A DNA stretch of 64,000 nucleotides from Bradyrhizobium genosp. L (lineage in GTDB: Bacteria > Pseudomonadota > Alphaproteobacteria > Rhizobiales > Xanthobacteraceae). Where the stretch lies: contig NZ_CP061378.1 in assembly GCF_015624485.1 (NCBI RefSeq), positions 3,100,001 to 3,164,000 of the forward strand, given 5' to 3'. A program made the translations under genes and the position numbers. The notes beneath the pieces were generated by a model that saw nothing but the letters and a program-made list of their open reading frames with translations, had not been told where the DNA came from and did no database searches. Every line of letters begins with the position of its first letter. Within the stretch, counting starts at the first letter, position 1. Below, piece by piece: positions 1 through 64,000 of this stretch.

Positions 1-1071
<1,071 letters not shown>

Positions 1072-1162
1072 TCGGCGCAGCGTTCTCCTCAGGAGAATGC
1101 TGCAAGACAACGGGCGCGGGCTTCAGGTCCAGGACTTGAGCCCGCAACACCTCGACTTAAGT

Positions 1163-1194
1163 AGCCCGGCCGTCGCGAGACGGCCGGGCTTTTT
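1163..1194 (+). terminator. Rho-independent terminator
   Basis: A perfect 12-bp GC-rich stem (arms 1163-1174 and 1179-1190) closes a GCGA tetraloop and is followed by TTTT. It lies about 90 bp after the first TRAP receptor gene and separates it from the second, so the two paralogues are probably independent transcription units. Confidence 0.88.
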
Positions 1195-1357
1195 GCGTCT
1201 GGCGTTCGGTGAGGGGATGTTCCATGCTCTCGCCCAAGCCTCTGCACGAAGGCGGCGCGCGACCAGCGATGGATCGCGACGGCCAAGAAAAGCGAGCGCG
1301 GCGCCGCATTGCGCGCATCGACGCTCCTGCAACACAAACACAAAGGGCAGGATTCAA

Positions 1358-2446
1358 ATGAAGCGAAGAGATTTCATCAAGGTCACAGGTTTAGGCGTCG
1401 CGGGCGCCGCAGCAGTTGCAGCCCCCGCGATCGCGCAGTCGATGCCCGAGATCAAATGGCGGATGACGACGAGCTGGCCGAAGTCGCTCGACACGCTGCA
1501 CGGCGCCGCCGAGCAGATGGCCAAGGTGGTCGGCGAGGCGACCGACAACAAATTCCAGATCCAGACTTTTGCGGCCGGCGAAATCGTGCCCGGCCTCCAG
1601 GTGCTCGACGCCGTGCAGAACGGCACGGTCGAGATGGGTCACACCGCGTCCTACTATTATTTCGGCAAGGACCCGACCTTCACCTTCGGCTCGTCGATCC
1701 CGTTCGGTCCGAACGCGCGCCTCAACCAGGCCTGGTACATGCTGGGCGGCGGCAAGGAGCTGCTCAACGAGTTCTACAAAGGTTACAACGTCACCTCGCT
1801 GCTCGCCGGCAACACCACCTGTCAGATGGGCGGCTGGTTCCGCAAGGAGATCAACACCGTCGACGATCTCAAGGGCCTGAAATTCCGCATCGGCGGCTTT
1901 GCCGGGCGCGTGATGCAGAAGCTCGGCTGCGTGCCGCAGCAGCTCGCCGGCGGCGACATCTATCCGGCGCTCGAGAAGGGCACCATCGATGCCGCGGAAT
2001 GGGTCGGCCCCTATGACGACGAGAAGCTCGGCCTGCAAAAGGTCGCGCCGCATTACTACTATCCCGGCTGGTGGGAAGGCGGCCCGATGCTGCTGGCGAT
2101 GATCAATCTCGACAAGTGGAACGCGCTGCCGAAGTACTATCAGAACATCCTCGAGCAGGCCGGCCACTACGCCAACAACTGGATGATGGCGAAATACGAC
2201 ACCGTGAATCCGATCGCATTGAAGAAGCTGCTCGCCGGCGGCGCCAAGCTGCACGGCTTCTCGCCGCCGATCATGGAGGCGAGCTTCAAGGCGGCGCGCG
2301 AGCTGCATGCCGAAGTCGCGGCCGGCAACGCCAACTTCAAGAAGCTGCTGGACTCGCTGACATCCTATTCGAGCACCGGCTACCAATGGTTTCAGGTCGC
2401 CGAGGTCGGCTACGACAACTTCATGGCCCGCCACGCGCAGACCTGA
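1358..2446 (+). CDS. TRAP transporter substrate-binding protein, TakP-like
   Basis: A complete paralogue of the gene at 1-1071 (362 residues). It begins M-K-R-R-D-F-I-K-V-T with a twin-Arg-style signal ending in A-P-A-I-A-Q, so it is exported, probably by Tat. It carries the same ligand-binding landmarks: Q-M-G-G-W-F-R, the Arg of L-K-F-R-I-G-G, and [13 protein letters not shown]. The ATG at 1358 was chosen because it starts the signal peptide and is preceded by an AGGGCAGG-like ribosome site; longer in-frame extensions run back through the terminator at 1163. The role is inferred as uptake of a small carboxylate together with a DctQ/DctM permease. Differences in the ligand pocket region (for example M-L-L-A-M-I instead of T-V-H-A-Y-A after W-E-G-G-P) suggest the two receptors differ in preference. 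Confidence 0.9.
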   Translation: MKRRDFIKVTGLGVAGAAAVAAPAIAQSMPEIKWRMTTSWPKSLDTLHGAAEQMAKVVGEATDNKFQIQTFAAGEIVPGLQVLDAVQNGTVEMGHTASYYYFGKDPTFTFGSSIPFGPNARLNQAWYMLGGGKELLNEFYKGYNVTSLLAGNTTCQMGGWFRKEINTVDDLKGLKFRIGGFAGRVMQKLGCVPQQLAGGDIYPALEKGTIDAAEWVGPYDDEKLGLQKVAPHYYYPGWWEGGPMLLAMINLDKWNALPKYYQNILEQAGHYANNWMMAKYDTVNPIALKKLLAGGAKLHGFSPPIMEASFKAARELHAEVAAGNANFKKLLDSLTSYSSTGYQWFQVAEVGYDNFMARHAQT

Positions 2447-2471
2447 TGTCTTTGCGCAACTGACCTATCCA

Positions 2472-2505
2472 CGTCATCATGCCCGGACGAACCCGGGCAT
2501 GACGA
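2472..2505. repeat. Short palindromic intergenic repeat
   Basis: Inverted arms TCATGCCCGG (2477-2486) and CCGGGCATGA (2493-2502), a common Bradyrhizobium intergenic palindrome. It lies just after the second TRAP receptor gene and could fold in RNA, but no T-run follows it. Confidence 0.6.
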
Positions 2506-2610
2506 ACGATGGACCCTGGGGCTGACAGCCCGATGCGATCGCCTGCCGTCGTGGGGGGGCACTGCCAAAACATCGAAAACAACCCCATGCAAAGGAGCCG
2601 GGCTGCCGGC

Positions 2611-2670
2611 GTTCGGCACGGCCACGTTCGGCACGGCCACTTGACATGTCGGGCAACTCAGCGGTATTAT
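2611..2670 (+). promoter_or_regulatory. Near-consensus sigma-70 promoter preceded by a 15-bp tandem duplication
   Basis: TTGACA at 2641-2646 and TATTAT at 2665-2670 are separated by 18 bp, unusually close to consensus for this GC-rich genome. Immediately upstream the 15-mer GTTCGGCACGGCCAC occurs twice in tandem (2611-2625 and 2626-2640). The promoter points rightward into the 3' end of the outer-membrane efflux gene, which is on the opposite strand. No convincing protein gene follows on the plus strand, so any transcript would be antisense or a small RNA. This is inference from sequence only. Confidence 0.5.
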
Positions 2671-2734
2671 TCCATTATTCCGAAATCGTGCGGGCTTCCA
2701 TCGCCCCGAGGCTACCGCATGTGGCAGGACGAGC

Positions 2735-4279
2735 TTACGACTTCGCTGCAACCCGCGTCTCGAACACGCAACTGCGCCAATCGCTGGTCGGGCAATCGGT
2801 CGGCCAGCCGCCGCCGAGCGCCATGAACAGCGCTGCGGTGTCGGACAGCCGCGTCGCCACCGCCTGCACGCGGGTGATCGCGGCGTTGAGGTAGACCTGC
2901 TGCGCGTTCAGCACGTTGACCTGATTGACCTGCCCGAGCACGAGCTGCTTCTGCACGATGTCGAGGCTGGCCTTCGCGGCGTTCTCCGCCCTGATCGCGG
3001 CCTGCACGGCGCGGGCATCGGCCTGCAGGCTGCGGATCGCGTCGGCGACGTTCTGCAACGCCGTGACGACCGCCTGGCGGTACTGCGCGTTGGCCTGGTC
3101 GAGCGCGGCCTCCGCGGCCTTCTGCTTGTGGTACAGCGTGTAGCCGTCGAACAGCGTCTGCGTCGCGCTGCCCGCGACCGTGTAGAACAGCGTGCCGGGC
3201 GTGAACAGTTGGCCGATGTTGAAGGCGGTGCTGCCGGGATTGGCCGAGATGACGAAGTTCGGAAGCCGGGCGGCGATCGCGACGCCGACCAGCGCGCTGG
3301 CCGAATGCAGGCTCGCTTCGGCGGCCCGCACGTCGGGGCGCTGCGCCACCATCGTGCTCGGCAGGGTCACCGGCAGATTGGCGGGCAGCGTCAAGCGCTC
3401 GAGGTCGAACTTCTGCAAGATCTCGTCGGCGGAGAACTGTCCGGCCAGCGCGGTGAGGAGGTCGCGCTGGATCGCGAGCTGCTTCTGTAAGGGCGGCAAG
3501 GTCTGTTCGGACTGCGCCAGCGCGGCCTCCTGCGCCAACACGTCGACCTGCGCCGCCTGACCCGCATTGAACTGGTTCTTGAGGATGCCGAGGATGTCGC
3601 GTTCGATCTTGATGATGCGCTCGGTGGCGGCGATCTGGCCGCGCAGCGAGCCCTCCTGGATCGCCGCCGTCACGACATTGGCGGTCAATGTCAGATAGGC
3701 GGCCTCGAGCTGGAACTGGGCCTGCTCGGTGACGGCGTCGAGGTTCTCGACGTTACGCATGTTCTCGCCCCAGACGTCGGGCACGAAGCTGATATTGAGC
3801 TGGGCGGTGTGCAGCGCATAGGAGTCCTGCGCGGTATTGCCGGGGCCCGAGGACGCATTGGAGATCAGCTGCTGCGAGGCGGTATAGTTCGCCCCGACCT
3901 GCGGGAAGAACAGGCCGCGCTGCGCCAGCGCGTTGAAGTTCGCGACCTTGATCGCCGCCTCCGCCGATTGCAGCGATGGATTGTGCTCGACCGACAGGCG
4001 GATCAGCGCGTTGAGCGGCGCGGAGCGGAACGCTGCCCACCACAGCGTCGGCATGTCTGCGCCACTGACGAAGCGCTGCGTCGTCACGCGCGGGCCGGAG
4101 GCGTCGGTGCCGGGCGATTGCAGCTTCTCGGGCGTGTAGCCGGCGACGTCGGGCGCCGGCGGTGACGAGAAATTGGGGCCGACCGCGCAGCTTGCAAGCA
4201 TCAGCGCGCCGGCCGCCGTGGCCAGCCCGCGCATCGCTGAGGCGGCATGATGAGAGGTTCTTGTCCTGAGGTCGTGCAT
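2735..4279 (-). CDS. Outer-membrane efflux lipoprotein, NodT family
   Basis: The outer-membrane channel of the tripartite RND efflux operon (514 residues). An N-terminal signal ends in the lipobox L-A-S-C, followed by A-V-G-P-N-F as in NodT-family lipoproteins, and two OEP repeats follow with the usual A-E-A-A-I and Q-A-x-x-x-Y-R-Q-A-V patterns. It starts only 9 bp after the RND pump gene, so it is the third gene of the operon in the order adaptor, pump, channel. The ATG at 4279 gives a signal peptide with a basic n-region; an internal ATG at 4234 would also place the lipobox correctly. Its 3' end faces a strong opposing promoter at 2641-2670. Confidence 0.9.
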   Translation of the reverse strand: MHDLRTRTSHHAASAMRGLATAAGALMLASCAVGPNFSSPPAPDVAGYTPEKLQSPGTDASGPRVTTQRFVSGADMPTLWWAAFRSAPLNALIRLSVEHNPSLQSAEAAIKVANFNALAQRGLFFPQVGANYTASQQLISNASSGPGNTAQDSYALHTAQLNISFVPDVWGENMRNVENLDAVTEQAQFQLEAAYLTLTANVVTAAIQEGSLRGQIAATERIIKIERDILGILKNQFNAGQAAQVDVLAQEAALAQSEQTLPPLQKQLAIQRDLLTALAGQFSADEILQKFDLERLTLPANLPVTLPSTMVAQRPDVRAAEASLHSASALVGVAIAARLPNFVISANPGSTAFNIGQLFTPGTLFYTVAGSATQTLFDGYTLYHKQKAAEAALDQANAQYRQAVVTALQNVADAIRSLQADARAVQAAIRAENAAKASLDIVQKQLVLGQVNQVNVLNAQQVYLNAAITRVQAVATRLSDTAALFMALGGGWPTDCPTSDWRSCVFETRVAAKS

Positions 4280-4288
4280 GACAGGCGC

Positions 4289-7200
4289 CTAATGTGCCGC
4301 TTCGGGCGGCGCCGAAGCCGGCGTCTCGTCGACGGCCGGCACCCGCTCGCGCGACAGGAAGATCTTGCGCAGCGCCGGCGCCACGACCAGCAGCAACAGC
4401 GGCCCGATGAACATGCCGCCGACCGCGACGGTCGCGAGCGGCCGCTGGACCTGGCTGCCGATGCCGTGCGACAGCGCCGCCGGAAACAGGCCGACGCCGG
4501 CGGAGAGCGCCGTCATCAGCATCGGCCGCATGCGCTGCTCGGCGCCGTTGAACACCGCCTCCGCGATGCTCATGCCGGAGGCGCGCAATTCGCGGAAATA
4601 GGTGATGTTGAGGATGCCGTCCATCACGGCGACGCCGAACAGCGAGATGAAGCCGATCGCGGCCGAGATCGAGAAATCGAGCCCTGCGAAATACAGCGCG
4701 ATCAGGCCGCCGCCGACCGCGAACGGGATGCCGGCCAGCGCCAACAGGCTGTCGCGCAGCGAATTGAACAGGCTGTAGAGCAGGACGAAGATCAAGAGCA
4801 GCGTCACCGGCACCACGATCATCAGCCGCGCCTTGGCGGCCTCGAGATTGTCGAACTCGCCGGACCAGATGATCCGGTAGCCGGTCGGCAGCGGCACCGC
4901 CTCGGCGATCTTGGCCTGCGCCTCCGACACCGTGCTGCTGAGGTCGCGGCCGCGCACGCTGAACTTGATCGGGATGTAGCGCTGGCTGCGCTCGCGATAG
5001 ATGAACAGCGCGCCGGTATCGAGCGAGATGTCGGCGAGCTCGCTCAACGGGATATAGGCGTTGCTGCCGGACGGGTTGGCATAGGCGACCTTGATGTCGC
5101 GCACCGCATCGATGCTCTCGCGGAATTTCGGATCGAGCCGCACCACCACGGCGAACTGCCGGTCGCCTTCCAGCACCGTCGTGGCGTTGGCGCCGCCGAG
5201 CGCCGCCTGCACCACGGTGGTGACGTCGCCAGTGTTGAGGCCGTAGCGCGCCGCCTTCTCCCTGTTGACGCGGATGTTGAGGTTGGGCTGCCCGACCAGA
5301 TGGAAGATGCCGAGATCCTCGACGCCGCGGATCTTGGCCATCTCCTGCGCCACCTTGGTCGCGAGCCCTTCGAGCACGTCGAGATTGGGCCCGATGATCT
5401 TGATCGAGTTGGCGCCCTTGACGCCCGACAGCGCCTCCTCGACGTTGTCCTGGATGTATTGCGAGAAGTTGAGGGTGACGCCGGGCAGCTCGTCGTCGAA
5501 TTCCTTCTGCAACTCCTCGGTGAGCTTCTCCTTGGTGAGGCCCGGCGGCCACTGGTCGAACGGCTTGATCGGCGCGAACAATTCGACATTGGAGAACGGC
5601 GAGGCGTCGCTGCCATTGTCGGGGCGGCCGTGCTGCGACACCACGGTGATGACTTCGGGATGACGCAGCAGGATCTCGCGCATCTTGCGGGTCGGCTCGG
5701 TGCCGGCATCGAGCGAGATGGTCGGCGGCAGCGAGGCGCGGATCCAGAAATTGCCTTCCTCCAGCGCCGGCAGGAACTCGCTGCCGAGCCGGCTTGCCGC
5801 AAGCCCGCTGAGGCCGAGGAAGATGAGGCCGGCCACGACCGCGACCTTCACGTTCGACAGCGACCAGCGCAGCAGCGGCGTGTAGCTCTTGCGCAGCCAG
5901 CGCACGATGACGGTTTCGGTCTCCTCGATGTGCCGCGGCAGCAGCAACGAGGCCAGCACCGGCGTCACGGTGAAGGTCGCGAGCAACGCGCCGGCCAGCG
6001 CATAGCCATAGGTGCGGGCCATCGGCCCGAAGATCTGGCCTTCGACGCCCTGCATGGTGAACAGCGGCACGAAGGCGGTGACGGTGATCGCCGCGGTGAA
6101 GAACACCGCCTTGTCGACCTGCAGCGCGCTGACGAAGATCATGCGCAGGCGCTCGGTCCAGCCCGGCGCAGGCTGGCCGTTCGGCGCGGCGGTCGGATCG
6201 CCGCCCCAATAGCCCTGCGCCAGCTGCTGCAGCACCCGCAGCCGGTTCTCCGGCGCGGACTGGAAGTTGCGGAAGATGTTCTCCATCATGATGACGGCGG
6301 AATCGACGATGATGCCGAAATCGACCGCGCCGAGCGACAGCAGATTGGCGTCTTCGCCCTGCAGCACCAGGATGATGATGGCAAAGAACAGCGCGAACGG
6401 AATATTGGCGCTGACGATCAGCGCGCTACGGAGGTCGCCGAGGAACACCCATTGGATGATGAACACCAGGACGCAGCCGAACACCAGATTGTGCAACACC
6501 GTGTGCGTCGTGACGCTGACCAGCGACGTGCGATCGTAATAGGGGACGATCCGGACGCCGGGAGGCAGCGTACCGTCGCTGTTCATCCTGGCGACTTCCT
6601 CCTCGACCTTCGGAATGATGTCGTTGGTGTGCTGGGTGCGCCCCATCACCACGATCGCCGCCGCGACGTCGTCGTCCCGGTCCTTGCCGGCAATGCCGAG
6701 CCGCGGCACGTAGCCGACCGAGACCTTGGCGACGTCCTTGATCTGGATCGGCAGCCCGTTGGACTGGGTCAGGACGATGTTCTCGATGTCCTGGACCTTG
6801 GTGCCCTTGGTGACGTCGTCGTCGCCGCCGGAATTGATCAGGCCGATGCCGCGGATGTTGACGGATTGCTGGCCGATCGCGATCTCGCGGCCGCCGACAT
6901 TGACGTTGGCGTTGCCGAGCGCGCTGATCAGCTGCGGCACCGTGATGTTGTAGGATTCGAGCTTGGCGAGGTCGGCGTCGACGTTGAACTGCTTGGTGGT
7001 GCCGCCCCAGGAATTGATCTGCACCACGCCCGGTATCGTCATCAGCCGGCGGGTGACGACGTAGTCCTGCAGGGTCCGAAGATTGGTCAGGCCGAAATTC
7101 GGCGGCCCGACCATCTGGTAGCGGTAGATCTCGCCGACCAGGCTCGACTGCTGGATTTGCGGGATCTGGTTGGCGGGAAGCTGGACGTTCTGGGTGAGGC

Positions 7201-7537
7201 TGTTGGTGGCCTGCGTCAGCGCGAAATAGTAGTCGACGCCGTATTTGAACGTGACCCGCACGAACGACAGGCCATAGAACGAGGTCGAGCGGATGCTGAC
7301 GACGCCGGGCGTCGGATAGAGCCCGACTTCCATCGGGATCGTGTAGTACTTCTCCATCTCCTCGGCGGAGAGGCCGGCGGCCTGCGCGGTGATCTCGAGA
7401 ATGACCGGTGCCGGGTTCGGGTAGGCCTCGATGTTCAGCCTGGCGAATGCGGCGAAGCCTGCGGCGCAGAACACCGCAAGGCCGAGCACGATGACGGCGC
7501 TTCGGGTCAGGCCGAATTGGAGGAGGCTCTTGATCAC
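4289..7537 (-). CDS. RND efflux pump, inner-membrane permease of the heavy-metal (CzcA/CusA) type
   Basis: A proton-driven inner-membrane pump (1082 residues, normal for the family). TM4 carries D-F-G-I-I-V-D-S-A-V-I-M-M-E-N at about 406-420, with both Asp and the Glu that relay protons in CzcA conserved (D406, D412, E419). This signature places it with heavy-metal-efflux RND proteins rather than the AcrB drug pumps. Duplicated halves with TM1, a porter domain, TM2-6 and the repeat are visible. The start is GTG at 7537. It lies downstream of the adaptor gene after a repeat-filled 201-bp gap. A metal substrate is inferred from the family; annotated relatives in rhizobia are not all metal pumps, so the substrate is open. 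Confidence 0.9.
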   Translation of the reverse strand: MIKSLLQFGLTRSAVIVLGLAVFCAAGFAAFARLNIEAYPNPAPVILEITAQAAGLSAEEMEKYYTIPMEVGLYPTPGVVSIRSTSFYGLSFVRVTFKYGVDYYFALTQATNSLTQNVQLPANQIPQIQQSSLVGEIYRYQMVGPPNFGLTNLRTLQDYVVTRRLMTIPGVVQINSWGGTTKQFNVDADLAKLESYNITVPQLISALGNANVNVGGREIAIGQQSVNIRGIGLINSGGDDDVTKGTKVQDIENIVLTQSNGLPIQIKDVAKVSVGYVPRLGIAGKDRDDDVAAAIVVMGRTQHTNDIIPKVEEEVARMNSDGTLPPGVRIVPYYDRTSLVSVTTHTVLHNLVFGCVLVFIIQWVFLGDLRSALIVSANIPFALFFAIIILVLQGEDANLLSLGAVDFGIIVDSAVIMMENIFRNFQSAPENRLRVLQQLAQGYWGGDPTAAPNGQPAPGWTERLRMIFVSALQVDKAVFFTAAITVTAFVPLFTMQGVEGQIFGPMARTYGYALAGALLATFTVTPVLASLLLPRHIEETETVIVRWLRKSYTPLLRWSLSNVKVAVVAGLIFLGLSGLAASRLGSEFLPALEEGNFWIRASLPPTISLDAGTEPTRKMREILLRHPEVITVVSQHGRPDNGSDASPFSNVELFAPIKPFDQWPPGLTKEKLTEELQKEFDDELPGVTLNFSQYIQDNVEEALSGVKGANSIKIIGPNLDVLEGLATKVAQEMAKIRGVEDLGIFHLVGQPNLNIRVNREKAARYGLNTGDVTTVVQAALGGANATTVLEGDRQFAVVVRLDPKFRESIDAVRDIKVAYANPSGSNAYIPLSELADISLDTGALFIYRERSQRYIPIKFSVRGRDLSSTVSEAQAKIAEAVPLPTGYRIIWSGEFDNLEAAKARLMIVVPVTLLLIFVLLYSLFNSLRDSLLALAGIPFAVGGGLIALYFAGLDFSISAAIGFISLFGVAVMDGILNITYFRELRASGMSIAEAVFNGAEQRMRPMLMTALSAGVGLFPAALSHGIGSQVQRPLATVAVGGMFIGPLLLLVVAPALRKIFLSRERVPAVDETPASAPPEAAH

Positions 7538-7550
7538 GGTGCTGCTTCTT

Positions 7551-7722
7551 CTCCCTCTCCCCGTTCTTACGGGGCCGCGACGAGCGGAGCTCGCGCTGAG
7601 AGGATTGGGGTGAGGGGCTGTTGCGGCAAATACGGCTGAGCGATGAGTTCGCGGAGGCTCTCCCTCACCCGGAATTCAAGCGGTGCTTGAATTCCGGCCT
7701 CTCCCCGCGAGCGGGGAGGGGC
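7551..7722. repeat. Mosaic palindromic repeat inside the RND operon
   Basis: A RIME/BIME-like element built from CTCTCCCC...GAGAGG and TGAGGG modules. It includes a perfect 13-bp stem (7669-7681 with 7685-7697, 3-nt loop) and a CTCCCCGCGAGCGGGGAG-type palindrome. It fills almost the whole gap between the adaptor and pump genes and may act as an mRNA-stability or attenuation element between them. Confidence 0.75.
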
Positions 7723-7738
7723 GAAAGTGGAGCCGTCG

Positions 7739-8962
7739 TCATGCCCCGCCCGTGGTCGCGTTGGCGAACTTGTTGCTGAGGAAAATCGCGCCGGTGGAGG
7801 CGACTTTCTCGCCGGCGCCAAGGCCGGCCAGGATCTGGCGCCAGCCGTTCTGCTCCGGCCCGATCGTCACCGAGCGCCGATCGAACCTGCGGCTGTCGCT
7901 CGTGACCCACACCGTCATCGTGCCGTCGCCCTCGCGCACGATGGCGTCGGCGGGGACGCTGACCGACATCTCCGGCGGCTCGGTCTCGATGGTGAAGCTT
8001 GCCAGCATGCCGGCGCGCAGCTTGTGCTGGGGATCCTCGATCACCGAGCGCACCAGCTGGCGATGCGAGTTCGGATCGATGTTGAGCCCGAGCGTCGTCA
8101 CCCGTCCGCGAAACACCTCGCCGGGATAGGCCGGCACCCGCACCTCGACCGGCTGGCCGATCCGGTAGGCGGGCGCATCGGTCTCGATCACATAGGCGAG
8201 CATCCACATCGTCGAGATGTCGGCCAGCGAATACGGCGCCGGTGCGTTGCCGGGCTGCACGTAGAGGCCGGGCGCGGCATTGCGCGCGATGATCCGCCCC
8301 GAGATCGGGCTCGGCACCACCAGGATGGAATCGACCTTGCGATCGGCCACGATGCGATCGATCTCGGCGTCGGTCTTGCCGAAGATGCGCACCGCGTCGC
8401 GCGCCGCCTTGAAGTTGCCTTCGGCGGTCTGCTGGTCCGAGATGGCCTGGTCGACGTCCTTCTGGGCGCCGCCGCCGGTCTTCAACAGCTGCTTGACCCG
8501 GGCGAGCGTGCGGGTCTGCAGCTCGAGCACGCCGGCCGCGGCCAGCAGCGCGGATTCCGCCTGCAGCAAATCGGGGCTGTCGATCGTGAACAGCGTGTCG
8601 CCCTTCTTCACCTCGTCGCCGACATTGAGAAGCGTGTCGACGATGCGGCCCGGATTCGGGGTGAAGGACTGCACCAGCATGTTCTGATTGAAATCGATCG
8701 AGCCGACCGCATTCTTCAGGGTCCGGAAGGAGCGCTGCGCCGCCGCTTCGACCTTGAGGGTCGCGGCTTGCTTGTCGGTCAGCACGACGTATTGCTGTTC
8801 GATGTTGACGTCCTGGGGGGCTTTGTCCGCAGCCCTCGCGCTCTGCACGCCGTCGGCGCGCATCGTCAGCCACGCGCCGGCGAGAACCGCCGCGAGCACG
8901 GGCATCGCCGCATAGCCTGCATATCTGACCCGAAATGACATCGCCCGCCCGATCATCGCCAC
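7739..8962 (-). CDS. RND efflux periplasmic adaptor (membrane fusion protein)
   Basis: The membrane fusion protein bridging pump and outer-membrane channel (about 400 residues). An N-terminal membrane anchor is followed by a beta-barrel, lipoyl and alpha-hairpin arrangement: N-V-G-D-E-V-K-K-G-D-T-L-F-T-I in the lipoyl half, a helical hairpin around residues 140-200, then S-P-I-S-G-R-I-I-A-R closing the lipoyl domain. It is the first gene of the operon and is divergent from the response-regulator gene with a 220-bp shared upstream region. The start could be ATG 8962 or ATG 8941; neither has a strong ribosome site. Regulation by the adjacent two-component system is likely but inferred. Confidence 0.88.
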   Translation of the reverse strand: MAMIGRAMSFRVRYAGYAAMPVLAAVLAGAWLTMRADGVQSARAADKAPQDVNIEQQYVVLTDKQAATLKVEAAAQRSFRTLKNAVGSIDFNQNMLVQSFTPNPGRIVDTLLNVGDEVKKGDTLFTIDSPDLLQAESALLAAAGVLELQTRTLARVKQLLKTGGGAQKDVDQAISDQQTAEGNFKAARDAVRIFGKTDAEIDRIVADRKVDSILVVPSPISGRIIARNAAPGLYVQPGNAPAPYSLADISTMWMLAYVIETDAPAYRIGQPVEVRVPAYPGEVFRGRVTTLGLNIDPNSHRQLVRSVIEDPQHKLRAGMLASFTIETEPPEMSVSVPADAIVREGDGTMTVWVTSDSRRFDRRSVTIGPEQNGWRQILAGLGAGEKVASTGAIFLSNKFANATTGGA

Positions 8963-9044
8963 ATTGGAGCGAGCACGTGTTATCAGGGCCAGCTGACGCC
9001 AGCCTTACGCTGCTTCGCGCAATTGCGTGCGCGCCGTGCGAATT

Positions 9045-9072
9045 TTGATTGCAGCGCCGGCGCGATTATCTA
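9045..9072 (+). promoter_or_regulatory. Candidate promoter for the two-component system
   Basis: TTGATT (9045-9050) and TATCTA (9067-9072) with a 16-bp spacer, about 110 bp upstream of the response-regulator start, in the region shared with the divergent efflux operon. Weak to moderate match only. Confidence 0.3.
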
Positions 9073-9182
9073 TTTTCCATAAGGGGCCGGCGATGTCGGC
9101 CATCGCGAAAACATAGCGTATGTCGCGCGCGCACCGCGGTGTGCAAACGGAGCACGGATCGAATGAAGGCGGGATCGTTGCC

Positions 9183-9857
9183 ATGCGACTTCTGATCGTC
9201 GAGGACAATGCAGAGCTGTCGCGCCTGCTCGCCAACGGGCTGATGGCGGCCGGCTATGCGGCCGATATCGTCAGCAGCGTTGCCGAGGCGCGCGACGCAT
9301 TGCGCAGCGTCAGCTATGCGGCGATGATCCTCGATCTCGGCCTGCCCGACGGCGACGGCCTGTCGGTGCTGTCGGAGCTTCGCCGCAAGACCGACCCGCT
9401 TCCGGTCCTGGTGCTGACCGCGCGCAACGGCTTGCAGGATCGCGTCTCGGGCTTGCGCACCGGTGCCGACGACTACCTGGCGAAGCCGTTCGCGCTGGAG
9501 GAGCTGGTGGCGCGGCTTGAAGCCATCCTGCGCCGGCCCGGCCAGTTGCTCGGCTCCTCGCTCAACCTCGCCAATCTGATCTACGACACCGAAAGCCGCC
9601 AGGTCTTCATCGACGGCGCGCCGCACGTGTTCTCGGCGCGCGAGACCTCGGTGCTGGAGATCCTGCTGCGGCGGCAGGGGCGGGTGGTGCCGAAGAAGAA
9701 TGTCGAGGACCACATTTTCGGGCTGGCCGGCGAGGTCGCCTCGAACGCCGTCGAGGTCTACGTCTCGCGGCTGCGCAAGCTGTTGGCCGAGCACCGTGCC
9801 AGGATCGTCATCCACACCATCAGGGGCGTCGGCTACCTGATGGCGGAGGAGAAGTAG
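9183..9857 (+). CDS. OmpR-type response regulator
   Basis: DNA-binding response regulator (224 residues). The receiver domain (1-115) has acidic residues E7/D8, phospho-acceptor D51 in M-I-L-D-L-G-L-P, switch T79 and K101 in A-K-P-F. The C-terminal winged helix (about 125-220) ends with V-E-V-Y-V-S-R-L-R-K-L and I-R-G-V-G-Y, as in OmpR/QseB/TctD regulators. The ATG at 9183 starts the receiver fold directly (M-R-L-L-I-V-E-D). One base separates it from the kinase gene. The neighbouring divergent RND operon is the obvious target candidate (inference). Confidence 0.93.
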   Translation: MRLLIVEDNAELSRLLANGLMAAGYAADIVSSVAEARDALRSVSYAAMILDLGLPDGDGLSVLSELRRKTDPLPVLVLTARNGLQDRVSGLRTGADDYLAKPFALEELVARLEAILRRPGQLLGSSLNLANLIYDTESRQVFIDGAPHVFSARETSVLEILLRRQGRVVPKKNVEDHIFGLAGEVASNAVEVYVSRLRKLLAEHRARIVIHTIRGVGYLMAEEK

Positions 9858-9858
9858 C

Positions 9859-11178
9859 GTGTTCCGCTTCAAGTCGCTGACCTCGCGGATCGTGTTCCTG
9901 CACATCGTAGCGGTCGCGGTCGCGGCGATCTTCCTGCCGCTTCTGCTGCTGTGGCTGCTGAATTCGGAGATCGACCAGCTGCATCGCGAGGCGATGCGGG
10001 ACCAGGCCGATGTGCTCGGCGAGAAGCTCGCGACCGGCCCGGACGGCAAGCTGACCCTCAATCTTCCCGAGAGCCTCAAGGACCTCTATTCCGAAGCCTA
10101 TGGCCGCTATCGCTACGACATCTACGCCGCCGACGGGCGGGTGCTGTTTTCGTCGCATCACGGCAGCCCGGCGAAGCAGGCATCGTCGGATACGATTGCG
10201 GGTGCGAGCGTGATGCGCGACATCGACGGCGACAGCCTGCGCATCCACGTCGCCGAGGACCTGTCGCATCGCGACGTCATCACCGACGACATCGTGGCGA
10301 ATTTCTTCCGGCGCGTCGGCTGGATCACGATCCCGATCCTGCTGATCCTGCTCGCCGCCGACATCCTGATTTTCCGCCGTGCCGTGATTCCGCTGTTGCA
10401 GGCCTCGGAGACGGCGCGCAGCATCGGACCGGCGCGAACCGACATTCGGCTGCCGGCGGACGGAATTCCGAGCGAGATCCTGCCGCTGGTGACCGCGGTC
10501 AACCAGGCCTTCGATCGCCTCGAGCATGGCTTTCGGGTGCAGCGCCAGTTCACGGCGGATGCCGCGCATCAGTTGCGCACGCCGCTCGCGATCCTGCGGA
10601 CCCGGATCGAGACGCTGCAGGCTGGCGAGGGCATCACGGAGCTGCACGCCGACATCGAAAGCATGAGCCGGATCGTCAGCCAGCTGCTCGAGATCGCCGA
10701 GCTCGACACCCAGATCGTCGATCCCGACGAGACGGCGGATCTGCGCGCGGTGTGTGCCGAGGTGGTGGGCTCGATCGCGCCGTTTGCACTGGCGCAGCAG
10801 AAGGACATCGCGCTGCGCGGCACCGACGAGCCGGTGCAGGTCAGGGGCAATGCGGAGATGCTGCAGCGCGCGATCTTCAACCTGGCGGAGAACGCCATCA
10901 AATACACCGCCGATGCCACCGCCGTGGACGTCGAGGTGCGCGAGGACGGCTCGGTGCGGGTGCGCGACTGCGGGCCCGGTATTCCGCCCGCCGAGCAGGG
11001 CCTGATCTTCCAGCGCTTCTGGCGCGGCGACCGCCGGCGCACCGACGGCGCAGGCCTCGGGCTTTCGATCGTGCGCAGCGTCGTCGACGATCATTCTGCC
11101 GCGGTCGAGGTGGAGAATTTACCGGAGGGCGGCGCGCAGTTCACGCTGAGTTTTCGGCTGGCGGAGGCGGGATCGTGA
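9859..11178 (+). CDS. Sensor histidine kinase
   Basis: Inner-membrane kinase (439 residues) partnering the response regulator immediately upstream. TM1 is at about 10-35, a periplasmic sensor at 36-152, TM2 at about 153-172, then a HAMP-like linker. The H-box A-A-H-Q-L-R-T-P-L has the phosphorylated His at 237, and the ATPase domain shows N-L-A-E-N-A-I-K-Y-T (N-box), R-D-C-G-P-G-I-P (G1) and G-A-G-L-G-L-S-I-V (G2). The start codon is GTG at 9859. The layout resembles QseC/TctE-type kinases; the signal cannot be read from sequence, though location suggests efflux control. Confidence 0.92.
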   Translation: MFRFKSLTSRIVFLHIVAVAVAAIFLPLLLLWLLNSEIDQLHREAMRDQADVLGEKLATGPDGKLTLNLPESLKDLYSEAYGRYRYDIYAADGRVLFSSHHGSPAKQASSDTIAGASVMRDIDGDSLRIHVAEDLSHRDVITDDIVANFFRRVGWITIPILLILLAADILIFRRAVIPLLQASETARSIGPARTDIRLPADGIPSEILPLVTAVNQAFDRLEHGFRVQRQFTADAAHQLRTPLAILRTRIETLQAGEGITELHADIESMSRIVSQLLEIAELDTQIVDPDETADLRAVCAEVVGSIAPFALAQQKDIALRGTDEPVQVRGNAEMLQRAIFNLAENAIKYTADATAVDVEVREDGSVRVRDCGPGIPPAEQGLIFQRFWRGDRRRTDGAGLGLSIVRSVVDDHSAAVEVENLPEGGAQFTLSFRLAEAGS

Positions 11179-11245
11179 AGCAGCAGCTCCAACCTCACCG
11201 TCATTGCGAGCAGCGATTGTTCGCCGGTCGTTCGTCAACAGCAAC

Positions 11246-11369
11246 TGTCGTCCCTGCGAAAGCAGGGACCCATACTCCGCGGCTCGCAATGTGAACGGGA
11301 CTCGTCGTTCCGGCGTAAAGAAACAATCAATATTTGTGGTTATGGGTCCCTGCTTTCGCAGGGACGACA
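11246..11369. repeat. 29-bp perfect inverted repeat in the convergent gap
   Basis: Arms 11246-11274 and 11341-11369 are exact reverse complements over 29 bp, flanking 66 bp that include an AT-richer stretch. Each arm is itself a hairpin (TCCCTGCGAAAGCAGGGA). It lies between the 3' ends of the kinase gene and the TRAP permease gene and could terminate both. The unit is a common Bradyrhizobium intergenic palindrome. Confidence 0.8.
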
Positions 11370-11417
11370 CCGAGTTTGTGGTGCAGGCCAAAGCTCCGTC
11401 ATTGCGCGGAACGCCCG

Positions 11418-13022
11418 CTACTGCTTCGGCTGCCCGAAATCGAGCGGTGGCAGGTCGATCTGCGGCACGTCGATCTTGACCTTGTCGAGGTCGACATTGG
11501 CCGGCTTGTCGAGCAGGCCGGTCACCACGACCGGGAACGCGATCACCAGGATCACCATGATCGCCTGCAGGCCGATCCAGGGCATTGCGCCCCAGTAGAT
11601 GTCGGAGCTCTTCACTTCCTTCGGCGCCACGCCGCGCAGATAGAACAGCGCGAAGCCGAACGGCGGATGCAGGAACGAGGTCTGCATGTTGACGCAGAGC
11701 ATGACGCCGAACCAGATCAGCGCGGCGTCGGGGCCGACCACCGGCGCCAGCACCTTCTGCGCGATCGGCGCGATCATCGGCAGGATGATGAAGGCGATCT
11801 CGAAGAAATCGAGGAAGAACGCCAGGAAGAAGATGAACAGGTTGATGAAGATCAGGAAGCCCCAGACGCCGCCGGGCAGCGAGGTCAGCAGGTTCTCCAG
11901 CCAGACGCCGCCGGAGACGCCGAGAAACACCACCGAGAAGCAGGTCGAGCCGATCAGGATGAAGGTGACCATGCAGGTGATGCGCATGGTGGTTTCGTAG
12001 CCCTGCTTGATCAGGTCGCGCAGGTCCGGAATCTTGACCGCCTCGATGCAGATCCAGGCGACCGCGAGATAGGTGATCGCAAAGGCGAGCTTGAAGATCA
12101 AGTTCTCGGTGAAGAGCATCGCGATGATGGTGCCGATGCCGCCGGCAATCACGCCGATGATCAGTATTTTCTTGCCGGTCGCGCTGAAATCCTTGTGGTG
12201 GATCGCGGCGAGCACGATGGCGCCGACCGCGCCCATCGCGCCGGCTTCGGTCGGGGTCGCAAGCCCCATCATCATGGTGCCGAGCACGACGAAGATCAGC
12301 ACCGCCGACGGGATGATGCCGAGCAGGCACTTCTTCCACAGCGCCCAGCCGGTCAGCGTGCGGGCTTCCTTCGGCACCGCGGGCAAATGGCTCGGCTTGA
12401 TGATGCTGAGCAGGAAGGTGTAGCCGGCGAACAGCAGGATCTGGAATACCGACGGGCCCCAGGCGCCGAGATACATGTCGCCGACCGACTTGCCGAGTTG
12501 GTCGGCCAGCACGATCAGGACGAGAGAGGGAGGAACGAGTTGCGTGATGGTGCCGGAGGCGGCGAGCACGCCGGTGACGTAGCGGATGTTGTAGCCGTAG
12601 CGGATCATCACCGGCATAGAGATCAGCGCCATCGCGATCACCTGCGCCGCCACCGTGCCGGTGATGGCGCCGAGGATGAAGCCGACGATGATCACGGAAT
12701 AGCCGAGGCCGCCCCTGATCGGACCGAACAGCTGGCCCATCGAGTCCAGCATGTCCTCGGCGAGCCCGCATCTCTCCAATATCGCGCCCATGAAGGTGAA
12801 GAACGGGATCGCGAGCAGCAGCTCGTTGGACAGCACGCTGCCGAAGATGCGGCCCGGGATCGCCTGCAGGAAGTTGAGGTCGAAGAAGCCGAGGTGGATG
12901 GCGAGGAAGCCGAACGACAGGCCGACCGCGGCCAGCGTGAACGCCACCGGATAGCCGATCAGCATCGCCATGATCAGGCCGCCGAACATCAGCGGCGGCA
13001 TCATCTCCAGCGTAATCGTCAT
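11418..13022 (-). CDS. TRAP transporter large permease, DctM family
   Basis: The large membrane subunit that moves solute with sodium or proton (534 residues, at least twelve hydrophobic segments). It opens with M-P-P-L-M-F-G-G and contains L-L-A-I-P-F-F-T-F-M-G and G-M-M-M-G-L-A-T-P-T-E-A-G, hallmarks of DctM, and the length matches the longer DctM subgroup. Its ATG overlaps the stop of the small subunit gene by 4 bp (ATGA), so the two are translationally coupled. No substrate-binding protein gene is adjacent; the two orphan receptors at 1-2446 are the nearest candidates. Confidence 0.93.
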   Translation of the reverse strand: MTITLEMMPPLMFGGLIMAMLIGYPVAFTLAAVGLSFGFLAIHLGFFDLNFLQAIPGRIFGSVLSNELLLAIPFFTFMGAILERCGLAEDMLDSMGQLFGPIRGGLGYSVIIVGFILGAITGTVAAQVIAMALISMPVMIRYGYNIRYVTGVLAASGTITQLVPPSLVLIVLADQLGKSVGDMYLGAWGPSVFQILLFAGYTFLLSIIKPSHLPAVPKEARTLTGWALWKKCLLGIIPSAVLIFVVLGTMMMGLATPTEAGAMGAVGAIVLAAIHHKDFSATGKKILIIGVIAGGIGTIIAMLFTENLIFKLAFAITYLAVAWICIEAVKIPDLRDLIKQGYETTMRITCMVTFILIGSTCFSVVFLGVSGGVWLENLLTSLPGGVWGFLIFINLFIFFLAFFLDFFEIAFIILPMIAPIAQKVLAPVVGPDAALIWFGVMLCVNMQTSFLHPPFGFALFYLRGVAPKEVKSSDIYWGAMPWIGLQAIMVILVIAFPVVVTGLLDKPANVDLDKVKIDVPQIDLPPLDFGQPKQ

Positions 13023-13558
13023 TGCGTCGGCCTCTCGTACTTCGCGTCGATCGTCACGTAGCCCTGCAGCGCGGCGATCCGCTTGATCACCTCGGAGACG
13101 CCTTGCAACGCGAGCATCACGAAGCCGGACGGGATAACGAACTTGATCGGCCAGCGGATCAGGCCACCGGCATTGCCGCTCATCTCACCGACCGAATAGG
13201 ACTGGTAGAAGAACGGCCAGGACAGATAGGCGAGCAGCAGGCAGGCCGGGATCAGGAAGAGCAGCGTGCAGATCAGGTCGAGCCAGAGCTGGCCGCGCTC
13301 GGACAGCATCAGATAGAGGATCTCGACCCGGACATGCTCGTTGCGCTTGAAGGTGTAGGACGAGCCGAACATCACCAGGATCGCGAACATGTACCACTGC
13401 GCCTCGAGCCAGCCGTTCGAGGAGGAACTGAAGGCGTAGCGGATCATGGCGTTGCCGGCGCTGACCAGGCAGGCGAGCAGGACCAGCAGGTTGCAGATGG
13501 TTCCGATCTTTTCGTTGAGCTTGTCGATGGCCTGACTCAGTGCCAACAATGGGCGCAT
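13019..13558 (-). CDS. TRAP transporter small permease, DctQ family
   Basis: The four-helix small membrane subunit (179 residues) needed with DctM. Helices are visible near 20-40, 50-70, 95-115 and 135-160, and W-L-E-A-Q-W-Y plus K-R-N-E-H-V-R-V-E are the DctQ signature region. ATG 13558 is preceded by GGAG at suitable spacing; a GTG one codon earlier (13561) is an alternative. It is the first gene of the DctQ-DctM pair, and a 28-bp dyad at 13783-13810 upstream may regulate it. Confidence 0.92.
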   Translation of the reverse strand: MRPLLALSQAIDKLNEKIGTICNLLVLLACLVSAGNAMIRYAFSSSSNGWLEAQWYMFAILVMFGSSYTFKRNEHVRVEILYLMLSERGQLWLDLICTLLFLIPACLLLAYLSWPFFYQSYSVGEMSGNAGGLIRWPIKFVIPSGFVMLALQGVSEVIKRIAALQGYVTIDAKYERPTQ

Positions 13559-13930
13559 CACGATCTCCGCGGCCGCGCCGTCCGCGCGCCGAATATCTTT
13601 TCAAGCATCATCTGGCCGCCGCGCGCACGCGCGCGGAGCCGCGGCTCACTTTCAGGAGCATTTGCAAACCGTCGTCCTCCCCCGAAAACGCTTTCCCCGT
13701 TCTTGGCTGCGCCCGTCGGGGCAGCGGCCTGTCCGACCGGCCGGCATGAAAGCCGCCGCACCAAATCAGCGCGGCGAAACGCCGTCAATTGGAAAATGGG
13801 CAAATTGACGATGTGGCAAGCCGTTGTCCCCGCTTGGTAAATCGGGGACGGGAGGGGACGATGGGGCAGGTGGTATCAGGTTTGTCCGTCACGGCGGGGC
13901 GCCGGAACCCGCCCCGGCGGACGATACGCC
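13559..13930. other. 372-bp gap between dctQ and moaA
   Basis: No gene seen. It holds the upstream region of the dctQM pair (which reads leftward) and the downstream end of moaA. The only distinct structure is the dyad at 13783-13810. Confidence 0.6.
13783..13810. promoter_or_regulatory. 8-12-8 inverted repeat, possible operator for dctQM
   Basis: CGTCAATT (13783-13790) and AATTGACG (13803-13810) are perfect inverted 8-mers around a 12-bp AT-richer spacer, so half-site centres are 20 bp apart (about two helical turns). It lies about 225 bp upstream of dctQ. A dimeric regulator site is plausible; nothing else supports it. Confidence 0.3.
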
Positions 13931-14965
13931 TTAACCGCCGGTGACGCTCATGTGGCGGCTGACGCTCGGGCGGTTGTGGCGGCGGTCGATGATGAAATCA
14001 TGGCCCTTCGGCTTCAGCCCGATGGCGCGGTCGATCGCGGCCGAGAGCAGGCCGTTGTCGTCAGAGGCGCGCAACGGACGGCGCAGGTCGGAGGCGTCCT
14101 CATGGCCGAGGCAGGTGTGCAGCGTGCCGGTGCAGGTGATCCGCACCCGGTTGCAGGCTTCGCAGAAATTGTGGGTCATCGGCGTGATGAAGCCGAGCTT
14201 GCCGCCGGTCTCGGCGACACGGACGTAGCGGGCCGGACCGCCGGTGTTGTCGTCGAGATCGGTCAGCGTGTAGTGCTTCTCGAGCCGCGCGCGGAGCAGC
14301 GACAGCGGCACATACTGATCGATGCGGCCTTCGCCGATGTCGCCCATCGGCATCACCTCGATCAGGGTCAGGCCCATGCCCTTGCCATGCGCCCACTCCA
14401 TCAGGGCCGGGATCTCGTCCTCGTTCATGTTCTTCAGCGCGACCGCGTTGATCTTGACCGCAAGACCCGCGGCGCGTGCCGCCTCGATCCCCGACAACAC
14501 CTTGTCGAGATCGCCCCAGCGGGTGATAGCGCGGAACTTGGCCGCATCGAGCGTGTCGAGCGAGACGTTGACGCGGCGCACGCCGCAATCGGCGAGCTCG
14601 CTTGCGAAGCGCGCGAGCTGCGAGCCGTTGGTGGTCAGCGTCAACTCATCGAGCGCGCCGCTCGAGAGGTGCCGCGACAGCGCGCGCACCAGGCCCATCA
14701 CATTGCGGCGGACCAGCGGTTCGCCGCCGGTGAGACGGATCTTGCGCACGCCCTTGTCGATGAACGCCGAGCAGAGCCGGTCGAGCTCTTCCAGGGTCAG
14801 CAGATCGGCCTTCGGCAGGAACGTCATGTCTTCCGACATGCAATAGAAGCAGCGCAGATCGCAGCGGTCGGTGACGGAGACGCGCAGGTAACGGATCGTC
14901 CGGCCGAACGGATCGGTCATCGGACGAAACAGCGTATCGGAAAGCGCCTCTGTGGATGCGTTCAT
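13931..14965 (-). CDS. moaA: GTP 3',8-cyclase MoaA (molybdenum cofactor biosynthesis)
   Basis: Radical SAM enzyme for the first step of molybdenum cofactor synthesis, GTP to 3',8-cyclo-GTP (344 residues, normal). The N-terminal cluster cysteines are C35, C39 and C42 (C-D-L-R-C-F-Y-C), and the second cluster ligands are C268, C271 and C285 in F-C-E-A-C-N-R. The protein ends in G-G, the C-terminal diglycine required for activity in MoaA. It stands alone here with no other moa gene beside it. Confidence 0.97.
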
Positions 14966-15237
14966 TCAACCCGGGCCCTGCAACTTGTTCCCTGCCTGCC
15001 GCGCCGCGCGCGGCGCCGACACCGACAATGTATGCATGTTGGCACGTTGTCACAATGCGTTCCAAGGGAGGATCGAGCGCGGATCAAGCAACGATCCGCG
15101 ACATGCAAAATGGATTTCGCGCGATAGGCGAGCCATATCGCGCGATGCGTGATCGCAATCGCCGGGACTTCACGACAGAAACGGAAGAACCCGGCGCTGG
15201 CCGGGCTCTTGTGCGGTGCAATTGAATGCGGTGCGCC

Positions 15238-15723
15238 TTAGCGCGTCGGCGCGGCAGGAGCCGCCGGCGGCGGTGGCGCTGCGCTCGGATCGGCGGGGGC
15301 CGCGCCGGCAGGGGCTGCGGCGGCCGGCCTCGGCCGCTTCTTCTTCGGCCGCATCGGCTTGCGCGTCGCGCGGGGCGGCGGCCCGGCCGGCTGTAGCGCG
15401 GCGAACACCGGGCTCGGATCGAGCGTGGTCGTGGCCGGGGTGGTGAAGTCGCCTGGCACGCGGGTGACCGTCACCGGCACCGTCGCAGGCTGGAATTTCG
15501 GCGCGTTGAAGGTGACGGAGAAATTGGTCTCCGGCGTCGGGATCGACACCGAGCAGGGCGTCTTGCAGCCCGGCCCGAGCGAGGTCACGGCGTCTGCGCC
15601 CTGCGGCGCCGAATCTAGCTGCACCTGCATCGGCGGCGGCGCCGACTTGAAGTAGTCCATTGAGAATGACGAGCAGCCGCCCAGACTCAGTCCGGCGACG
15701 GCAATCGCGATGACACGACGCAT
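15238..15723 (-). CDS. Putative lipoprotein with Pro/Ala-rich C-terminus
   Basis: Small predicted lipoprotein (161 residues). The signal I-A-V-A-G-L-S-L-G-G-C has a clear lipobox. The middle part (about 30-100) has P-x-G-A-D-A and C-K-T-P-C-S-V and resembles PEGA-like beta domains. The last 50 residues are Pro/Ala/Lys-rich and low complexity, suggesting a tail that spans or contacts peptidoglycan. ATG 15723 is chosen over GTG 15732 because AGGTGAG lies at good spacing. Function unknown. Confidence 0.8.
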   Translation of the reverse strand: MRRVIAIAVAGLSLGGCSSFSMDYFKSAPPPMQVQLDSAPQGADAVTSLGPGCKTPCSVSIPTPETNFSVTFNAPKFQPATVPVTVTRVPGDFTTPATTTLDPSPVFAALQPAGPPPRATRKPMRPKKKRPRPAAAAPAGAAPADPSAAPPPPAAPAAPTR

Positions 15724-15833
15724 GATCCACACTCACCTGCGGCTATCAGCCACAATCCCCGCGGGCGACCATAGGGGCGTCGGAACAGGGGCGCAACAGC
15801 GCGGGGCCTGTTCGTTAAAGGATGGTTAACAGC

Positions 15834-15863
15834 AAAATCGCATGGAAAAATATTTCCACGCGA
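15834..15863 (-). terminator. Rho-independent terminator after gph
   Basis: Read on the minus strand, an 11-bp stem (TCGCGTGGAAA with TTTCCATGCGA, one G-U pair) is followed by TTTT, starting about 20 bp after the gph stop. Confidence 0.65.
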
Positions 15864-15884
15864 TATCAATATGTTACATAAAAA

Positions 15885-16565
15885 CTATGATGCCGCCAGG
15901 CTGGCGACGGCCTCCGGCAGATCGCGCATATGACTGATCAGCCGGTCCGGTTTGAGCTCCGCCATCGGCACGTCGGTATAGCCGAAATCGACGCCGATCA
16001 CCGGGACCTGGGCCCGCCGCGCCACGCCGACATCGGTGCCGGCATCGCCGACCATGATCGCGCCCGGCAGCCGGCCGCCGGCGCGCGCCACCGTCTCGCG
16101 CAGGAACGCCGGATCGGGTTTGGCGACCCCGAAGGTGTCGGCGCCGCAGATCGCGGCAAAGCGCGGCGTCAGTTCGAGCCGGTCGAGCAACAGCTTCGAC
16201 AGCCATTCCAGCTTGTTGGTGCAGACCGCGAGGCGATGCCCCTTCGACGCAAGGACGTCGAGCGCGACTTCCAATCCGTCGAACGGGTGCGAGCCGTCGG
16301 CGATGTGGTCCGCGTAATAAGCGACGAAGTCGCTGGTCATGCGGTCGAGTTCGGCGACCGTGACCGCGCGCCCTTCCACCTCGAGCCCGCGCTCGATCAG
16401 CTTGCGCGCGCCGGCGCCGATCATGTTGCGCGCGGCGGCCAGCGGAACCGGCTGCAAGCCTTCGCGGTCGAGCACGTAATTCAGCGCGGCGATCAGATCG
16501 GGCGCAGTCTCGACCAGCGTGCCGTCGAGATCGAACACGATGATGGGGGGAGAGGAGGTGGACAT
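15885..16565 (-). CDS. gph: Phosphoglycolate phosphatase-like HAD hydrolase
   Basis: HAD-superfamily phosphatase (226 residues). Motif I is F-D-L-D-G-T-L near the N-terminus; motif II is V-C-T-N-K; motif III/IV is V-G-D-A-G-T-D. The cap region and the fixed order match bacterial Gph, which hydrolyses 2-phosphoglycolate from DNA repair or oxygenase side reactions. ATG 16565 was selected because the HAD core follows eight residues later; longer forms would add a tail not seen in the family. It is divergent from rpiA; both are pentose/glycolate-related housekeeping genes. Confidence 0.85.
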   Translation of the reverse strand: MSTSSPPIIVFDLDGTLVETAPDLIAALNYVLDREGLQPVPLAAARNMIGAGARKLIERGLEVEGRAVTVAELDRMTSDFVAYYADHIADGSHPFDGLEVALDVLASKGHRLAVCTNKLEWLSKLLLDRLELTPRFAAICGADTFGVAKPDPAFLRETVARAGGRLPGAIMVGDAGTDVGVARRAQVPVIGVDFGYTDVPMAELKPDRLISHMRDLPEAVASLAAS

Positions 16566-16800
16566 GATGCATTTGGCTATCGGGTGTCGGGCCACGATGC
16601 AAGGGAAGATGCCGATCCTCATCGTCCGCAGTGGAATTGGCCCCGTTTCGCTGCAAATCGACCCCGAAATCCCTCATTAAATCGGTCCGGGACGCCTTTG
16701 TTGGTGCTATTCCTGCCCGCCAAACGACGCTAGATATGCGCCCGCCGGTCGGGGCGGATTCCAGGCCCCGGGCGCAGCAGAACAGGGGCTCGGTCGGCAC

Positions 16801-17499
16801 GTGGACATGGATGCACTGAAACGCCAGGCGGCGGCGCGCGCGCTCGACGAGGTGCGCGACGGCATGAAGCTCGGGCTCGGCACAGGCTCCACGGCGAAGC
16901 ATTTCGTCGAACTGCTCGGCGAGAAGGTCAGGTCCGGCCTGAAGGTGGTGGGCGTGCCGACCTCGGAGGTGACCCGCGCGGATGCGATCCGCTGCGGCGT
17001 TCCCCTGACCACGCTGGACGAGATCGACCATCTCGACCTCACCGTCGACGGCGCCGACGAGATCGATCCCGCGCTCAATCTGATCAAGGGCGGCGGCGGC
17101 GCGCTGCTGCGCGAGAAGATCGTGGCCGCGGCCAGCGCTCGCATGATCGTGATCGCCGACGACAGCAAATGGGTCGATGCGCTCGGCCGCTTTCCGCTGC
17201 CCGTGGAGGTGATCCCGTTCGGGCTCGCGGCGACGCAGGCGGCGATCACGCGCGCCTTTGCCAGGGCCGGCGTGTCCGGCCAGATGGTGATCCGCAAGGC
17301 CAAGGACGGTCACGTTTTCGTCACCGATGGCGGCCACTGGATCGTCGACGCTCACCTTGGCCGGATCGGCGATCCGCCGCATCTCGCCGGCCTGCTCAGC
17401 GCAATTCCTGGTGTCGTCGAGCATGGCCTGTTCATTGGGCTCGCGAGCCGCGCCGTGCTGGCCGGCGCGCAGGGAATTCGGGTTGTTGAACGGCGATGA
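16801..17499 (+). CDS. rpiA: Ribose-5-phosphate isomerase A
   Basis: Interconverts ribose 5-phosphate and ribulose 5-phosphate in the pentose phosphate and Calvin pathways (232 residues). Motifs [15 protein letters not shown] (catalytic acidic residues) and [11 protein letters not shown] are all present. The start may be GTG 16801 or ATG 16807. The next gene (DUF2059) begins 23 bp after its stop, so they probably share a transcript. Confidence 0.96.
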
Positions 17500-17522
17500 C
17501 GCCGCAAGCAAGGAGACTTGGA

Positions 17523-18074
17523 ATGAAGCGTTTCTCGGGACTTTTGTCGGCTGCGACCGTGGCCGTCGGACTGGCGCTTGCGGCCGCGCCGGCGATGGCG
17601 CAGCAGCAGGCGCCGGCCGCGGGCGGCGCGCCCGCCGCGCCTGCCGTCAAGCAGTCGTCGCCCGCGGCGATCGGCTACGCCAAGGAGATCCTGGCGATGA
17701 AGAACGTCGCCGCCATGTATGCCGGCGCCGTTCCGGGCATCATCGAGAAGACCAAGACCGGCCTGCTGCAGCAATATCTGAACTATCAGAAGGACCTCAA
17801 CGAGGTCGCGGTGATCATCGCGAAGGCCCAGGCCGGGCGCGAGAAGGAGATCGGCGAGGGCATGGCGCAGATCTACGCCAGCGAGTTCACCGAGCAGGAA
17901 CTGAAGGACCTGGTCGTGTTCTACAAGTCGCCGCTCGGTCAGAAGCTTTTGACCTCCGAGCCCAAGGCAATCAATGAATCGCTGAACTATATGCAGCAGT
18001 GGGCGCAGCAGTTTGGCGTCCTCGTCGCCGGCCAGTTCAAGACCGAGATGAAGAAGCGCGGCAAGGATATCTAA
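17523..18074 (+). CDS. DUF2059 family exported protein
   Basis: A 183-residue protein with a clear signal peptide (M-K-R-F-S-G...A-M-A-Q) and an Ala/Pro-rich linker, then a helical DUF2059 domain with Y-A-x-E-F-T-E-Q-E-L-K-D-L-V-x-F-Y-K-S-P-L-G, the typical family core. ATG 17523 has AAGGAG at ideal spacing; an in-frame ATG at 17496 overlapping the rpiA stop lacks the signal-peptide logic. The family is periplasmic and uncharacterised. It sits between rpiA and gor. Confidence 0.88.
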   Translation: MKRFSGLLSAATVAVGLALAAAPAMAQQQAPAAGGAPAAPAVKQSSPAAIGYAKEILAMKNVAAMYAGAVPGIIEKTKTGLLQQYLNYQKDLNEVAVIIAKAQAGREKEIGEGMAQIYASEFTEQELKDLVVFYKSPLGQKLLTSEPKAINESLNYMQQWAQQFGVLVAGQFKTEMKKRGKDI

Positions 18075-18079
18075 AGTTA

Positions 18080-18201
18080 CCTCGCCCCACTTGCGGGGAG
18101 AGGTCGATCGCGGAGCGATCGGGTGAGGGGACCCTCCACGACCTGAGATAGTGGAGGTAGCCCTCACCCCGACCCTCTCCCGCAAGAACGGGGAGAGCGG
18201 G
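18080..18201. repeat. Mosaic palindromic repeat
   Basis: Same module family as 7551-7722: CGCCCC...GGGGAGAGGTCGATCGCGGAG, TGAGGGGAC, a CCTCCAC...GTGGAGG stem and CTCTCCCG...CGGGGAGAG. It fills the gap between DUF2059 and gor and ends just before the gor ribosome site. Confidence 0.75.
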
Positions 18202-18217
18202 AAGAAAGGTGGTTGCC

Positions 18218-19603
18218 ATGGCCGAGTATGATGTCGACCTGTTTGTCATCGGAGGCGGTTCGGGCGGGGTTCGCGCCGCCCGCATCGCCGCCGGCTATGG
18301 CGCCAAGGTCATGGTCGCCGAAGAGTACCGGATGGGCGGCACCTGCGTGATCCGCGGCTGCGTGCCGAAGAAGCTGTTCGTCATGGGCAGCCACGTTCAC
18401 GACGAGATCGCGGATGCCGCCGGCTTCGGCTGGAGCATCGGCAACGTCTCGTTCGACTGGGCGACGCTGGTCGCCAACAAGGACAAGGAGATCGACCGGC
18501 TCGAGCGCGCCTACACTACGAATGTCGAGAAGTCCGGCGCCAGGATCGTGAAGACCCGCGCCGTGCTGGAGGATGCTCACACCCTGCGCCTGGCCACCGG
18601 CGAGAAGGTCACCGCAAAATACATCCTGATCGCGACCGGCGGCGCGCCCAATCACGGCACCGAGATCCCCGGCATCGAGCACGTGATCTCCTCCAACGAG
18701 GCATTCCATCTGAAGCAGCTGCCGAAGCGCATCGTGATCCAGGGCGGCGGCTATATCGCGCTGGAGTTCGCCGGCATCTTCAACGGTTACGGCTCCGACG
18801 TCACCGTGGTCTATCGCGGCGACAACATCCTGCGCGGCTTCGACGAGGACGTACGCAAGCATGTGCGCACCGAGATGGAGAAGCGCGGCATCACCATCAT
18901 CACCGGCTGCACGGTGACCAAGGTCGAGAAGCACGGCAGCGAATTCACGTCACACCTGTCCGGCGGCTCCAGCATTGCCTCCGAGCAGGTGATGTTCGCG
19001 ATCGGCCGCCACCCCAGCGTCGCCAATCTCGGGCTCGAGACCGCCGGCGTCGCCATCAATCCGAAGAACGGCGGCATCCAGGTCGATCACTGGTCGAAGA
19101 CCTCGGCCGACAACATCTATGCGATCGGCGACGTCACCCATCGCCACAATCTGACGCCGGTCGCGATCCGCGAGGGCCACGCCTTTGCCGACACCGTGTT
19201 CGGCAAGCGCCCCGTGCAGGTCGATCACGCCACGATCCCGACCGCGGTGTTCTCGCAGCCCGAGGTCGGTACCGTGGGTCTGACCGAGGAGGAGGCGCGG
19301 GCGCAGTTTGCCCATGTCGACATCTACAAGACCGATTTCCGCCCGATCAAGGCGACGATGTCCGGCCGCGACACCCGCGTGCTGATGAAGGTCGTGGTCG
19401 ACGGCGCGAGCGACCGCGTGCTCGGCTGCCATATCGTCGGCGATAGCGCCGCCGAAGTCACCCAGGTGGTTGCGATCGCGATCAAGATGAAAGCGACGAA
19501 AGCGGATTTCGACGCCACCATCGCGCTGCATCCAACGGCCGCCGAAGAGCTGGTGACCATGCGCACCCCGACCGCGCGCCACGTGCGGCAGGCGGCGGAG
19601 TAG
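18218..19603 (+). CDS. gor: Glutathione-disulfide reductase
   Basis: Cytosolic NADPH-dependent flavoenzyme regenerating glutathione (461 residues). The FAD-binding motif G-G-G-S-G-G, redox pair C43/C48 in G-G-T-C-V-I-R-G-C-V-P-K-K, NADPH-binding G-G-G-Y-I-A-L-E-F-A, Y-A-I-G-D-V for the second FAD contact, and H-P-T-A-A-E-E near the C-terminus (active-site His-Glu) are all present. The intact I-R-G-C-V-P-K-K stretch favours Gor over trypanothione or mercuric reductases. ATG 18218 has GAAAGG about 8 bp upstream. Confidence 0.95.
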   Translation: MAEYDVDLFVIGGGSGGVRAARIAAGYGAKVMVAEEYRMGGTCVIRGCVPKKLFVMGSHVHDEIADAAGFGWSIGNVSFDWATLVANKDKEIDRLERAYTTNVEKSGARIVKTRAVLEDAHTLRLATGEKVTAKYILIATGGAPNHGTEIPGIEHVISSNEAFHLKQLPKRIVIQGGGYIALEFAGIFNGYGSDVTVVYRGDNILRGFDEDVRKHVRTEMEKRGITIITGCTVTKVEKHGSEFTSHLSGGSSIASEQVMFAIGRHPSVANLGLETAGVAINPKNGGIQVDHWSKTSADNIYAIGDVTHRHNLTPVAIREGHAFADTVFGKRPVQVDHATIPTAVFSQPEVGTVGLTEEEARAQFAHVDIYKTDFRPIKATMSGRDTRVLMKVVVDGASDRVLGCHIVGDSAAEVTQVVAIAIKMKATKADFDATIALHPTAAEELVTMRTPTARHVRQAAE

Positions 19604-20062
19604 GGGCACGGTTCGCCGCCTTACCTCCCCCGTCGGGGAGAGGTCGATTTGCGCAGCAAATCGGGTGAGGGGCCGCAGCTCAACGAGGGACCCGTCAACC
19701 CTCACCCGGGGCTGCGCCATAACCGAGGCTTCGCTTCGGCGTTCTCCGAAAGAACGGCCGCCAAAGGCGGTCTGCGCCTCTCCCAAGGGAGAGGTGAGCC
19801 TCCGACGACGTGCCAGCCTGACCTGATCTCATCACGCCTTCGATCGCGGCGGCCTCTAATCAGCGGAACCAGCCGCCCCGGTTGCGCGTATACGCTCCAA
19901 GCCCCGCTCTGATTGTTGCTTCGCAGCACGCGCGCCGAAAGTGCGTTTCTCCAAAATAGAACTTGCGTCGGTGTCGGGTGAGGAGAATCATTCGGAGACC
20001 GGGATCCAGGCTCGTAATCTTGATGGCAGGCCGCATTGGCCGCGATCGAAGGAGATGTCGCC
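19604..20062. other. 459-bp gap between gor and the amino acid permease
   Basis: No gene seen. The first 190 bp are the mosaic repeat at 19621-19797. The remaining 265 bp carry no ORF with coding character; the permease ribosome site AAGGAG lies at 20049-20054. Confidence 0.6.
19621..19797. repeat. Mosaic palindromic repeat, long copy
   Basis: Begins CTCCCCCGTCGGGGAGAGG and ends CTCTCCCAAGGGAGAGG. The stretch from GGGGAGAGG through TCGATTTGCGCAGCAAATCG to TGAGGGGCCGCA is the same as in the copy at 39358-39478. An extra hairpin-rich insert (GAGGCTTCGCTTCGG..., GCCGCCAAAGGCGG) makes this copy about 57 bp longer. Confidence 0.8.
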
Positions 20063-21517
20063 ATGACTGATCTGGGTTTGATGACGCGAAAGTCGGTCGC
20101 CACCATCATCGCCGAAGCGGGGGAGCACACGCTCGGCAAGACGCTCGGGGCGCTCAGCATCACCGCACTCGGCATCGGCTGCATCATCGGCGCCGGCATC
20201 TTCGTCCTCACCGGCACCGCGGCGGCGCATTATGCAGGCCCCGGCATCATGCTCTCCTTCATCGTCGGCGGCATCGCCTGTGCCTTCGTCGGCCTGTGCT
20301 ACGCCGAACTCGCTGCGCTGTTGCCGGTGTCCGGCAGCACCTACACCTACACCTATGCGACGCTGGGCGAACTCGTCGCCTGGGTCATCGGCTGGGACCT
20401 GATCCTCGAATACGCGATGGGCGCCTCCACCGTCGCGGTCGGCTGGTCGGGCTACATCGTCTCGCTGCTGCATAATTTCGGCATCAACATTCCCCCGCAA
20501 TTTGCCGCCGCGCCGTGGACCGAGACCAAGCTGCCTGACGGCACGACCGTGGCCGGGGTCATCAATCTGCCCGCCGCGCTCATCGTGCTGGCCCTCACGG
20601 CCATGCTGATCGGCGGCACCAAGGAATCGGCCCGGCTCAACAACATCATGGTCGGCATCAAGCTCGTCGTCGTGTGCGCCTTCATCCTGCTCGGCGTCGG
20701 CTACGTCACGCCGGCGAACTGGCACCCGTTCGTCCCCGACAATACCGGCACCTTCGGTCAGTTCGGCTGGAGCGGCGTGATGCGCGGCGCGTCGGTCGTG
20801 TTCTTTGCGTTCATCGGCTTCGACGCCGTCTCGACCGCGGCACAGGAGGCCAAGAATCCGCAGACCGACATGCCGATCGGCATCCTCGGCTCGCTGTTGA
20901 TCTGCACCATCCTTTATGTCGCGGTCGCCGGCGTGCTCACCGGCCTCGTGCCCTACACCGAGCTCGGCGTGCCCGATCCGATCGCCAAGGGCGTCGACGT
21001 CATCGGGCTGACCTGGTTCTCGGTGCTGATCAAGATCGGCGCGCTTGCCGGCCTCACCACGGTGATCCTGGTGCTGCTCTATGGCCAGAGCCGGATCTTC
21101 TTCCAGATCGCCAAGGACGGCCTGCTGCCCAAGATGTTCTCCGACGTGCATCCCTCGCTCGGGACGCCGCACAAGAGCCAGCTGCTGATCGGGATCGTGG
21201 TGGCCGTGGTCGCGGCGCTGACCCCGATCGACATATTGGGCGAGATGGTCTCGATCGGCACGTTGTTCGCGTTCGTGCTGGTCTGCGGCGCGGTGATCTA
21301 TCTGCGCAAGAGCGATGCGGATATCGCCCGTCCGTTCAAGACGCCCGGCGTTCCGGTGGTGCCGGTGCTCGGCATGGCGTTCTCGCTGATGCTGATGGTG
21401 TTCCTGCCTTTGGCGACGTGGCTGCGTTTGATCGTGTGGCTGGTGATCGGCCTTGCCTTGTATTTCGCCTATGGCCGCAGTCACTCGGTGCTGCTCAATG
21501 GTGAGGCATCGCGCTAG
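20063..21517 (+). CDS. APC-family amino acid permease (CAT-like)
   Basis: Inner-membrane amino acid transporter (484 residues, about 12-13 hydrophobic segments). TM1 has G-I-G-C-I-I-G-A-G-I-F-V-L-T-G, the unwound substrate-binding helix of APC proteins, and F-F-A-F-I-G-F-D-A-V-S-T-A-A-Q-E is the TM6 signature of cationic amino acid transporters (YhdG/CAT group). ATG 20063 has AAGGAG 9 bp upstream. It stands alone; the substrate is probably a cationic or branched amino acid by family only. Confidence 0.9.
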   Translation: MTDLGLMTRKSVATIIAEAGEHTLGKTLGALSITALGIGCIIGAGIFVLTGTAAAHYAGPGIMLSFIVGGIACAFVGLCYAELAALLPVSGSTYTYTYATLGELVAWVIGWDLILEYAMGASTVAVGWSGYIVSLLHNFGINIPPQFAAAPWTETKLPDGTTVAGVINLPAALIVLALTAMLIGGTKESARLNNIMVGIKLVVVCAFILLGVGYVTPANWHPFVPDNTGTFGQFGWSGVMRGASVVFFAFIGFDAVSTAAQEAKNPQTDMPIGILGSLLICTILYVAVAGVLTGLVPYTELGVPDPIAKGVDVIGLTWFSVLIKIGALAGLTTVILVLLYGQSRIFFQIAKDGLLPKMFSDVHPSLGTPHKSQLLIGIVVAVVAALTPIDILGEMVSIGTLFAFVLVCGAVIYLRKSDADIARPFKTPGVPVVPVLGMAFSLMLMVFLPLATWLRLIVWLVIGLALYFAYGRSHSVLLNGEASR

Positions 21518-21603
21518 ACTAGCCGCGCGCCGCTGCTGCCCGCGGTGCCGCTTCAGTGAGGTGCCATGATGCCGGTGTGCAGCGGCGTCATGGTGCGCAT
21601 TTT

Positions 21604-21628
21604 GGAACCTTGTGCAGCGTCGGATGTT
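21604..21628 (+). promoter_or_regulatory. EcfG-like general-stress promoter candidate
   Basis: GGAAC (21604-21608), 16 bp, then TGTT (21625-21628), against the alphaproteobacterial EcfG consensus GGAAC-N16/17-CGTT. It is 46 bp upstream of the DUF2934 start. GGAAC/GTTCC also form an inverted pair (TTGGAAC...GTTCCAA), so a dimer-operator reading is possible. Confidence 0.35.
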
Positions 21629-21674
21629 CCAACTCTCAAATACTTAGTTGTCACAGATATTGAGGGAGCCGCCC

Positions 21675-21884
21675 ATGACAGGTCCCACCGAACAAGAGAT
21701 CCGGACCCGCGCCTACGAATTGTGGAAAGACGCCGGCGAACCCCAGGGCACCATGGATCAGCTCTGGTACCAGGCCGAACGCGAGCTGTTGGAGCGCAAG
21801 GCCGCCAACGGCAACGGCAAGGCGGCAAACGGCAAGCCGAACGGCGAAATGAACGGTCATCACAAGCCGGCAACGTACCAGTAG
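21675..21884 (+). CDS. DUF2934 small protein
   Basis: A 69-residue soluble protein. The first 40 residues carry the DUF2934 core (E-Q-E-I-R-x-R-A-Y-E-L-W-K-D-A-G-E-P...W-Y-Q-A-E-R-E-L), and the tail is a low-complexity Asn/Gly/Lys run (N-G-N-G-K-A-A-N-G-K). ATG 21675 has GAGGGAG upstream. Its TAG stop lies in the end of a palindromic repeat (21881-21965). Function unknown; rhizobial relatives are often stress-associated, which fits the EcfG-like promoter. Confidence 0.85.
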   Translation: MTGPTEQEIRTRAYELWKDAGEPQGTMDQLWYQAERELLERKAANGNGKAANGKPNGEMNGHHKPATYQ

Positions 21885-21965
21885 GGCGAATGAGCGAAGC
21901 GTAATCCGCCGTTTGGCGTATGACACGACAGCAGTGGCGGGTTACGCTACGCTAACCCGCCCTAC
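21881..21965. repeat. Palindromic repeat whose end supplies the DUF2934 stop codon
   Basis: GTAGGGCG...GCGAAGCGTAATCCGCC on the left pairs with GGCGGGTTACGCTACGC...CGCCCTAC on the right. The TAG at 21882-21884 that ends the DUF2934 gene is within the GTAGGG terminus of the element. Confidence 0.75.
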
Positions 21966-21994
21966 GCACGATAGGCGGGCTACCTCGAGGCCCG

Positions 21995-22348
21995 ATGAGC
22001 GACCCGATCGATCTCGCCGAAAAACTCTCGACCTTCTCCGAGCACTGGTCGCCGCGCACGGTGGCGCAATTCAATGCCTGCGACGTCATGGTCGTGAAGG
22101 TGCAGGGCGAATTCGTCTGGCACAAGCATGACGACACCGACGATTTCTTCCTGGTGCTGAAAGGCGTGCTCGACATCGAGCTGCGCGACCGCATCGTCAC
22201 GCTGCGTGCCGGCCAGATGTTCGTCGTGCCGAAGGGCGTCGAGCATCGCCCGGTCGCGCGGGAGGAAGTGCACCTGATGCTGATCGAGCCGACGGGGACG
22301 CCGAACACGGGAAATGAAGAAACAGCGGCGCCGCGAAAGTTGGCGTGA
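21995..22348 (+). CDS. Cupin-domain protein
   Basis: Single-domain cupin_2 protein (117 residues). Motif 1 is W-H-K-H-D-D-T-D-D-F-F-L-V-L-K-G with two His ligands; motif 2 is V-P-K-G-V-E-H-R-P with the third His. Such small cupins bind a metal and act as isomerases, dioxygenases or sensors; the role is not predictable. It stands alone between repeat DNA and an opposite-strand gene. Confidence 0.87.
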   Translation: MSDPIDLAEKLSTFSEHWSPRTVAQFNACDVMVVKVQGEFVWHKHDDTDDFFLVLKGVLDIELRDRIVTLRAGQMFVVPKGVEHRPVAREEVHLMLIEPTGTPNTGNEETAAPRKLA

Positions 22349-22366
22349 GGGCAGCCGACGTCGCGG

Positions 22367-22651
22367 CTACTTGATGCAAACGCCCTGGATCGAACCTCGC
22401 TTGAAGCAACGACTGCCAGGACCGCAATCGGTGTCGCACGAACAGGTGTCGCCGTAGGTCCCGTTGATATCGAGGGGAAATTGCGCCCGTTGCTGATCGT
22501 TGGCGTTACCCGGCGACAGGCCGCCGGCGCAGACGCCGTAAATGCTCGTTGACGCCTTCAGGCACTCGCTGCCCGGCCGGCAATCGGTATCAAACTGGCA
22601 TGCCATCGCGGGCGTCGCCGCGAGCAGAACGGCCAGAACAAGGTATCTCAT
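22367..22651 (-). CDS. Secreted Cys-rich protein with two tandem Cys modules
   Basis: A 94-residue exported protein with a Sec signal (cut near A-M-A-C). The mature part holds two copies of a module: C18...D-T-D-C24-x-P-G-S-x-C30...G-V-C41 and C72-D-T-D-C76-x-P-G-S-x-C82...G-V-C92, plus C70. The even spacing suggests a disulfide-bonded fold made of two duplicated units. The pattern D-x-D-C-x-x-G-x-x-C resembles disulfide-rich modules of secreted proteins. Function unknown. It starts a single-gene unit with no operon partner. Confidence 0.78.
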   Translation of the reverse strand: MRYLVLAVLLAATPAMACQFDTDCRPGSECLKASTSIYGVCAGGLSPGNANDQQRAQFPLDINGTYGDTCSCDTDCGPGSRCFKRGSIQGVCIK

Positions 22652-22761
22652 CGAAACAGCCTGCCGCCGGTGGGATGCCCGATCGCAGACGCCGAGGCGG
22701 GTGCGATCTCTTCCACGCTACTTTGCATTGCGCGACCGGATAATCAATCGCATTGATTCTC

Positions 22762-22799
22762 GTCGTTCCGGGCTCTCGCTTCGCGATCCCCGGAATGAC
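22762..22799. repeat. Short CGGAATGAC-type palindromic repeat
   Basis: GTCGTTCCGGG...CCCGGAATGAC with a TCGCTTCGCGA centre; a short member of the same family as 32951-33030 and 50335-50418. Confidence 0.6.
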
Positions 22800-22837
22800 G
22801 AAGGATGGGTTATCCGCAGACAACGGAGCGTGCTGCG

Positions 22838-23764
22838 CTACCCCTCCGCCTCGAGCCACTCCGCCGCACCGCGCCACAGCGCGTCGCGGTGCTCGCTGCG
22901 GAAGAAGCCGAGATGACCGATCTTGATCGCACCCACGTCGGCCGGGCGGATCGAGATGATCTCCGGCGTCGTCGAGGTGAATGCGGAGCACAGCAGTTCG
23001 ACGGCGGGCCGCGTCGCCCAGGTGTCGTCGGTCATCGCCAGCGCGCGGAGCCCGCCCTTGAATTTTGCAAAATTCTCGCGCGCGGTGAGGGTGGAGTCGT
23101 CGAGCAGGTAGCGGTCCGACATCACCCAGCGGGTCCATTGCTCGAACACGCCCTTCGGCAGGTCCATGCCGAGGCCGGCCCAACCCGGCGCGTAGCCGAG
23201 CACGCGGGTCAGGGGCAGGCCGACGCCGTTCATGAAGGCGACCACGCGGTAGCGCTCGGGCGAGGCCATCAGCTTCCAGGTGGCGGCCTGCGCCGCGACC
23301 AGCAGCGCGCGCGGGATCTCCGCATTGTTGGCGAGCAGCCCGAGTGCCTGGCCGCCGAAGGAATGGCCGACATAGGCGAAGGGCAGGTCGCGGTAGCGCT
23401 CGCGCATCCACCTCACCGTCGCGGTGACGTCGAGCGCGGCCCAGTCGGTCATCGTGGCCTTGAATCCGACCAGCGACTTCGGCTGGTTGAGGCCGGTCAT
23501 CGCCTGTTGCCTGGAATCGCCGGTGCCGCGGTAATCGTAGGTCAGCACCGCCGAGCCGCGGCGGGCGAGGTAGCCGGCAAAGCCGCGATAGAGCTTTCGG
23601 GGGACTGCAGTCGCCGAACTGATCAGCACGGCGTGGCGTTTGGTGCCGCGGGGCAGGAACAGGGTCGCGCCGAGCGGATAGCCGTCGGCGGCGGGCACCA
23701 CGATGTCGTCGCTAAAAACGTCGTCCAGCGCGGCCTCGGCCACGGCACTTCCCCCGGCATTCAT
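22838..23764 (-). CDS. Alpha/beta hydrolase
   Basis: Soluble hydrolase (308 residues). The nucleophile elbow G-H-S-F-G-G-Q-A, an early oxyanion region and a late His in I-K-I-G-H-L-G-F-F-R complete an alpha/beta-hydrolase triad. T-Y-D-Y-R-G-T-G-D-S is the typical strand-4 motif of the serine aminopeptidase-like (Hydrolase_4) group. ATG 23764 was chosen because upstream extension has no family-like sequence. It is divergent from the DAHP synthase gene with a 153-bp shared upstream region. Substrate unknown. Confidence 0.85.
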   Translation of the reverse strand: MNAGGSAVAEAALDDVFSDDIVVPAADGYPLGATLFLPRGTKRHAVLISSATAVPRKLYRGFAGYLARRGSAVLTYDYRGTGDSRQQAMTGLNQPKSLVGFKATMTDWAALDVTATVRWMRERYRDLPFAYVGHSFGGQALGLLANNAEIPRALLVAAQAATWKLMASPERYRVVAFMNGVGLPLTRVLGYAPGWAGLGMDLPKGVFEQWTRWVMSDRYLLDDSTLTARENFAKFKGGLRALAMTDDTWATRPAVELLCSAFTSTTPEIISIRPADVGAIKIGHLGFFRSEHRDALWRGAAEWLEAEG

Positions 23765-23917
23765 GCTATGGTGTAACAAATGCGAATTCGGCTTTCCCCG
23801 CAAGAGCTTGACGGAATTGCGGGAATTCGCGTCTAGCGGGGAAGGGGGCGGCTGTGTATATAGCGGACCTTTCCTCCCCGTCACGTAAGTTGCGGTTTTT
23901 GCTCAGGAGTTGACCTC

Positions 23918-25306
23918 ATGTCCGAGCGGTGGACACCCGATAGCTGGCGCGCCAAGAAGGTGCTGCAGGTGCCCGACTATCCCGATGCCAAGGCATTGGC
24001 CGATGTCGAGGCGCAGCTCGCGACCTTCCCGCCGCTGGTGTTCGCGGGTGAGGCGCGCAATCTGAGGAAGGCGCTGGCGCGGGTGGCCGCGGGCGAAGCC
24101 TTCCTGCTGCAGGGCGGCGACTGCGCCGAGAGCTTTGCCGAGCACGGCGCCAACAACATCCGCGACTTCTTCCGTGTGCTGCTGCAGATGGCTGTGGTCA
24201 TGACCTATGCCGGCGCGCTGCCGGTGGTGAAGGTCGGCCGCATCGCAGGCCAGTTCGCCAAGCCGCGCTCGTCGCCGACCGAGAAGCAGGACGGCGTCGA
24301 GCTGCCGAGTTATCGCGGCGACATCGTCAACGACATCGCCTTCACGCCGGAAGCGCGCATCCCCGATCCGCAGCGCCAGCTGATGGCCTATCGGCAGTCG
24401 GCGGCGACGCTGAACCTGCTGCGCGCATTCGCGACCGGCGGCTTCGCCAATCTCGGCAGCGTGCATCAATGGATGCTCGGCTTCCTGAAGGACTCGCCGC
24501 AGTCCCGCCGCTACCGGGAGCTCGCCGACCGCATCTCGGATGCGCTGAACTTCATGCGCGCCTGCGGCCTCGATCTCGAGAGCCATCCCGAACTGCGCGC
24601 CACCGATTTCTACACCAGCCACGAGGCGCTGCTGCTCGGCTACGAGCAGGCGATGACGCGGATCGATTCCACCACCGGGGACTGGTACGCGACCTCGGGC
24701 CACATGATCTGGATCGGCGACCGCACCCGCCAGCTCGACCACGGCCATGTCGAATATTTCCGCGGCATCAAGAACCCGATCGGCCTGAAATGCGGCCCGT
24801 CGCTCAAACCCGACGAGCTGTTGAAGCTGATCGACGTGCTCAGCCCCGACAACGAGCCGGGGCGGCTGACCCTGATCAACCGTTTCGGCGCCGACAAGGT
24901 CGCCGATCATCTGCCCGGCCTGATCCGCGCGGTGCAGCGGGAAGGGCGTCAGGTGGTGTGGTCGTGCGATCCGATGCACGGCAACACCATCACCTCGACC
25001 TCGGGCTACAAGACCCGGCCGTTCGACCGCGTGCTGTCCGAGGTGAAGTCGTTCTTCCAGGTCCATGCCGCCGAGGGCACGCATGCCGGCGGCGTGCATC
25101 TGGAGATGACGGGACAGGACGTCACCGAATGCATCGGCGGCGCGCGCGCCATCACCGACGAGGATCTCAACGACCGCTATCACACGGTCTGCGATCCCAG
25201 ATTGAACGCCGAACAGTCGATCGACATGGCCTTCCTGATCGCCGAGCTCCTCAAGCAGGAGCGCGCCGGCAAGGTCAAACCGATGCCGGCCGCCGCGGGA
25301 CTTTGA
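23918..25306 (+). CDS. Class II 3-deoxy-7-phosphoheptulonate (DAHP) synthase
   Basis: Commits erythrose 4-phosphate and phosphoenolpyruvate to the shikimate pathway (462 residues). It is the plant/actinobacterial class II type: W-x-P-x-S-W-R near the N-terminus, [11 protein letters not shown] with the metal Cys, C-D-P-M-H-G-N-T and [12 protein letters not shown] near the C-terminus with metal His/Glu ligands. CAGGAG lies upstream of ATG 23918. A small TTG-started dgkA follows 44 bp downstream. Confidence 0.96.
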
Positions 25307-25350
25307 TTTGGGGCAATGACCTTGAAGGTTGTGACTTTGGGGGTTGTGAC

Positions 25351-25704
25351 TTGCTGAGGTTCTGGCGAGCCACCATCAACTCGCGCAACGGGTTGGCCTT
25401 CGCCATCCGCTCGGAGCAGGCGATCCGCGAGGAGGTGGTGGCGCTGGTGCTGTCGCTGCCGCTGGCTTGGCTGGTCGGCGCCACCGTGATGCGGCGGGTC
25501 GAGCTGGTCGCCACCGTCGTGCTGGTGCTGGTGATCGAGCTGCTCAACACCGCGATCGAGAAGCTCGCCGATCGCCTCACCACGGACCACGATCCGCAGA
25601 TCGGGCGGGTCAAGGACATGGGCTCGGCCGCCGTCGGCGTCGCGCTGGTCATGGCCGGGCTGTTCTGGCTGTTCGCCCTTGCTGAGCGCATGGGCGCGTT
25701 CTGA
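25351..25704 (+). CDS. dgkA: Diacylglycerol kinase DgkA
   Basis: Integral-membrane diacylglycerol kinase (117 residues, E. coli enzyme 122), recycling diacylglycerol from envelope glycan synthesis. Three membrane helices are visible (about 26-46, 50-66, 92-111). The catalytic signature is intact: I-E-L-L-N-T-A-I-E (E63, N66, E70) and V-K-D-M-G-S-A-A-V (D89). There is no ATG in the right place; TTG 25351 starts exactly at the family N-terminus (L-R-F-W-R-A) and is preferred. Upstream codons continue in frame from the DAHP synthase region, so annotation programs may truncate or merge it. It lies 44 bp after the DAHP synthase and 44 bp before nadE. Confidence 0.88.
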   Translation: MLRFWRATINSRNGLAFAIRSEQAIREEVVALVLSLPLAWLVGATVMRRVELVATVVLVLVIELLNTAIEKLADRLTTDHDPQIGRVKDMGSAAVGVALVMAGLFWLFALAERMGAF

Positions 25705-25748
25705 TCCCGCCGATTGAAAGTCGCTCTTGCGAGGAACAACATAAAGAT

Positions 25749-27500
25749 ATGAGCGAACAACAGATCAAGATCACGCTGGCGCAACTCAATCCGATGGTCG
25801 GCGACGTCACCGGCAACGCCGCCAAGGCGCGCGCCGCGCGCGACAAGGCGAAGGCCGATGGCGCCGACCTCGTGGTGCTCTCGGAATTGTTCATCGCCGG
25901 CTATCCGCCGGAGGATCTGGTGCTGAAGCCGGCGTTCCAGTCGGCCTGCCGGGCCGAGATCGAGCAGCTGGCGCGCGAGACCGCCGATGGCGGACCGGCT
26001 GTGCTGATCGGCACGCCCTGGGTCGAGGACGGCAAGCTCTACAATGCCTGCGCGCTGCTCGACGGCGGCCGTATCGCGGCGTTGCGCTTCAAGGCCAATC
26101 TGCCGAACTATGGCGTGTTCGACGAGAAGCGGCTGTTCGCGCGGGGCCCGGCGCCGGGTCCGGTGACGGTGCGCGGCGTCCGCATCGGGGTGCCGATCTG
26201 CGAGGACATCTGGCTCGAGGAATCCGAGGACTACGAGAACGTCGTCGAGTGCCTGGCCGAGACCGGCGCCGAGATTTTGGTGGTGCCGAACGGCTCGCCC
26301 TACGCACGCGACAAGGGCGATCTCCGGCTGTCGATCGTGGTGGCGCGCGTCACGGAGAGCGGGCTGCCGCTCGCCTATCTCAACGAGGTCGGCGGCCAGG
26401 ACGAGCTGATCTTCGACGGTGCCTCGTTCGTGCTGAATGCCGATCTCTCGGTCGCGGCGCAGCTTCCGGCGTTCGAGGAGAACATCACGACGCTGGTGTG
26501 GCGCAAGACCGCCGACGGCTGGCGCTGCAACGGGCCGATCACGCCGCTGCTCGAGGGCGACAAGGCGGATTACGCCGCCTGCGTGCTCGGCCTGCGTGAC
26601 TATGTCCGCAAGAACGGTTTTCCCGGCGTGCTGCTCGGCATCTCCGGCGGCATCGACTCGGCGCTGTGCGCGGCGATCGCGGTCGATGCGCTCGGCGCCG
26701 ACAAGGTGCGCGGCGTGATGCTGCCGTTCCGTTACACCGCGCAGGTCTCGCTCGACGACGCCGCCAAGCTCGCGGCCGAGCTCGGCATCCGTTACGAGGT
26801 GCTGCCGATTGCCGATGCCGTGAACGGGTTCGAGAAGATCCTGGCGCCGGTATTCGCCGGGCTCGAGCGCGACATCACGGAAGAGAATTTGCAGGCGCGC
26901 GCCCGCGGCACGCTCTTGATGGCGATCTCCAACAAGACCGGCGCGATGGTCGTGACCACGGGCAACAAGTCGGAAATGTCGGTCGGCTACGCCACGCTCT
27001 ACGGCGACATGAATGGCGGCTTCAACCCGATCAAGGACATCTACAAGACCGAGGTGTTCCGCCTGTCGAGCTTGCGCAACGCGTGGAAGCCGGATGGCGC
27101 GCTCGGGCCGTCGGGCGAGGTGATTCCATCAAACATCATCACCCGGCCGCCGACCGCGGAATTGCGCGAGAACCAGACCGACCAGGATTCGCTGCCGCCC
27201 TATGAGGTGCTGGATGCGATCCTCGAACGTCTGGTCGAGCGCGAGGAGCCGCTCGCCGGCATCATTGCCGCCGGCTTCGACCGCGACGTCGTGGCCCGCA
27301 TCGACCGCCTGCTCAACATCGCCGAATACAAGCGCCGGCAGGCCGCGCCGGGAGTGAAGGTCACGCGCAAGAATTTCGGCCGCGACCGCCGCTACCCGAT
27401 CACCAACCGCTTTCGCGATTTCGGCAAGGCGCTGCCGGCGCCCGACGACGCACTGCTGGCGCGCAGCTCGCGCGCATCGGCGGAGGCGTTCGAGGGGTGA
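25749..27500 (+). CDS. nadE: Glutamine-dependent NAD+ synthetase
   Basis: Final step of NAD synthesis, amidating deamido-NAD with ammonia channelled from glutamine (583 residues). The N-terminal nitrilase-type glutaminase has the triad E46, K115 and C151 (P-I-C-E-D-I-W). The C-terminal synthetase has the ATP-pyrophosphatase loop S-G-G-I-D-S at 299-304 and T-T-G-N-K-S-E-M. Its stop is 18 bp from the stop of the convergent DUF2865 gene, with a duplicated GGGGTGAACCCT between them. Confidence 0.96.
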   Translation: MSEQQIKITLAQLNPMVGDVTGNAAKARAARDKAKADGADLVVLSELFIAGYPPEDLVLKPAFQSACRAEIEQLARETADGGPAVLIGTPWVEDGKLYNACALLDGGRIAALRFKANLPNYGVFDEKRLFARGPAPGPVTVRGVRIGVPICEDIWLEESEDYENVVECLAETGAEILVVPNGSPYARDKGDLRLSIVVARVTESGLPLAYLNEVGGQDELIFDGASFVLNADLSVAAQLPAFEENITTLVWRKTADGWRCNGPITPLLEGDKADYAACVLGLRDYVRKNGFPGVLLGISGGIDSALCAAIAVDALGADKVRGVMLPFRYTAQVSLDDAAKLAAELGIRYEVLPIADAVNGFEKILAPVFAGLERDITEENLQARARGTLLMAISNKTGAMVVTTGNKSEMSVGYATLYGDMNGGFNPIKDIYKTEVFRLSSLRNAWKPDGALGPSGEVIPSNIITRPPTAELRENQTDQDSLPPYEVLDAILERLVEREEPLAGIIAAGFDRDVVARIDRLLNIAEYKRRQAAPGVKVTRKNFGRDRRYPITNRFRDFGKALPAPDDALLARSSRASAEAFEG

Positions 27501-27518
27501 ACCCTCAAGGGGTGAACC

Positions 27519-28685
27519 CTATTGCGGCGGCGGCTGCTTCGGTGGAATGAAGGTCGGGCCGACCGTGCGGATGCCGTCGCCGTGCGGCGCGGCCGGGTCG
27601 GCAGGAGCGGGCTGCTGGGCCGCCGCAGCCGGCGCGCCCTTCTTGCCGGCGGCGGATTTGGTCGCCTGCTGCTGGGCGCGCTGCTGCATCTTCTTGGCGC
27701 TCTCCTCGGTGACGATGATGTCGCCCTGTTGCGCGGCGGATGCCTGATCGTCCACCGCCTTCAGCGCTTCCGCCCAGGTCTGGCCGGCCGGCTTGCAGGA
27801 GCAGGACGGATTGAACTCGGTGCGGTATTTGAACGCGGTCGGCAGCGAGGTGTAGGGCTGGCCGCCGATCGACACCGCCTGGTTGATGTCCTCGCCGGGA
27901 TTGCGATAGGTGAACAGCGAGGCCTCGGCGCCGGGGCACTGCGCCTTGCAGACCTGCTCGTCGGCGCCGAAGCGCGCCTGCGAGGTTGCGAACGAGACCG
28001 GGAAATAGGCGCCGTCGCAGGTGCGGACGCAGACGGTGCGGAAGGTGCCGGACGGCGCGCCATACTCGGCGCCGGGTGGCGGCAATTGCTGGTCGGGCGA
28101 GCCGTTACCACCGCCACCGAACAGGTTCTCGATGAAATTGCCGGGACCGCGCGGGGGCTGGGCCGCGGCGGCGTATTGCGGGCCGCAATTGTTCTGCGCC
28201 AGTGCGGTCAGCACCGAGCGGCGCTGGCCCTCGCGGTCGGCGCCGCCGAGCCCGCCCGAGCGCAACCGCTCCAGATTGGCGGTCATCTGGTCGAGATTGG
28301 CGCGCATCTGCTGGATCTGGTTGTTGACCGGACCGCACTGTGCCGAATTGTTGTTGAACAGCGAGAAGAAGCCGGAACTGTCGCAGCCCATGCGCCGCGC
28401 CTGCGAAATGACGCGGTCGAGTTCGGCCTGCTGCCTCGAGGCGGAATCCTGATAGCGGCGGATCTGATCGTCGCGGGCGGGATCGCCGGTGCCGCCGCCG
28501 CGATCGATCACCGCCAATTGTCCCTCGAGCCGGCTGCAGACCGGATTGGCCTGCGCCTGCGGCGGCGGGCCGGGCGGGCCCGGGGGCATCTGCGCGGATG
28601 CTTCAGATGCCGTCAGGGCCGCGCCGGCAACCACGGCGCAGGTCAGAAACCAGCGGGCAAAACCAAGATCGGGGGTACGGGGCAT
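27519..28685 (-). CDS. DUF2865 exported protein
   Basis: A 388-residue secreted protein. A signal peptide ends near A-S-A-Q; a Pro/Gly/Gln-rich linker and a coiled-coil helical region (about 60-165, Q-I-Q-Q-M-R-A-N-L-D-Q-M) lead to the DUF2865 domain (about 210-310) with Y-G-A-P-S-G-T-F-R-T-V-C-V-R-T-C-D-G-A-Y-F-P, where paired Cys probably form disulfides. The tail is basic and Ala/Pro-rich. The family is widespread in Bradyrhizobium and uncharacterised. Confidence 0.85.
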   Translation of the reverse strand: MPRTPDLGFARWFLTCAVVAGAALTASEASAQMPPGPPGPPPQAQANPVCSRLEGQLAVIDRGGGTGDPARDDQIRRYQDSASRQQAELDRVISQARRMGCDSSGFFSLFNNNSAQCGPVNNQIQQMRANLDQMTANLERLRSGGLGGADREGQRRSVLTALAQNNCGPQYAAAAQPPRGPGNFIENLFGGGGNGSPDQQLPPPGAEYGAPSGTFRTVCVRTCDGAYFPVSFATSQARFGADEQVCKAQCPGAEASLFTYRNPGEDINQAVSIGGQPYTSLPTAFKYRTEFNPSCSCKPAGQTWAEALKAVDDQASAAQQGDIIVTEESAKKMQQRAQQQATKSAAGKKGAPAAAAQQPAPADPAAPHGDGIRTVGPTFIPPKQPPPQ

Positions 28686-28838
28686 ATCCAGCCATCAAAA
28701 CGACGCCGCGCAGCGATCAACGCCGAATGCGCGCGGCCAAGGCTGCCTGCAATAGCCGGTTCTCAGGGCAGCGTCACGTCGTTTCCGGGGCACCGATGTG
28801 GCAAAAATCCCCGGTGCGGCCAGCGGTTTGGCGCGATT

Positions 28839-29147
28839 TCAGCGCTGGCAGGTGATGGCGACGTATTCGCCGCAGCCGTTCCCGCTGCATTTCTCGTGCG
28901 CCGCGCGCGGAACCGCGCCGGTGATCTCGTCGGGATCGACGCGGCGGTAATTGCTGGCCTGCGCAAAATCGCGTGACTGGCAATAGGCACGGGCGGCGGA
29001 GGCGCCGCATTTGTCGCCGCGCGCCAGGCACTGGTCGATGCCGTAGCCATCGGCCTGGTTGGCGATGATGAAGACCCGGCTGTCGGCGAACGCGGCCGAC
29101 GGAGCGAGGAGGATCGTGCAGGCAATCAATGCTGAAATGGACCGCAT
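28839..29147 (-). CDS. Small exported Cys-containing hypothetical protein
   Basis: A 102-residue protein with a clear signal peptide (M-R-S-I-S-A-L-I-A-C...A-F-A-D). The mature region has six Cys in motifs such as G-D-K-C-G-A, A-Y-C-Q-S-R and C-S-G-N-G-C-G-E-Y, implying disulfides in the periplasm. ATG 29147 starts the signal peptide; longer versions add non-coding-like sequence. I do not recognise the family; similar small proteins occur throughout Bradyrhizobium. Confidence 0.75.
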   Translation of the reverse strand: MRSISALIACTILLAPSAAFADSRVFIIANQADGYGIDQCLARGDKCGASAARAYCQSRDFAQASNYRRVDPDEITGAVPRAAHEKCSGNGCGEYVAITCQR

Positions 29148-29314
29148 GGGGCACCGATGAAAATTGCGGGAATCTGCAAGCACACCGGATACGCCCAAAT
29201 CCTTAATAATGATTAACCATGAGGGATTTGATGCGAATTTTGCCGTCGATCGCGTGGAAACGCCCGCCAAACGGGCTCTTGACGCAATGGAGGTGCCGTG
29301 AGAGAGGTGGAACC

Positions 29315-29365
29315 ATGAACGGCCACCTCGCCATCTGCAGCATTTGCCGCGAGATTATGAGCTAG
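29315..29365 (+). CDS. Possible 16-residue leader peptide upstream of cysS
   Basis: A short ORF with a good ribosome site (AGAGAGGTGG, about 5-8 bp upstream of the ATG) encodes M-N-G-H-L-A-I-C-S-I-C-R-E-I-M-S, with Cys codons at positions 8 and 11. It ends 77 bp before the cysS start. Cys codons in a short translated leader directly before a cysteinyl-tRNA synthetase gene fit ribosome-mediated attenuation. Only weak hairpins follow (for example TCTCA...TGAGA at 29392-29408), so this is a suggestion, not a demonstrated leader. Confidence 0.3.
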   Translation: MNGHLAICSICREIMS

Positions 29366-29442
29366 CGATTCGCTGGCTGAGGCCGTCTTTTCTCAATCGC
29401 ACTGAGATCATCGGACGCCCAGCCGGCAGGGATGGATGATCC

Positions 29443-30843
29443 ATGGATTTGCGCCTTTACGATACGTTGACCCGGGAGAAGCGGCCGTTCGCGCCGCTCG
29501 ATGCCGACAATGTCCGCATGTATGCCTGCGGACCGACGGTCTACGACTTCGCCCATATCGGCAACGGCCGCGCCGCCGTCGTGTTCGACGTGCTGTTCCG
29601 CGTGCTGCGCCATCGCTATGGCGAGGGTCACGTGACCTATGTCCGCAACATCACCGACGTCGACGACAAGATCAACGTCCGTGCCGCGCGCGACTATCCC
29701 GGCATGCCGCTGAACGAGGCGATCCGCAAGGTCACCGAGCTGACCTACCAGCAATACCAGGACGACGTCACCGCGCTGGGCTGCTTGCCGCCCACGATAC
29801 AGCCGCGCGCGACCGAGCATATCCCGGAGATGCGTGCGATCATCGAGAGGCTGGTTGCCGGCGGCTTCGCCTATGTCGCCGAGGACCACGTGCTGTTCTC
29901 GCCGCAGGCGATGAACGCGGCCAATTCGGCGCTGCCGCGCTACGGCGCGCTGTCGAAGCGTTCGCTCGACGAGATGATCGCCGGTGCCCGCGTCGATGTC
30001 GCGCCCTACAAGCGCGACAATACCGACTTCGTGCTGTGGAAGCCGTCGAAGCCCGGCGAGCCATCATGGCCGTCGCCGGCGGGCATCACCGTCGAGGGCC
30101 GGCCCGGCTGGCACATCGAGTGCTCGGCGATGGCCTGGAAGCATCTCGGCGAAAAATTCGACATCCATGGTGGCGGCATCGATCTCGTGTTCCCGCATCA
30201 CGAGAACGAACTCGCACAGACCTGCTGCGCGTTCGATTCCGACCGCATGGCGAACGTGTGGATGCATAACGGCTTCCTGCAGATCGAGAGCGAGAAGATG
30301 TCGAAGTCGCTCGGCAACTTCTTCACGATCCGCGATCTGCTGGCCGAGTGGCCGGGCGAGGTGCTGCGGCTTGCGATGTTGAAGACGCATTATCGCTCGC
30401 CGCTGGACTGGACTGAGCGAAGCGCGGAGGAAAGCGCCAAGACGCTCGACGACTGGTACGCCGTCGCGGCCGATGCTGAATCTGGTCCGCCATCGCTGGC
30501 GATGGTCGAGGCGCTATACGACGACCTCAACACTGCGCAGGCGATGGCCGTCCTGCATGGCTTGCGCAATTCGGCCGCGAGCAGCGAGCAGAGCCGCAAG
30601 GAGTTTGCCGGCTCGTTGCGGCTGCTCGGCTTGCTGTCGGAAAGCGCCACCGCGTGGAAAGGCCGCAAGCAGCAGGCGAGCGGCGTCGATGCCGGCGCGG
30701 TCGACGCGTTGATCGCCGAACGCACCGCGGCCCGCGGGCGCAAGGACTTCAAGGAATCCGATCGCATCCGCGACCAGCTTGCTGCGATGGGCGTCGTGAT
30801 CAAGGACTCCAAGGAAGGCACCAGCTGGGAGGTCGCGCGATGA
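29443..30843 (+). CDS. cysS: Cysteinyl-tRNA synthetase
   Basis: Charges tRNA-Cys (466 residues). The HIGH motif is H-I-G-N at 38-41 after C-G-P-T-V-Y, where C29 is a zinc ligand; further zinc ligands are in W-H-I-E-C-S-A-M and [13 protein letters not shown] is the second ATP motif. The TGA stop overlaps the ATG of the following acetyltransferase gene (ATGA), starting a three-gene coupled unit with cimA. Confidence 0.97.
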
Positions 30844-31342
30844 GCCGCTCCGCCCCCGCACTGCGTCCGTACCTCGCAGAAGACGCGCCGCTGCTGGCCG
30901 CGATCTTCGCGGCGTCGATCATGGACCTGACCGGTGACGACTACAGCGAGGCGCAGCAGGAAGCCTGGGCGATGGCCGCCGAGGATGAGGCCGCGTTCGG
31001 CAAGAAGCTCGCCGGCCAGCTGACACTGATCGCCACCTTGCAGGGCGCCCCTGTTGGATTCGCCTCGCTGAAGGGCACCGATCACATCGACATGCTCTAT
31101 GTGCATCCGAGCGCGGTTGGGCAGGGCGCAGGCAGCGCGCTGTGCGATGCGCTGGAGAAGATCGCGGGCGCCCGCGGCGCCAAGGCGCTCAAGGTCGATG
31201 CCAGCGACTCCGCGCTCGAGTTCTTCCGCAAGCGCGGCTATGTCGCGCAACAGCGGAACACGGTCACGGTTGGCGACGAATGGCTCGCCAACACCACGAT
31301 GCAGAAGACCCTCAACGGCGCAGCGACGCCAGGAGGCCACGC

Positions 31343-31346
<4 letters not shown>
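30840..31346 (+). CDS. GNAT-family N-acetyltransferase
   Basis: A 168-residue acetyl-CoA-dependent acyltransferase. L-R-P-Y-L-A-E-D near the start, [17 protein letters not shown] (the acetyl-CoA pyrophosphate loop) and [14 protein letters not shown] form a complete GNAT core. It overlaps cysS by 4 bp upstream and cimA by 4 bp downstream (ATGA in both), so its synthesis is coupled to both. The substrate is unknown; the position suggests a link to sulfur or branched-chain amino acid metabolism, which is inference. Confidence 0.9.
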
Positions 31347-32941
<1,595 letters not shown>

Positions 32942-32950
32942 GTTAAGTTT

Positions 32951-33030
32951 GTCATTCCGGGGCGGTCCGTAGGACCGAACCCGGAATCTCGAGATTCCGG
33001 GTTCGATGCTTCGCATCGCCCCGGAATGAC
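32951..33030. repeat. Palindromic repeat, CATTCCGGGGC family
   Basis: GTCATTCCGGGGC...GCCCCGGAATGAC with an inner CCCGGAATCTCGAGATTCCGGG palindrome. It follows cimA immediately and could fold as a terminator. Closely related to 50335-50418. Confidence 0.8.
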
Positions 33031-33044
33031 AGCTTGGGGGAGCC

Positions 33045-33422
33045 ATGATCGACCACGTCTCCATCGGCGTCCGCGATCTCGACCGCGCCGCGCGCTTCTA
33101 CGAGCCGGTGCTGGCTGCGCTCGGCCTGACCCGCGTCGTCACGCGTCCGGCGACGATCGGTTTCGGCAAGGCCTATCCCGAATTCTGGCTCAATCTGCGC
33201 GCCGCGATGCCGCCCGTGCCGCATCAGAGCGGCAGCCACGTCTGCCTGCGCGCCAGGACCACCGCCGAGGTCGATGCCTTCCATGCCGCGGCGCTCACCG
33301 CAGGTGGCCGCTCCGACGGCGCCCCCGGCCTGCGCCCGCACGACCGCGTGCGCTACTATGCGGCGTTCATCCTCGATCTCGACGGCAACCGGATCGAGGC
33401 CGTGACGTTTCCAAGCGAGTGA
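33045..33422 (+). CDS. VOC-family (glyoxalase-like) protein
   Basis: A 125-residue vicinal-oxygen-chelate protein: M-I-D-H-V-S-I-G-V-R-D-L near the start gives a metal-ligand His, a second His lies in G-S-H-V-C-L-R-A, and a Glu near the end (L-D-G-N-R-I-E-A-V) completes the usual set. The function could be a lyase, dioxygenase or resistance protein; it cannot be narrowed. It lies between two repeat elements. Confidence 0.87.
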   Translation: MIDHVSIGVRDLDRAARFYEPVLAALGLTRVVTRPATIGFGKAYPEFWLNLRAAMPPVPHQSGSHVCLRARTTAEVDAFHAAALTAGGRSDGAPGLRPHDRVRYYAAFILDLDGNRIEAVTFPSE

Positions 33423-33470
33423 TGCCGACGTGATCCGCCACCCTGAGGCTGTTGTGAGAGGCTTGTCCTG

Positions 33471-33600
33471 ATCCACCGCTGTCATCGCCCGGCCTGTGCG
33501 CAATTGCGCACATGGACCAGGCGACCAGTACGCCGCGGCCTATCGGCTCTAGCACTGGCGCCTCTGGAATACTGGATCACCCGCATGCGCGGGTGATGAC
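33471..33600. repeat. Palindromic repeat, CGCTGTCATC family
   Basis: ATCCACCGCTGTCATCGCCCG at the left and CGCGGGTGATGAC at the right, with GTACGCCGCGGCCTATCGGCTCTAG... between. Same family as 38342-38465, in more degenerate form. Confidence 0.65.
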
Positions 33601-33636
33601 ACCGAGCAAGGTGGAGCTGTCAGCGCGCGTGAGACG

Positions 33637-34242
33637 TCACAGCCGCCGCGCGACTTCCGGCGCGAGCTCCTTGGCGGCGTCCGGCGTGCGTGCCACCGCG
33701 GAGCGCAGCCGCGGCAGGATGTCCTCGACGCGGTCGGCCATCAGCACGTTGATCGGAAGCGTCGGGCGGATGAATTCGGTTGCGCGCATGTGGTTCAACA
33801 GCGAGAGCAGGGGCTCCCAGAAGTTGTCGATGTTGGCGAGCAGGATCGGCTTGTGGTGACGGCCGAGCTGCTGCCAGGTCAATTGCTCGACCAGCTCTTC
33901 CAGCGTGCCGATGCCGCCGGGCAGCGCCACGAAGGCATCCGAACGCTCGAACATCAGCCGCTTGCGCTCGTGCATGTCGGGCGTGACGATCATCTCCTGC
34001 ACCGAGGTCAGCGCGTTCTCGCGCGCCCGCAGGAATTCCGGGATGATGCCGGTGACGGAGCCACCATGGTCGAGCGTGGATTTGGCCACCGCGCCCATCA
34101 GGCCGATCGAGCCGCCGCCATAGACCAGGCGCACGTTGTTCTCGGCAAAGCTCTTGCCCAGCGCGATGGCAGCCTCAACGAAGCGTGGATTGTTACCGGG
34201 GCCGGAGCCGCAATAGACACAGACGGTTTTGATTTGGTTCAT
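33637..34242 (-). CDS. LOG-family (TIGR00730) phosphoribohydrolase
   Basis: A 201-residue Rossmann-fold protein of the lysine-decarboxylase-like LOG family: C-G-S-G-P-G near the start, G-G-G-S-I-G-L-M-G and the diagnostic P-G-G-I-G-T-L-E-E. Characterised relatives release free cytokinin or adenine-type bases from nucleoside 5'-monophosphates. In a plant-associated bacterium it may make cytokinin, but most bacterial genomes carry a housekeeping copy. ATG 34242 has AAGGA upstream; it is divergent from the ABC exporter gene. Confidence 0.9.
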   Translation of the reverse strand: MNQIKTVCVYCGSGPGNNPRFVEAAIALGKSFAENNVRLVYGGGSIGLMGAVAKSTLDHGGSVTGIIPEFLRARENALTSVQEMIVTPDMHERKRLMFERSDAFVALPGGIGTLEELVEQLTWQQLGRHHKPILLANIDNFWEPLLSLLNHMRATEFIRPTLPINVLMADRVEDILPRLRSAVARTPDAAKELAPEVARRL

Positions 34243-34455
34243 GCGATCCTTGTGGCACTGCAGCGTAAACAGCGTCAAGACTCCGATATGGGGATGGAAA
34301 GTCAAAAAATCCCGTAAATTCCCCCGAATCGCGAACAATTTTCGTCACAAGCCTGTACGCCGCAATCAAACGATCTATATGACGGGCAATATGGCAAACC
34401 GTGGAAAAGATGTGACGGCGGGCCCGCGCGCCGCCCCGGCAGGAGCAGGCTCCTG

Positions 34456-36444
34456 ATGGCGCCGCCGCAGCAGGACGCATCAGCGGTGAAGCCGCCCAAG
34501 CCCACCATATCCGCCGCCGAGAAGGCGACGCTGTTCGGCACGCTGGTCCATCTCTGGCCCTACATCTGGCCGGGTGATCGCGCCGACCTGAAGATGCGCG
34601 TGGTCTGGTCGGTGGTGCTGCTGCTGTTCGCGAAGCTTGCGACGCTGTCGGTGCCATTCACCTTCAAATGGGCCGTCGATGCGCTGAACGGCACGGGCTC
34701 GGCGCCGGTCGCATCCTCGAACTGGATGGTGTGGCTGATTGCATCGCCGGTGCTGATGACGATCAGCTACGGCGCGGTGCGCGTCCTGATGGCGGTGCTG
34801 ACGCAATGGCGCGACGGCATCTTCGCCCGCGTCGCCATGCACGCGGTGCGGCGGCTCGCCACCATCACCTTCGTGCACATGCACGAATTGTCGCTGCGCT
34901 TCCATCTCGAGCGCAAGACCGGCGGTCTGACCCGCGTCCTCGAACGCGGCCGCACCGGGATCGAGACCATCGTGCGGATGGTGATCCTGCAGCTGATGCC
35001 GACCATCGTCGAGGTGACGTTGCTGGCCGGCGTGCTGCTCTGGCAATTCGACTGGCGCTACGTGCTGGCGGTGCTGACGACCGTCGTCGTCTTCATGTAC
35101 TTCACCTATATCGCGACCCAGTGGCGGATCGAGATCCGCCGCAAGATGAACGATTCCGACACCGAGGCGAACACCAAGGCGATCGACTCGCTGCTCAACT
35201 ACGAGACGGTGAAATATTTCAGCGCCGAGGCGCGCGAGGCGAAGCGCTATGACCGCTCGATGGAGCGTTACGAGCAGGCCAGCGTCAACACTTACACTTC
35301 GCTGGCGCTGCTCAATACCGGGCAGGCGGTGATCTTCACCGCGGGATTGACCGCGACCATGCTGATGTGCGCGTTCGGCATCCGCAACGGCAGCCACACC
35401 GTCGGCGATTTCGTGCTGATCAACTCGATGATGATTCAGCTCTACCAGCCGCTGAATTTCATGGGCATGGTCTATCGCGAGATCAAGCAGGCGATCATCG
35501 ACATCGAGAAGATGTTCGAGGTGCTGGAGCGCGATGCCGAGGTGAAGGACAGTCCAGGCGCAAGACCGCTGGTGGTGTCCGCGGGCAGCGTGCGCTTCGA
35601 GGATGTCCGCTTCGCCTACGAGCCGGATAGGCCGATCCTCAAGGGCCTCAGCTTCGAGGTGCCGGCCGGCAAGACGGTCGCGATCGTCGGTCCCTCCGGC
35701 GCCGGCAAGTCGACGATCTCGCGGCTGCTGTTCCGGCTCTACGACGTCTCCAGCGGCAGCATTCTCATCGACGGCCAGGACATCAAGGCGGTGACGCAGG
35801 ACTCGCTGCGCGCGGCGATCGGCATGGTGCCGCAGGACACCGTGCTGTTCAACGACACCATCCGCTACAACATCCGCTATGGCCGCTGGGATGCCGACGA
35901 CGACGAGGTCGAGGAGGCGGCGCGGCTGGCCCAGATCGACGGCTTCATCCGGATGTCGCCGCAAGGCTATGGGACCCAGGTCGGCGAGCGCGGCCTGAAA
36001 CTCTCCGGCGGCGAGAAGCAGCGCGTCGCGATCGCGCGCACCGTGCTGAAGGCGCCGCCGATCCTGGTGCTGGACGAGGCAACCTCGGCGCTCGACAGCC
36101 ACACCGAGGCCGAGATCCAGGATGCGCTGGAGCGGGTCTCGCGCAACCGCACCTCGCTGGTGATCGCGCATCGGCTCTCGACCATCGTCGGCGCCGACGA
36201 GATCATCGTGCTGGACCAGGGCAGGATTGTCGAGCGCGGCACCCATGCCCGGCTGCTGGCCGCCGACGGCCTCTATGCCAGCATGTGGAACCGGCAGCGC
36301 GAGGCCGAGGCTGCGCGCGAAAAGCTCGCGCAGGTCGGCGACAAGGACACGGCGCCGAATCGCCTGCCGCCAGCGGTCGCGGAGGCCGCCGAGGATTCCG
36401 ACCCCGTTGCGGACGAGAAGCCCTTGCCGACCGCCGCGGAATAG
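34456..36444 (+). CDS. Atm1-like ABC half-exporter
   Basis: A membrane-spanning ABC exporter (662 residues): six TM helices in the first 320 residues, then an ATPase with Walker [10 protein letters not shown], signature L-S-G-G-E-K and Walker [23 protein letters not shown] in the coupling region is typical of the Atm1/HMT1 subfamily, which exports glutathione-linked or Fe-S-related compounds. The hydrophilic C-terminal tail is short. It is followed after 52 bp by psd; a shared transcript is likely, while a functional link is not evident. Confidence 0.92.
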
Positions 36445-36496
36445 TCGATTGAGGGCGTCTTCCGCCCGAGGGGCGGGGAAACGCAAGCGAGCCTTG

Positions 36497-37195
36497 ATGT
36501 CGATCGCGAATTCCATCCGTGCGCAGATCCCGCCGATCCACCCGGAGGGCTATCCCTTCATCGGCGGCTTTGCGCTGGCGAGCCTGATCCTGTTCTGGAT
36601 CTGGACCCCGCTGGGCTGGCTCGGCACCATCCTCACCGTCTGGTGCGCCCTGTTCTTCCGCGATCCGGTGCGGGTGACGCCGGTGCGCGACGGCATCGTG
36701 GTGTCGCCGGCCGACGGCCGCGTCTCGATGGTGGTGCAGGCGCTGCCGCCCGCCGAACTCGGCCTCGGCGACCGGCCGCTGCCGCGGATCTCGGTGTTCA
36801 TGAGCGTGTTCAACTGCCACGTGAACCGCGCTCCCGTCGCCGGCCGCATCGACCGCATCGCCTATCGGCCCGGCGCGTTCATCAATGCCGAGCTCGACAA
36901 GGCGAGCGAGGACAATGAGCGCAACTCGCTGGTGATCTCGAATCCGAACGGCCGCATCGGCGTGGTGCAGATCGCGGGCCTGGTGGCGCGGCGCATCGTC
37001 TGCTTCGTCAAGGAAGGGCAGTCGATCGGCGCCGGCGAACGCTTCGGCCTGATCCGCTTCGGCTCGCGGCTCGACGTCTATCTCCCTGAAGGCACCAAGG
37101 CGATGGTCTCCGAAGGCCAGACCGCGGTTGCCGGCGAGACGATTCTTGCCGACTTCCGCGAGGTCGATCCCGGCCGCACCTACCGCGCCGATTAA
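36497..37195 (+). CDS. psd: Phosphatidylserine decarboxylase proenzyme
   Basis: Makes phosphatidylethanolamine from phosphatidylserine (232 residues, the short bacterial type). It self-cleaves at a Gly-Ser to form the pyruvoyl cofactor; here the site is G189-S190 in R-F-G-S-R. S-P-A-D-G-R-V and N-C-H-V-N-R-A-P are the conserved catalytic Asp/His regions. A hydrophobic anchor is at about 25-50. ATG 36497 starts the family N-terminus; an in-frame extension overlaps the exporter gene. pssA follows after a repeat. Confidence 0.96.
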
Positions 37196-37212
37196 GAGCT
37201 GGCCCAGTTTTC

Positions 37213-37302
37213 CGTCATGGCCGGGCTTGTCCCGGCCATCCACGGCTTGTTTGCGCAACTGACGCGAAGACGTGGATGCCCGGCACAAGGCCGGGCATGA
37301 CG
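37213..37302. repeat. Palindromic repeat between psd and pssA
   Basis: CGTCATGGCCGGGCTTGTCCCGGCCAT on the left, ATGCCCGGCACAAGGCCGGGCATGACG on the right, each a hairpin and together a larger dyad. It may attenuate transcription between psd and pssA. Confidence 0.75.
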
Positions 37303-37408
37303 AGTCGGGGATAACGCCTGCGACACGGTTAACTCTGTTTCGCCAGCCCGATCAGCCGGTTCCGGCCATGATGGCGGAGCAGGGCGGCGCTTGCTATATT
37401 AGCGGGCC

Positions 37409-38299
37409 ATGATGCCATCAGATCACGACGCGCCCGAGTATCGCCTCTCGACCGAGTATCGCCGCCGTCGGTTCCGCCCGATCCCGGTGCGCATGCTCGT
37501 GCCGAACATGATCACCCTGCTGGCGATCTGCGCCGGCCTGACCGCGATCCGGCTGTCGACCGAAAACCGGATGGAGCTTGCGGTCGCCGCGATCGTGTTC
37601 GCCGCGATCCTCGACGGCATCGACGGTCGCGTCGCGCGCATGATCAAGGGCCAGTCGAAATTCGGCGCCGAGCTCGACAGCCTCGCCGATTTCGTCAACT
37701 TCGGCGTTGCGCCGGGCCTGATCCTGTATTTCTGGCAACTGCACGAATTGAACAATGGCGGCTGGATCGCCGCGATGGTGTTCGCGATCTCAGGCGGGTT
37801 GCGCCTTGCGCGCTTCAACGCCTCGATCGACGACCCGAACAAGCCGCCCTTCGCCGCCAACTATTTCACCGGCGTGCCGGCGCCGGCCGGCGCCATCACG
37901 GTGCTGCTGCCGGTCTATCTGGCTTTCCTGGGCGTGCCGATGCCGCCGGCGACGCTGACCGCGTTCTACACGCTCCTGATCGCCTTCCTGATGGTGTCGC
38001 GGCTGCCGGTGTTTTCCGGCAAGACCGTGAAGATGCGCGTGCCGCCGGAGATGGTGCTGCCGGTGTTCGTCGCGGTGGTGTTCTTTGTCGCGCTCCTGAT
38101 CGGCTATCCCTGGCATATCCTCTCGGCCGGCTCGGTGCTCTATCTGATCAGCCTGCCCTGGGGCTGGAAGACCTATCGCGACCAGCAGCGTAACCTCACC
38201 GCGCAGACGGCAGCTACGGAGACACCTGCGCCGGCGCCAAGCTTCACGCCGCCGGCCGCGAGCCCTGACGAGGATGATCGTCCGACGCATTTGCACTGA
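37409..38299 (+). CDS. pssA: CDP-diacylglycerol-serine O-phosphatidyltransferase
   Basis: Makes phosphatidylserine, the substrate of Psd (296 residues). The CDP-alcohol phosphatidyltransferase motif is complete: D-G-I-D-G-R-V-A-R, eight residues, then G-A-E-L-D-S-L-A-D. About eight TM helices follow, with a hydrophilic Thr/Pro-rich tail. Two ATG codons (37409 and 37412) are adjacent. Together with psd this gives the phosphatidylethanolamine route. Confidence 0.95.
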   Translation: MMPSDHDAPEYRLSTEYRRRRFRPIPVRMLVPNMITLLAICAGLTAIRLSTENRMELAVAAIVFAAILDGIDGRVARMIKGQSKFGAELDSLADFVNFGVAPGLILYFWQLHELNNGGWIAAMVFAISGGLRLARFNASIDDPNKPPFAANYFTGVPAPAGAITVLLPVYLAFLGVPMPPATLTAFYTLLIAFLMVSRLPVFSGKTVKMRVPPEMVLPVFVAVVFFVALLIGYPWHILSAGSVLYLISLPWGWKTYRDQQRNLTAQTAATETPAPAPSFTPPAASPDEDDRPTHLH

Positions 38300-38341
38300 C
38301 GCAGCCTGACCCGCAATCCCGAGAGGACGAGGCCATATCCT

Positions 38342-38465
38342 CATCCACCGCTGTCATCGCCCGCGTATGCGGGCGATCCAGTATTCCAGAGGCCGTTGTG
38401 CTTGAGCCGATGGTCCGCGGCGTACTGGGTCGCCCGGTCAAGCCGGGCGATGACAGCGGTGGATA
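38342..38465. repeat. Palindromic repeat filling the pssA-RraA gap
   Basis: ATCCACCGCTGTCATCGCCCG at the left end is the reverse complement of the right end (CGGGCGATGACAGCGGTGGAT); inner hairpins CCGCGTATGCGGG and CCCGGTCAAGCCGGG. It occupies most of the 324-bp gap 38300-38623. The rest of the gap holds no gene; GGAGAG before 38624 is the next ribosome site. Confidence 0.8.
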
Positions 38466-38623
38466 AGGAATCGCCTCACATCCTCTCTGGCGGACGGTGA
38501 TAGAGTTGCGTTCACACCTCCCCCAAATATCAGCCATGAGCGTGCCTTGGTTGGGTTCGCCCCCGATCTCGGCTATAGCGTGAAGCCGGCCCGCGAAACG
38601 CCAAGAACCAGGAGAGAAACGCC

Positions 38624-39343
38624 GTGACGACTTCAGCTTCCGCCCCGCTGCCTGCATCCGTCCTCGAAGCGTTGGCGCGCTATGACACGCCGACGATCTG
38701 CAATGCGATGGAGGTCGTGGCGCCGGAGCGCCGGCTGATCGGCTACACCGTGAAGCCGCTGGTGTGCCCGTTCCCGACGCTGCCGCCGATCGTCGGCTAT
38801 GCCCGCACGGTCGCGATCCGCTCGGTGCTGAAGTCCGGCCTGTCGGCCGAGGAGCAGTCGAAGCGCCGCATCGAATACTACGAATATGTCGGCACCGGCT
38901 TCGGCCCGCGCATCTCCGTCATCCAGGACATCGACGGCCCCGACGTCGGCTACGGCGCGTTCTGGGGCGAGGTGCAGAGCAACGTGCACAAGGCGCTCGG
39001 CTGCCTCGGCGTCATCACCGACGGCTCGATCCGCGACATCCCGCAATGGGCGCCGGGCTTCCAGGCGCTGGCCGGCTCGATCGGCCCGTCGCACGCCTGG
39101 GTGCATGCCGAAAGCTTCGGCGGCGAAGTCCGCGTCGCCGGCATGACGGTTCGCTCCGACGACCTGATCCATGCCGATAGCCACGGCGCGATCGTGATCC
39201 CTTACGACATCGCGCCCAAGCTTCCTGAAGCGGCCGAGCTCTGCGGCCGTCGCGAGACGCCGATCCTGGAGATCGCGCGCTCGAAGGATTTCTCGCTCGA
39301 GAAGCTGAAGGAGGCGCTGAAGCGCTCGGCGGAGATCCACTGA
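38624..39343 (+). CDS. RraA-like aldolase-family protein
   Basis: A 239-residue protein of the RraA / HMG-CHA aldolase fold. G-V-I-T-D-G-S-I-R-D carries the Arg-Asp pair used for metal and substrate in these lyases. A GTG start at 38624 has GGAGAG upstream. It may be a 4-hydroxy-4-methyl-2-oxoglutarate aldolase-like lyase or a ribonuclease E inhibitor relative; the intact R-D pair favours the lyase side. No operon partner. Confidence 0.85.
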   Translation: MTTSASAPLPASVLEALARYDTPTICNAMEVVAPERRLIGYTVKPLVCPFPTLPPIVGYARTVAIRSVLKSGLSAEEQSKRRIEYYEYVGTGFGPRISVIQDIDGPDVGYGAFWGEVQSNVHKALGCLGVITDGSIRDIPQWAPGFQALAGSIGPSHAWVHAESFGGEVRVAGMTVRSDDLIHADSHGAIVIPYDIAPKLPEAAELCGRRETPILEIARSKDFSLEKLKEALKRSAEIH

Positions 39344-39357
39344 GGCTTGCTCGACAT

Positions 39358-39478
39358 ACCTCTCCCCGTTGGGGAGAGGTCGATTTGCGCAGCAAATCGG
39401 GTGAGGGGCCGCAACTCCACCGGCAGACCGTAATCCCTCACCCGGCGCTACGCGCCGACCTCTCCCAAGGGAGAGGTG
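39358..39478. repeat. Mosaic palindromic repeat
   Basis: CCTCTCCCCGTTGGGGAGAGG, TCGATTTGCGCAGCAAATCG and CTCTCCCAAGGGAGAGG modules. The central block matches the copy at 19621-19797 base for base over about 40 bp, 20 kb away. It lies between the 3' ends of two convergent genes. Confidence 0.8.
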
Positions 39479-39482
39479 AAGA

Positions 39483-40106
39483 TCAACCCGGCGCGACCTT
39501 GGCGATTTCGGCGGCGCCGCGCGCCGTCATGTCGATGGCAACATAGAGGATCACGGCGAGGCCGAGATAGGCGATCCAGCGCTGGGTCTGCAGCAGCCGT
39601 GCGAGGAAGCTGGCGGCTGCGCCCATCATCGCGATCGAGAGCGCGAGCCCGAACACCAGCACGATCGGCTGCTCGCGCGCCGCGCCGGCCACCGCCAGCA
39701 CATTGTCGAGCGACATCGAGACGTCGGCGACGACGATCTGGCTGGTGGCCTGCCACAGCGTCTTGCGCGGCGCCGTCGCGCCATCTGCTGCGCCGGGTTC
39801 GCCCGCCGCCTCACGTGCCGAGGCGCGCAGCTCGCGCCACATCTTCCAGCAGACCCAGAACAGCAGGATGCCACCGGCCAGAAGCAGGCCGACAATCTGC
39901 ATCAACTGTGTCGTGAGAACCGCGAACAGGATACGCAGCAAGGTCGCCGCGCCAATGCCGATCAGGATCGCCTTGCCGCGTTGGTGCTTTGGCAGCCCTG
40001 CGGCGGCAAGGCCGATCACCACGGCGTTGTCGCCAGCCAGCACGAGATCGATGACGACAACCTGCAGCAAAGCGCTGAGAGCGTCGAGCGAGAACAATTC
40101 GGACAC
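39483..40106 (-). CDS. TerC-family integral membrane protein
   Basis: A 207-residue membrane protein with seven hydrophobic segments. The paired acidic signature is present: V-I-D-L-V-L-A-G-D-N-A-V-V-I-G in TM1-2 and V-A-D-V-S-M-S-L-D-N-V-L-A-V-A-G later. Relatives (TerC, Alx, YjbE) export manganese or protect against metal stress. GTG 40106 is preferred: AGGGGAG lies about 8 bp upstream and the protein then begins at TM1; longer forms add a non-family tail. The 279 bp up to 40385 hold no gene. Confidence 0.85.
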   Translation of the reverse strand: MSELFSLDALSALLQVVVIDLVLAGDNAVVIGLAAAGLPKHQRGKAILIGIGAATLLRILFAVLTTQLMQIVGLLLAGGILLFWVCWKMWRELRASAREAAGEPGAADGATAPRKTLWQATSQIVVADVSMSLDNVLAVAGAAREQPIVLVFGLALSIAMMGAAASFLARLLQTQRWIAYLGLAVILYVAIDMTARGAAEIAKVAPG

Positions 40107-40385
40107 GGAAGGCTCCCCTTGCGCTGTGGGGAGTGGGGTCCCGTTCGACGACGCTGGCTGCCGCGGTCTGGCAGAAGCGGTTTCGTCATGGCGCGCACAT
40201 CCGCGCCGCGGGTCGAAGCAGGGCCACTCCAACTTGAGTTCCAGTCCGACATCGCAGCCGCATGGCTGCCAGAGGGGCCCGGCCTGGGGATTTACGTCGT
40301 GCAGGATATCAGACGCCGTCCACGGTGACGCGCGACGCGGCGCCGCGCGACTGCAAGCCGCGCGACGAGGCGCGCACTTGCCGGT

Positions 40386-40580
40386 TCAATCGGCGGCGTC
40401 GCGCAGCCGGTCGATCCGCTGCATCGCCTCGATCGCGAGATAGCCACCGTCGCGGTAGCGATCGCCGATCTGCCGCGCATCGCCGCTGCAATGCGGACAG
40501 ACGGCAGTGCCTTCGAACACATAACGAAGGCACTGGCGGCACAGCACCAGCGGCGGCGCGGCCTTGCTCTTCGCAGTCAC
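40386..40580 (-). CDS. 64-residue zinc-ribbon protein coupled to the radical SAM gene
   Basis: A small protein with C14-x-x-C17...C28-x-x-C31 (C-R-Q-C and C-P-H-C), a zinc-ribbon knuckle, followed by a charged helix. Its GTG start (40578-40580) overlaps the TGA of the radical SAM gene in a 4-bp GTGA, so translation is coupled and the two proteins probably work together. I do not recognise the family. It could be an accessory or carrier protein for the maturase, or a regulator. It is easily missed by gene callers because of the GTG start and size. Confidence 0.7.
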   Translation of the reverse strand: MTAKSKAAPPLVLCRQCLRYVFEGTAVCPHCSGDARQIGDRYRDGGYLAIEAMQRIDRLRDAAD

Positions 40581-41821
40581 GTGCAGCTGTCTCCAGCCGG
40601 GATCGGTTCTTCGATCAGCGCGAAACGCCCCGTGGCGAACGAGGTGGCCGGCGCATCCTCGACCTTGACGATGCGCTCGCGCAGGCCGCGTTCGGCCAGC
40701 GTCAGCACGCGGTGATGGCAATAGGGATTGTTGCCGCGCCGGCCGAGCAGGGAATCCGCCGTCCAGGTGCAGCCGCCGCGGCAGGCTTCGGCGTAATAGC
40801 AGTCGCGGCAGAAACCCCAGAGATCGTCGGTGCCACGGCCGCGGTTGAACTGCAGCGCCGGATGCGTTGCCCACAATTCGGCGATCGAGCTGGTCCTGAT
40901 GTCGCCGGCGCCGTAGCGGTCGGTGGCGAGCGACGGGCATCCCTTCACCGTGCCGTCGGCCTCCAGCCCGATCACGTTCTGCCCGGCGGGGCAGCCGCTG
41001 TAATAGCCACGGTCCGGACCGCGCCACAGCACCTCGTCGGGGCCGAAATAGCCGACATTGTTGCCGGGCAACAGCACCAGATCGCGCTCGCGCCCCCTCC
41101 GATGCAAGTCCGCCAGCAGCGGCATCAGGGTGGCGAGATCATAAGGCTGCAAAAGGATGTCGTCGTGATCGACGGCGTTGCCCATCGCGACCGTGAGCTG
41201 CACCTGCCAGTATTTGGCGCCGGCATCGATGATGACGTCCATCACGTCGGGCAGATCGGGCATCGCGGCCGAGGTGATCTGGGTGTTGACGCTTGCGGTC
41301 AATCCGATGCGGCGGCAATCGTCGAGCACGCGCAGCGCCTCGCGATACGATCCGCGCACGCCGCGCAGCCGGTCGTGCAGCGGCTCGAGCCCGTCGATGG
41401 AGACGCCGAGGCCGAGCAGGCCGGCATCGGCCGCCGCGCTGATCATGTCGTACGAGAATTTATAGCCGCCGCTCTGCATCGTGCAGTCGATGCCGTGGTC
41501 GCGGATCGCGCGGATGATTGTTAGCCAGTCCTTGCGGATAAAAGCCTCGCCGCCGATGATCGAGATCTCGCGGGTGCCGAGCTCGGCGAGCTGGCGGATG
41601 ACGTCGATGCACTCGTCGGTGCTCAATTCACCGGCGCGCTTGTGCCCGGCGCGCGAGCCGCAATGGATGCATTTCAGGTTGCAGGCCAGCGTCAGCTCCC
41701 ACACCACATACACCGGTATGCAGTCGAGCTGGTCGCTGAGCGACAGCCGCCGTCGCGGCCCATCGTCGGAGGTCTGGTCCATGGTTCGCCTGTGCTGCAT
41801 CGCCATCAGCGCCGCGCGCAT
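40577..41821 (-). CDS. Radical SAM/SPASM peptide-maturase-like enzyme
   Basis: A 414-residue radical SAM enzyme. The 4Fe-4S motif for SAM is C47-x-x-x-C51-x-x-C54. The C-terminus has the full seven-Cys SPASM pattern: C277, G290-x4-C295, C338-x2-C341-x5-C347-x3-C351 and C368, matching the canonical arrangement in PqqE, AnSME and other peptide maturases that hold two auxiliary clusters. I-I-G-G-E-A-F is the GGE motif. ATG 41821, 41806 or 41782 are possible starts; none has a strong ribosome site. Upstream on the same strand is a 66-residue DUF1843-like peptide gene, downstream a coupled zinc-ribbon gene. The inferred role is post-translational modification of that or another peptide. Confidence 0.88.
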   Translation of the reverse strand: MRAALMAMQHRRTMDQTSDDGPRRRLSLSDQLDCIPVYVVWELTLACNLKCIHCGSRAGHKRAGELSTDECIDVIRQLAELGTREISIIGGEAFIRKDWLTIIRAIRDHGIDCTMQSGGYKFSYDMISAAADAGLLGLGVSIDGLEPLHDRLRGVRGSYREALRVLDDCRRIGLTASVNTQITSAAMPDLPDVMDVIIDAGAKYWQVQLTVAMGNAVDHDDILLQPYDLATLMPLLADLHRRGRERDLVLLPGNNVGYFGPDEVLWRGPDRGYYSGCPAGQNVIGLEADGTVKGCPSLATDRYGAGDIRTSSIAELWATHPALQFNRGRGTDDLWGFCRDCYYAEACRGGCTWTADSLLGRRGNNPYCHHRVLTLAERGLRERIVKVEDAPATSFATGRFALIEEPIPAGDSCT

Positions 41822-41828
41822 GATGGAG

Positions 41829-41859
41829 CGTCGAGGCGCAACGACGACGCGCCTCGACG
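41829..41859 (-). promoter_or_regulatory. Stem-loop between the small peptide gene and the radical SAM gene
   Basis: Perfect 11-bp inverted repeat CGTCGAGGCGC / GCGCCTCGACG around a 9-nt loop, 33 bp after the peptide stop and just before the enzyme start. No T-run follows, so it looks like a partial terminator or RNA-processing/stability hairpin that would keep peptide mRNA more abundant than enzyme mRNA. Confidence 0.6.
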
Positions 41860-41892
41860 GTTACCTTGGGTCGCCTTGTGAGTGCGATGGCG

Positions 41893-42093
41893 CTAGCCGC
41901 CCTTCGCCGCGATCGCACTGTCGAGCTCCTTCAGCGCGGCCTTGAGATCGTCGGCGTCGGAGCCGTGATGATCCTTCAGCATATCATGGCCCACGGCCTT
42001 GTAGGCCTTCATCAGGTTGACGTCGTGATGCTTGCACTTGTCGCGAATGATGACGCCGTAGAGCGGACGAATTGTGCCGGAAGAGGCTGCCAT
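41893..42093 (-). CDS. DUF1843-like small protein, candidate precursor peptide
   Basis: A 66-residue protein starting M-A-A-S-S-G-T-I-R-P-L-Y-G-V; the G-T-I-R-P-L-Y-G-V-x-I block and the helical remainder resemble DUF1843 proteins (recognised from memory). One Cys (C20 in D-K-C-K-H-H-D), a His-rich middle (H22, H23, H36, H42, H43) and a C-terminal G-G. ATG 42093 has GGAG 8-9 bp upstream. It is the first gene of a unit with a SPASM radical SAM enzyme and a zinc-ribbon protein, with a hairpin after it, the usual order of RiPP precursor loci. Whether it is really modified is unproven. Confidence 0.72.
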   Translation of the reverse strand: MAASSGTIRPLYGVIIRDKCKHHDVNLMKAYKAVGHDMLKDHHGSDADDLKAALKELDSAIAAKGG

Positions 42094-42224
42094 TGCATGT
42101 CTCCAAATCAGTTGGTTTTCAATTGGCGGAGGTGATCGCAAACGGGCGGTCACCGGCTTTGGTTCGTCCCCGTCGGCGATCCTGCGACCGGGTATCTGGG
42201 ATTGCAACTTAAAAGTTAGTGATG

Positions 42225-42249
42225 GAACATTGCAGTCTGTGCGGTCGTC
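42225..42249 (+). promoter_or_regulatory. EcfG-like promoter candidate before the SDR gene
   Basis: GGAAC (42225-42229), 16 bp, CGTC (42246-42249), one base off GGAAC-N16-CGTT, about 80 bp upstream of the SDR start at 42329. Confidence 0.3.
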
Positions 42250-42328
42250 ACGCCGCGGCCGGCCGGTGGCAATCGCTGTGTGACGTATTATGTTTGGCGA
42301 CGGCGCAGCGAGAACGAGGACACTTGCG

Positions 42329-43153
42329 ATGAACATGGCGGGCAAGACGGTGCTGATCACCGGTTCCACCGATGGCGTCGGCCGCTATGTCGCGCTCAAG
42401 CTCGCGTCCGCCGGCGCGCGGGTGCTGATCCACGGCCGCGACACCAAGCGGGCGCAGGCGCTGGCCGACGAGATCAAGCGGACGTCCGGGCGCGAGCCGA
42501 TGTTCTACCAGGCCGATCTCGCCTCGCTTGCCGAGGTACGCGAGTTCGCGCAATTGGTGCTCGACGATCAGGAGCGGCTCGACGTCTTCGTCAGCAACGC
42601 CGGCATCGGCTCGCAGAACGAGGGCCCGGCGCGGCAGGCGAGCCCGGATGGCCATGAGCTGCGCTTTGCGGTGAACTATCTCGCCGGCTTCCTGCTGGCG
42701 CACCTGCTGCTGCCGCGGCTGAAGGCGAGCCGGCCGGCGCGCATCGTCAATGTCGCCTCGATCGGCCAGCATCCGATCGATTTTGACGACGTGATGATCA
42801 CGAAGAACTACAGCGGCGGCCGCGCCTATGGGCAGAGCAAGCTGTCGCAGATCATGTTCACGATCGATCTCGCCGAACAGCTCGCGGGCTCCGGCGTCAC
42901 CGTCAACGCGCTGCACCCGGCGACCTACATGAACACCACGATGGTGCGCGCCAGCGGCGCGACGCCGATGTCGACGGTGGAGCAGGGCGGTGACGCGATC
43001 CTGCGGCTGGTGCAGGGCGACGATGTTGCCGACAGCAGCGGGCGGTTCTTCGACGGCAAGCGCGAAACCCGCGCCCATCCGCAGGCCTACGATGATGGGG
43101 CAAGGAAGAAGCTGCGCGCGTTGAGCATGAAGCTGGCGGGATTGTCGGGTTAG
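42329..43153 (+). CDS. Short-chain dehydrogenase/reductase
   Basis: A 274-residue Rossmann oxidoreductase. The cofactor motif T-G-S-T-D-G-V-G-R, N-A-G, and catalytic Ser region V-N-V-A-S-I-G with Y-G-Q-S-K (Tyr-x-x-x-Lys) are present. The sequence pattern is like the retinol dehydrogenase/protochlorophyllide-type SDRs, probably NADP-dependent. ATG 42329 has GAGGA about 10 bp upstream. It is divergent from the peptide-maturation unit but probably unrelated to it. Confidence 0.9.
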   Translation: MNMAGKTVLITGSTDGVGRYVALKLASAGARVLIHGRDTKRAQALADEIKRTSGREPMFYQADLASLAEVREFAQLVLDDQERLDVFVSNAGIGSQNEGPARQASPDGHELRFAVNYLAGFLLAHLLLPRLKASRPARIVNVASIGQHPIDFDDVMITKNYSGGRAYGQSKLSQIMFTIDLAEQLAGSGVTVNALHPATYMNTTMVRASGATPMSTVEQGGDAILRLVQGDDVADSSGRFFDGKRETRAHPQAYDDGARKKLRALSMKLAGLSG

Positions 43154-43154
43154 A

Positions 43155-43246
43155 TCGTAGGGTGGGCAAAGGAGCGTAGCGACGTGCCCACCATCAAGTG
43201 AGGTGCTTGCGATGGTGGGCACGCTTTCGCTTTGCCCACCCTACGA
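43155..43246. repeat. GTAGGGTGGGC palindromic repeat
   Basis: 17-bp perfect terminal arms (43155-43171 and 43230-43246) with a nested CGTGCCCACCATC/GATGGTGGGCACG stem. It begins 2 bp after the SDR stop and ends 10 bp before the stop of the convergent DUF2889 gene. Confidence 0.85.
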
Positions 43247-43256
43247 AGCTTCGACG

Positions 43257-43847
43257 CTACGTGTCCTGCTTTTCGACCGGCTTCGCGAACTGCGGAAACA
43301 TCTCCGCCACAACCGGCCCATCCAGTCGCCACGAATAGCAGCCGCCGACGAAGAACGGCGGCTCCTTGGCCTCGCGCTGCCGATCCAGCGAGCCGCGGCC
43401 CTGCGGGTCCTTGCCGGACGAGACGGTCTGGAACAGCGTCGTCACCGCCGGGCCGAGCAGCTCGGCGAGATGCGTGCAGGTCTCGAGCTTGCCGATCTTG
43501 CGCCTCACTGTCTCGCGCCAGCCTTTGCCGATGCGCTCACCGACCAGCCGCTGCAAGATGCCTTCGACGTCGAGGCAGGACGGGTAGGGCGTCGACGCCA
43601 TGGTGGTGCCGGTCTCGCGGATCGTAAAGCTGTCGTCGACGGCAAGCCGCAGGCGGATGTCGTGCACGGGATCATCGGGCTGCTGCAGGCCGCGATGGCG
43701 GTCCTGCCGCGCATAGGGTTTGGTGTCGACGAGGCGTGCCTCGACCTCCCAGAGACCGTCGTCACGGAGATAGCCCAGGCATTCGACGGAGCGGCGGTGC
43801 ATCAGGCGGCGCGGTTTGCCATCGGCATTGGTATCGGGTGCGGGCAT
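43257..43847 (-). CDS. DUF2889 family protein
   Basis: A 196-residue soluble protein: R-R-L-M-H-R-R-S-V-E-C-L-G-Y-L-R-D-D-G-L-W-E-V-E near the start, then D-T-K-P-Y and a Cys-containing middle (P-Y-P-S-C-L and C-T-H-L-A-E-L-L-G-P-A-V-T-T). This is the DUF2889 pattern. The function is unknown, but members are often next to acyl-CoA or aromatic catabolism genes, as here. Confidence 0.82.
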   Translation of the reverse strand: MPAPDTNADGKPRRLMHRRSVECLGYLRDDGLWEVEARLVDTKPYARQDRHRGLQQPDDPVHDIRLRLAVDDSFTIRETGTTMASTPYPSCLDVEGILQRLVGERIGKGWRETVRRKIGKLETCTHLAELLGPAVTTLFQTVSSGKDPQGRGSLDRQREAKEPPFFVGGCYSWRLDGPVVAEMFPQFAKPVEKQDT

Positions 43848-43941
43848 CGGGACTCGCTGGATTGGATTTTGAAACGATCCAATCGGCCGCGTGCTTCGAT
43901 GTCAACGCCCGCTGCTGGGATCGCGCCATGCCGTGCACGCC

Positions 43942-45498
43942 TCAGCTCACCCGCCGCTCCCGGTTCTCCCAATACGGCCGGCGCAATTCGCGCTTGAGGA
44001 TCTTGCCGGCGCCGGAGAGCGGCAGCGGCGTGGCCGATATGTCGACGCTGCGCGGGCATTTGTAACCGGCGATCAACGTCCTGCAGTGGTCCATCAGCTC
44101 TTCCGGCGCGGCGCTGGCGCCGCTCTTCATCACCACGACGGCGTGAACCTGCTCGCCCCAGCGATCGCTCGGAATCCCAATCACGGCGCATTGCGCCACC
44201 GCCGGATGCTGCGCCAGCGCGTTCTCGACCTCGGCCGAATAGACGTTCTCGCCACCGGAGATGATCATGTCCTTGACGCGGTCGACGACATAGACGAAGC
44301 CGTCTTCGTCCATGTAGCCGCCGTCACCGGTGTGCATCCAGCCGTCGATCACGGCGCGCGCGGTTTCCTCCGGTCGCTCCCAATAGCCCATCATCACCAT
44401 GTCGCCGCGTACCGCGATCTCGCCGACGGTGCCTGATGGCACCAATTTGTCCTCCGCATCGACGATTTTCACCTCGCTGCCGAGCGCGGCGCGGCCGGCG
44501 CCGCGATGCCGCCCCTTGGCACGGCCGTCGCCGATATGCTCCTTCCAGTGCAGGATCGTCGCGATCGGCGACAGCTCAGTCATGCCGTAAGCTTGGGTGA
44601 ACTCGATGTGCGGCAGTGCCTTCATGCCGCGCGTCAGCACGGCGTCAGAGATGACGGACGCGCCGTAGGTGATCCGCTTCAACGACGACAGGTCGTATTG
44701 GCCGAGCGTCGGATGATCGACGAACATCTGGATCATGGTCGGCACCAGCAGCACGTCGGTGACGCGCTCCTTTTGCATCGCGGCCGCGACGCCATCGGGC
44801 GTGAAGCTCTGGATCACGACGTTGGCGCCGCCCGACAGCAGCACCGAATACATCGCCGCGCCGTTGGCGAGGTGGAACATCGGCGCTGCGTGCAGATAGA
44901 TCGTGCTCGCCGGCCACAGCCCTTCGCCCAGCGCGGTCAGCGCATTGGCCATCAGATTGCCGTGGCTCAGCATCACGCCCTTGGAGCGCCCGGTGGTGCC
45001 GCCGGTATAGAAGATGCCGGCGAGATCGTCGCGGCCACGCATCGCGTCCGCAACCGGCGCGTTGCGTGCGATCAGCGCCTCGTAATTCTCCATCTGCTCC
45101 GGCGTTGCGCCCTCGTCGGCATAGACCAGTTTCAGGTCGGGAATGGCTTTTGCGAGATCGGCGCCAACCGACGCAAACGCCCTGTCGACGAACAGGATGT
45201 TGGCGCGGCAATCGCGCATCGCGTCCTCGTTCTCGATCGGAGACCAGCGGATGTTGAGCGGCACGATCACCGTGCCGGCCCAGCCGACTGCGAGATAGAG
45301 CTCGAGATAGCGGTCGGAGTTCAGTGACAGCACCGCGACGCGGTCACCATCTCCGGCGCCCAGGCCCCGGATTGCGGCGGCGAGGCGAGCGACGCGGTCG
45401 CCGACCTCGCCCCAGTTGCGCCGCCGCTCACCGCAGACGACCGCGAGCCCGTTTGGATTGACCTGCAGCGCGCGCCGCAGTCCGTGCGTGATGTTCAC
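43942..45498 (-). CDS. Acyl-CoA synthetase (AMP-forming)
   Basis: Activates a carboxylic acid to its CoA thioester (518 residues). The P-loop Y-T-G-G-T-T-G-R-S-K-G-V, A-Y-G-M-T-E-L-S, T-G-D-G-G-Y-M-D-E-D-G-F and the catalytic Lys near the C-terminus (S-G-A-G-K-I-L-K) are all present, as in long/medium-chain fatty-acyl-CoA ligases. The start is GTG 45498 with GGGAGG upstream. The first 71 bp overlap the end of the tetR gene, so the two are cotranscribed and probably coupled. It is part of the catabolic locus with the divergent thiolase operon. Confidence 0.92.
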   Translation of the reverse strand: MNITHGLRRALQVNPNGLAVVCGERRRNWGEVGDRVARLAAAIRGLGAGDGDRVAVLSLNSDRYLELYLAVGWAGTVIVPLNIRWSPIENEDAMRDCRANILFVDRAFASVGADLAKAIPDLKLVYADEGATPEQMENYEALIARNAPVADAMRGRDDLAGIFYTGGTTGRSKGVMLSHGNLMANALTALGEGLWPASTIYLHAAPMFHLANGAAMYSVLLSGGANVVIQSFTPDGVAAAMQKERVTDVLLVPTMIQMFVDHPTLGQYDLSSLKRITYGASVISDAVLTRGMKALPHIEFTQAYGMTELSPIATILHWKEHIGDGRAKGRHRGAGRAALGSEVKIVDAEDKLVPSGTVGEIAVRGDMVMMGYWERPEETARAVIDGWMHTGDGGYMDEDGFVYVVDRVKDMIISGGENVYSAEVENALAQHPAVAQCAVIGIPSDRWGEQVHAVVVMKSGASAAPEELMDHCRTLIAGYKCPRSVDISATPLPLSGAGKILKRELRRPYWENRERRVS

Positions 45499-46231
45499 TC
45501 CCGTCCTCCCTTGGTGCGTTTCCCGTGCGAGGCGGTTTGTCCACCTTCTTGCGCGTTGTTGACTTGTCCATCGAAGTCCTGGCGATGCCTTCGGTGAGGC
45601 GGATCGCGAATTCCTCCGCCACGGCCTTGCCGGTCATGGCCCCGCCGGGCTGGAACCAGTGCCCGATCCAGTTCAGCGAGCCCGCGATCGCAAACGCCGA
45701 CAGCTTCGGGTCGCACGGCTTGATTGAACCGTCCGCGATCCCTTGCGCGATATAGTCGCGGAAGGCGCGGTCGATCCGCCGCTTCGCGCTCTGCACGATC
45801 TTGCGGTTGTCGTCGCTGAGATCGCGGAGGTCGAAGCGCACCAGGCTCTTGCCGTAGTCCTCGGTCATCAGCTCGGCATAGCGAATGGTGAGCTTGCGGA
45901 GCTTGTCCAGCCCGGTGCCGCCGCTGCCCGAGGTCTCGGCAATGCATTCGTCGACCAGCTCGTTGCCGATCGCCCAGCATTCGAACAGGATTTCGTCCTT
46001 GCCGCGGAAATAGTTGTAGAGCGCCGGCTTGGTGATGTTCAGCCGTTTTGCCACCTCGTTCAGCGTGGCCCGGTGGTAGCCCTGTTCCAGGAACAACGCG
46101 ACCGCCGTGCGCAGTACCGCCTCGCGCTTCTCGTCGCGGGCGCGGCGCCGGCTTTCGAACGGCAGCCAGGGCGAAAGGCCGGAGGAAGAGGGGATGTGTC
46201 CGTCGTCCATGTCGTGAAGCCGGTGCCGCAT
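45428..46231 (-). CDS. TetR/AcrR-family transcriptional regulator
   Basis: A 267-residue regulator. The N-terminal HTH reads A-V-A-L-F-L-E-Q-G-Y...T-L-N-E-V-A-K-R-L-N-I-T-K-P-A-L-Y-N-Y-F-R-G-K-D-E-I-L, a textbook TetR domain; the ligand domain follows and the last 50 residues are basic and disordered-looking, extending into the ligase gene. Starts at ATG 46231 or 46210. A perfect palindrome at 46255-46270 lies 24 bp upstream, between it and the thiolase gene, the expected operator. The likely ligand is an acyl-CoA. Confidence 0.92.
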   Translation of the reverse strand: MRHRLHDMDDGHIPSSSGLSPWLPFESRRRARDEKREAVLRTAVALFLEQGYHRATLNEVAKRLNITKPALYNYFRGKDEILFECWAIGNELVDECIAETSGSGGTGLDKLRKLTIRYAELMTEDYGKSLVRFDLRDLSDDNRKIVQSAKRRIDRAFRDYIAQGIADGSIKPCDPKLSAFAIAGSLNWIGHWFQPGGAMTGKAVAEEFAIRLTEGIARTSMDKSTTRKKVDKPPRTGNAPREDGSEHHARTAARAAGQSKRARGRLR

Positions 46232-46254
46232 TGACTCAGCGCGAAGGCCCGTAT

Positions 46255-46289
46255 ATTACCCATGGGTAATAAATAGTCCAGTGGGTAAT
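46255..46289. promoter_or_regulatory. TetR operator between the two arms of the acyl-CoA locus
   Basis: ATTACCCATGGGTAAT (46255-46270) is a perfect 16-bp palindrome; a second half-site TGGGTAAT occurs at 46282-46289. Both lie in the 75-bp divergent gap, close enough to control both promoters. The thiolase ribosome site GGGAGGA follows at 46294-46300. Confidence 0.75.
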
Positions 46290-46306
46290 TTTCGGGAGGA
46301 CACGCG

Positions 46307-47491
46307 ATGACGTCACGCGCCTATGTTGCCGGGGTCGGCATGATCCCGTTCGTCAAGCCCGGCGCCAATGCGCCGTATCACGTGATGGGCGCCGAGGCCG
46401 CCAAGCTCGCGCTGACTGACGCCGGCGTCGACTACGGCCGTGTGCAGCAGGCCTATGTCGGCTACGTCTACGGCGATTCCACCTGCGGCCAGCGCGCGCT
46501 CTATGCCGTCGGCATGACCGGCATCCCGATCGTCAACGTCAACAACAACTGCTCGACCGGCTCGACCGCGCTGTTCCTGGCGCGGCAGGCGATCGAGTCC
46601 GGTGCCGCCGATTGCGTGATGGCGCTCGGCTTCGAGCAGATGAAGCCCGGCGCATTAGGGGCCGTGTTCACCGATCGCCCCAGCGCGTTCGACGATTTCG
46701 ACGCCGCTGCCGACAAACTCGTCGACGCGCCCGGCGTGCCGCTGGCGCTGCGCTATTTCGGCGGCGCGGGTCTCAGCCACATGAAGAAGTACGGCACGCC
46801 GCTGTCGGCCTTCGCCAAGGTCCGCGCGAAGGCGAGCCGCCATGCCAGGAACAATCCGCTGGCGCTGTTCCGGGAAGAGGTCAGCGCCGACGACGTCCTG
46901 AACGACCAGGTGATCTGGCCCGGCGTGATGACGCGGCTGATGGCGTGTCCGCCGACCTGCGGCGGCGCCGCCGCGATCCTGGTCTCGGAGAAGTTCGCCG
47001 AGCAGCACGGGCTCAACAAGCAGGTCCGCATCGCCGCGCAGGCGATGACGACGGATACGCCGTCGACCTTCGGCGCGAACGACATGATGCAGGTGGTCGG
47101 CTACGACATGGGCCGCGATGCCGCGAAGAAGGTGTATGAGGCGGCCGGCATCGGCCCGGAGGATCTCGACGTCGTCGAGTTGCACGACTGCTTTGCCCAG
47201 AACGAGCTGATCACTTATGAGGGGCTCGGCCTGTGCGCCCAGGGTGAGGCTGCGCGCTTCATCGACGATGGCGACAACACCTATGGTGGCAAGGTCGTCA
47301 CCAATCCCTCCGGTGGACTGCTCTCGAAGGGCCATCCGCTCGGCGCCACCGGGCTGGCGCAATGCTACGAGCTGACGCGGCAGTTGCGCGGCTCGGCGGC
47401 GGCAACCCAGGTGGAGGGCGCGCGGCTCGGCTTGCAGCACAATCTCGGCCTCGGCGGCGCCTGCGTCGTCACGCTTTACGAACGCGCCTGA
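46307..47491 (+). CDS. Thiolase / lipid-transfer-type acetyl-CoA acyltransferase
   Basis: A 394-residue SCP2-type thiolase, expected to cleave a 3-oxoacyl-CoA. The nucleophile Cys is in N-N-N-C-S-T-G-S, the His region is L-H-D-C-F-A-Q-N-E, and S-K-G-H-P-L-G-A-T-G is the C-terminal catalytic loop. The SCP2-like form is typical of side-chain or branched substrates rather than simple fatty acids. It is the first gene of a five-gene operon (thiolase, two MaoC halves, SDR, acyl-CoA dehydrogenase). Confidence 0.92.
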   Translation: MTSRAYVAGVGMIPFVKPGANAPYHVMGAEAAKLALTDAGVDYGRVQQAYVGYVYGDSTCGQRALYAVGMTGIPIVNVNNNCSTGSTALFLARQAIESGAADCVMALGFEQMKPGALGAVFTDRPSAFDDFDAAADKLVDAPGVPLALRYFGGAGLSHMKKYGTPLSAFAKVRAKASRHARNNPLALFREEVSADDVLNDQVIWPGVMTRLMACPPTCGGAAAILVSEKFAEQHGLNKQVRIAAQAMTTDTPSTFGANDMMQVVGYDMGRDAAKKVYEAAGIGPEDLDVVELHDCFAQNELITYEGLGLCAQGEAARFIDDGDNTYGGKVVTNPSGGLLSKGHPLGATGLAQCYELTRQLRGSAAATQVEGARLGLQHNLGLGGACVVTLYERA

Positions 47492-47500
47492 GGCCGGGCC

Positions 47501-47932
47501 ATGGTCGATCAATCCGCCGTCGGGCGCGCGTTCACGCCCGTGACCGCGCGCGTCGAGCCGGGGAGGCTGCGGTTCTTCCTCGACACGCTGGGCGAAAAGA
47601 ATCCGGTCTATCGCGACGACGCGGCGGCGCCGGTGCCGCCGACCTATCTGTTCTGCCTTGAGATGATGGACGCCGCCGAACCGTTCGAATTCCTCAACGC
47701 GCTCGGCATCGATCTGGCCCGCGTGCTGCATGGCGAGCAGCGCTTCGACTATCACGCGCCTGTCGTCGTCGGCGACGTCCTGACTTTCAAGCCGCGCGTC
47801 TCCGGCGTGACCGACAAGAAGGGCGGCGCGATGACGCTGGTCGTCATCGAGACTGCGGTCACGAACCAGAACGGCGTTCACGTCGCCGACACCTCGCGCA
47901 CGGTGGTGGTGCGCAATGGGGGTTCATCATGA
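47501..47932 (+). CDS. MaoC-like hydratase, N-terminal (FAS1-dehydratase) subunit
   Basis: A 143-residue hot-dog-fold protein of the MaoC_dehydrat_N type (V-G-R-A-F-T-P-V-T-A-R-V-E-P-G-R-L-R-F-F, P-P-T-Y-L-F). It lacks the catalytic Asp/His hydratase motif, as this half normally does, and should pair with the next gene product to form one two-subunit enoyl-CoA hydratase. The next gene overlaps its stop by 4 bp (ATGA). Confidence 0.88.
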   Translation: MVDQSAVGRAFTPVTARVEPGRLRFFLDTLGEKNPVYRDDAAAPVPPTYLFCLEMMDAAEPFEFLNALGIDLARVLHGEQRFDYHAPVVVGDVLTFKPRVSGVTDKKGGAMTLVVIETAVTNQNGVHVADTSRTVVVRNGGSS

Positions 47933-48336
47933 GTGTGGGCAATCCATCGGTCGGCGATCGCCTGGTGCACAAGGAGTTCCCGCCGATCACCCGCCATCGC
48001 CTCGCGCTGTATTGCGGCGCCTCCGGCGATCACAATCCGATCCATGTCGACATCGATTTTGCCAAAGCGGCCGGCTTTCCCGACGTGTTTTCTCACGGCA
48101 TGCTTGTCATGGGCTATCTCGGCCAGGCGCTGACCGATGCCATCGCGCCGTCGCGCATCCGGTCGTTCTCGACGCGTTTCGCGGCGATCACGCAACTGGG
48201 CGCGAAGCTGACCTGCGAGGGCACGGTGACGGAGCTGCTGGAGCAGGGCGGTGAGAGGCGCGCCAAGCTCGCGCTGACGACGAGTGATCAGAACGGCGAG
48301 GTGAAACTCGCCCGCGAGGCGATCATCGCGCTTTAA
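47929..48336 (+). CDS. MaoC-like hydratase, catalytic subunit
   Basis: A 135-residue hot-dog-fold subunit with the hydratase-2 motif Y-C-G-A-S-G-D-H-N-P-I-H-V-D and F-S-H-G-M-L, giving the catalytic Asp and His. With the preceding gene product it probably forms a heteromeric (R)-enoyl-CoA hydratase, as in steroid-side-chain-type systems. It starts in a 4-bp overlap with the previous gene. Confidence 0.9.
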   Translation: MSVGNPSVGDRLVHKEFPPITRHRLALYCGASGDHNPIHVDIDFAKAAGFPDVFSHGMLVMGYLGQALTDAIAPSRIRSFSTRFAAITQLGAKLTCEGTVTELLEQGGERRAKLALTTSDQNGEVKLAREAIIAL

Positions 48337-48345
48337 GGAGAGAAC

Positions 48346-49173
48346 ATGTCGAAACTGCAGGGCAAAGTCGCGCTCGTCTCCGGTTCGGGCCGCGGCATCG
48401 GGCGGGCGATTGCGCTGAAGCTGGCGAGCGAAGGCGCCAGGGTCGTGATCAACGATCTCGACGCCGAGCCTGGCAACTCCGTCGCGGCCGAGATCAAGGC
48501 CGCCGGCGGCGAGGCAATCGCGGTCAATGGCAGTGTCAGTGATCCCGGCTTCGCCGATGGCTTCGTCGGTGCCGCCATCGAGCGGTTCGGCGGCCTCGAC
48601 ATCATCGTCAACAATGCCGGCTATACGTGGGATTCCACGATCCAGAAGATGACCGACGAGCAGTTCCAGGCGATGCTTGACGTCCATCTCGTGGCTCCCT
48701 TCCGCATCCTGCGGGCCGCGTCGGAGCCGATCCGGGTGATGGCGAAGAAGGAAGCAGAGGCGGGGCGCGAGGTGTTCCGAAAAGTCGTCAACATCTCCTC
48801 GATCGCCGGCCTCTACGGCAACGCCGGACAGGCGAGCTATTCCTCGGCAAAAGCATCGCTGATCGGACTGACGCGGACGATGTGCAAGGAGTGGGGCCGC
48901 TACAAGGTCAACGTCAATTGCGTCGCCTTCGGCCTGATCAACACCCGCCTGACCCAGCCGATCGAGGCGCAGCAGACCACCATCGACGTCGCCGGCCGCG
49001 ACATCAAGGTCGGCGTGCAGCCGCAGATGCTGGAGGCGATGGGCCGGATGATCCCGCTCGGACGCGGCGGCACGCCGGAGGAGGCGGCGGATGCGGTCTA
49101 TCTGTTCTGCAGCCCGGAATCGAACTACATCAGCGGGCAGGTGATCGTCGCTGGCGGCGGTCTACTCATCTAA
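48346..49173 (+). CDS. SDR 3-hydroxyacyl-CoA dehydrogenase-like
   Basis: A 275-residue SDR of the FabG-like group: S-G-S-G-R-G-I-G-R-A cofactor loop, N-N-A-G-Y, Ser in I-S-S-I-A-G, and Y-S-S-A-K. In this operon it most likely oxidises the 3-hydroxyacyl-CoA made by the MaoC pair to the 3-oxoacyl-CoA cleaved by the thiolase. AAGGAGAG precedes the ATG. Confidence 0.9.
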   Translation: MSKLQGKVALVSGSGRGIGRAIALKLASEGARVVINDLDAEPGNSVAAEIKAAGGEAIAVNGSVSDPGFADGFVGAAIERFGGLDIIVNNAGYTWDSTIQKMTDEQFQAMLDVHLVAPFRILRAASEPIRVMAKKEAEAGREVFRKVVNISSIAGLYGNAGQASYSSAKASLIGLTRTMCKEWGRYKVNVNCVAFGLINTRLTQPIEAQQTTIDVAGRDIKVGVQPQMLEAMGRMIPLGRGGTPEEAADAVYLFCSPESNYISGQVIVAGGGLLI

Positions 49174-49186
49174 TCTTGAGGGCAAG

Positions 49187-50332
49187 ATGCAATACCGATC
49201 GTCCTGGATGACCGAGGAGCTCGACACCTTCCGCGACCAGTTCCGCAAATTCCTCGCCAAGGACCTTGGGCCGCACGCGGAAAAATGGCGCGAGCAGAAG
49301 CTGGTCGATCGCTCGGCCTGGCGCGCGCTCGGCGAGATGGGCGCGCTGCTGCCGAGCGTGCCCGAGGCCTATGGCGGTCTCGGTACCACGTTCGCGTATG
49401 ACGCTGCCGTGCTCGACGACCTCGAGAGCACGGTGCCGGAATTGACCACCGGCGTCTCCGTGCACAGCGCGATCGTCGCGCACTACATCCTCAACTACGG
49501 CTCGGAGGAGCAGAAGAAGCGCTGGCTGCCGAAGATGGCCTCAGGCGAGATGGTCGGCGCGATCGCGATGACCGAGCCCGGCACCGGCTCCGATCTGCAA
49601 GCCATCAAGACCAAGGCGAAGAAGCAGGGCAATTCCTACGTCATCAACGGCCAGAAGACGTTTATCACCAACGGTCAAGCCGCCGACCTCGTCATCGTGG
49701 TGGCCCGCACAGGCGCGGTCGGCGCCAAGGGCATCTCGTTGATCGTGGTAGAGACCGACGGCGCCGAGGGCTATCGGCGCGGCCGCAACCTCGACAAGAT
49801 CGGGCTGCACGCGTCGGACACGTCGGAACTGTTCTTCGACAATGTCACGGTGCCGCCGGAAAACCTGCTCGGGCAGGAGGAGGGCAACGGCTTCGCGCAG
49901 TTGATGCAGCAACTGCCGCAGGAGCGGCTAGCGCTTGCGATCGGCGCGGTCGCCTCGATGGAGCGCGCGGTAAAGATCACCGCCGACTATACCAAGGAGC
50001 GCACCGCGTTCGGCAAGCCGCTGCTCGAATTCCAGAACACCGCGTTCAAGCTCGCCGAGCGCAAGACCGAAGCAATGATCGCCCGCGTGTTCGTCGACTG
50101 GTGCGTCGAACGCCTCGTTGCGGGCGACCTCGACACCGTCACGGCGTCGATGGCGAAATGGTGGTGCTCGCAGAAGCAGGTCGAAACCGCCGACGAATGC
50201 CTGCAGCTTTTCGGCGGCTACGGCTACATGCAGGAATATCCGATCTCGCGGATGTTCATCGATGCAAGGATCCAGAAGATCTACGGCGGGACCAACGAGA
50301 TCATGAAGCTCTTGATCGCGCGGTCGTTGTAG
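49187..50332 (+). CDS. Acyl-CoA dehydrogenase
   Basis: FAD-dependent acyl-CoA dehydrogenase (381 residues). A-M-T-E-P-G-T-G-S-D and F-I-T-N-G are the FAD/substrate motifs, and R-x-A-F-G-K-P-L is present. The position that is Glu in MCAD-type enzymes (Y-E-G-T) is Gly here (I-Y-G-G-T-N-E-I), as in long-chain and isovaleryl-type enzymes whose base sits elsewhere, probably in the helix around A-S-M-E-R. It is the last gene of the operon and supplies the enoyl-CoA for the MaoC step. Confidence 0.92.
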   Translation: MQYRSSWMTEELDTFRDQFRKFLAKDLGPHAEKWREQKLVDRSAWRALGEMGALLPSVPEAYGGLGTTFAYDAAVLDDLESTVPELTTGVSVHSAIVAHYILNYGSEEQKKRWLPKMASGEMVGAIAMTEPGTGSDLQAIKTKAKKQGNSYVINGQKTFITNGQAADLVIVVARTGAVGAKGISLIVVETDGAEGYRRGRNLDKIGLHASDTSELFFDNVTVPPENLLGQEEGNGFAQLMQQLPQERLALAIGAVASMERAVKITADYTKERTAFGKPLLEFQNTAFKLAERKTEAMIARVFVDWCVERLVAGDLDTVTASMAKWWCSQKQVETADECLQLFGGYGYMQEYPISRMFIDARIQKIYGGTNEIMKLLIARSL

Positions 50333-50334
50333 CT

Positions 50335-50418
50335 GTCGTCGTTCCGGGGCGATGCGCAGCATCGAACCCGGAACCTCGAGATTCCGGGTTCACGCTTCGC
50401 GTGCCCCGGGATGACGAC
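50335..50418. repeat. Palindromic repeat, CATTCCGGGGC family
   Basis: GTCGTTCCGGGGC...GCCCCGGGATGAC with the inner CCCGGAACCTCGAGATTCCGGG; close relative of 32951-33030. It starts 3 bp after the acyl-CoA dehydrogenase stop and ends 6 bp before the stop of the convergent ABC gene, so it is likely a shared terminator. Confidence 0.8.
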
Positions 50419-50423
50419 AACGT

Positions 50424-51194
50424 TCACCCCGTCCCGTGAAACCGGCTGAGAAACGCCTTCAGCCGCTCGCTCTTCGGCGCGCGGATGATCTCTTCCGCGG
50501 TGCCGGTCTCGGCCATGATGCCGTCGTTCATGAAGCCGACCCGGCTCGAAACGTCGGCGGCGAAGGCCATTTCGTGCGTCACCAGCACCATGGTCATGCC
50601 TTCGGCCGCGAGGCTGCGGATCACGGCGAGGACTTCGCCGACCAGCTCCGGATCGAGCGCCGAGGTCGGCTCGTCGAACAGCATCACGTCGGGCTTCATG
50701 GCGAGCGCACGCGCGATTGCGACGCGCTGCTTCTGGCCGCCGGACAGCCGGCTCGGATAGGCATCCGCCTTGTCGGCGAGGCCGACCTTGGCGAGCAGAT
50801 CGCGGCCGAGTGCTTCGGCCTCCGCTTTCGCCATGCCCTTCACCTGCACCGGGCCTTCGGTGAGGTTGCCAAGCACGGTTTTGTGCGGAAACAGGTTGAA
50901 GTGCTGGAACACCATGCCGACGTTCTGGCGCAGCGCCGCGAGTTTTGCATCGTCGGGCGCGCGCAGGCCGCTGCCGAACGTGAAGCGATGCGTGCCGATC
51001 GCGAGCTCGCCCTGCTGCGGCATCTCCAGCAAATTGAGGCAGCGCAGGAAGGTCGACTTGCCGCTTCCGCTGGCGCCGATCAAGGTCACCACCTCGCCGC
51101 GGGCAACCGACAGCGCGGCGCCCTTCAGCACGTGGTTGTCGCCGAATGATTTGTGGATGTTCTGCGCTACCAGCATCGCGCTATCAGAGCTCAT
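50424..51194 (-). CDS. Polar amino acid ABC transporter, ATP-binding protein
   Basis: A 256-residue ATPase: Walker [10 protein letters not shown], signature [11 protein letters not shown], Walker [13 protein letters not shown], and V-T-H-E-M-A-F-A, the HisP/GlnQ-group pattern. ATG 51194 overlaps the permease stop (ATGA). Last gene of the importer operon (binding protein, permease, ATPase). Confidence 0.94.
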
Positions 51195-51853
51195 CGATGC
51201 GCTCCGAGCTTGAGCTCGACCTGATCGGCGATCAAGGTGAGCGGGAACAGCACGACGAAATACATCACGGCAATCGTGGTGTAGACCTCGAGCGGCCGAT
51301 AGCTCGCCGCCGTGATCACGGTGCCCTGATAGAGCAGGTCGCCGACCGCGACCACCGAGACCAGCGAGGTGTTCTTCAACTGCATGATGGTCTGGTTGAT
51401 GAAGGAGGGGATCATCACCTGGATCGCCTGCGGCAGCACGATGCGGCGAAAGATCTTGCCGCGCCGCATGCCGATGGCGCGGCCGGCTTCCCACTGGCCT
51501 TTATCGACCGCCTCGATGCCGCCGCGAAAGATTTCCGCATAGAACGAGCCGGCATAGAGCGACAGTGCGATGAAGCAGGCCATCGCCGGCGACATGTCGA
51601 CGCCGATCAGCACGGGCAGGGCGTAATAGACCCAGACCAGCTGCACCAGCAGCGGCGTGCAGCGGAACACCTCGATGTAGAAGCGCAGCGGCATCGAGAT
51701 CCAGCGCGGCGAATTGGTGCGCAGGATGCCGACCGTGAGCCCGATCAGGAGGCCCGCGGCGACCGTGACCACCGTGTAGATCACTGTGACCAGCAGCCCC
51801 TGCCAGATCAGGGGCCAATAGGGCTTGAGCGCCGCGAAATCCCAGACGTACAT
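51191..51853 (-). CDS. Polar amino acid ABC transporter, permease
   Basis: A 220-residue HisM/GlnP-type permease with five TM helices. The EAA loop is present as [11 protein letters not shown]...I-V-L-P-Q-A. Only one permease gene is present, so it probably works as a homodimer. ATG 51853 begins the family N-terminus 11 bp after the binding-protein stop; the 3' end overlaps the ATPase gene. Confidence 0.93.
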
Positions 51854-51864
51854 CGGCTGAAACG

Positions 51865-52704
51865 TCAGAACTGCACTTCGGCCGGGATGTCGTCCGGCGC
51901 CAGCCCGACGGCCTCGAATCCCTTCAACATCCATTCGCGGGTCTGGCCGAGCGAGCGGTTGTAATCGGCCCAGGCGCTGAGGAAGTCCCTGTAGCGGCGG
52001 TCGGCCTCGGCGCGGATGCCCATGTTGGTCGGCAAGGTCAGCAGCGGCTTCGGGATCGCGAGTTCGCCGAGATTGGGATTCTTCTTCAAGGTCGAGACCG
52101 CGAGCACGGCGAGCGAGACGTTGCAGTCGGCGCGGCCGGTCGCGACCGCAAGGATCGCCTCGTCGCGGTTCTTGAAGCCGAGGATGTTGGCCTTCGGGCA
52201 GTAGCGGCGCGCGATCGTCTCGTGCGTCGAGCCGATATCGACCGCGATCTTGACCTCGGGCTTGTTGAGGTCGGACCAGTTCTGCGGCTTGGCAAAGCCC
52301 TTCTTGGTGATGACGGTGAAGGAGTGCACCAGGATGGGGGTCGAGAAGTCGATCACCAGCGCGCGCTCCGGCGTCGGGTTCACGGCAAAGGCGAGGTCGA
52401 CCTTGCCGCCTTGCAGATCGAGGATCTGGTTGCCCCAGGTGGATTCCAGCGTCTCGACCTTGGCGCTGAGTTTTGAGGCGATGTCGTTGGCCATGTCGAT
52501 GCAGGCGCCCGACCATTGGCCCGAGGCGAGGTCCTTATGGAAGTAGGGCTCCTGGCCGACGATGACGGCGACGCGCAGCACGCCGCTCTTCTTGATGCGC
52601 TCGAGCGTGGACTCCGGCGCGGTGTCGGCCCTGGCCGAGGCGGACGTTGCGATCGCGGCGGCGCCCGCCAGTGCAACGGTGGTCAGTGCGTCCCTGCGAT
52701 TCAT
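51865..52704 (-). CDS. Polar amino acid ABC transporter, substrate-binding protein
   Basis: Periplasmic receptor (279 residues, SBP_bac_3 family) with a Tat-like signal (M-N-R-R-D-A-L-T-T-V...A-S-A-R-A-D). L-R-V-A-V-I, D-L-A-F-A-V-N-P-T-P-E-R and D-I-G-S-T-H-E-T match amino-acid binding folds; the Arg after P-E is the usual carboxylate ligand. AAGGA precedes the ATG. It is divergent from the catabolic operon at 53008, suggesting the imported compound feeds those enzymes. Confidence 0.92.
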   Translation of the reverse strand: MNRRDALTTVALAGAAAIATSASARADTAPESTLERIKKSGVLRVAVIVGQEPYFHKDLASGQWSGACIDMANDIASKLSAKVETLESTWGNQILDLQGGKVDLAFAVNPTPERALVIDFSTPILVHSFTVITKKGFAKPQNWSDLNKPEVKIAVDIGSTHETIARRYCPKANILGFKNRDEAILAVATGRADCNVSLAVLAVSTLKKNPNLGELAIPKPLLTLPTNMGIRAEADRRYRDFLSAWADYNRSLGQTREWMLKGFEAVGLAPDDIPAEVQF

Positions 52705-52748
52705 CGTCGTTCCTTCTCTTCGTGAGGTCGGTTGCGCTGGACTATTTC

Positions 52749-52901
52749 TGTATTCAGGATAAAATGCAAGTTAGTATTTTGGATTGCTGGTCATTTGTGC
52801 GGCAGAGGCACAAGATGCTCGATCTGGCGGCAGTCCACTGGCTCGGGCTCGCGAAAATGTCCACCTGAAGGGGTTGCCAACCGTGTTCAATCCTGAATAC
52901 A
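52749..52901. promoter_or_regulatory. Divergent regulatory region with a 12-bp inverted pair
   Basis: TGTATTCAGGAT (52749-52760) and its exact reverse complement ATCCTGAATACA (52890-52901) lie near the outer ends of the 303-bp gap 52705-53007, one close to each divergent gene. TGTATTCA/TGAATACA half-sites look like GntR/FadR-type operators and may bind the GntR protein encoded at 59268. No gene is seen in the gap; GGAAGGAGAGG (52994-53004) is the ribosome site for 53008. Confidence 0.6.
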
Positions 52902-53007
52902 ATACTGAACGCAGTCAAGGGGCGCGCCTTCGGGGCAATCCGTCGCGCCGCCGGCGCCGCTTGCGGTCGCCGTCCGCTGCCCGGTTCACCATTGGAAGGA
53001 GAGGCCT

Positions 53008-53925
53008 GTGCGCGCTTTATTCGTCGATGCCAACGATACGCTGGCGGAGGTCACCGACAGACTGCTGCGCGCGCAAAACCTGCCGGTCGGCATCAACCGC
53101 AACGCGGGCATCAAGCCGGACGACCTGCCCGGCCTGCTCGGCGATGCCGAGATCATGATCGTCGACCACACGGCGGTGCCGACTGCGATCGCGGCCCAAT
53201 GCAAAGGCCTCAAGCACGTCGTGTTCCTCGGCACCGGCGCGCGCAGCTACATGAATCCCGACGAACTCGGCCAGCACAGCATCACCGTGCACACCATCAA
53301 GGGCTATGGCGACACGGCGGTGGCCGAATGTGCGTTCGGCCTGATGTGGGCTTCCGCCAAGAGCTTCGGCGAGATGGATCGCGGCATGCGCGACGGCCAA
53401 TGGCTGCGCCGCGATGCGCTGCAGCTCACCGGCAAGACGCTCGGCCTGATCGGGTTCGGCGGCATCGCCGCGGAGGCGGCGCGGCTTGCGCTCGGCTGCG
53501 GCATGAAGGTGCTGGCCTGGAACAGGACCGCGAAGACCCATCCGGGCGTCGAGTTCGTCTCGCTGGAGCGGCTGCTCGCAGACAGCCATGTCGTCTCGCT
53601 GCATCTGCTGCTCAACGACGACACCAAGGGTTTTCTCTCTCGTGAGCGGATCGCGGCGATGCGGCCCGGCGCGATCCTGATCAACACCGCGCGCGGCGCG
53701 CTGGTCGACGAGGCCGCGATGGTCGAGGCGCTGCGCTCCGGTCATCTCGCGCATGCCGGCCTCGATGTCTTCACCGTCGAGCCGTTGCCGGCCGGCCATG
53801 TGCTGTCGACGCTGCCCAACGTGACCCTGTCGGCGCATTCGGCGTTCCGCACCCCGGAGGCGAGCGACAATCTGATCGGCGCGGCCCTCGATCATTGCGC
53901 CCGCATCATCGCGACCGGCCGCTGA
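53008..53925 (+). CDS. D-2-hydroxyacid dehydrogenase
   Basis: A 305-residue NAD(P)-dependent dehydrogenase (phosphoglycerate/glyoxylate reductase family). G-L-I-G-F-G-G-I-A is the dinucleotide loop, I-N-T-A-R-G-A-L-V-D-E contains the substrate Arg, the following V-E-P-L-P region the Glu, and S-A-H-S-A-F-R-T-P-E the catalytic His. GTG start with AAGGAGAG. First gene of the catabolic operon; it probably reduces or oxidises a 2-oxo acid made by the aminotransferase or DadA-like enzyme. Confidence 0.92.
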   Translation: MRALFVDANDTLAEVTDRLLRAQNLPVGINRNAGIKPDDLPGLLGDAEIMIVDHTAVPTAIAAQCKGLKHVVFLGTGARSYMNPDELGQHSITVHTIKGYGDTAVAECAFGLMWASAKSFGEMDRGMRDGQWLRRDALQLTGKTLGLIGFGGIAAEAARLALGCGMKVLAWNRTAKTHPGVEFVSLERLLADSHVVSLHLLLNDDTKGFLSRERIAAMRPGAILINTARGALVDEAAMVEALRSGHLAHAGLDVFTVEPLPAGHVLSTLPNVTLSAHSAFRTPEASDNLIGAALDHCARIIATGR

Positions 53926-53952
53926 CAGTTTTGAAATTGGAAGGACGACACC

Positions 53953-54306
53953 ATGTCTGACATCACCCGTATCGACCAGAACGCCCGCCGCAGCCGCGCC
54001 AGTGTGTTCGGTGATCTCGTCTTCCTCGCCGGCCAGGTCGCCGATACCAAGACCGCCGACATCACCCAGCAGACCAAGGAAGCGCTCGCCAAGGTCGACG
54101 ACATGCTGGCGCAGGCCGGCACCGACAAGTCGCGGCTGCTCAGCGTCCAGGTCTGGCTCAAGACCATGGACGATTTCAACGCGATGAATGCGGTCTATGA
54201 TTCCTGGGTCGTGCCGGGCAATGCGCCGACGCGGGCCTGCGGCAAGGTCGAACTCGCCGATCCCGGCTATCGCATCGAGGTGATCGCGATCGCCGCGCGC
54301 GCGTAG
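53953..54306 (+). CDS. Rid (YjgF/YER057c/UK114) family protein lacking the catalytic Arg
   Basis: A 117-residue Rid-fold protein (F-L-A-G-Q-V-A-D, V-W-L-K-T-M-D-D-F, A-P-T-R-A-C-G-K-V). In E. coli RidA the deaminase Arg105 lies four residues before P-K-D; by alignment this position is Leu101 here (K-V-E-L-A-D), so the known imine/enamine deaminase activity is unlikely. It belongs to one of the Rid groups without the Arg, often found in catabolic operons with unknown roles. AAGGA upstream of the ATG. Confidence 0.88.
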   Translation: MSDITRIDQNARRSRASVFGDLVFLAGQVADTKTADITQQTKEALAKVDDMLAQAGTDKSRLLSVQVWLKTMDDFNAMNAVYDSWVVPGNAPTRACGKVELADPGYRIEVIAIAARA

Positions 54307-54326
54307 CCCTTGCATCGGAGCGCGCC

Positions 54327-55547
54327 GTGACCGTCCACGACAACAGCTTTCGTCCCGCCCGGCGCATCGGCGCGATCGGCGTCTCCGAAATCCTCAAGAT
54401 CGGTGCTGTCGCGCAGCGGCTGAAGCAGGAAGGGCGCCCGGTGATCGTGCTCGGCGCCGGCGAGCCCGATTTCGATACGCCTGACCATGTCAAGGCCGCC
54501 GCGGAACAGGCGATCCGCGGCGGCCAGACCAAATACACCATCCTCGACGGCACCATGGAGCTGAAGGCTGCGATCGCGGCAAAATTCCGCCGCGAGAACG
54601 GCCTCGACTATGCGAGCGATGAGATTACCGCCGGTGCCGGCGCCAAGCAGGTGATCCACAACGCGTTCATGGCGACGCTTAGCCCCGGCGACGAGGTGAT
54701 CCTCGCCGCGCCGTATTGGACGAGCTACGCCGACATGGTGAAGATCGCCGACGGCGTGCCGGTCGACGTGCCGTGCCGCGAGGAGAACGGTTTTCGGCTC
54801 GATGCCGCCGACCTCGAAGCCGCGATCACGCCGCGCACCCGCTGGCTGTTGCTGAACTCGCCGTCGAATCCAACCGGCGCGGCCTATTCGGCGGCGCAGC
54901 TCAGGCCGATCCTAGACGTCTTGATGCGCCATCCGCATGTCTGGCTGATGGCCGACGATATCTATGAACACCTCACCTATGACGGCATGCCCTTCGTCAC
55001 GGCGGCGGCGCTCGAACCCGGCCTGAAGTCGCGCACCCTCACGGTCAATGGCGTCTCGAAAGCTTATGCGATGACCGGCTGGCGCGTCGGCTATGGCGGC
55101 GGTCCGCGCGAGCTGATCGCGGCGATGGCGGTGGTGCAGAGCCAGAGCACGACCAATCCGTCCTCGGTGAGCCAGGCGGCTGCGATCGCCGCGCTCACAG
55201 GGCCGCAGGAGGTTCTGATCGAGCGCCGCGACGCCTTCCAGCGCCGCCGCGACCTTGTCGTCGACAAGCTCAATGCGATCGATGACGTGAGTTGCCGCCG
55301 GCCGGAAGGCGCGTTCTATACCTTTGCCAATTGTGCGGGTCTGATCGGGCGCCGCGCGCATGACGGCATGCAAATCGACAGTGACAGCGCGTTCTGCCGC
55401 TATTTGCTGGAGCGCCATGACGTCGCCGTGGTCCCCGGTAGCTGCTTCGGCCTTGCGCCCTATTTCCGTCTATCCTACGCAACCTCGGACCAAAATCTGC
55501 GCGACGCGCTCGGACGCATCGCCAAAGCCTGCAGGGAGCTGTCATGA
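54327..55547 (+). CDS. Class I/II aminotransferase (aspartate-aminotransferase-like)
   Basis: PLP enzyme (406 residues) of fold type I. N-S-P-S-N-P-T-G-A, A-D-D-I-Y-E-H-L and the PLP Lys245 in G-V-S-K-A-Y-A-M-T-G-W-R-V-G-Y match the aspartate/aromatic aminotransferase subgroup, with the late Arg in F-R-L-S-Y-A. GTG start. Its stop overlaps the ThDP enzyme start by 4 bp. It probably converts an L-amino acid to the 2-oxo acid used by the ThDP enzyme or the hydroxyacid dehydrogenase. Confidence 0.92.
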   Translation: MTVHDNSFRPARRIGAIGVSEILKIGAVAQRLKQEGRPVIVLGAGEPDFDTPDHVKAAAEQAIRGGQTKYTILDGTMELKAAIAAKFRRENGLDYASDEITAGAGAKQVIHNAFMATLSPGDEVILAAPYWTSYADMVKIADGVPVDVPCREENGFRLDAADLEAAITPRTRWLLLNSPSNPTGAAYSAAQLRPILDVLMRHPHVWLMADDIYEHLTYDGMPFVTAAALEPGLKSRTLTVNGVSKAYAMTGWRVGYGGGPRELIAAMAVVQSQSTTNPSSVSQAAAIAALTGPQEVLIERRDAFQRRRDLVVDKLNAIDDVSCRRPEGAFYTFANCAGLIGRRAHDGMQIDSDSAFCRYLLERHDVAVVPGSCFGLAPYFRLSYATSDQNLRDALGRIAKACRELS

Positions 55548-57208
55548 CCAAATCCAACGCCCGCACCGGAGGCCAGATCCTGATCGACCAGCTGGTCGCG
55601 CAGGGGGTGGAACGCGTCACCTGCGTCCCGGGCGAGAGCTATCTTGCCGCGCTCGACGCGCTGCATGACAGCCCGATCGACGTCGTGATCTGCCGCGCCG
55701 AGGGCGGCGCGGCGATGATGGCGGAGGCCTATGGCAAGCTCACCGGGCGTCCCGGCATCTGCTTCGTGACCCGCGGCCCGGGCTCGACCAATGCCGCGCA
55801 TGGTGTCCACATCGCAATGCAGGACTCGACGCCGATGATCCTGTTCGTCGGCCAGGTCGATACCGGCATGCGCGAGCGCGAGGCGTTCCAGGAGCTCGAC
55901 TACAAGGCGGTGTTCGGCACCATGGCGAAATGGGCGGTCGAGATCGACCGTCCCGACCGCATTCCGGAACTGGTCGCGCGCGCCTTCCGCGTCGCGTTGC
56001 AGGGCCGCCCAGGGCCGGTGGTGATTTCGCTGCCCGAGAACATGCTGACGGAAACCGCAGCGGTCGCCGACGCGCCGAAGGTCGAGCCCGCGGCGAGCTG
56101 GCCAGCGCCATCGGATCTCGAACGCCTCGGCGCGATGCTGGCGAGCGCCAAGGCGCCGATCGTCGTGCTCGGCGGCTCCGCCTGGACCGCTGACGCTGCC
56201 AAGGGCATCGCGCGCTTTGCCGAGCGCTTCGATCTGCCGGTCACCACCTCGTTCCGCCGCGCCTCGCTGTTCGACGCGGACCACTCGCATTATGCCGGCG
56301 ACCTCGGCATCGGGCCGAGCCCGAAATTGAAGGACCGCATCACCGGTGCCGACGTGATCCTGTTGATCGGCGGTCGCATGTCGGAAATGCCGTCGGGGTC
56401 CTACACGCTGCTCGACATTCCCACACCGCAGCAGAAGCTGATCCACGTGCATCCGGGCTCCGAAGAGCTCGGCCGCGTCTACCAGCCGGCGCTGGCGATC
56501 CAGGCGACACCCGCGGCGTTCGCTGCCGCGGTCGAGACCATGAAGCCGGCGAGCACGCCGGCCTGGAAGGGCGAGGCGGCGAAGGCGCATGCGGATTATC
56601 TCGCCTGGACCGAGAAGCCGCGCGAGCTGCCGGGCAATGTCCAGTACGGCCAGATCGTCACCTGGCTGCGCGATCGGCTGCCGAAGGACGCCATCGTCTG
56701 CAACGGCGCCGGCAATTATGCCGGCTGGATTCACCGCCACCACCGCTTCCACACGTTCGCCGCCCAGCTGGCACCGACCTCGGGCTCGATGGGCTATGGC
56801 GTGCCGGCGGCTGTCATGGCCAAGCGGCAGCATCCCGACCGCGTCGTCGTCGCGTTCGCCGGCGACGGCTGCTTCCTGATGAACGGGCAGGAGTTCGCCA
56901 CCGCCGTGCAGTATGACGCGCCGCTGATCGTCGTCGTGGTCGACAATGCGCAATACGGCACCATCCGCATGCATCAGGAGCGCGACTATCCCGGCCGCGT
57001 CGTCGGCACCCAGCTCAAGAATCCGGATTTTGCGCTGTACGCAAAAGCCTTCGGCGGCCATGGCGAACGGATCGAGCGCACCGAAGATTTCGCGCCGGCC
57101 TTCGAACGTGCGCTTGCCTCCGGCAAGCCGTCGATCCTGCACTGCCTGCTCGACCAGCGCGCGCTGTCGGTTGGCAAGGACTTTGTGCCCGAGGAGGCCA
57201 AGCGCTGA
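55544..57208 (+). CDS. ThDP-dependent enzyme, acetolactate-synthase/decarboxylase superfamily
   Basis: A 554-residue thiamine diphosphate enzyme with three domains. The activating Glu is E53 in C-R-A-E-G-G-A; the ThDP/Mg motif is G-D-G-C-F-L-M...V-D-N-A-Q-Y-G. It could be a 2-oxoacid decarboxylase, carboligase or lyase; no acetolactate synthase small subunit is nearby, so a catabolic role on a 2-oxo acid is more likely. It starts in a 4-bp overlap with the aminotransferase gene and ends in a 1-bp overlap (TGATG) with the next. Confidence 0.9.
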   Translation: MTKSNARTGGQILIDQLVAQGVERVTCVPGESYLAALDALHDSPIDVVICRAEGGAAMMAEAYGKLTGRPGICFVTRGPGSTNAAHGVHIAMQDSTPMILFVGQVDTGMREREAFQELDYKAVFGTMAKWAVEIDRPDRIPELVARAFRVALQGRPGPVVISLPENMLTETAAVADAPKVEPAASWPAPSDLERLGAMLASAKAPIVVLGGSAWTADAAKGIARFAERFDLPVTTSFRRASLFDADHSHYAGDLGIGPSPKLKDRITGADVILLIGGRMSEMPSGSYTLLDIPTPQQKLIHVHPGSEELGRVYQPALAIQATPAAFAAAVETMKPASTPAWKGEAAKAHADYLAWTEKPRELPGNVQYGQIVTWLRDRLPKDAIVCNGAGNYAGWIHRHHRFHTFAAQLAPTSGSMGYGVPAAVMAKRQHPDRVVVAFAGDGCFLMNGQEFATAVQYDAPLIVVVVDNAQYGTIRMHQERDYPGRVVGTQLKNPDFALYAKAFGGHGERIERTEDFAPAFERALASGKPSILHCLLDQRALSVGKDFVPEEAKR

Positions 57209-58476
57209 TGTCTGCCACGGGCCGCCATGTTGCGATCATCGGCGCCGGCGCGGTCGGCGTGATCTCGGCCATCGAGGCGCTGCGCGCTGGCCATCGCGTC
57301 ACGCTGATCGATCCCGGCGCGCCCGGTGGCGAGCAGGCGGCGAGCTACGGCAATGCCGGCTGGCTGTCGTCGCATTCGGTGATCCCGCCGGCCGAGCCCG
57401 GCACCTGGAAGAAGGTGCCCGGCTATCTCCTGGACCCACTCGGACCGCTGGCGATCCGCTGGTCCTATCTGCCGAAGGCGCTGCCCTGGCTGGTCAAGTA
57501 TCTGCTGGCGAGCTGGACCGAGCCGCAGGTCGAGGCGACCGCACGTGCACTGCGCGATCTCCTCAAGGACGCACCGCTGTTGCACAAGCAACTCGCGGAG
57601 GAGGCCGGCGTCCCCGAACTGATCGAACGCCGCGGCGTGATGCATGTGTTTCCCTCGCGCGCGCCGTTCGACGGCGATCTCGGCTGGCGCATCCGCAAGC
57701 GCGTCGGCATCGAGTGGCTGGAGCTCGACGAGGACGAGATGCGCCAGCGCGAGCCTGATCTGCACCCGCGCTACAAGTTCGGCGTCGTGGTGGAAGAGGC
57801 CGGTCGCTGCCGTGATCCCGGCAGCTATGTCGCCGCACTCGCCGCGCATGCGGTCGCCAATGGCGCCGAGCGCGTCGCGGCCAAGGCCATCGGCCTCAAG
57901 CTCCAGGGCAACAAGCTCACGGCCGTCATCACCGAGAGCGGCGAGATCGCCTGTGATGCCGCGGTCGTCGCCGCCGGCGCGCGGTCAAAACAGCTCACGG
58001 CCTCGATCGGCGATCCGCTGCCGCTGGAGACCGAGCGCGGCTATCACGTCATGATCGAGAACCCGGAATGCGGTCCGCGCAACTCGATGATGGCCTCCGA
58101 CGCCAAGATGGTGGTGAACTGGACCGACAAGGGCCTGCGCGCCGCCGGCACCGTCGAGATCGCAGGCCTGGACGCCGAGCCGAACTGGAAGCGCGCCGAG
58201 ATCCTGCGCAACAATCTGCTCAGCATGTTCCCGAAGCTGCCGAAGAACATCCCGGCGTCGCGCATCAAGACGTGGTTCGGCCATCGCCCGAGCATGCCCG
58301 ACGGCCGCCCGTGCATCGGCTATGCGCGCGCCACCAACGACGTCGTCTATGCGTTCGGCCACGGCCATATCGGCCTGGTCGGCTCGGCCCGCACCGGCCG
58401 GCTGGTCGCACAGCTCCTGAGCGGCAAGACGCCGGAAATCCCGCTTGCGCCTTTCGCACCGTCCCGTTTCCTCTGA
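57208..58476 (+). CDS. FAD-dependent D-amino acid dehydrogenase-like oxidoreductase
   Basis: A 422-residue DadA-like flavoprotein: V-A-I-I-G-A-G-A-V-G-V FAD loop, G-W-L-S-S-H-S-V-I-P-P-A-E-P-G (DadA group), and a late G-H-G-H-I-G-L-V-G-S-A-R-T-G. It is predicted to oxidise a D-amino acid to the 2-oxo acid with electrons to the respiratory chain. The racemase gene 10 bp downstream could supply its D-substrate. Confidence 0.9.
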   Translation: MSATGRHVAIIGAGAVGVISAIEALRAGHRVTLIDPGAPGGEQAASYGNAGWLSSHSVIPPAEPGTWKKVPGYLLDPLGPLAIRWSYLPKALPWLVKYLLASWTEPQVEATARALRDLLKDAPLLHKQLAEEAGVPELIERRGVMHVFPSRAPFDGDLGWRIRKRVGIEWLELDEDEMRQREPDLHPRYKFGVVVEEAGRCRDPGSYVAALAAHAVANGAERVAAKAIGLKLQGNKLTAVITESGEIACDAAVVAAGARSKQLTASIGDPLPLETERGYHVMIENPECGPRNSMMASDAKMVVNWTDKGLRAAGTVEIAGLDAEPNWKRAEILRNNLLSMFPKLPKNIPASRIKTWFGHRPSMPDGRPCIGYARATNDVVYAFGHGHIGLVGSARTGRLVAQLLSGKTPEIPLAPFAPSRFL

Positions 58477-58486
58477 GACCTCACGC

Positions 58487-59230
58487 ATGACCTATCCTGC
58501 AAACTCCTCCTCCCGTATCGCCCGCGGCGGCAAGGCGCTCTATGGCGCGCCGCTCGGCATTTTGATGCTGGAGGCACGCTTCCCGCGCATTCCCGGCGAC
58601 ATGGGCAACGGCACCACCTGGCCGTTCCCGGTGCTGTATCGCGTCGTCAGCGGCGCGTCGCCGGAGAAGGTGGTGCTCAACGGCGCGGCCGGCCTGCTGC
58701 CCGACTTCATCGAGGCCGCCAAGGATCTGGTGCGGCTCGGCGCCGAGGCGATCACCACCAATTGCGGCTTCCTCGCGCTGTTCCAGAAGGAGCTGGCGGC
58801 CGCGGTCGGCGTGCCGGTTGCGACCTCATCGCTGATGCAGGTGCCGTGGGTGCAGGCGACGTTGCCGCCGGGCAAGCGCGTCGGCCTCGTCACGGTGTCG
58901 GGCTCGACATTGTCGCCGGCGCATCTGGAAGGCGCCGGCGTGCCGCTCGATACACCGCTGGTCGGCACCGAGAACGGCAAGGAATTCTTCCGCGTCCTGA
59001 TCAAGGCCGAGAAGGACGACATGGACGTGGCGCAGGCCGAACGCGACGTGGTCGAGGCCGGCAAACAGCTGGTCGCGCGCCATCCTGATGTCGGCGCCAT
59101 CGTGCTCGAATGCACCAACATGCCGCCCTATGCGGCAGCCTTGCAGGCCGAGGTCGGGCTGCCGGTCTACGACATCTACTCGATGATCACCTGGTTTCAC
59201 GCGGGGCTCAGGCCGCGCGCCTTTGGGTGA
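58487..59230 (+). CDS. Aspartate/glutamate racemase-family protein
   Basis: A 247-residue protein with both catalytic Cys of the Asp/Glu/hydantoin racemase superfamily: C93 in T-T-N-C-G-F and C209 in L-E-C-T-N-M. The N-terminus G-I-L-M-L-E-A-R-F-P-R-I-P-G-D-M-G is typical of the uncharacterised hydantoin/AroM-like subgroup. ATG 58487 lies 10 bp after the DadA-like gene. It probably interconverts enantiomers of the substrate of this locus. Confidence 0.88.
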   Translation: MTYPANSSSRIARGGKALYGAPLGILMLEARFPRIPGDMGNGTTWPFPVLYRVVSGASPEKVVLNGAAGLLPDFIEAAKDLVRLGAEAITTNCGFLALFQKELAAAVGVPVATSSLMQVPWVQATLPPGKRVGLVTVSGSTLSPAHLEGAGVPLDTPLVGTENGKEFFRVLIKAEKDDMDVAQAERDVVEAGKQLVARHPDVGAIVLECTNMPPYAAALQAEVGLPVYDIYSMITWFHAGLRPRAFG

Positions 59231-59267
59231 TAGTATCGGGGTGTGATCGCGATTCCCTTCAACCGTA

Positions 59268-59978
59268 GTGACCCAAGCGGGTAGCAACTTGGACATCAGC
59301 TCAGACAGCATCGTCGACCGGGTCTATGAGCAGCTCAAGGCGATGGCGATCAGCTACGAGTTCAAGCCAGGCGAGCGGCTGAACGAGGGCGAGCTGGCGA
59401 AGCGCCTCGGCGTCAGCCGCACGCCGCTGCGCGAGGCGCTGAACCGGCTGAACACCGAGGGCTTCCTGCGCTTCACACCCGGCAAGGGCTTCTTCTGCCG
59501 CGAGCTCGACGCGCACGAGATCTTCGATCTCTACGAGCTGCGCAAGTCGCTCGAGATCGCCTCGGTGCGGCTTGCGATCACCCGCGCGCGCGACGAAGAC
59601 ATCGATGCGCTGCTGGCCTTTCTGCACGCGACGGGTCCCGATCCCGGCGAGCGCTCCTCGGTCGAGCTGGTCGAGCTCGACGAGACCTTCCACGAGCGGC
59701 TGATGGGGATGTCCGGCAATGCCGAGATGCTGCGCGTGCTGCGCAACGTCAATGCGCGCATCCGTTTCGTACGCTGGATCGACATGGACCGGATCAACCG
59801 CTCCAACACCCAGGCCGAGCATCGCGCCGTGGTCGAGGGCCTGAAGGCGCGCGACGAGGAACGCTGCGTGTCGGTACTGGAGAAGCATATCGACCGCCGG
59901 CTCGATCGCATCACCTCGGCGATCAAGGAAGGCTACGCCCAGATCTACATGCCGGCGGCGCGCGCCGGCAACGATTGA
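59268..59978 (+). CDS. GntR-family (FadR/FCD-type) transcriptional regulator
   Basis: A 236-residue regulator: winged HTH (about 15-75, E-L-A-K-R-L-G-V-S-R-T-P-L-R-E-A-L) and a C-terminal FCD ligand domain with D-E-T-F-H-E-R-L and the Asp/His metal-site pattern ending A-E-H-R-A-V. Start GTG 59268; TTG 59289 is an alternative. It closes the catabolic operon, so the locus is probably autoregulated, with the inverted 12-mers at 52749 and 52890 as candidate targets. Confidence 0.92.
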   Translation: MTQAGSNLDISSDSIVDRVYEQLKAMAISYEFKPGERLNEGELAKRLGVSRTPLREALNRLNTEGFLRFTPGKGFFCRELDAHEIFDLYELRKSLEIASVRLAITRARDEDIDALLAFLHATGPDPGERSSVELVELDETFHERLMGMSGNAEMLRVLRNVNARIRFVRWIDMDRINRSNTQAEHRAVVEGLKARDEERCVSVLEKHIDRRLDRITSAIKEGYAQIYMPAARAGND

Positions 59979-59987
59979 TGCGGATGG

Positions 59988-60034
59988 CTAGAGCTCCGTT
60001 CCGATGGAATCGGAACGGAGCTCTAGGTTTTTTG
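59988..60034 (+). terminator. Strong hairpin terminator after the GntR gene
   Basis: A perfect 18-bp stem (59988-60005 with 60009-60026, CTAGAGCTCCGTTCCGAT with its complement) and a 3-nt loop, followed by GG and TTTTTT. It begins 9 bp after the gntR stop. Both ends are CTAG, like the adjacent repeat. Confidence 0.85.
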
Positions 60035-60090
60035 TTTTGACGCGTTTTCTTTACGCGAACCGGTATCCACTTCGCTCGAAAACGCTCTAG
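60034..60090. repeat. CTAGAGCG-type palindromic repeat
   Basis: Common Bradyrhizobium element with arms GCGTTTTC (60042-60049) and GAAAACGC (60078-60085) around ACGCGAACCGGTATCCACTT. Its terminal CTAG (60087-60090) contains the TAG stop of the minus-strand gene at 60087-60320. Confidence 0.8.
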
Positions 60091-60320
60091 TCATCACCGG
60101 CCCAGGCGCTGATCGCGGCCGGTGCGATCACGCGGCGGGGCGTGTGCGGGTTGATGGTTCCGGCGCTTACGTCTTGGGTCCGCTCGAGCAAGGTGCGCGC
60201 GAACGTCTTGGCGTCCGCCTCGCTCGTGAAGGTGCGGGTCTGGCGTGCGAAGCGGTGGTGTCCGACGTCGGGATCCCTCAGGGCGAACGAGACGTACCAG
60301 ATGGCGCTCTCGTTCTTCAT
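60087..60320 (-). CDS. 77-residue hypothetical protein
   Basis: A small soluble protein (M-K-N-E-S-A-I-W-Y-V-S-F-A-L-R-D-P-D...) rich in Thr, Arg and Asp; it contains F-T-S-E-A-D-A-K-T-F-A-R, a pattern seen in small Bradyrhizobium proteins of unknown function. GGAG lies about 8-12 bp before the ATG. The stop codon is provided by the neighbouring repeat. The 290 bp up to 60610 hold no other gene I can support. Confidence 0.65.
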   Translation of the reverse strand: MKNESAIWYVSFALRDPDVGHHRFARQTRTFTSEADAKTFARTLLERTQDVSAGTINPHTPRRVIAPAAISAWAGDD

Positions 60321-60610
60321 CGCGTCGTCTCCGGCGGGGGACCGCCGGCGCGATCTGACGATTGTCGAGCAAGCGGATATGCAACAGGGACCAAGATGAA
60401 ACGCCTTGAGATGCAACAGATGCCTGCAACATGCGGCATGCAGTATCCCACTGATGGAGAACGACACGACGAGTCCGGCACGATTCACCGGAGCTGTAGC
60501 ATGTTATCGCTCAACCGGCAGGTGCAACGACAATGCGCCGGCGCTGCTCAGGTTCCATCCAAAAAGATCGCTCGAACAAAGAGGTAAAGCACGATGAATC
60601 TCATCGCGCT

Positions 60611-60799
60611 TCAGGTGGCCTGGCCTTCCTTGCCCGCGGCGGCGATGGCTTTCTCGACTTCGGCCGCGAGCCCTGCGAGGTGTTCGGCGAGCTTGGTGAA
60701 CAGCTCGCGCTTTTTGAGGTCGGTGGCGAGATCGCGGATCAATGCGCACTCCGCGGCATCGGTGCGGAGCTTCTCGAGATGCGACAACATGTCCTGCAT
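60611..60799 (-). CDS. 62-residue helical hypothetical protein
   Basis: M-Q-D-M-L-S-H-L-E-K-L-R-T-D-A-A-E-C-A-L-I-R-D-L-A-T-D-x-K-K-R-E-L-F: two amphipathic helices and a short tail, probably a coiled-coil or adaptor protein. A purine-rich GGGGGTGG stretch lies before ATG 60799; GTG 60808 is possible. I do not recognise the family. Confidence 0.6.
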   Translation of the reverse strand: MQDMLSHLEKLRTDAAECALIRDLATDLKKRELFTKLAEHLAGLAAEVEKAIAAAGKEGQAT

Positions 60800-60931
60800 T
60801 TTTGCCACCCCCAGCGCCCTTTCCCGGAACGGTAGGCGGCGCGGAACCCGGCAACAATAACCTATGATAACTCTTGGCCCAGCCGGCGGAGCCGCCAGGC
60901 CCTGGCAGCGCCGAATGCCGGCCACCTGATT

Positions 60932-61918
60932 TCACTCCCCGGTCAGGTGGTTGGCCGACAGCAGGCCGAACATCCGCTCGGCGACGAATTTCTGGCCCGC
61001 CGGTGTCCAGTGGTTGCCGACATGGGCACCGGGATAGGCCTCCGCGCCGTCAAAGGTCACGAAGGGAATGTGCTGATCCTGGAGATGGCGAACCAGCGCG
61101 GGATCGGTGTTCTGCAAGCCGACCAGGAATTTGGCCCCGTTCGCCTCGACGAATTCCCTGATCTTGTCGATCAGCTGCTCCGTCGGGTCCGGCACGAACA
61201 GCACCGGATGCATCAGCTTCAGGTAGGCGGCATCGGCGAGCCGGACCAGCCAGACGTGGCGCACCCACCAGTCTTCCTTGATGGCCTGTAGCCGCGACTT
61301 CGGCACCGGCACGCCCTGCAGCACTAGCGCGCCATCGGGCGTAGTCGCGAAATACGGCTTCTGATAATCCTCGTAGCGGATGTTGGTGCTGTTGTCCTTG
61401 CGGTCGTTGTCGGTGCAGAAGATCAGCACGATGGCGGCCGGCTTCACCTGCGGCCACAGCCGCCTCAACAGCAGGTATTCCTGGTCGGTGCCGTAGCCCG
61501 AGACGCCGGCGGCGAGGATCTTATAGGCCGGGATGCGCGGCTTGAGCAGGTCGGTGAAGCGTTGGTCGGCCTCGACATCGAGGCCCCAGACGAAGGAATC
61601 TCCGAGGAACATGATGGTCGGCTTGCTGTCGAGGACGAATTCCTCGTCGCGCAGGCCGAGGCCGTTGTGGCGGACATGGATGGTGCGGGCGTTGGTGACG
61701 TCGGGGCTCGGCCCCGGCACCGGCACCCAGCCGAGCTCGGAATCGTAACGGTAGCTCAGCGAGCGTTCGGTAATGCCCTCGCGCAGCTCGCGGAAGTCGG
61801 CGACCCGCAGGATGATCTCCAGCGCTGCCAAGGTGACGATGGTCACGATCGCGATGGCGCCAAGCGAGTGCCAGACGCTGGTCGGTTTGACGGGACCATG
61901 ATCGTCGGCGGGCACCAT
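60932..61918 (-). CDS. Membrane-anchored SGNH-fold protein
   Basis: A 328-residue protein with one N-terminal TM helix (about 19-40) and an outer domain of the SGNH/GDSL type: G106-D107-S108 in M-F-L-G-D-S-F-V-W-G, a middle Gly/Asn region (A-G-V-S-G-Y-G-T-D-Q), and a late His in G-N-H-W-T-P-A-G. It starts in a 1-bp overlap (TGATG) with the carbamoyltransferase stop. Probably an esterase or O-acyl/glycan-modifying enzyme acting with that protein at the cell surface. Confidence 0.85.
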   Translation of the reverse strand: MVPADDHGPVKPTSVWHSLGAIAIVTIVTLAALEIILRVADFRELREGITERSLSYRYDSELGWVPVPGPSPDVTNARTIHVRHNGLGLRDEEFVLDSKPTIMFLGDSFVWGLDVEADQRFTDLLKPRIPAYKILAAGVSGYGTDQEYLLLRRLWPQVKPAAIVLIFCTDNDRKDNSTNIRYEDYQKPYFATTPDGALVLQGVPVPKSRLQAIKEDWWVRHVWLVRLADAAYLKLMHPVLFVPDPTEQLIDKIREFVEANGAKFLVGLQNTDPALVRHLQDQHIPFVTFDGAEAYPGAHVGNHWTPAGQKFVAERMFGLLSANHLTGE

Positions 61919-63753
61919 CAGTCGAGCTCGAAGGCGTTCTTGTAGTCGAGCTTCAGCGCGGCCGGCTGGTCCTCTTTGTCGAGAAAACAATTGCCGACGA
62001 CGAGCGTCTCGATGTCCGATCCCATGAAGCAGCGGAACGCATCCTCCGGCGTGCAGACGATCGGCTCGCCGCGGACGTTGAAGCTGGTGTTGACCAGCAC
62101 CGGGCAGCCGGTCGCGGCCTTGAAGGCCGTCAGCAGCTCGTGAAACCGCGCGTTGGTGTCGGGATGGACGGTCTGGATCCGCGCCGAATAGTCGACATGG
62201 GTGACGGCCGGAATCTGCGAGCGCGGGATGTTGAGGCGGTCGATGCCGAACAGCGCGCGGTCTTCGGGCCTGACCGGCAGGCGGCGCCGCTCCAGCACGT
62301 CGGCGACGAGCTGCATGTAGGGGCTGTCGCGGTCGAGCGCGAACCAGTCGGCGACGTCCTCGCGCAGCACCGCCGGTGCGAAGGGACGAAAACTCTCGCG
62401 AAACTTGACGCGGAGATTGAGCGAGCTCTGCATGGTCGGCGAGCGCGGATCGCCGAGGATCGAACGGGCGCCGAGCGCGCGCGGCCCGAACTCCATCCGG
62501 CCCTGAAACCAGCCGACCGCCTTCTCTGCGACCAGCGCCTTGACCGTGCGCTGGATCAGCGCCGTGTCGTCGAGCTCGGTGAACACGGCGCCGGCGGCGC
62601 GCAGGCGGTCCCTGATCTCGGATGGCGCAAAAGACGGTCCGAGATAGCCGCCTTGCATCGCATCGTGGTTGGCCGCGACCCGCGGTCGGCCGGCAAATTG
62701 ATGATAGGCCGCAAGAGCTGCGCCGACCGCGCCGCCGGCATCGCCCGCGGCCGGCTGCACCCAGAGCTGCTTGAACGCGCCATCGCGCAGGATCTTGCCG
62801 TTGGCGACGCAGTTGAGCGCGACGCCGCCGGCGAGGCAGAGATTGTCCGAGCGTTGCTCGCGGGCCAGGCTGCGCGTCAGCCGCAGCACGATTTCCTCGG
62901 TGACGTGCTGAAGCGAGGCCGCGAGATCCATATGTCGCTGCTCCAGCAGTTCCGTGGATGGATCGCGTGGCTTGCCGCCGAACAGCGCATCGAACCGGCC
63001 ATTGGTCATGGTCAGCCCGGTGCAATAGTCGAAATAGGAGAGGTCGAGCCGGAACGTGCCGTCGTCCTTGAGATCGATCAGATGGTCGAGGATCACCCGT
63101 GCGTATTTCGGCTCGCCATAGGGCGCGAGCCCCATCACCTTGTACTCGCCTGAATTGACCTTGAAGCCGAGGTGATAGGTGAAGGCGGAGTAGAGCAATC
63201 CGATCGAATGCGGGAAGTTGATCTCGCGCCCGAGCTCGAGCGTGTTGTCGCGGCCGTAGCCGGCCGATGTCGTGGTCCATTCGCCGACGCCGTCGAGCGT
63301 CAGGATCGCGGCCTCCGTGAACGGCGAGGCGAAGAAGGCCGACGCCGCGTGGCTCTGGTGGTGATCGGCGAACAAGAGCTTCGCCTCCCAGTCGACCGTG
63401 CCGTCGATGTCGCGCAGTGCGTCGCGCAGCACACCCTTCTGAAACAGCTTCTGCTTGAGCCAGACCGGCATCGCCTTGCGGAACGACTGGAAGCCGCGCG
63501 GCGCGAAGGCGAGGTAGGTTTCCAGCAGCCGTTCGAACTTCAGGAACGGCTTTTCGTAGAACACGACGTGGTCGATGTCGCCGGCTGCGATCTTCGCCTC
63601 GGCCAGGCAGTAGTGGATGGCGTTCGCCGGAAAGGCGGGGTCATGCTTGCGCCGCGTGAAACGCTCCTCCTGCGCCGCGGCCACGATCCTGCCGTCGACC
63701 AGCAGCGCCGCCGCGCTGTCGTGATAGAACGCCGAGATGCCGAGGATGTGCAA
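61918..63753 (-). CDS. Carbamoyltransferase, NodU/CmcH/TobZ family
   Basis: A 611-residue O-carbamoyltransferase: N-terminal Kae1-like domain with D-H-H-Q-S-H-A and L-T-L-D-G-V-G-E, and the YrdC-type C-terminal part with M-E-F-G-P-R-A-L-G-A-R-S-I. Such enzymes carbamoylate sugars (NodU on Nod factors, TobZ on tobramycin). The start codon is TTG at 63753 with GGGGA upstream. It is followed by an SGNH gene and preceded by a DUF5989-type gene, an arrangement seen with surface-polysaccharide clusters; a nodulation role is not implied. Confidence 0.92.
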   Translation of the reverse strand: MHILGISAFYHDSAAALLVDGRIVAAAQEERFTRRKHDPAFPANAIHYCLAEAKIAAGDIDHVVFYEKPFLKFERLLETYLAFAPRGFQSFRKAMPVWLKQKLFQKGVLRDALRDIDGTVDWEAKLLFADHHQSHAASAFFASPFTEAAILTLDGVGEWTTTSAGYGRDNTLELGREINFPHSIGLLYSAFTYHLGFKVNSGEYKVMGLAPYGEPKYARVILDHLIDLKDDGTFRLDLSYFDYCTGLTMTNGRFDALFGGKPRDPSTELLEQRHMDLAASLQHVTEEIVLRLTRSLAREQRSDNLCLAGGVALNCVANGKILRDGAFKQLWVQPAAGDAGGAVGAALAAYHQFAGRPRVAANHDAMQGGYLGPSFAPSEIRDRLRAAGAVFTELDDTALIQRTVKALVAEKAVGWFQGRMEFGPRALGARSILGDPRSPTMQSSLNLRVKFRESFRPFAPAVLREDVADWFALDRDSPYMQLVADVLERRRLPVRPEDRALFGIDRLNIPRSQIPAVTHVDYSARIQTVHPDTNARFHELLTAFKAATGCPVLVNTSFNVRGEPIVCTPEDAFRCFMGSDIETLVVGNCFLDKEDQPAALKLDYKNAFELD

Positions 63754-63763
63754 CGCCGGTCCC

Positions 63764-63868
63764 CTAAACCGCGATGAGATTGGGTTGAAACGTCATCGCG
63801 CTTTAGCTCCTTGTTTTGAGCATGATCTTTTCGGAAAACCGCGTCACACTTTTCCGGATCATGCTCTA
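63764..63868. repeat. Composite palindromic repeats between DUF5989 and carbamoyltransferase genes
   Basis: Two elements fill the gap. The first has CTAAACCGCGATGA (63764-63777) and TCATCGCGCTTTAG (63793-63806), paired with one mismatch. The second has GAGCATGATC (63818-63827) and GATCATGCTC (63857-63866) with inner TTTTCGGAAAA/TTTTCCGG arms. The CTAG end of the second contains the TAG stop of the DUF5989-type gene. Confidence 0.8.
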
Positions 63869-64000
63869 GAACAGCGTGTAGACGAACGGCGCCAGCGCCG
63901 ATCCCTTGGTCAGCACCAACAGTCCGCCGAGCATGAGCATCACGGCAAAGATCGGGATCAGCCAGAACTTACGGCGGGCTCGAATGAACGCAAATAATTC
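63866..64000 (-). CDS. DUF5989-type small membrane protein (N-terminus outside window)
   Basis: Reading leftward from the window edge, 44 residues are visible: a basic start (E-L-F-A-F-I-R-A-R-R-K-F-W-L), a TM helix (I-P-I-F-A-V-M-L-M-L-G-G-L-L-V-L) and the ending T-K-G-S-A-L-A-P-F-V-Y-T-L-F. This is the DUF5989 pattern, a small protein normally encoded beside carbamoyltransferases. It is the upstream gene of the carbamoyltransferase unit; the first few codons lie beyond base 64000. The TAG stop is part of a repeat end. Confidence 0.82.
   Translation of the reverse strand, partial: ELFAFIRARRKFWLIPIFAVMLMLGGLLVLTKGSALAPFVYTLF

Follow-up and report, generated by a model that had tools for sequence, protein, structure and literature searches.

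The locus described here lies closest to two kinds of described system, one of which is the PlpX-type splicease. According to parts of PMC11002830 and PMC9415263, PlpX is the founding member of tyramine-excision chemistry; it cuts tyramine from an Xaa-Tyr-Gly site, leaving an alpha-keto amide, and the first of these papers names the InterPro family IPR026482. Sections of PMC10533398 give MYG and LYG as the natural PlpX sites, a mass loss of 135.0757, and splice tags that read GGPIRPLYGLPI/GPIRPLYGLPI or, in an engineered form, GPIRPGYGLPI. On our own reading of those sections the tag derives from PlpA2. In their FtsZ test the two LYG tag rows were not accepted, and two of the GYG rows were accepted. 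PlpX spliceotide systems combine Nif11 precursors, in which the site lies at the C-terminal end of the leader peptide, with the protein PlpY. Their enzymes match the NCBIfam model TIGR04103 (nif11-class peptide radical SAM maturase 3), which we take to be PlpX's InterPro family IPR026482, and which was not found by name in the literature searched. The main survey of spliceases is reportedly that of Scott (2022), and it may already include the TIGR03913/DUF1843 family.

That family forms the other kind of system. In a TIGR03913 cassette a DUF1843-type protein with a Y-X(10)-GDL motif is encoded upstream of a radical SAM/SPASM enzyme that carries a C-terminal zinc ribbon. The Chromobacterium subtsugae operon U6115_13245-13260 combines DUF1843 with a TIGR03913 enzyme and is named a maturase system; it has three upstream proteins, DUF1842 is present, and it is induced by quorum sensing (PMC12114271). 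DUF1842/DUF1843 genes of Burkholderia thailandensis are induced in stationary phase (PMC12322963), and a crystal structure of DUF1842 has been solved in which the DUF1843 tail is unresolved (PMC10994174). The parts of these three papers that were consulted draw no link between DUF1843 and splicing.

Our window, the whole stretch of 64,000 nucleotides analysed here, comes from a Bradyrhizobium genome that consists of one 7.4-Mb contig. It hosts a trio of minus-strand genes with the following features:

41893..42093, minus strand: DUF1843-like mini-protein of 66 residues, probable substrate (ATG to TAG; from the gene and homologue searches)
42046..42078, minus strand: motif G6-TIRPLYGVI-I16, common to PlpX-type precursor cores (from the motif comparison)
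42055..42063, minus strand: codons for the proposed XYG splice site, Leu11-Tyr12-Gly13 (of 92 homologues, 91 have LYG and one has FYG)
40577..41782, minus strand: radical SAM/SPASM enzyme of 401 residues, proposed splicease (ATG to TGA; TIGR03913 and TIGR04103 scores, ten cluster cysteines)
40577..40580, minus strand: 4-bp GTGA overlap between the stop codon of the enzyme and the start codon of the ribbon gene (in three other loci, L011, L013 and L014, this point has ATGA)
40386..40580, minus strand: zinc-ribbon protein of 64 residues, probable partner of the enzyme (GTG to TGA; from its match to the C-terminal part of TIGR03913 and the survey of fused and split loci)

The three same-direction genes, the sizes of the two small proteins and the 4-bp overlap at the GTG are as the initial annotation gave them. 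Its label 'DUF1843-like' was also right, with the peptide reaching 19.6 bits against a Pfam cut-off of 23.3, and the peptide-maturation type of radical SAM/SPASM cassette that it proposed is supported. It knew of no described system with this trio. This does not stand, as the TIGR03913 cassette is a described type that shares the upstream DUF1843-type protein, the enzyme core, the zinc ribbon and a tyrosine at the start of the domain. The window differs from such cassettes in having one stand-alone mini-protein where three domains are usual, no DUF1842, a ribbon in a gene of its own, an enzyme below the model's cut-off, IRP before LYG, and a cysteine at position 20.

A GGAG sits 7 nt 5′ of the start codon of the peptide gene. 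An alternative in-frame ATG at 41821 would lengthen the enzyme to 414 residues; the database copy (P0093) has 401. Downstream of the trio, a TerC-family gene is probably a separate unit because it has its own terC RNA (RF03067), and upstream an SDR gene is divergently oriented. The other neighbours are genes for phosphatidylserine decarboxylase, a CDP-alcohol phosphatidyltransferase, an RraA-like protein, DUF2889, an AMP-ligase, a TetR protein and a thiolase. A Pfam scan found no peptidase among eleven further genes between 34.4 and 48.7 kb, one of which had no match, and no exporter adjoining the trio among the scanned neighbours. An MsbA-like ABC transporter gene (34456-36444, plus strand) lies about 4 kb past the ribbon gene, behind lipid-synthesis genes.

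The enzyme is related to both the TIGR03913 and the TIGR04103 radical SAM/SPASM families. Its CxxxCxxC motif is Cys34/38/41 and the seven SPASM cysteines, which the initial annotation had called complete, are Cys264, 282, 325, 328, 334, 338 and 355. All ten are invariant across 30 aligned sequences, namely the window and 29 enzymes drawn from the 120 matches listed (7030 of the 8000 candidates scored passed E 1e-40), and all 30 match both models. Against TIGR03913 the enzyme scores 572.2 bits over model positions 3-396 of 477, below the cut-off of 591.75, and the bits of the enzyme and the separate ribbon, added from two scans and not from one joined sequence, would exceed it. The second-best NCBIfam match is TIGR04103, with 456.1 bits against a cut-off of 725, which makes the enzyme related to the family of that model without belonging to it. 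Among 14 chosen relatives, identity is 57-62% to four fused relatives, 47-49% to five TIGR04103 enzymes, and 23-29%, partly over shorter stretches, to four further radical SAM enzymes from the window's own genome. A search of solved structures with the enzyme profile returned only distant radical SAM enzymes, with SkfB the best. Public records give the close relative P0095 no more specific name than 'radical SAM/SPASM domain-containing protein'.

A tree of 78 enzymes (the window, 33 of the 82 loci L011-L092, the 24 loci L123-L146 and 20 of the 120 listed proteins) was built by a quick method with SH-aLRT support only. It places the window in a clade of 24 rows with an SH-aLRT of 99, adjoining the fused enzymes. 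Seven of these rows are split and 17 are short, the latter classed by length without a look for a separate ribbon gene. The split and short enzymes therefore form a distinct subfamily below the NCBI cut-off.

The ribbon matches TIGR03913 at positions 423-461 with 26.1 bits, and because it falls on the same model as the enzyme we read it as the C-terminal domain of a known TIGR03913-type enzyme that has been split off, and not as a new partner. The initial annotation had cast the small protein as the substrate or its leader and the zinc-ribbon protein as a partner; the small protein is indeed a probable substrate and the ribbon does belong to the enzyme, as a detached domain. The ribbon was surveyed in the window, in 80 loci from genomes and in two from viral contigs (the latter of no special bearing). 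Of these 83 loci, 72 have it fused to the enzyme and ten, the window counted, have it as a separate open reading frame just downstream; one contig ends too early. Separate ribbons are also found outside the window's clade in the tree (L053, L082, L085 and L092). A search limited to proteins between 0.55 and 1.75 times as long as the query found 89 ribbon proteins, the window's own counted.

One further possibility is that the locus is decayed or misread, with the ribbon separated by a frameshift in a fused gene. The predominance of fused relatives, and a GTG start in the window where three relatives have ATG, could be read in that way. However, all four Bradyrhizobium loci are split at the same 4-bp overlap, and the 89 short ribbon homologues, the many enzymes of about 400 residues and the strongly supported clade all speak against it. 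We have rejected a frameshift as its cause, and regard a damaged locus as scarcely credible.

A comparable arrangement is found in PlpX-type systems, where a small protein gene also lies directly 3′ of the enzyme gene. In Nostoc C057 a precursor and a TIGR04103 enzyme are followed by a 71-residue protein with a 4-bp overlap, which occupies the same position as the window's ribbon. Homology between the ribbon and PlpY was considered and dropped to likeness of position only. The alignment of the two profiles (hhalign) had a probability of 4.6 and P 0.0087, over the last helices only; these helices look alike by eye (YFEAKKCIERI in the ribbon of L012, FRAKKALDRIE in a PlpY-like protein). In an hmmsearch with 1180 shuffles as control (best 2.3 bits), one of 118 ribbons, L069, rose above the best shuffle, with 5.6 bits and E 0.063.

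The initial annotation suggested checking whether homologues of the small protein mostly lack a linked radical SAM gene. Where this was tested, they do not. When 199 Pseudomonas genomes were searched independently for DUF1843 and for TIGR03913, both searches picked out an identical set of 15, and each of these genomes has the two families on one contig. Two profiles, built from these loci and from our alignment of the window peptide with 39 of its 92 homologues, detect DUF1843-type domains at 81 of the 83 loci. The domains number 208, three per locus in 59 of the 81, counts that are not independent since many near-identical Pseudomonas loci are included. In the remaining two loci, both myxobacterial (L082 and L085), the upstream frame still holds the short motif, as VIRPLYGVFIRD or MVRPMYGIFIRD. 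At the level of the class a co-occurrence search found both families in one of 274 genomes, too sparse to inform. In one of the genomes of that search (G825) the enzyme is matched with 382.7 bits but DUF1843 is not, and the frame upstream of this enzyme carries VYG three times (L149).

Within the window's genus, four of 242 genomes have the peptide. One is the window's own; in the other three the peptide coincides in position with the loci L011, L013 and L014, which carry the enzyme and a separate ribbon in flanks that are largely syntenic with the window. The L014 genome hosts a second, fused cassette (L116), in which a 73-residue frame with AYG precedes a 52.6%-identical enzyme with its ribbon. 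Across the order, the enzyme is matched at E ≤ 1e-90 in only two of 397 genomes, so that the cassette is sporadic.

The window peptide reads GTIRPLYGVIIRD, with the N-terminus MAASSGTIRPLYGVIIRDKCK. Its homologues form 92 clusters in the database, and with these and the 89 ribbon proteins neither the peptide nor the ribbon gene is a chance open reading frame. At the position of the GDL motif the window peptide has HDV, where relatives often have ADL or SDV. The peptide is divergent, therefore a search of the window's own genome with PF08898 gives no match at E ≤ 0.001; when the peptide itself is used for the search, the only place in that genome below E 0.1 is the window. It has no NCBIfam match at E ≤ 0.1, and neither NCBIfam nor the 92 homologues reveal a Nif11-type leader or a conserved Gly-Gly cleavage site. 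An AlphaFold2 model of moderate quality (mean pLDDT 67.7) predicts a flexible N-terminal tail followed by helices at 12-19, 25-41 and 45-64, with the proposed site at the border of tail and first helix. A fold search with this model gave no match at E ≤ 0.001, and the sequence profile of the peptide matched no solved structure at E ≤ 1.

What links the peptide to the proposed splicing is its N-terminal motif. TIGR04103 enzymes above the cut-off occur in 17 of 292 cyanobacterial genomes, and the precursor cores beside them include TIRPLYGVVIS, DIRPLYGVVIW and IIRPLYGVIVW, in longer strings such as PTIRPLYGVVIS, PDIRPLYGVVIW and PIIRPLYGVIVW; the window has GTIRPLYGVII, equal to such cores over seven or more residues. 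The best ten-residue match between peptide and cores scores 49 (BLOSUM62), which none of 2000 shuffles reach (maximum 41); against the same cores the control, the ribbon protein, scores 24. YG is present in the core of all 27 Nif11-leader frames, which were chosen by the leader end and not by YG, and at all 17 TIGR04103 loci. Unlike PlpX-type precursors, the window peptide lacks a Nif11/NHLP leader, its site is N-terminal to a helical mini-protein, and its enzyme's partner is a zinc ribbon.

The wider family is less uniform. The tyrosine is kept in all 208 DUF1843 domains, in the contexts LYA (99), PYG (67), LYG (35), MYA (5) and MYG (2), with PYG-LYA-LYA the commonest order (41 of 81 loci). 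XYG with a non-proline X is not kept across this family, as only 37 of the 208 domains read LYG or MYG. Six of the 81 loci have no YG in their DUF1843 matches; three of them (L070, L076 and L080) have PYG elsewhere in the same frame, and in L036, L059 and L081 no YG was found, although the L059 contig stops some 900 bases upstream. An Azospirillum protein annotated as DUF1843 has the sequence MYMA. Either LYA and PYG sites are also accepted, or only the window's subfamily and some others are spliceases.

We consider it probable that the trio is a split-gene splicease cassette that excises tyramine at Leu11-Tyr12-Gly13 of the mini-protein, and we infer its reaction, the role of its ribbon and the use of its product as follows. 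The zinc-ribbon partner would be made from a translationally coupled gene, and enzyme and ribbon would together bind the flexible N-terminal motif of the mini-protein, (G)TIRPLYGVII. With the help of a 5′-deoxyadenosyl radical and the auxiliary clusters, Tyr12 would then lose tyramine (C8H9NO, 135.0757 Da) and the backbone would be rejoined. Since the searches turned up neither a Nif11-type leader nor a conserved Gly-Gly site nor a neighbouring protease, the helical remainder would presumably stay attached to the spliced site. The expected mass shift would be −135.08 Da, not the −2 Da given as an example in the initial annotation. We would expect a small protein as the product, probably intracellular, that bears a reactive ketoamide close to its N-terminus; it may stay in the cell, since the scanned neighbours include neither a peptidase nor an adjacent exporter. 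It is perhaps a protease inhibitor, a use that is the first to consider because spliced residues are reported to inhibit proteases in part of a review (PMC10373908). Against a splicease it counts that the enzyme falls below both model cut-offs, the sites of the wider family are mostly LYA or PYG (with AYG in L116 and MYMA in Azospirillum), and the ribbon has no clear homology to PlpY-like proteins.

The same Leu-Tyr-Gly site could instead undergo another radical chemistry, such as a C-C or C-O tyrosine crosslink, an MftC-like decarboxylative reaction or epimerisation. This would suit a tyrosine kept in every DUF1843 domain and the many LYA or PYG relatives, which a strict XYG splicease might refuse, and mycofactocin chemistry likewise acts on tyrosine (in part of PMC8326336). 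However, among families whose chemistry is known the enzyme lies nearest to TIGR04103, whose cores the window motif equals over at least seven residues, and the mycofactocin radical SAM model gives the enzyme 117 bits against 456 for TIGR04103. We therefore think a different reaction unlikely. Tyr12 may also be kept only for folding, as helix 12-19 starts there in the weak structure model. That the enzyme's substrate is encoded elsewhere, with the DUF1843-like protein a carrier, chaperone or structural protein, seems to us quite improbable. The domains do occur in threes at 59 loci, they can be joined to a DUF1842 beta-barrel, and self-assembly was at one time suspected for repeated DUF1843 paralogues (in part of PMC10994174), but the motif at the domain start matches splicease cores and is kept upstream of the enzyme even in both loci without a recognised DUF1843.

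The initial annotation had put forward Cys20, the His cluster and the C-terminal Gly-Gly as modified or cleavage positions, as a sactipeptide- or ranthipeptide-like thioether or other oxidation would have it. The full SPASM domain of the enzyme would allow for this, and among the 92 homologues Cys20 is kept in 91 (Asp18 in all 92). The other positions fare poorly, with Gly-Gly at the end of four homologues and the His pair in eight. In the wider family a cysteine stands at the Cys20 position in four of the 208 domains, and any cysteine within 20 residues of the tyrosine in seven. The window peptide has a single cysteine, and the maturases SkfB and StsB give 83 and 90 bits, far lower than TIGR04103. 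Such a modification is very unlikely, and we gave up Cys20 as its site once the motifs had been compared. Cys20 could have another part in the splicease reading: as a long shot, a putative ketoamide at Leu11 might be captured by Cys20 or by the lysines of RDKCK, giving a self-crosslinked beta-amino-acid protein.

The type of trio has already been described; what seems new is the probable splicing chemistry of such a trio, with a leaderless mini-protein as substrate and a ribbon gene of its own. This naturally separate gene makes the role of the domain testable without cutting the enzyme. If the trio is a splicease, it would to our knowledge be among the smallest natural splicing systems, with a leaderless protein of 66 residues, an enzyme of 401 and a partner of 64, and its short substrate might lend itself to genetic labelling, as the existing splice tag does. 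If the captured ketoamide were true, backbone splicing would serve the architecture of a protein and not a secreted peptide. A mass shift at residues 11-13 would bear on whether TIGR03913/DUF1843 is a splicease family that acts on folded proteins.

The residues on either side of the conserved tyrosine are paired in the DUF1843 domains of 81 loci (among L011-L092 and the window). Proline before the tyrosine is followed by glycine without exception (PYG 67, PYA 0), whereas leucine is followed by alanine in most domains, with 99 LYA against 35 LYG. Precursors of some relatives have several sites. L149, a locus from the class of a Burkholderia record, encodes a precursor with three VYG in a DPIIQPVYGVVIDP-type repeat, and the precursor of L141, from the cyanobacterial phylum, has MYGMP seven times. 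Bradyrhizobium sp. LTSP885, the strain of L014, has a second TIGR03913-like cassette in its genome (L116, 1-3141), which is fused and whose mini-protein reads AYG.

Relatives of the window enzyme include the following. On an Aureibacter plasmid (L170) a fused enzyme, 49% identical, is preceded by three 56-residue DUF1843 proteins that read LYA, MYA and PYG, and is adjoined by rimK and a methyltransferase. A 48% identical radical SAM gene on a Tropicibacter oceani plasmid (L169) lies in a cluster that also encodes a second radical SAM protein, a phosphotransferase and two peptidases, one trypsin-like and one M23; the annotation of this cluster contains no DUF1843 or Nif11 gene. The database protein search also returned a 71% identical enzyme (P0168) from the assembly of a ciliate, Halteria grandinella, which is perhaps bacterial contamination.

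Two features of the window lie downstream of the cassette:

40237-40290, minus strand, terC RNA (RF03067), 55.8 bits, 5′ of the following gene
40232..39483, minus strand, TerC/YjbE-type membrane protein gene

The RNA is probably a metal-responsive element. In the flank comparison of loci, the terC gene precedes the cassette in L011 (4700-5484) but follows it in the window (39489-40295), and has no match in L013 and L014. By this placement, the cassette neighbourhood is rearranged between L011 and the window.

The gap between the peptide and enzyme genes (41783-41892 in the window) folds somewhat better than shuffled sequences in all four Bradyrhizobium loci compared, i.e. the window, L011, L013 and L014 (z -1.8 to -3.6), and the predicted folds are unlike one another. 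Possibly, this gap is an RNA element that would set the ratio of peptide to enzyme.
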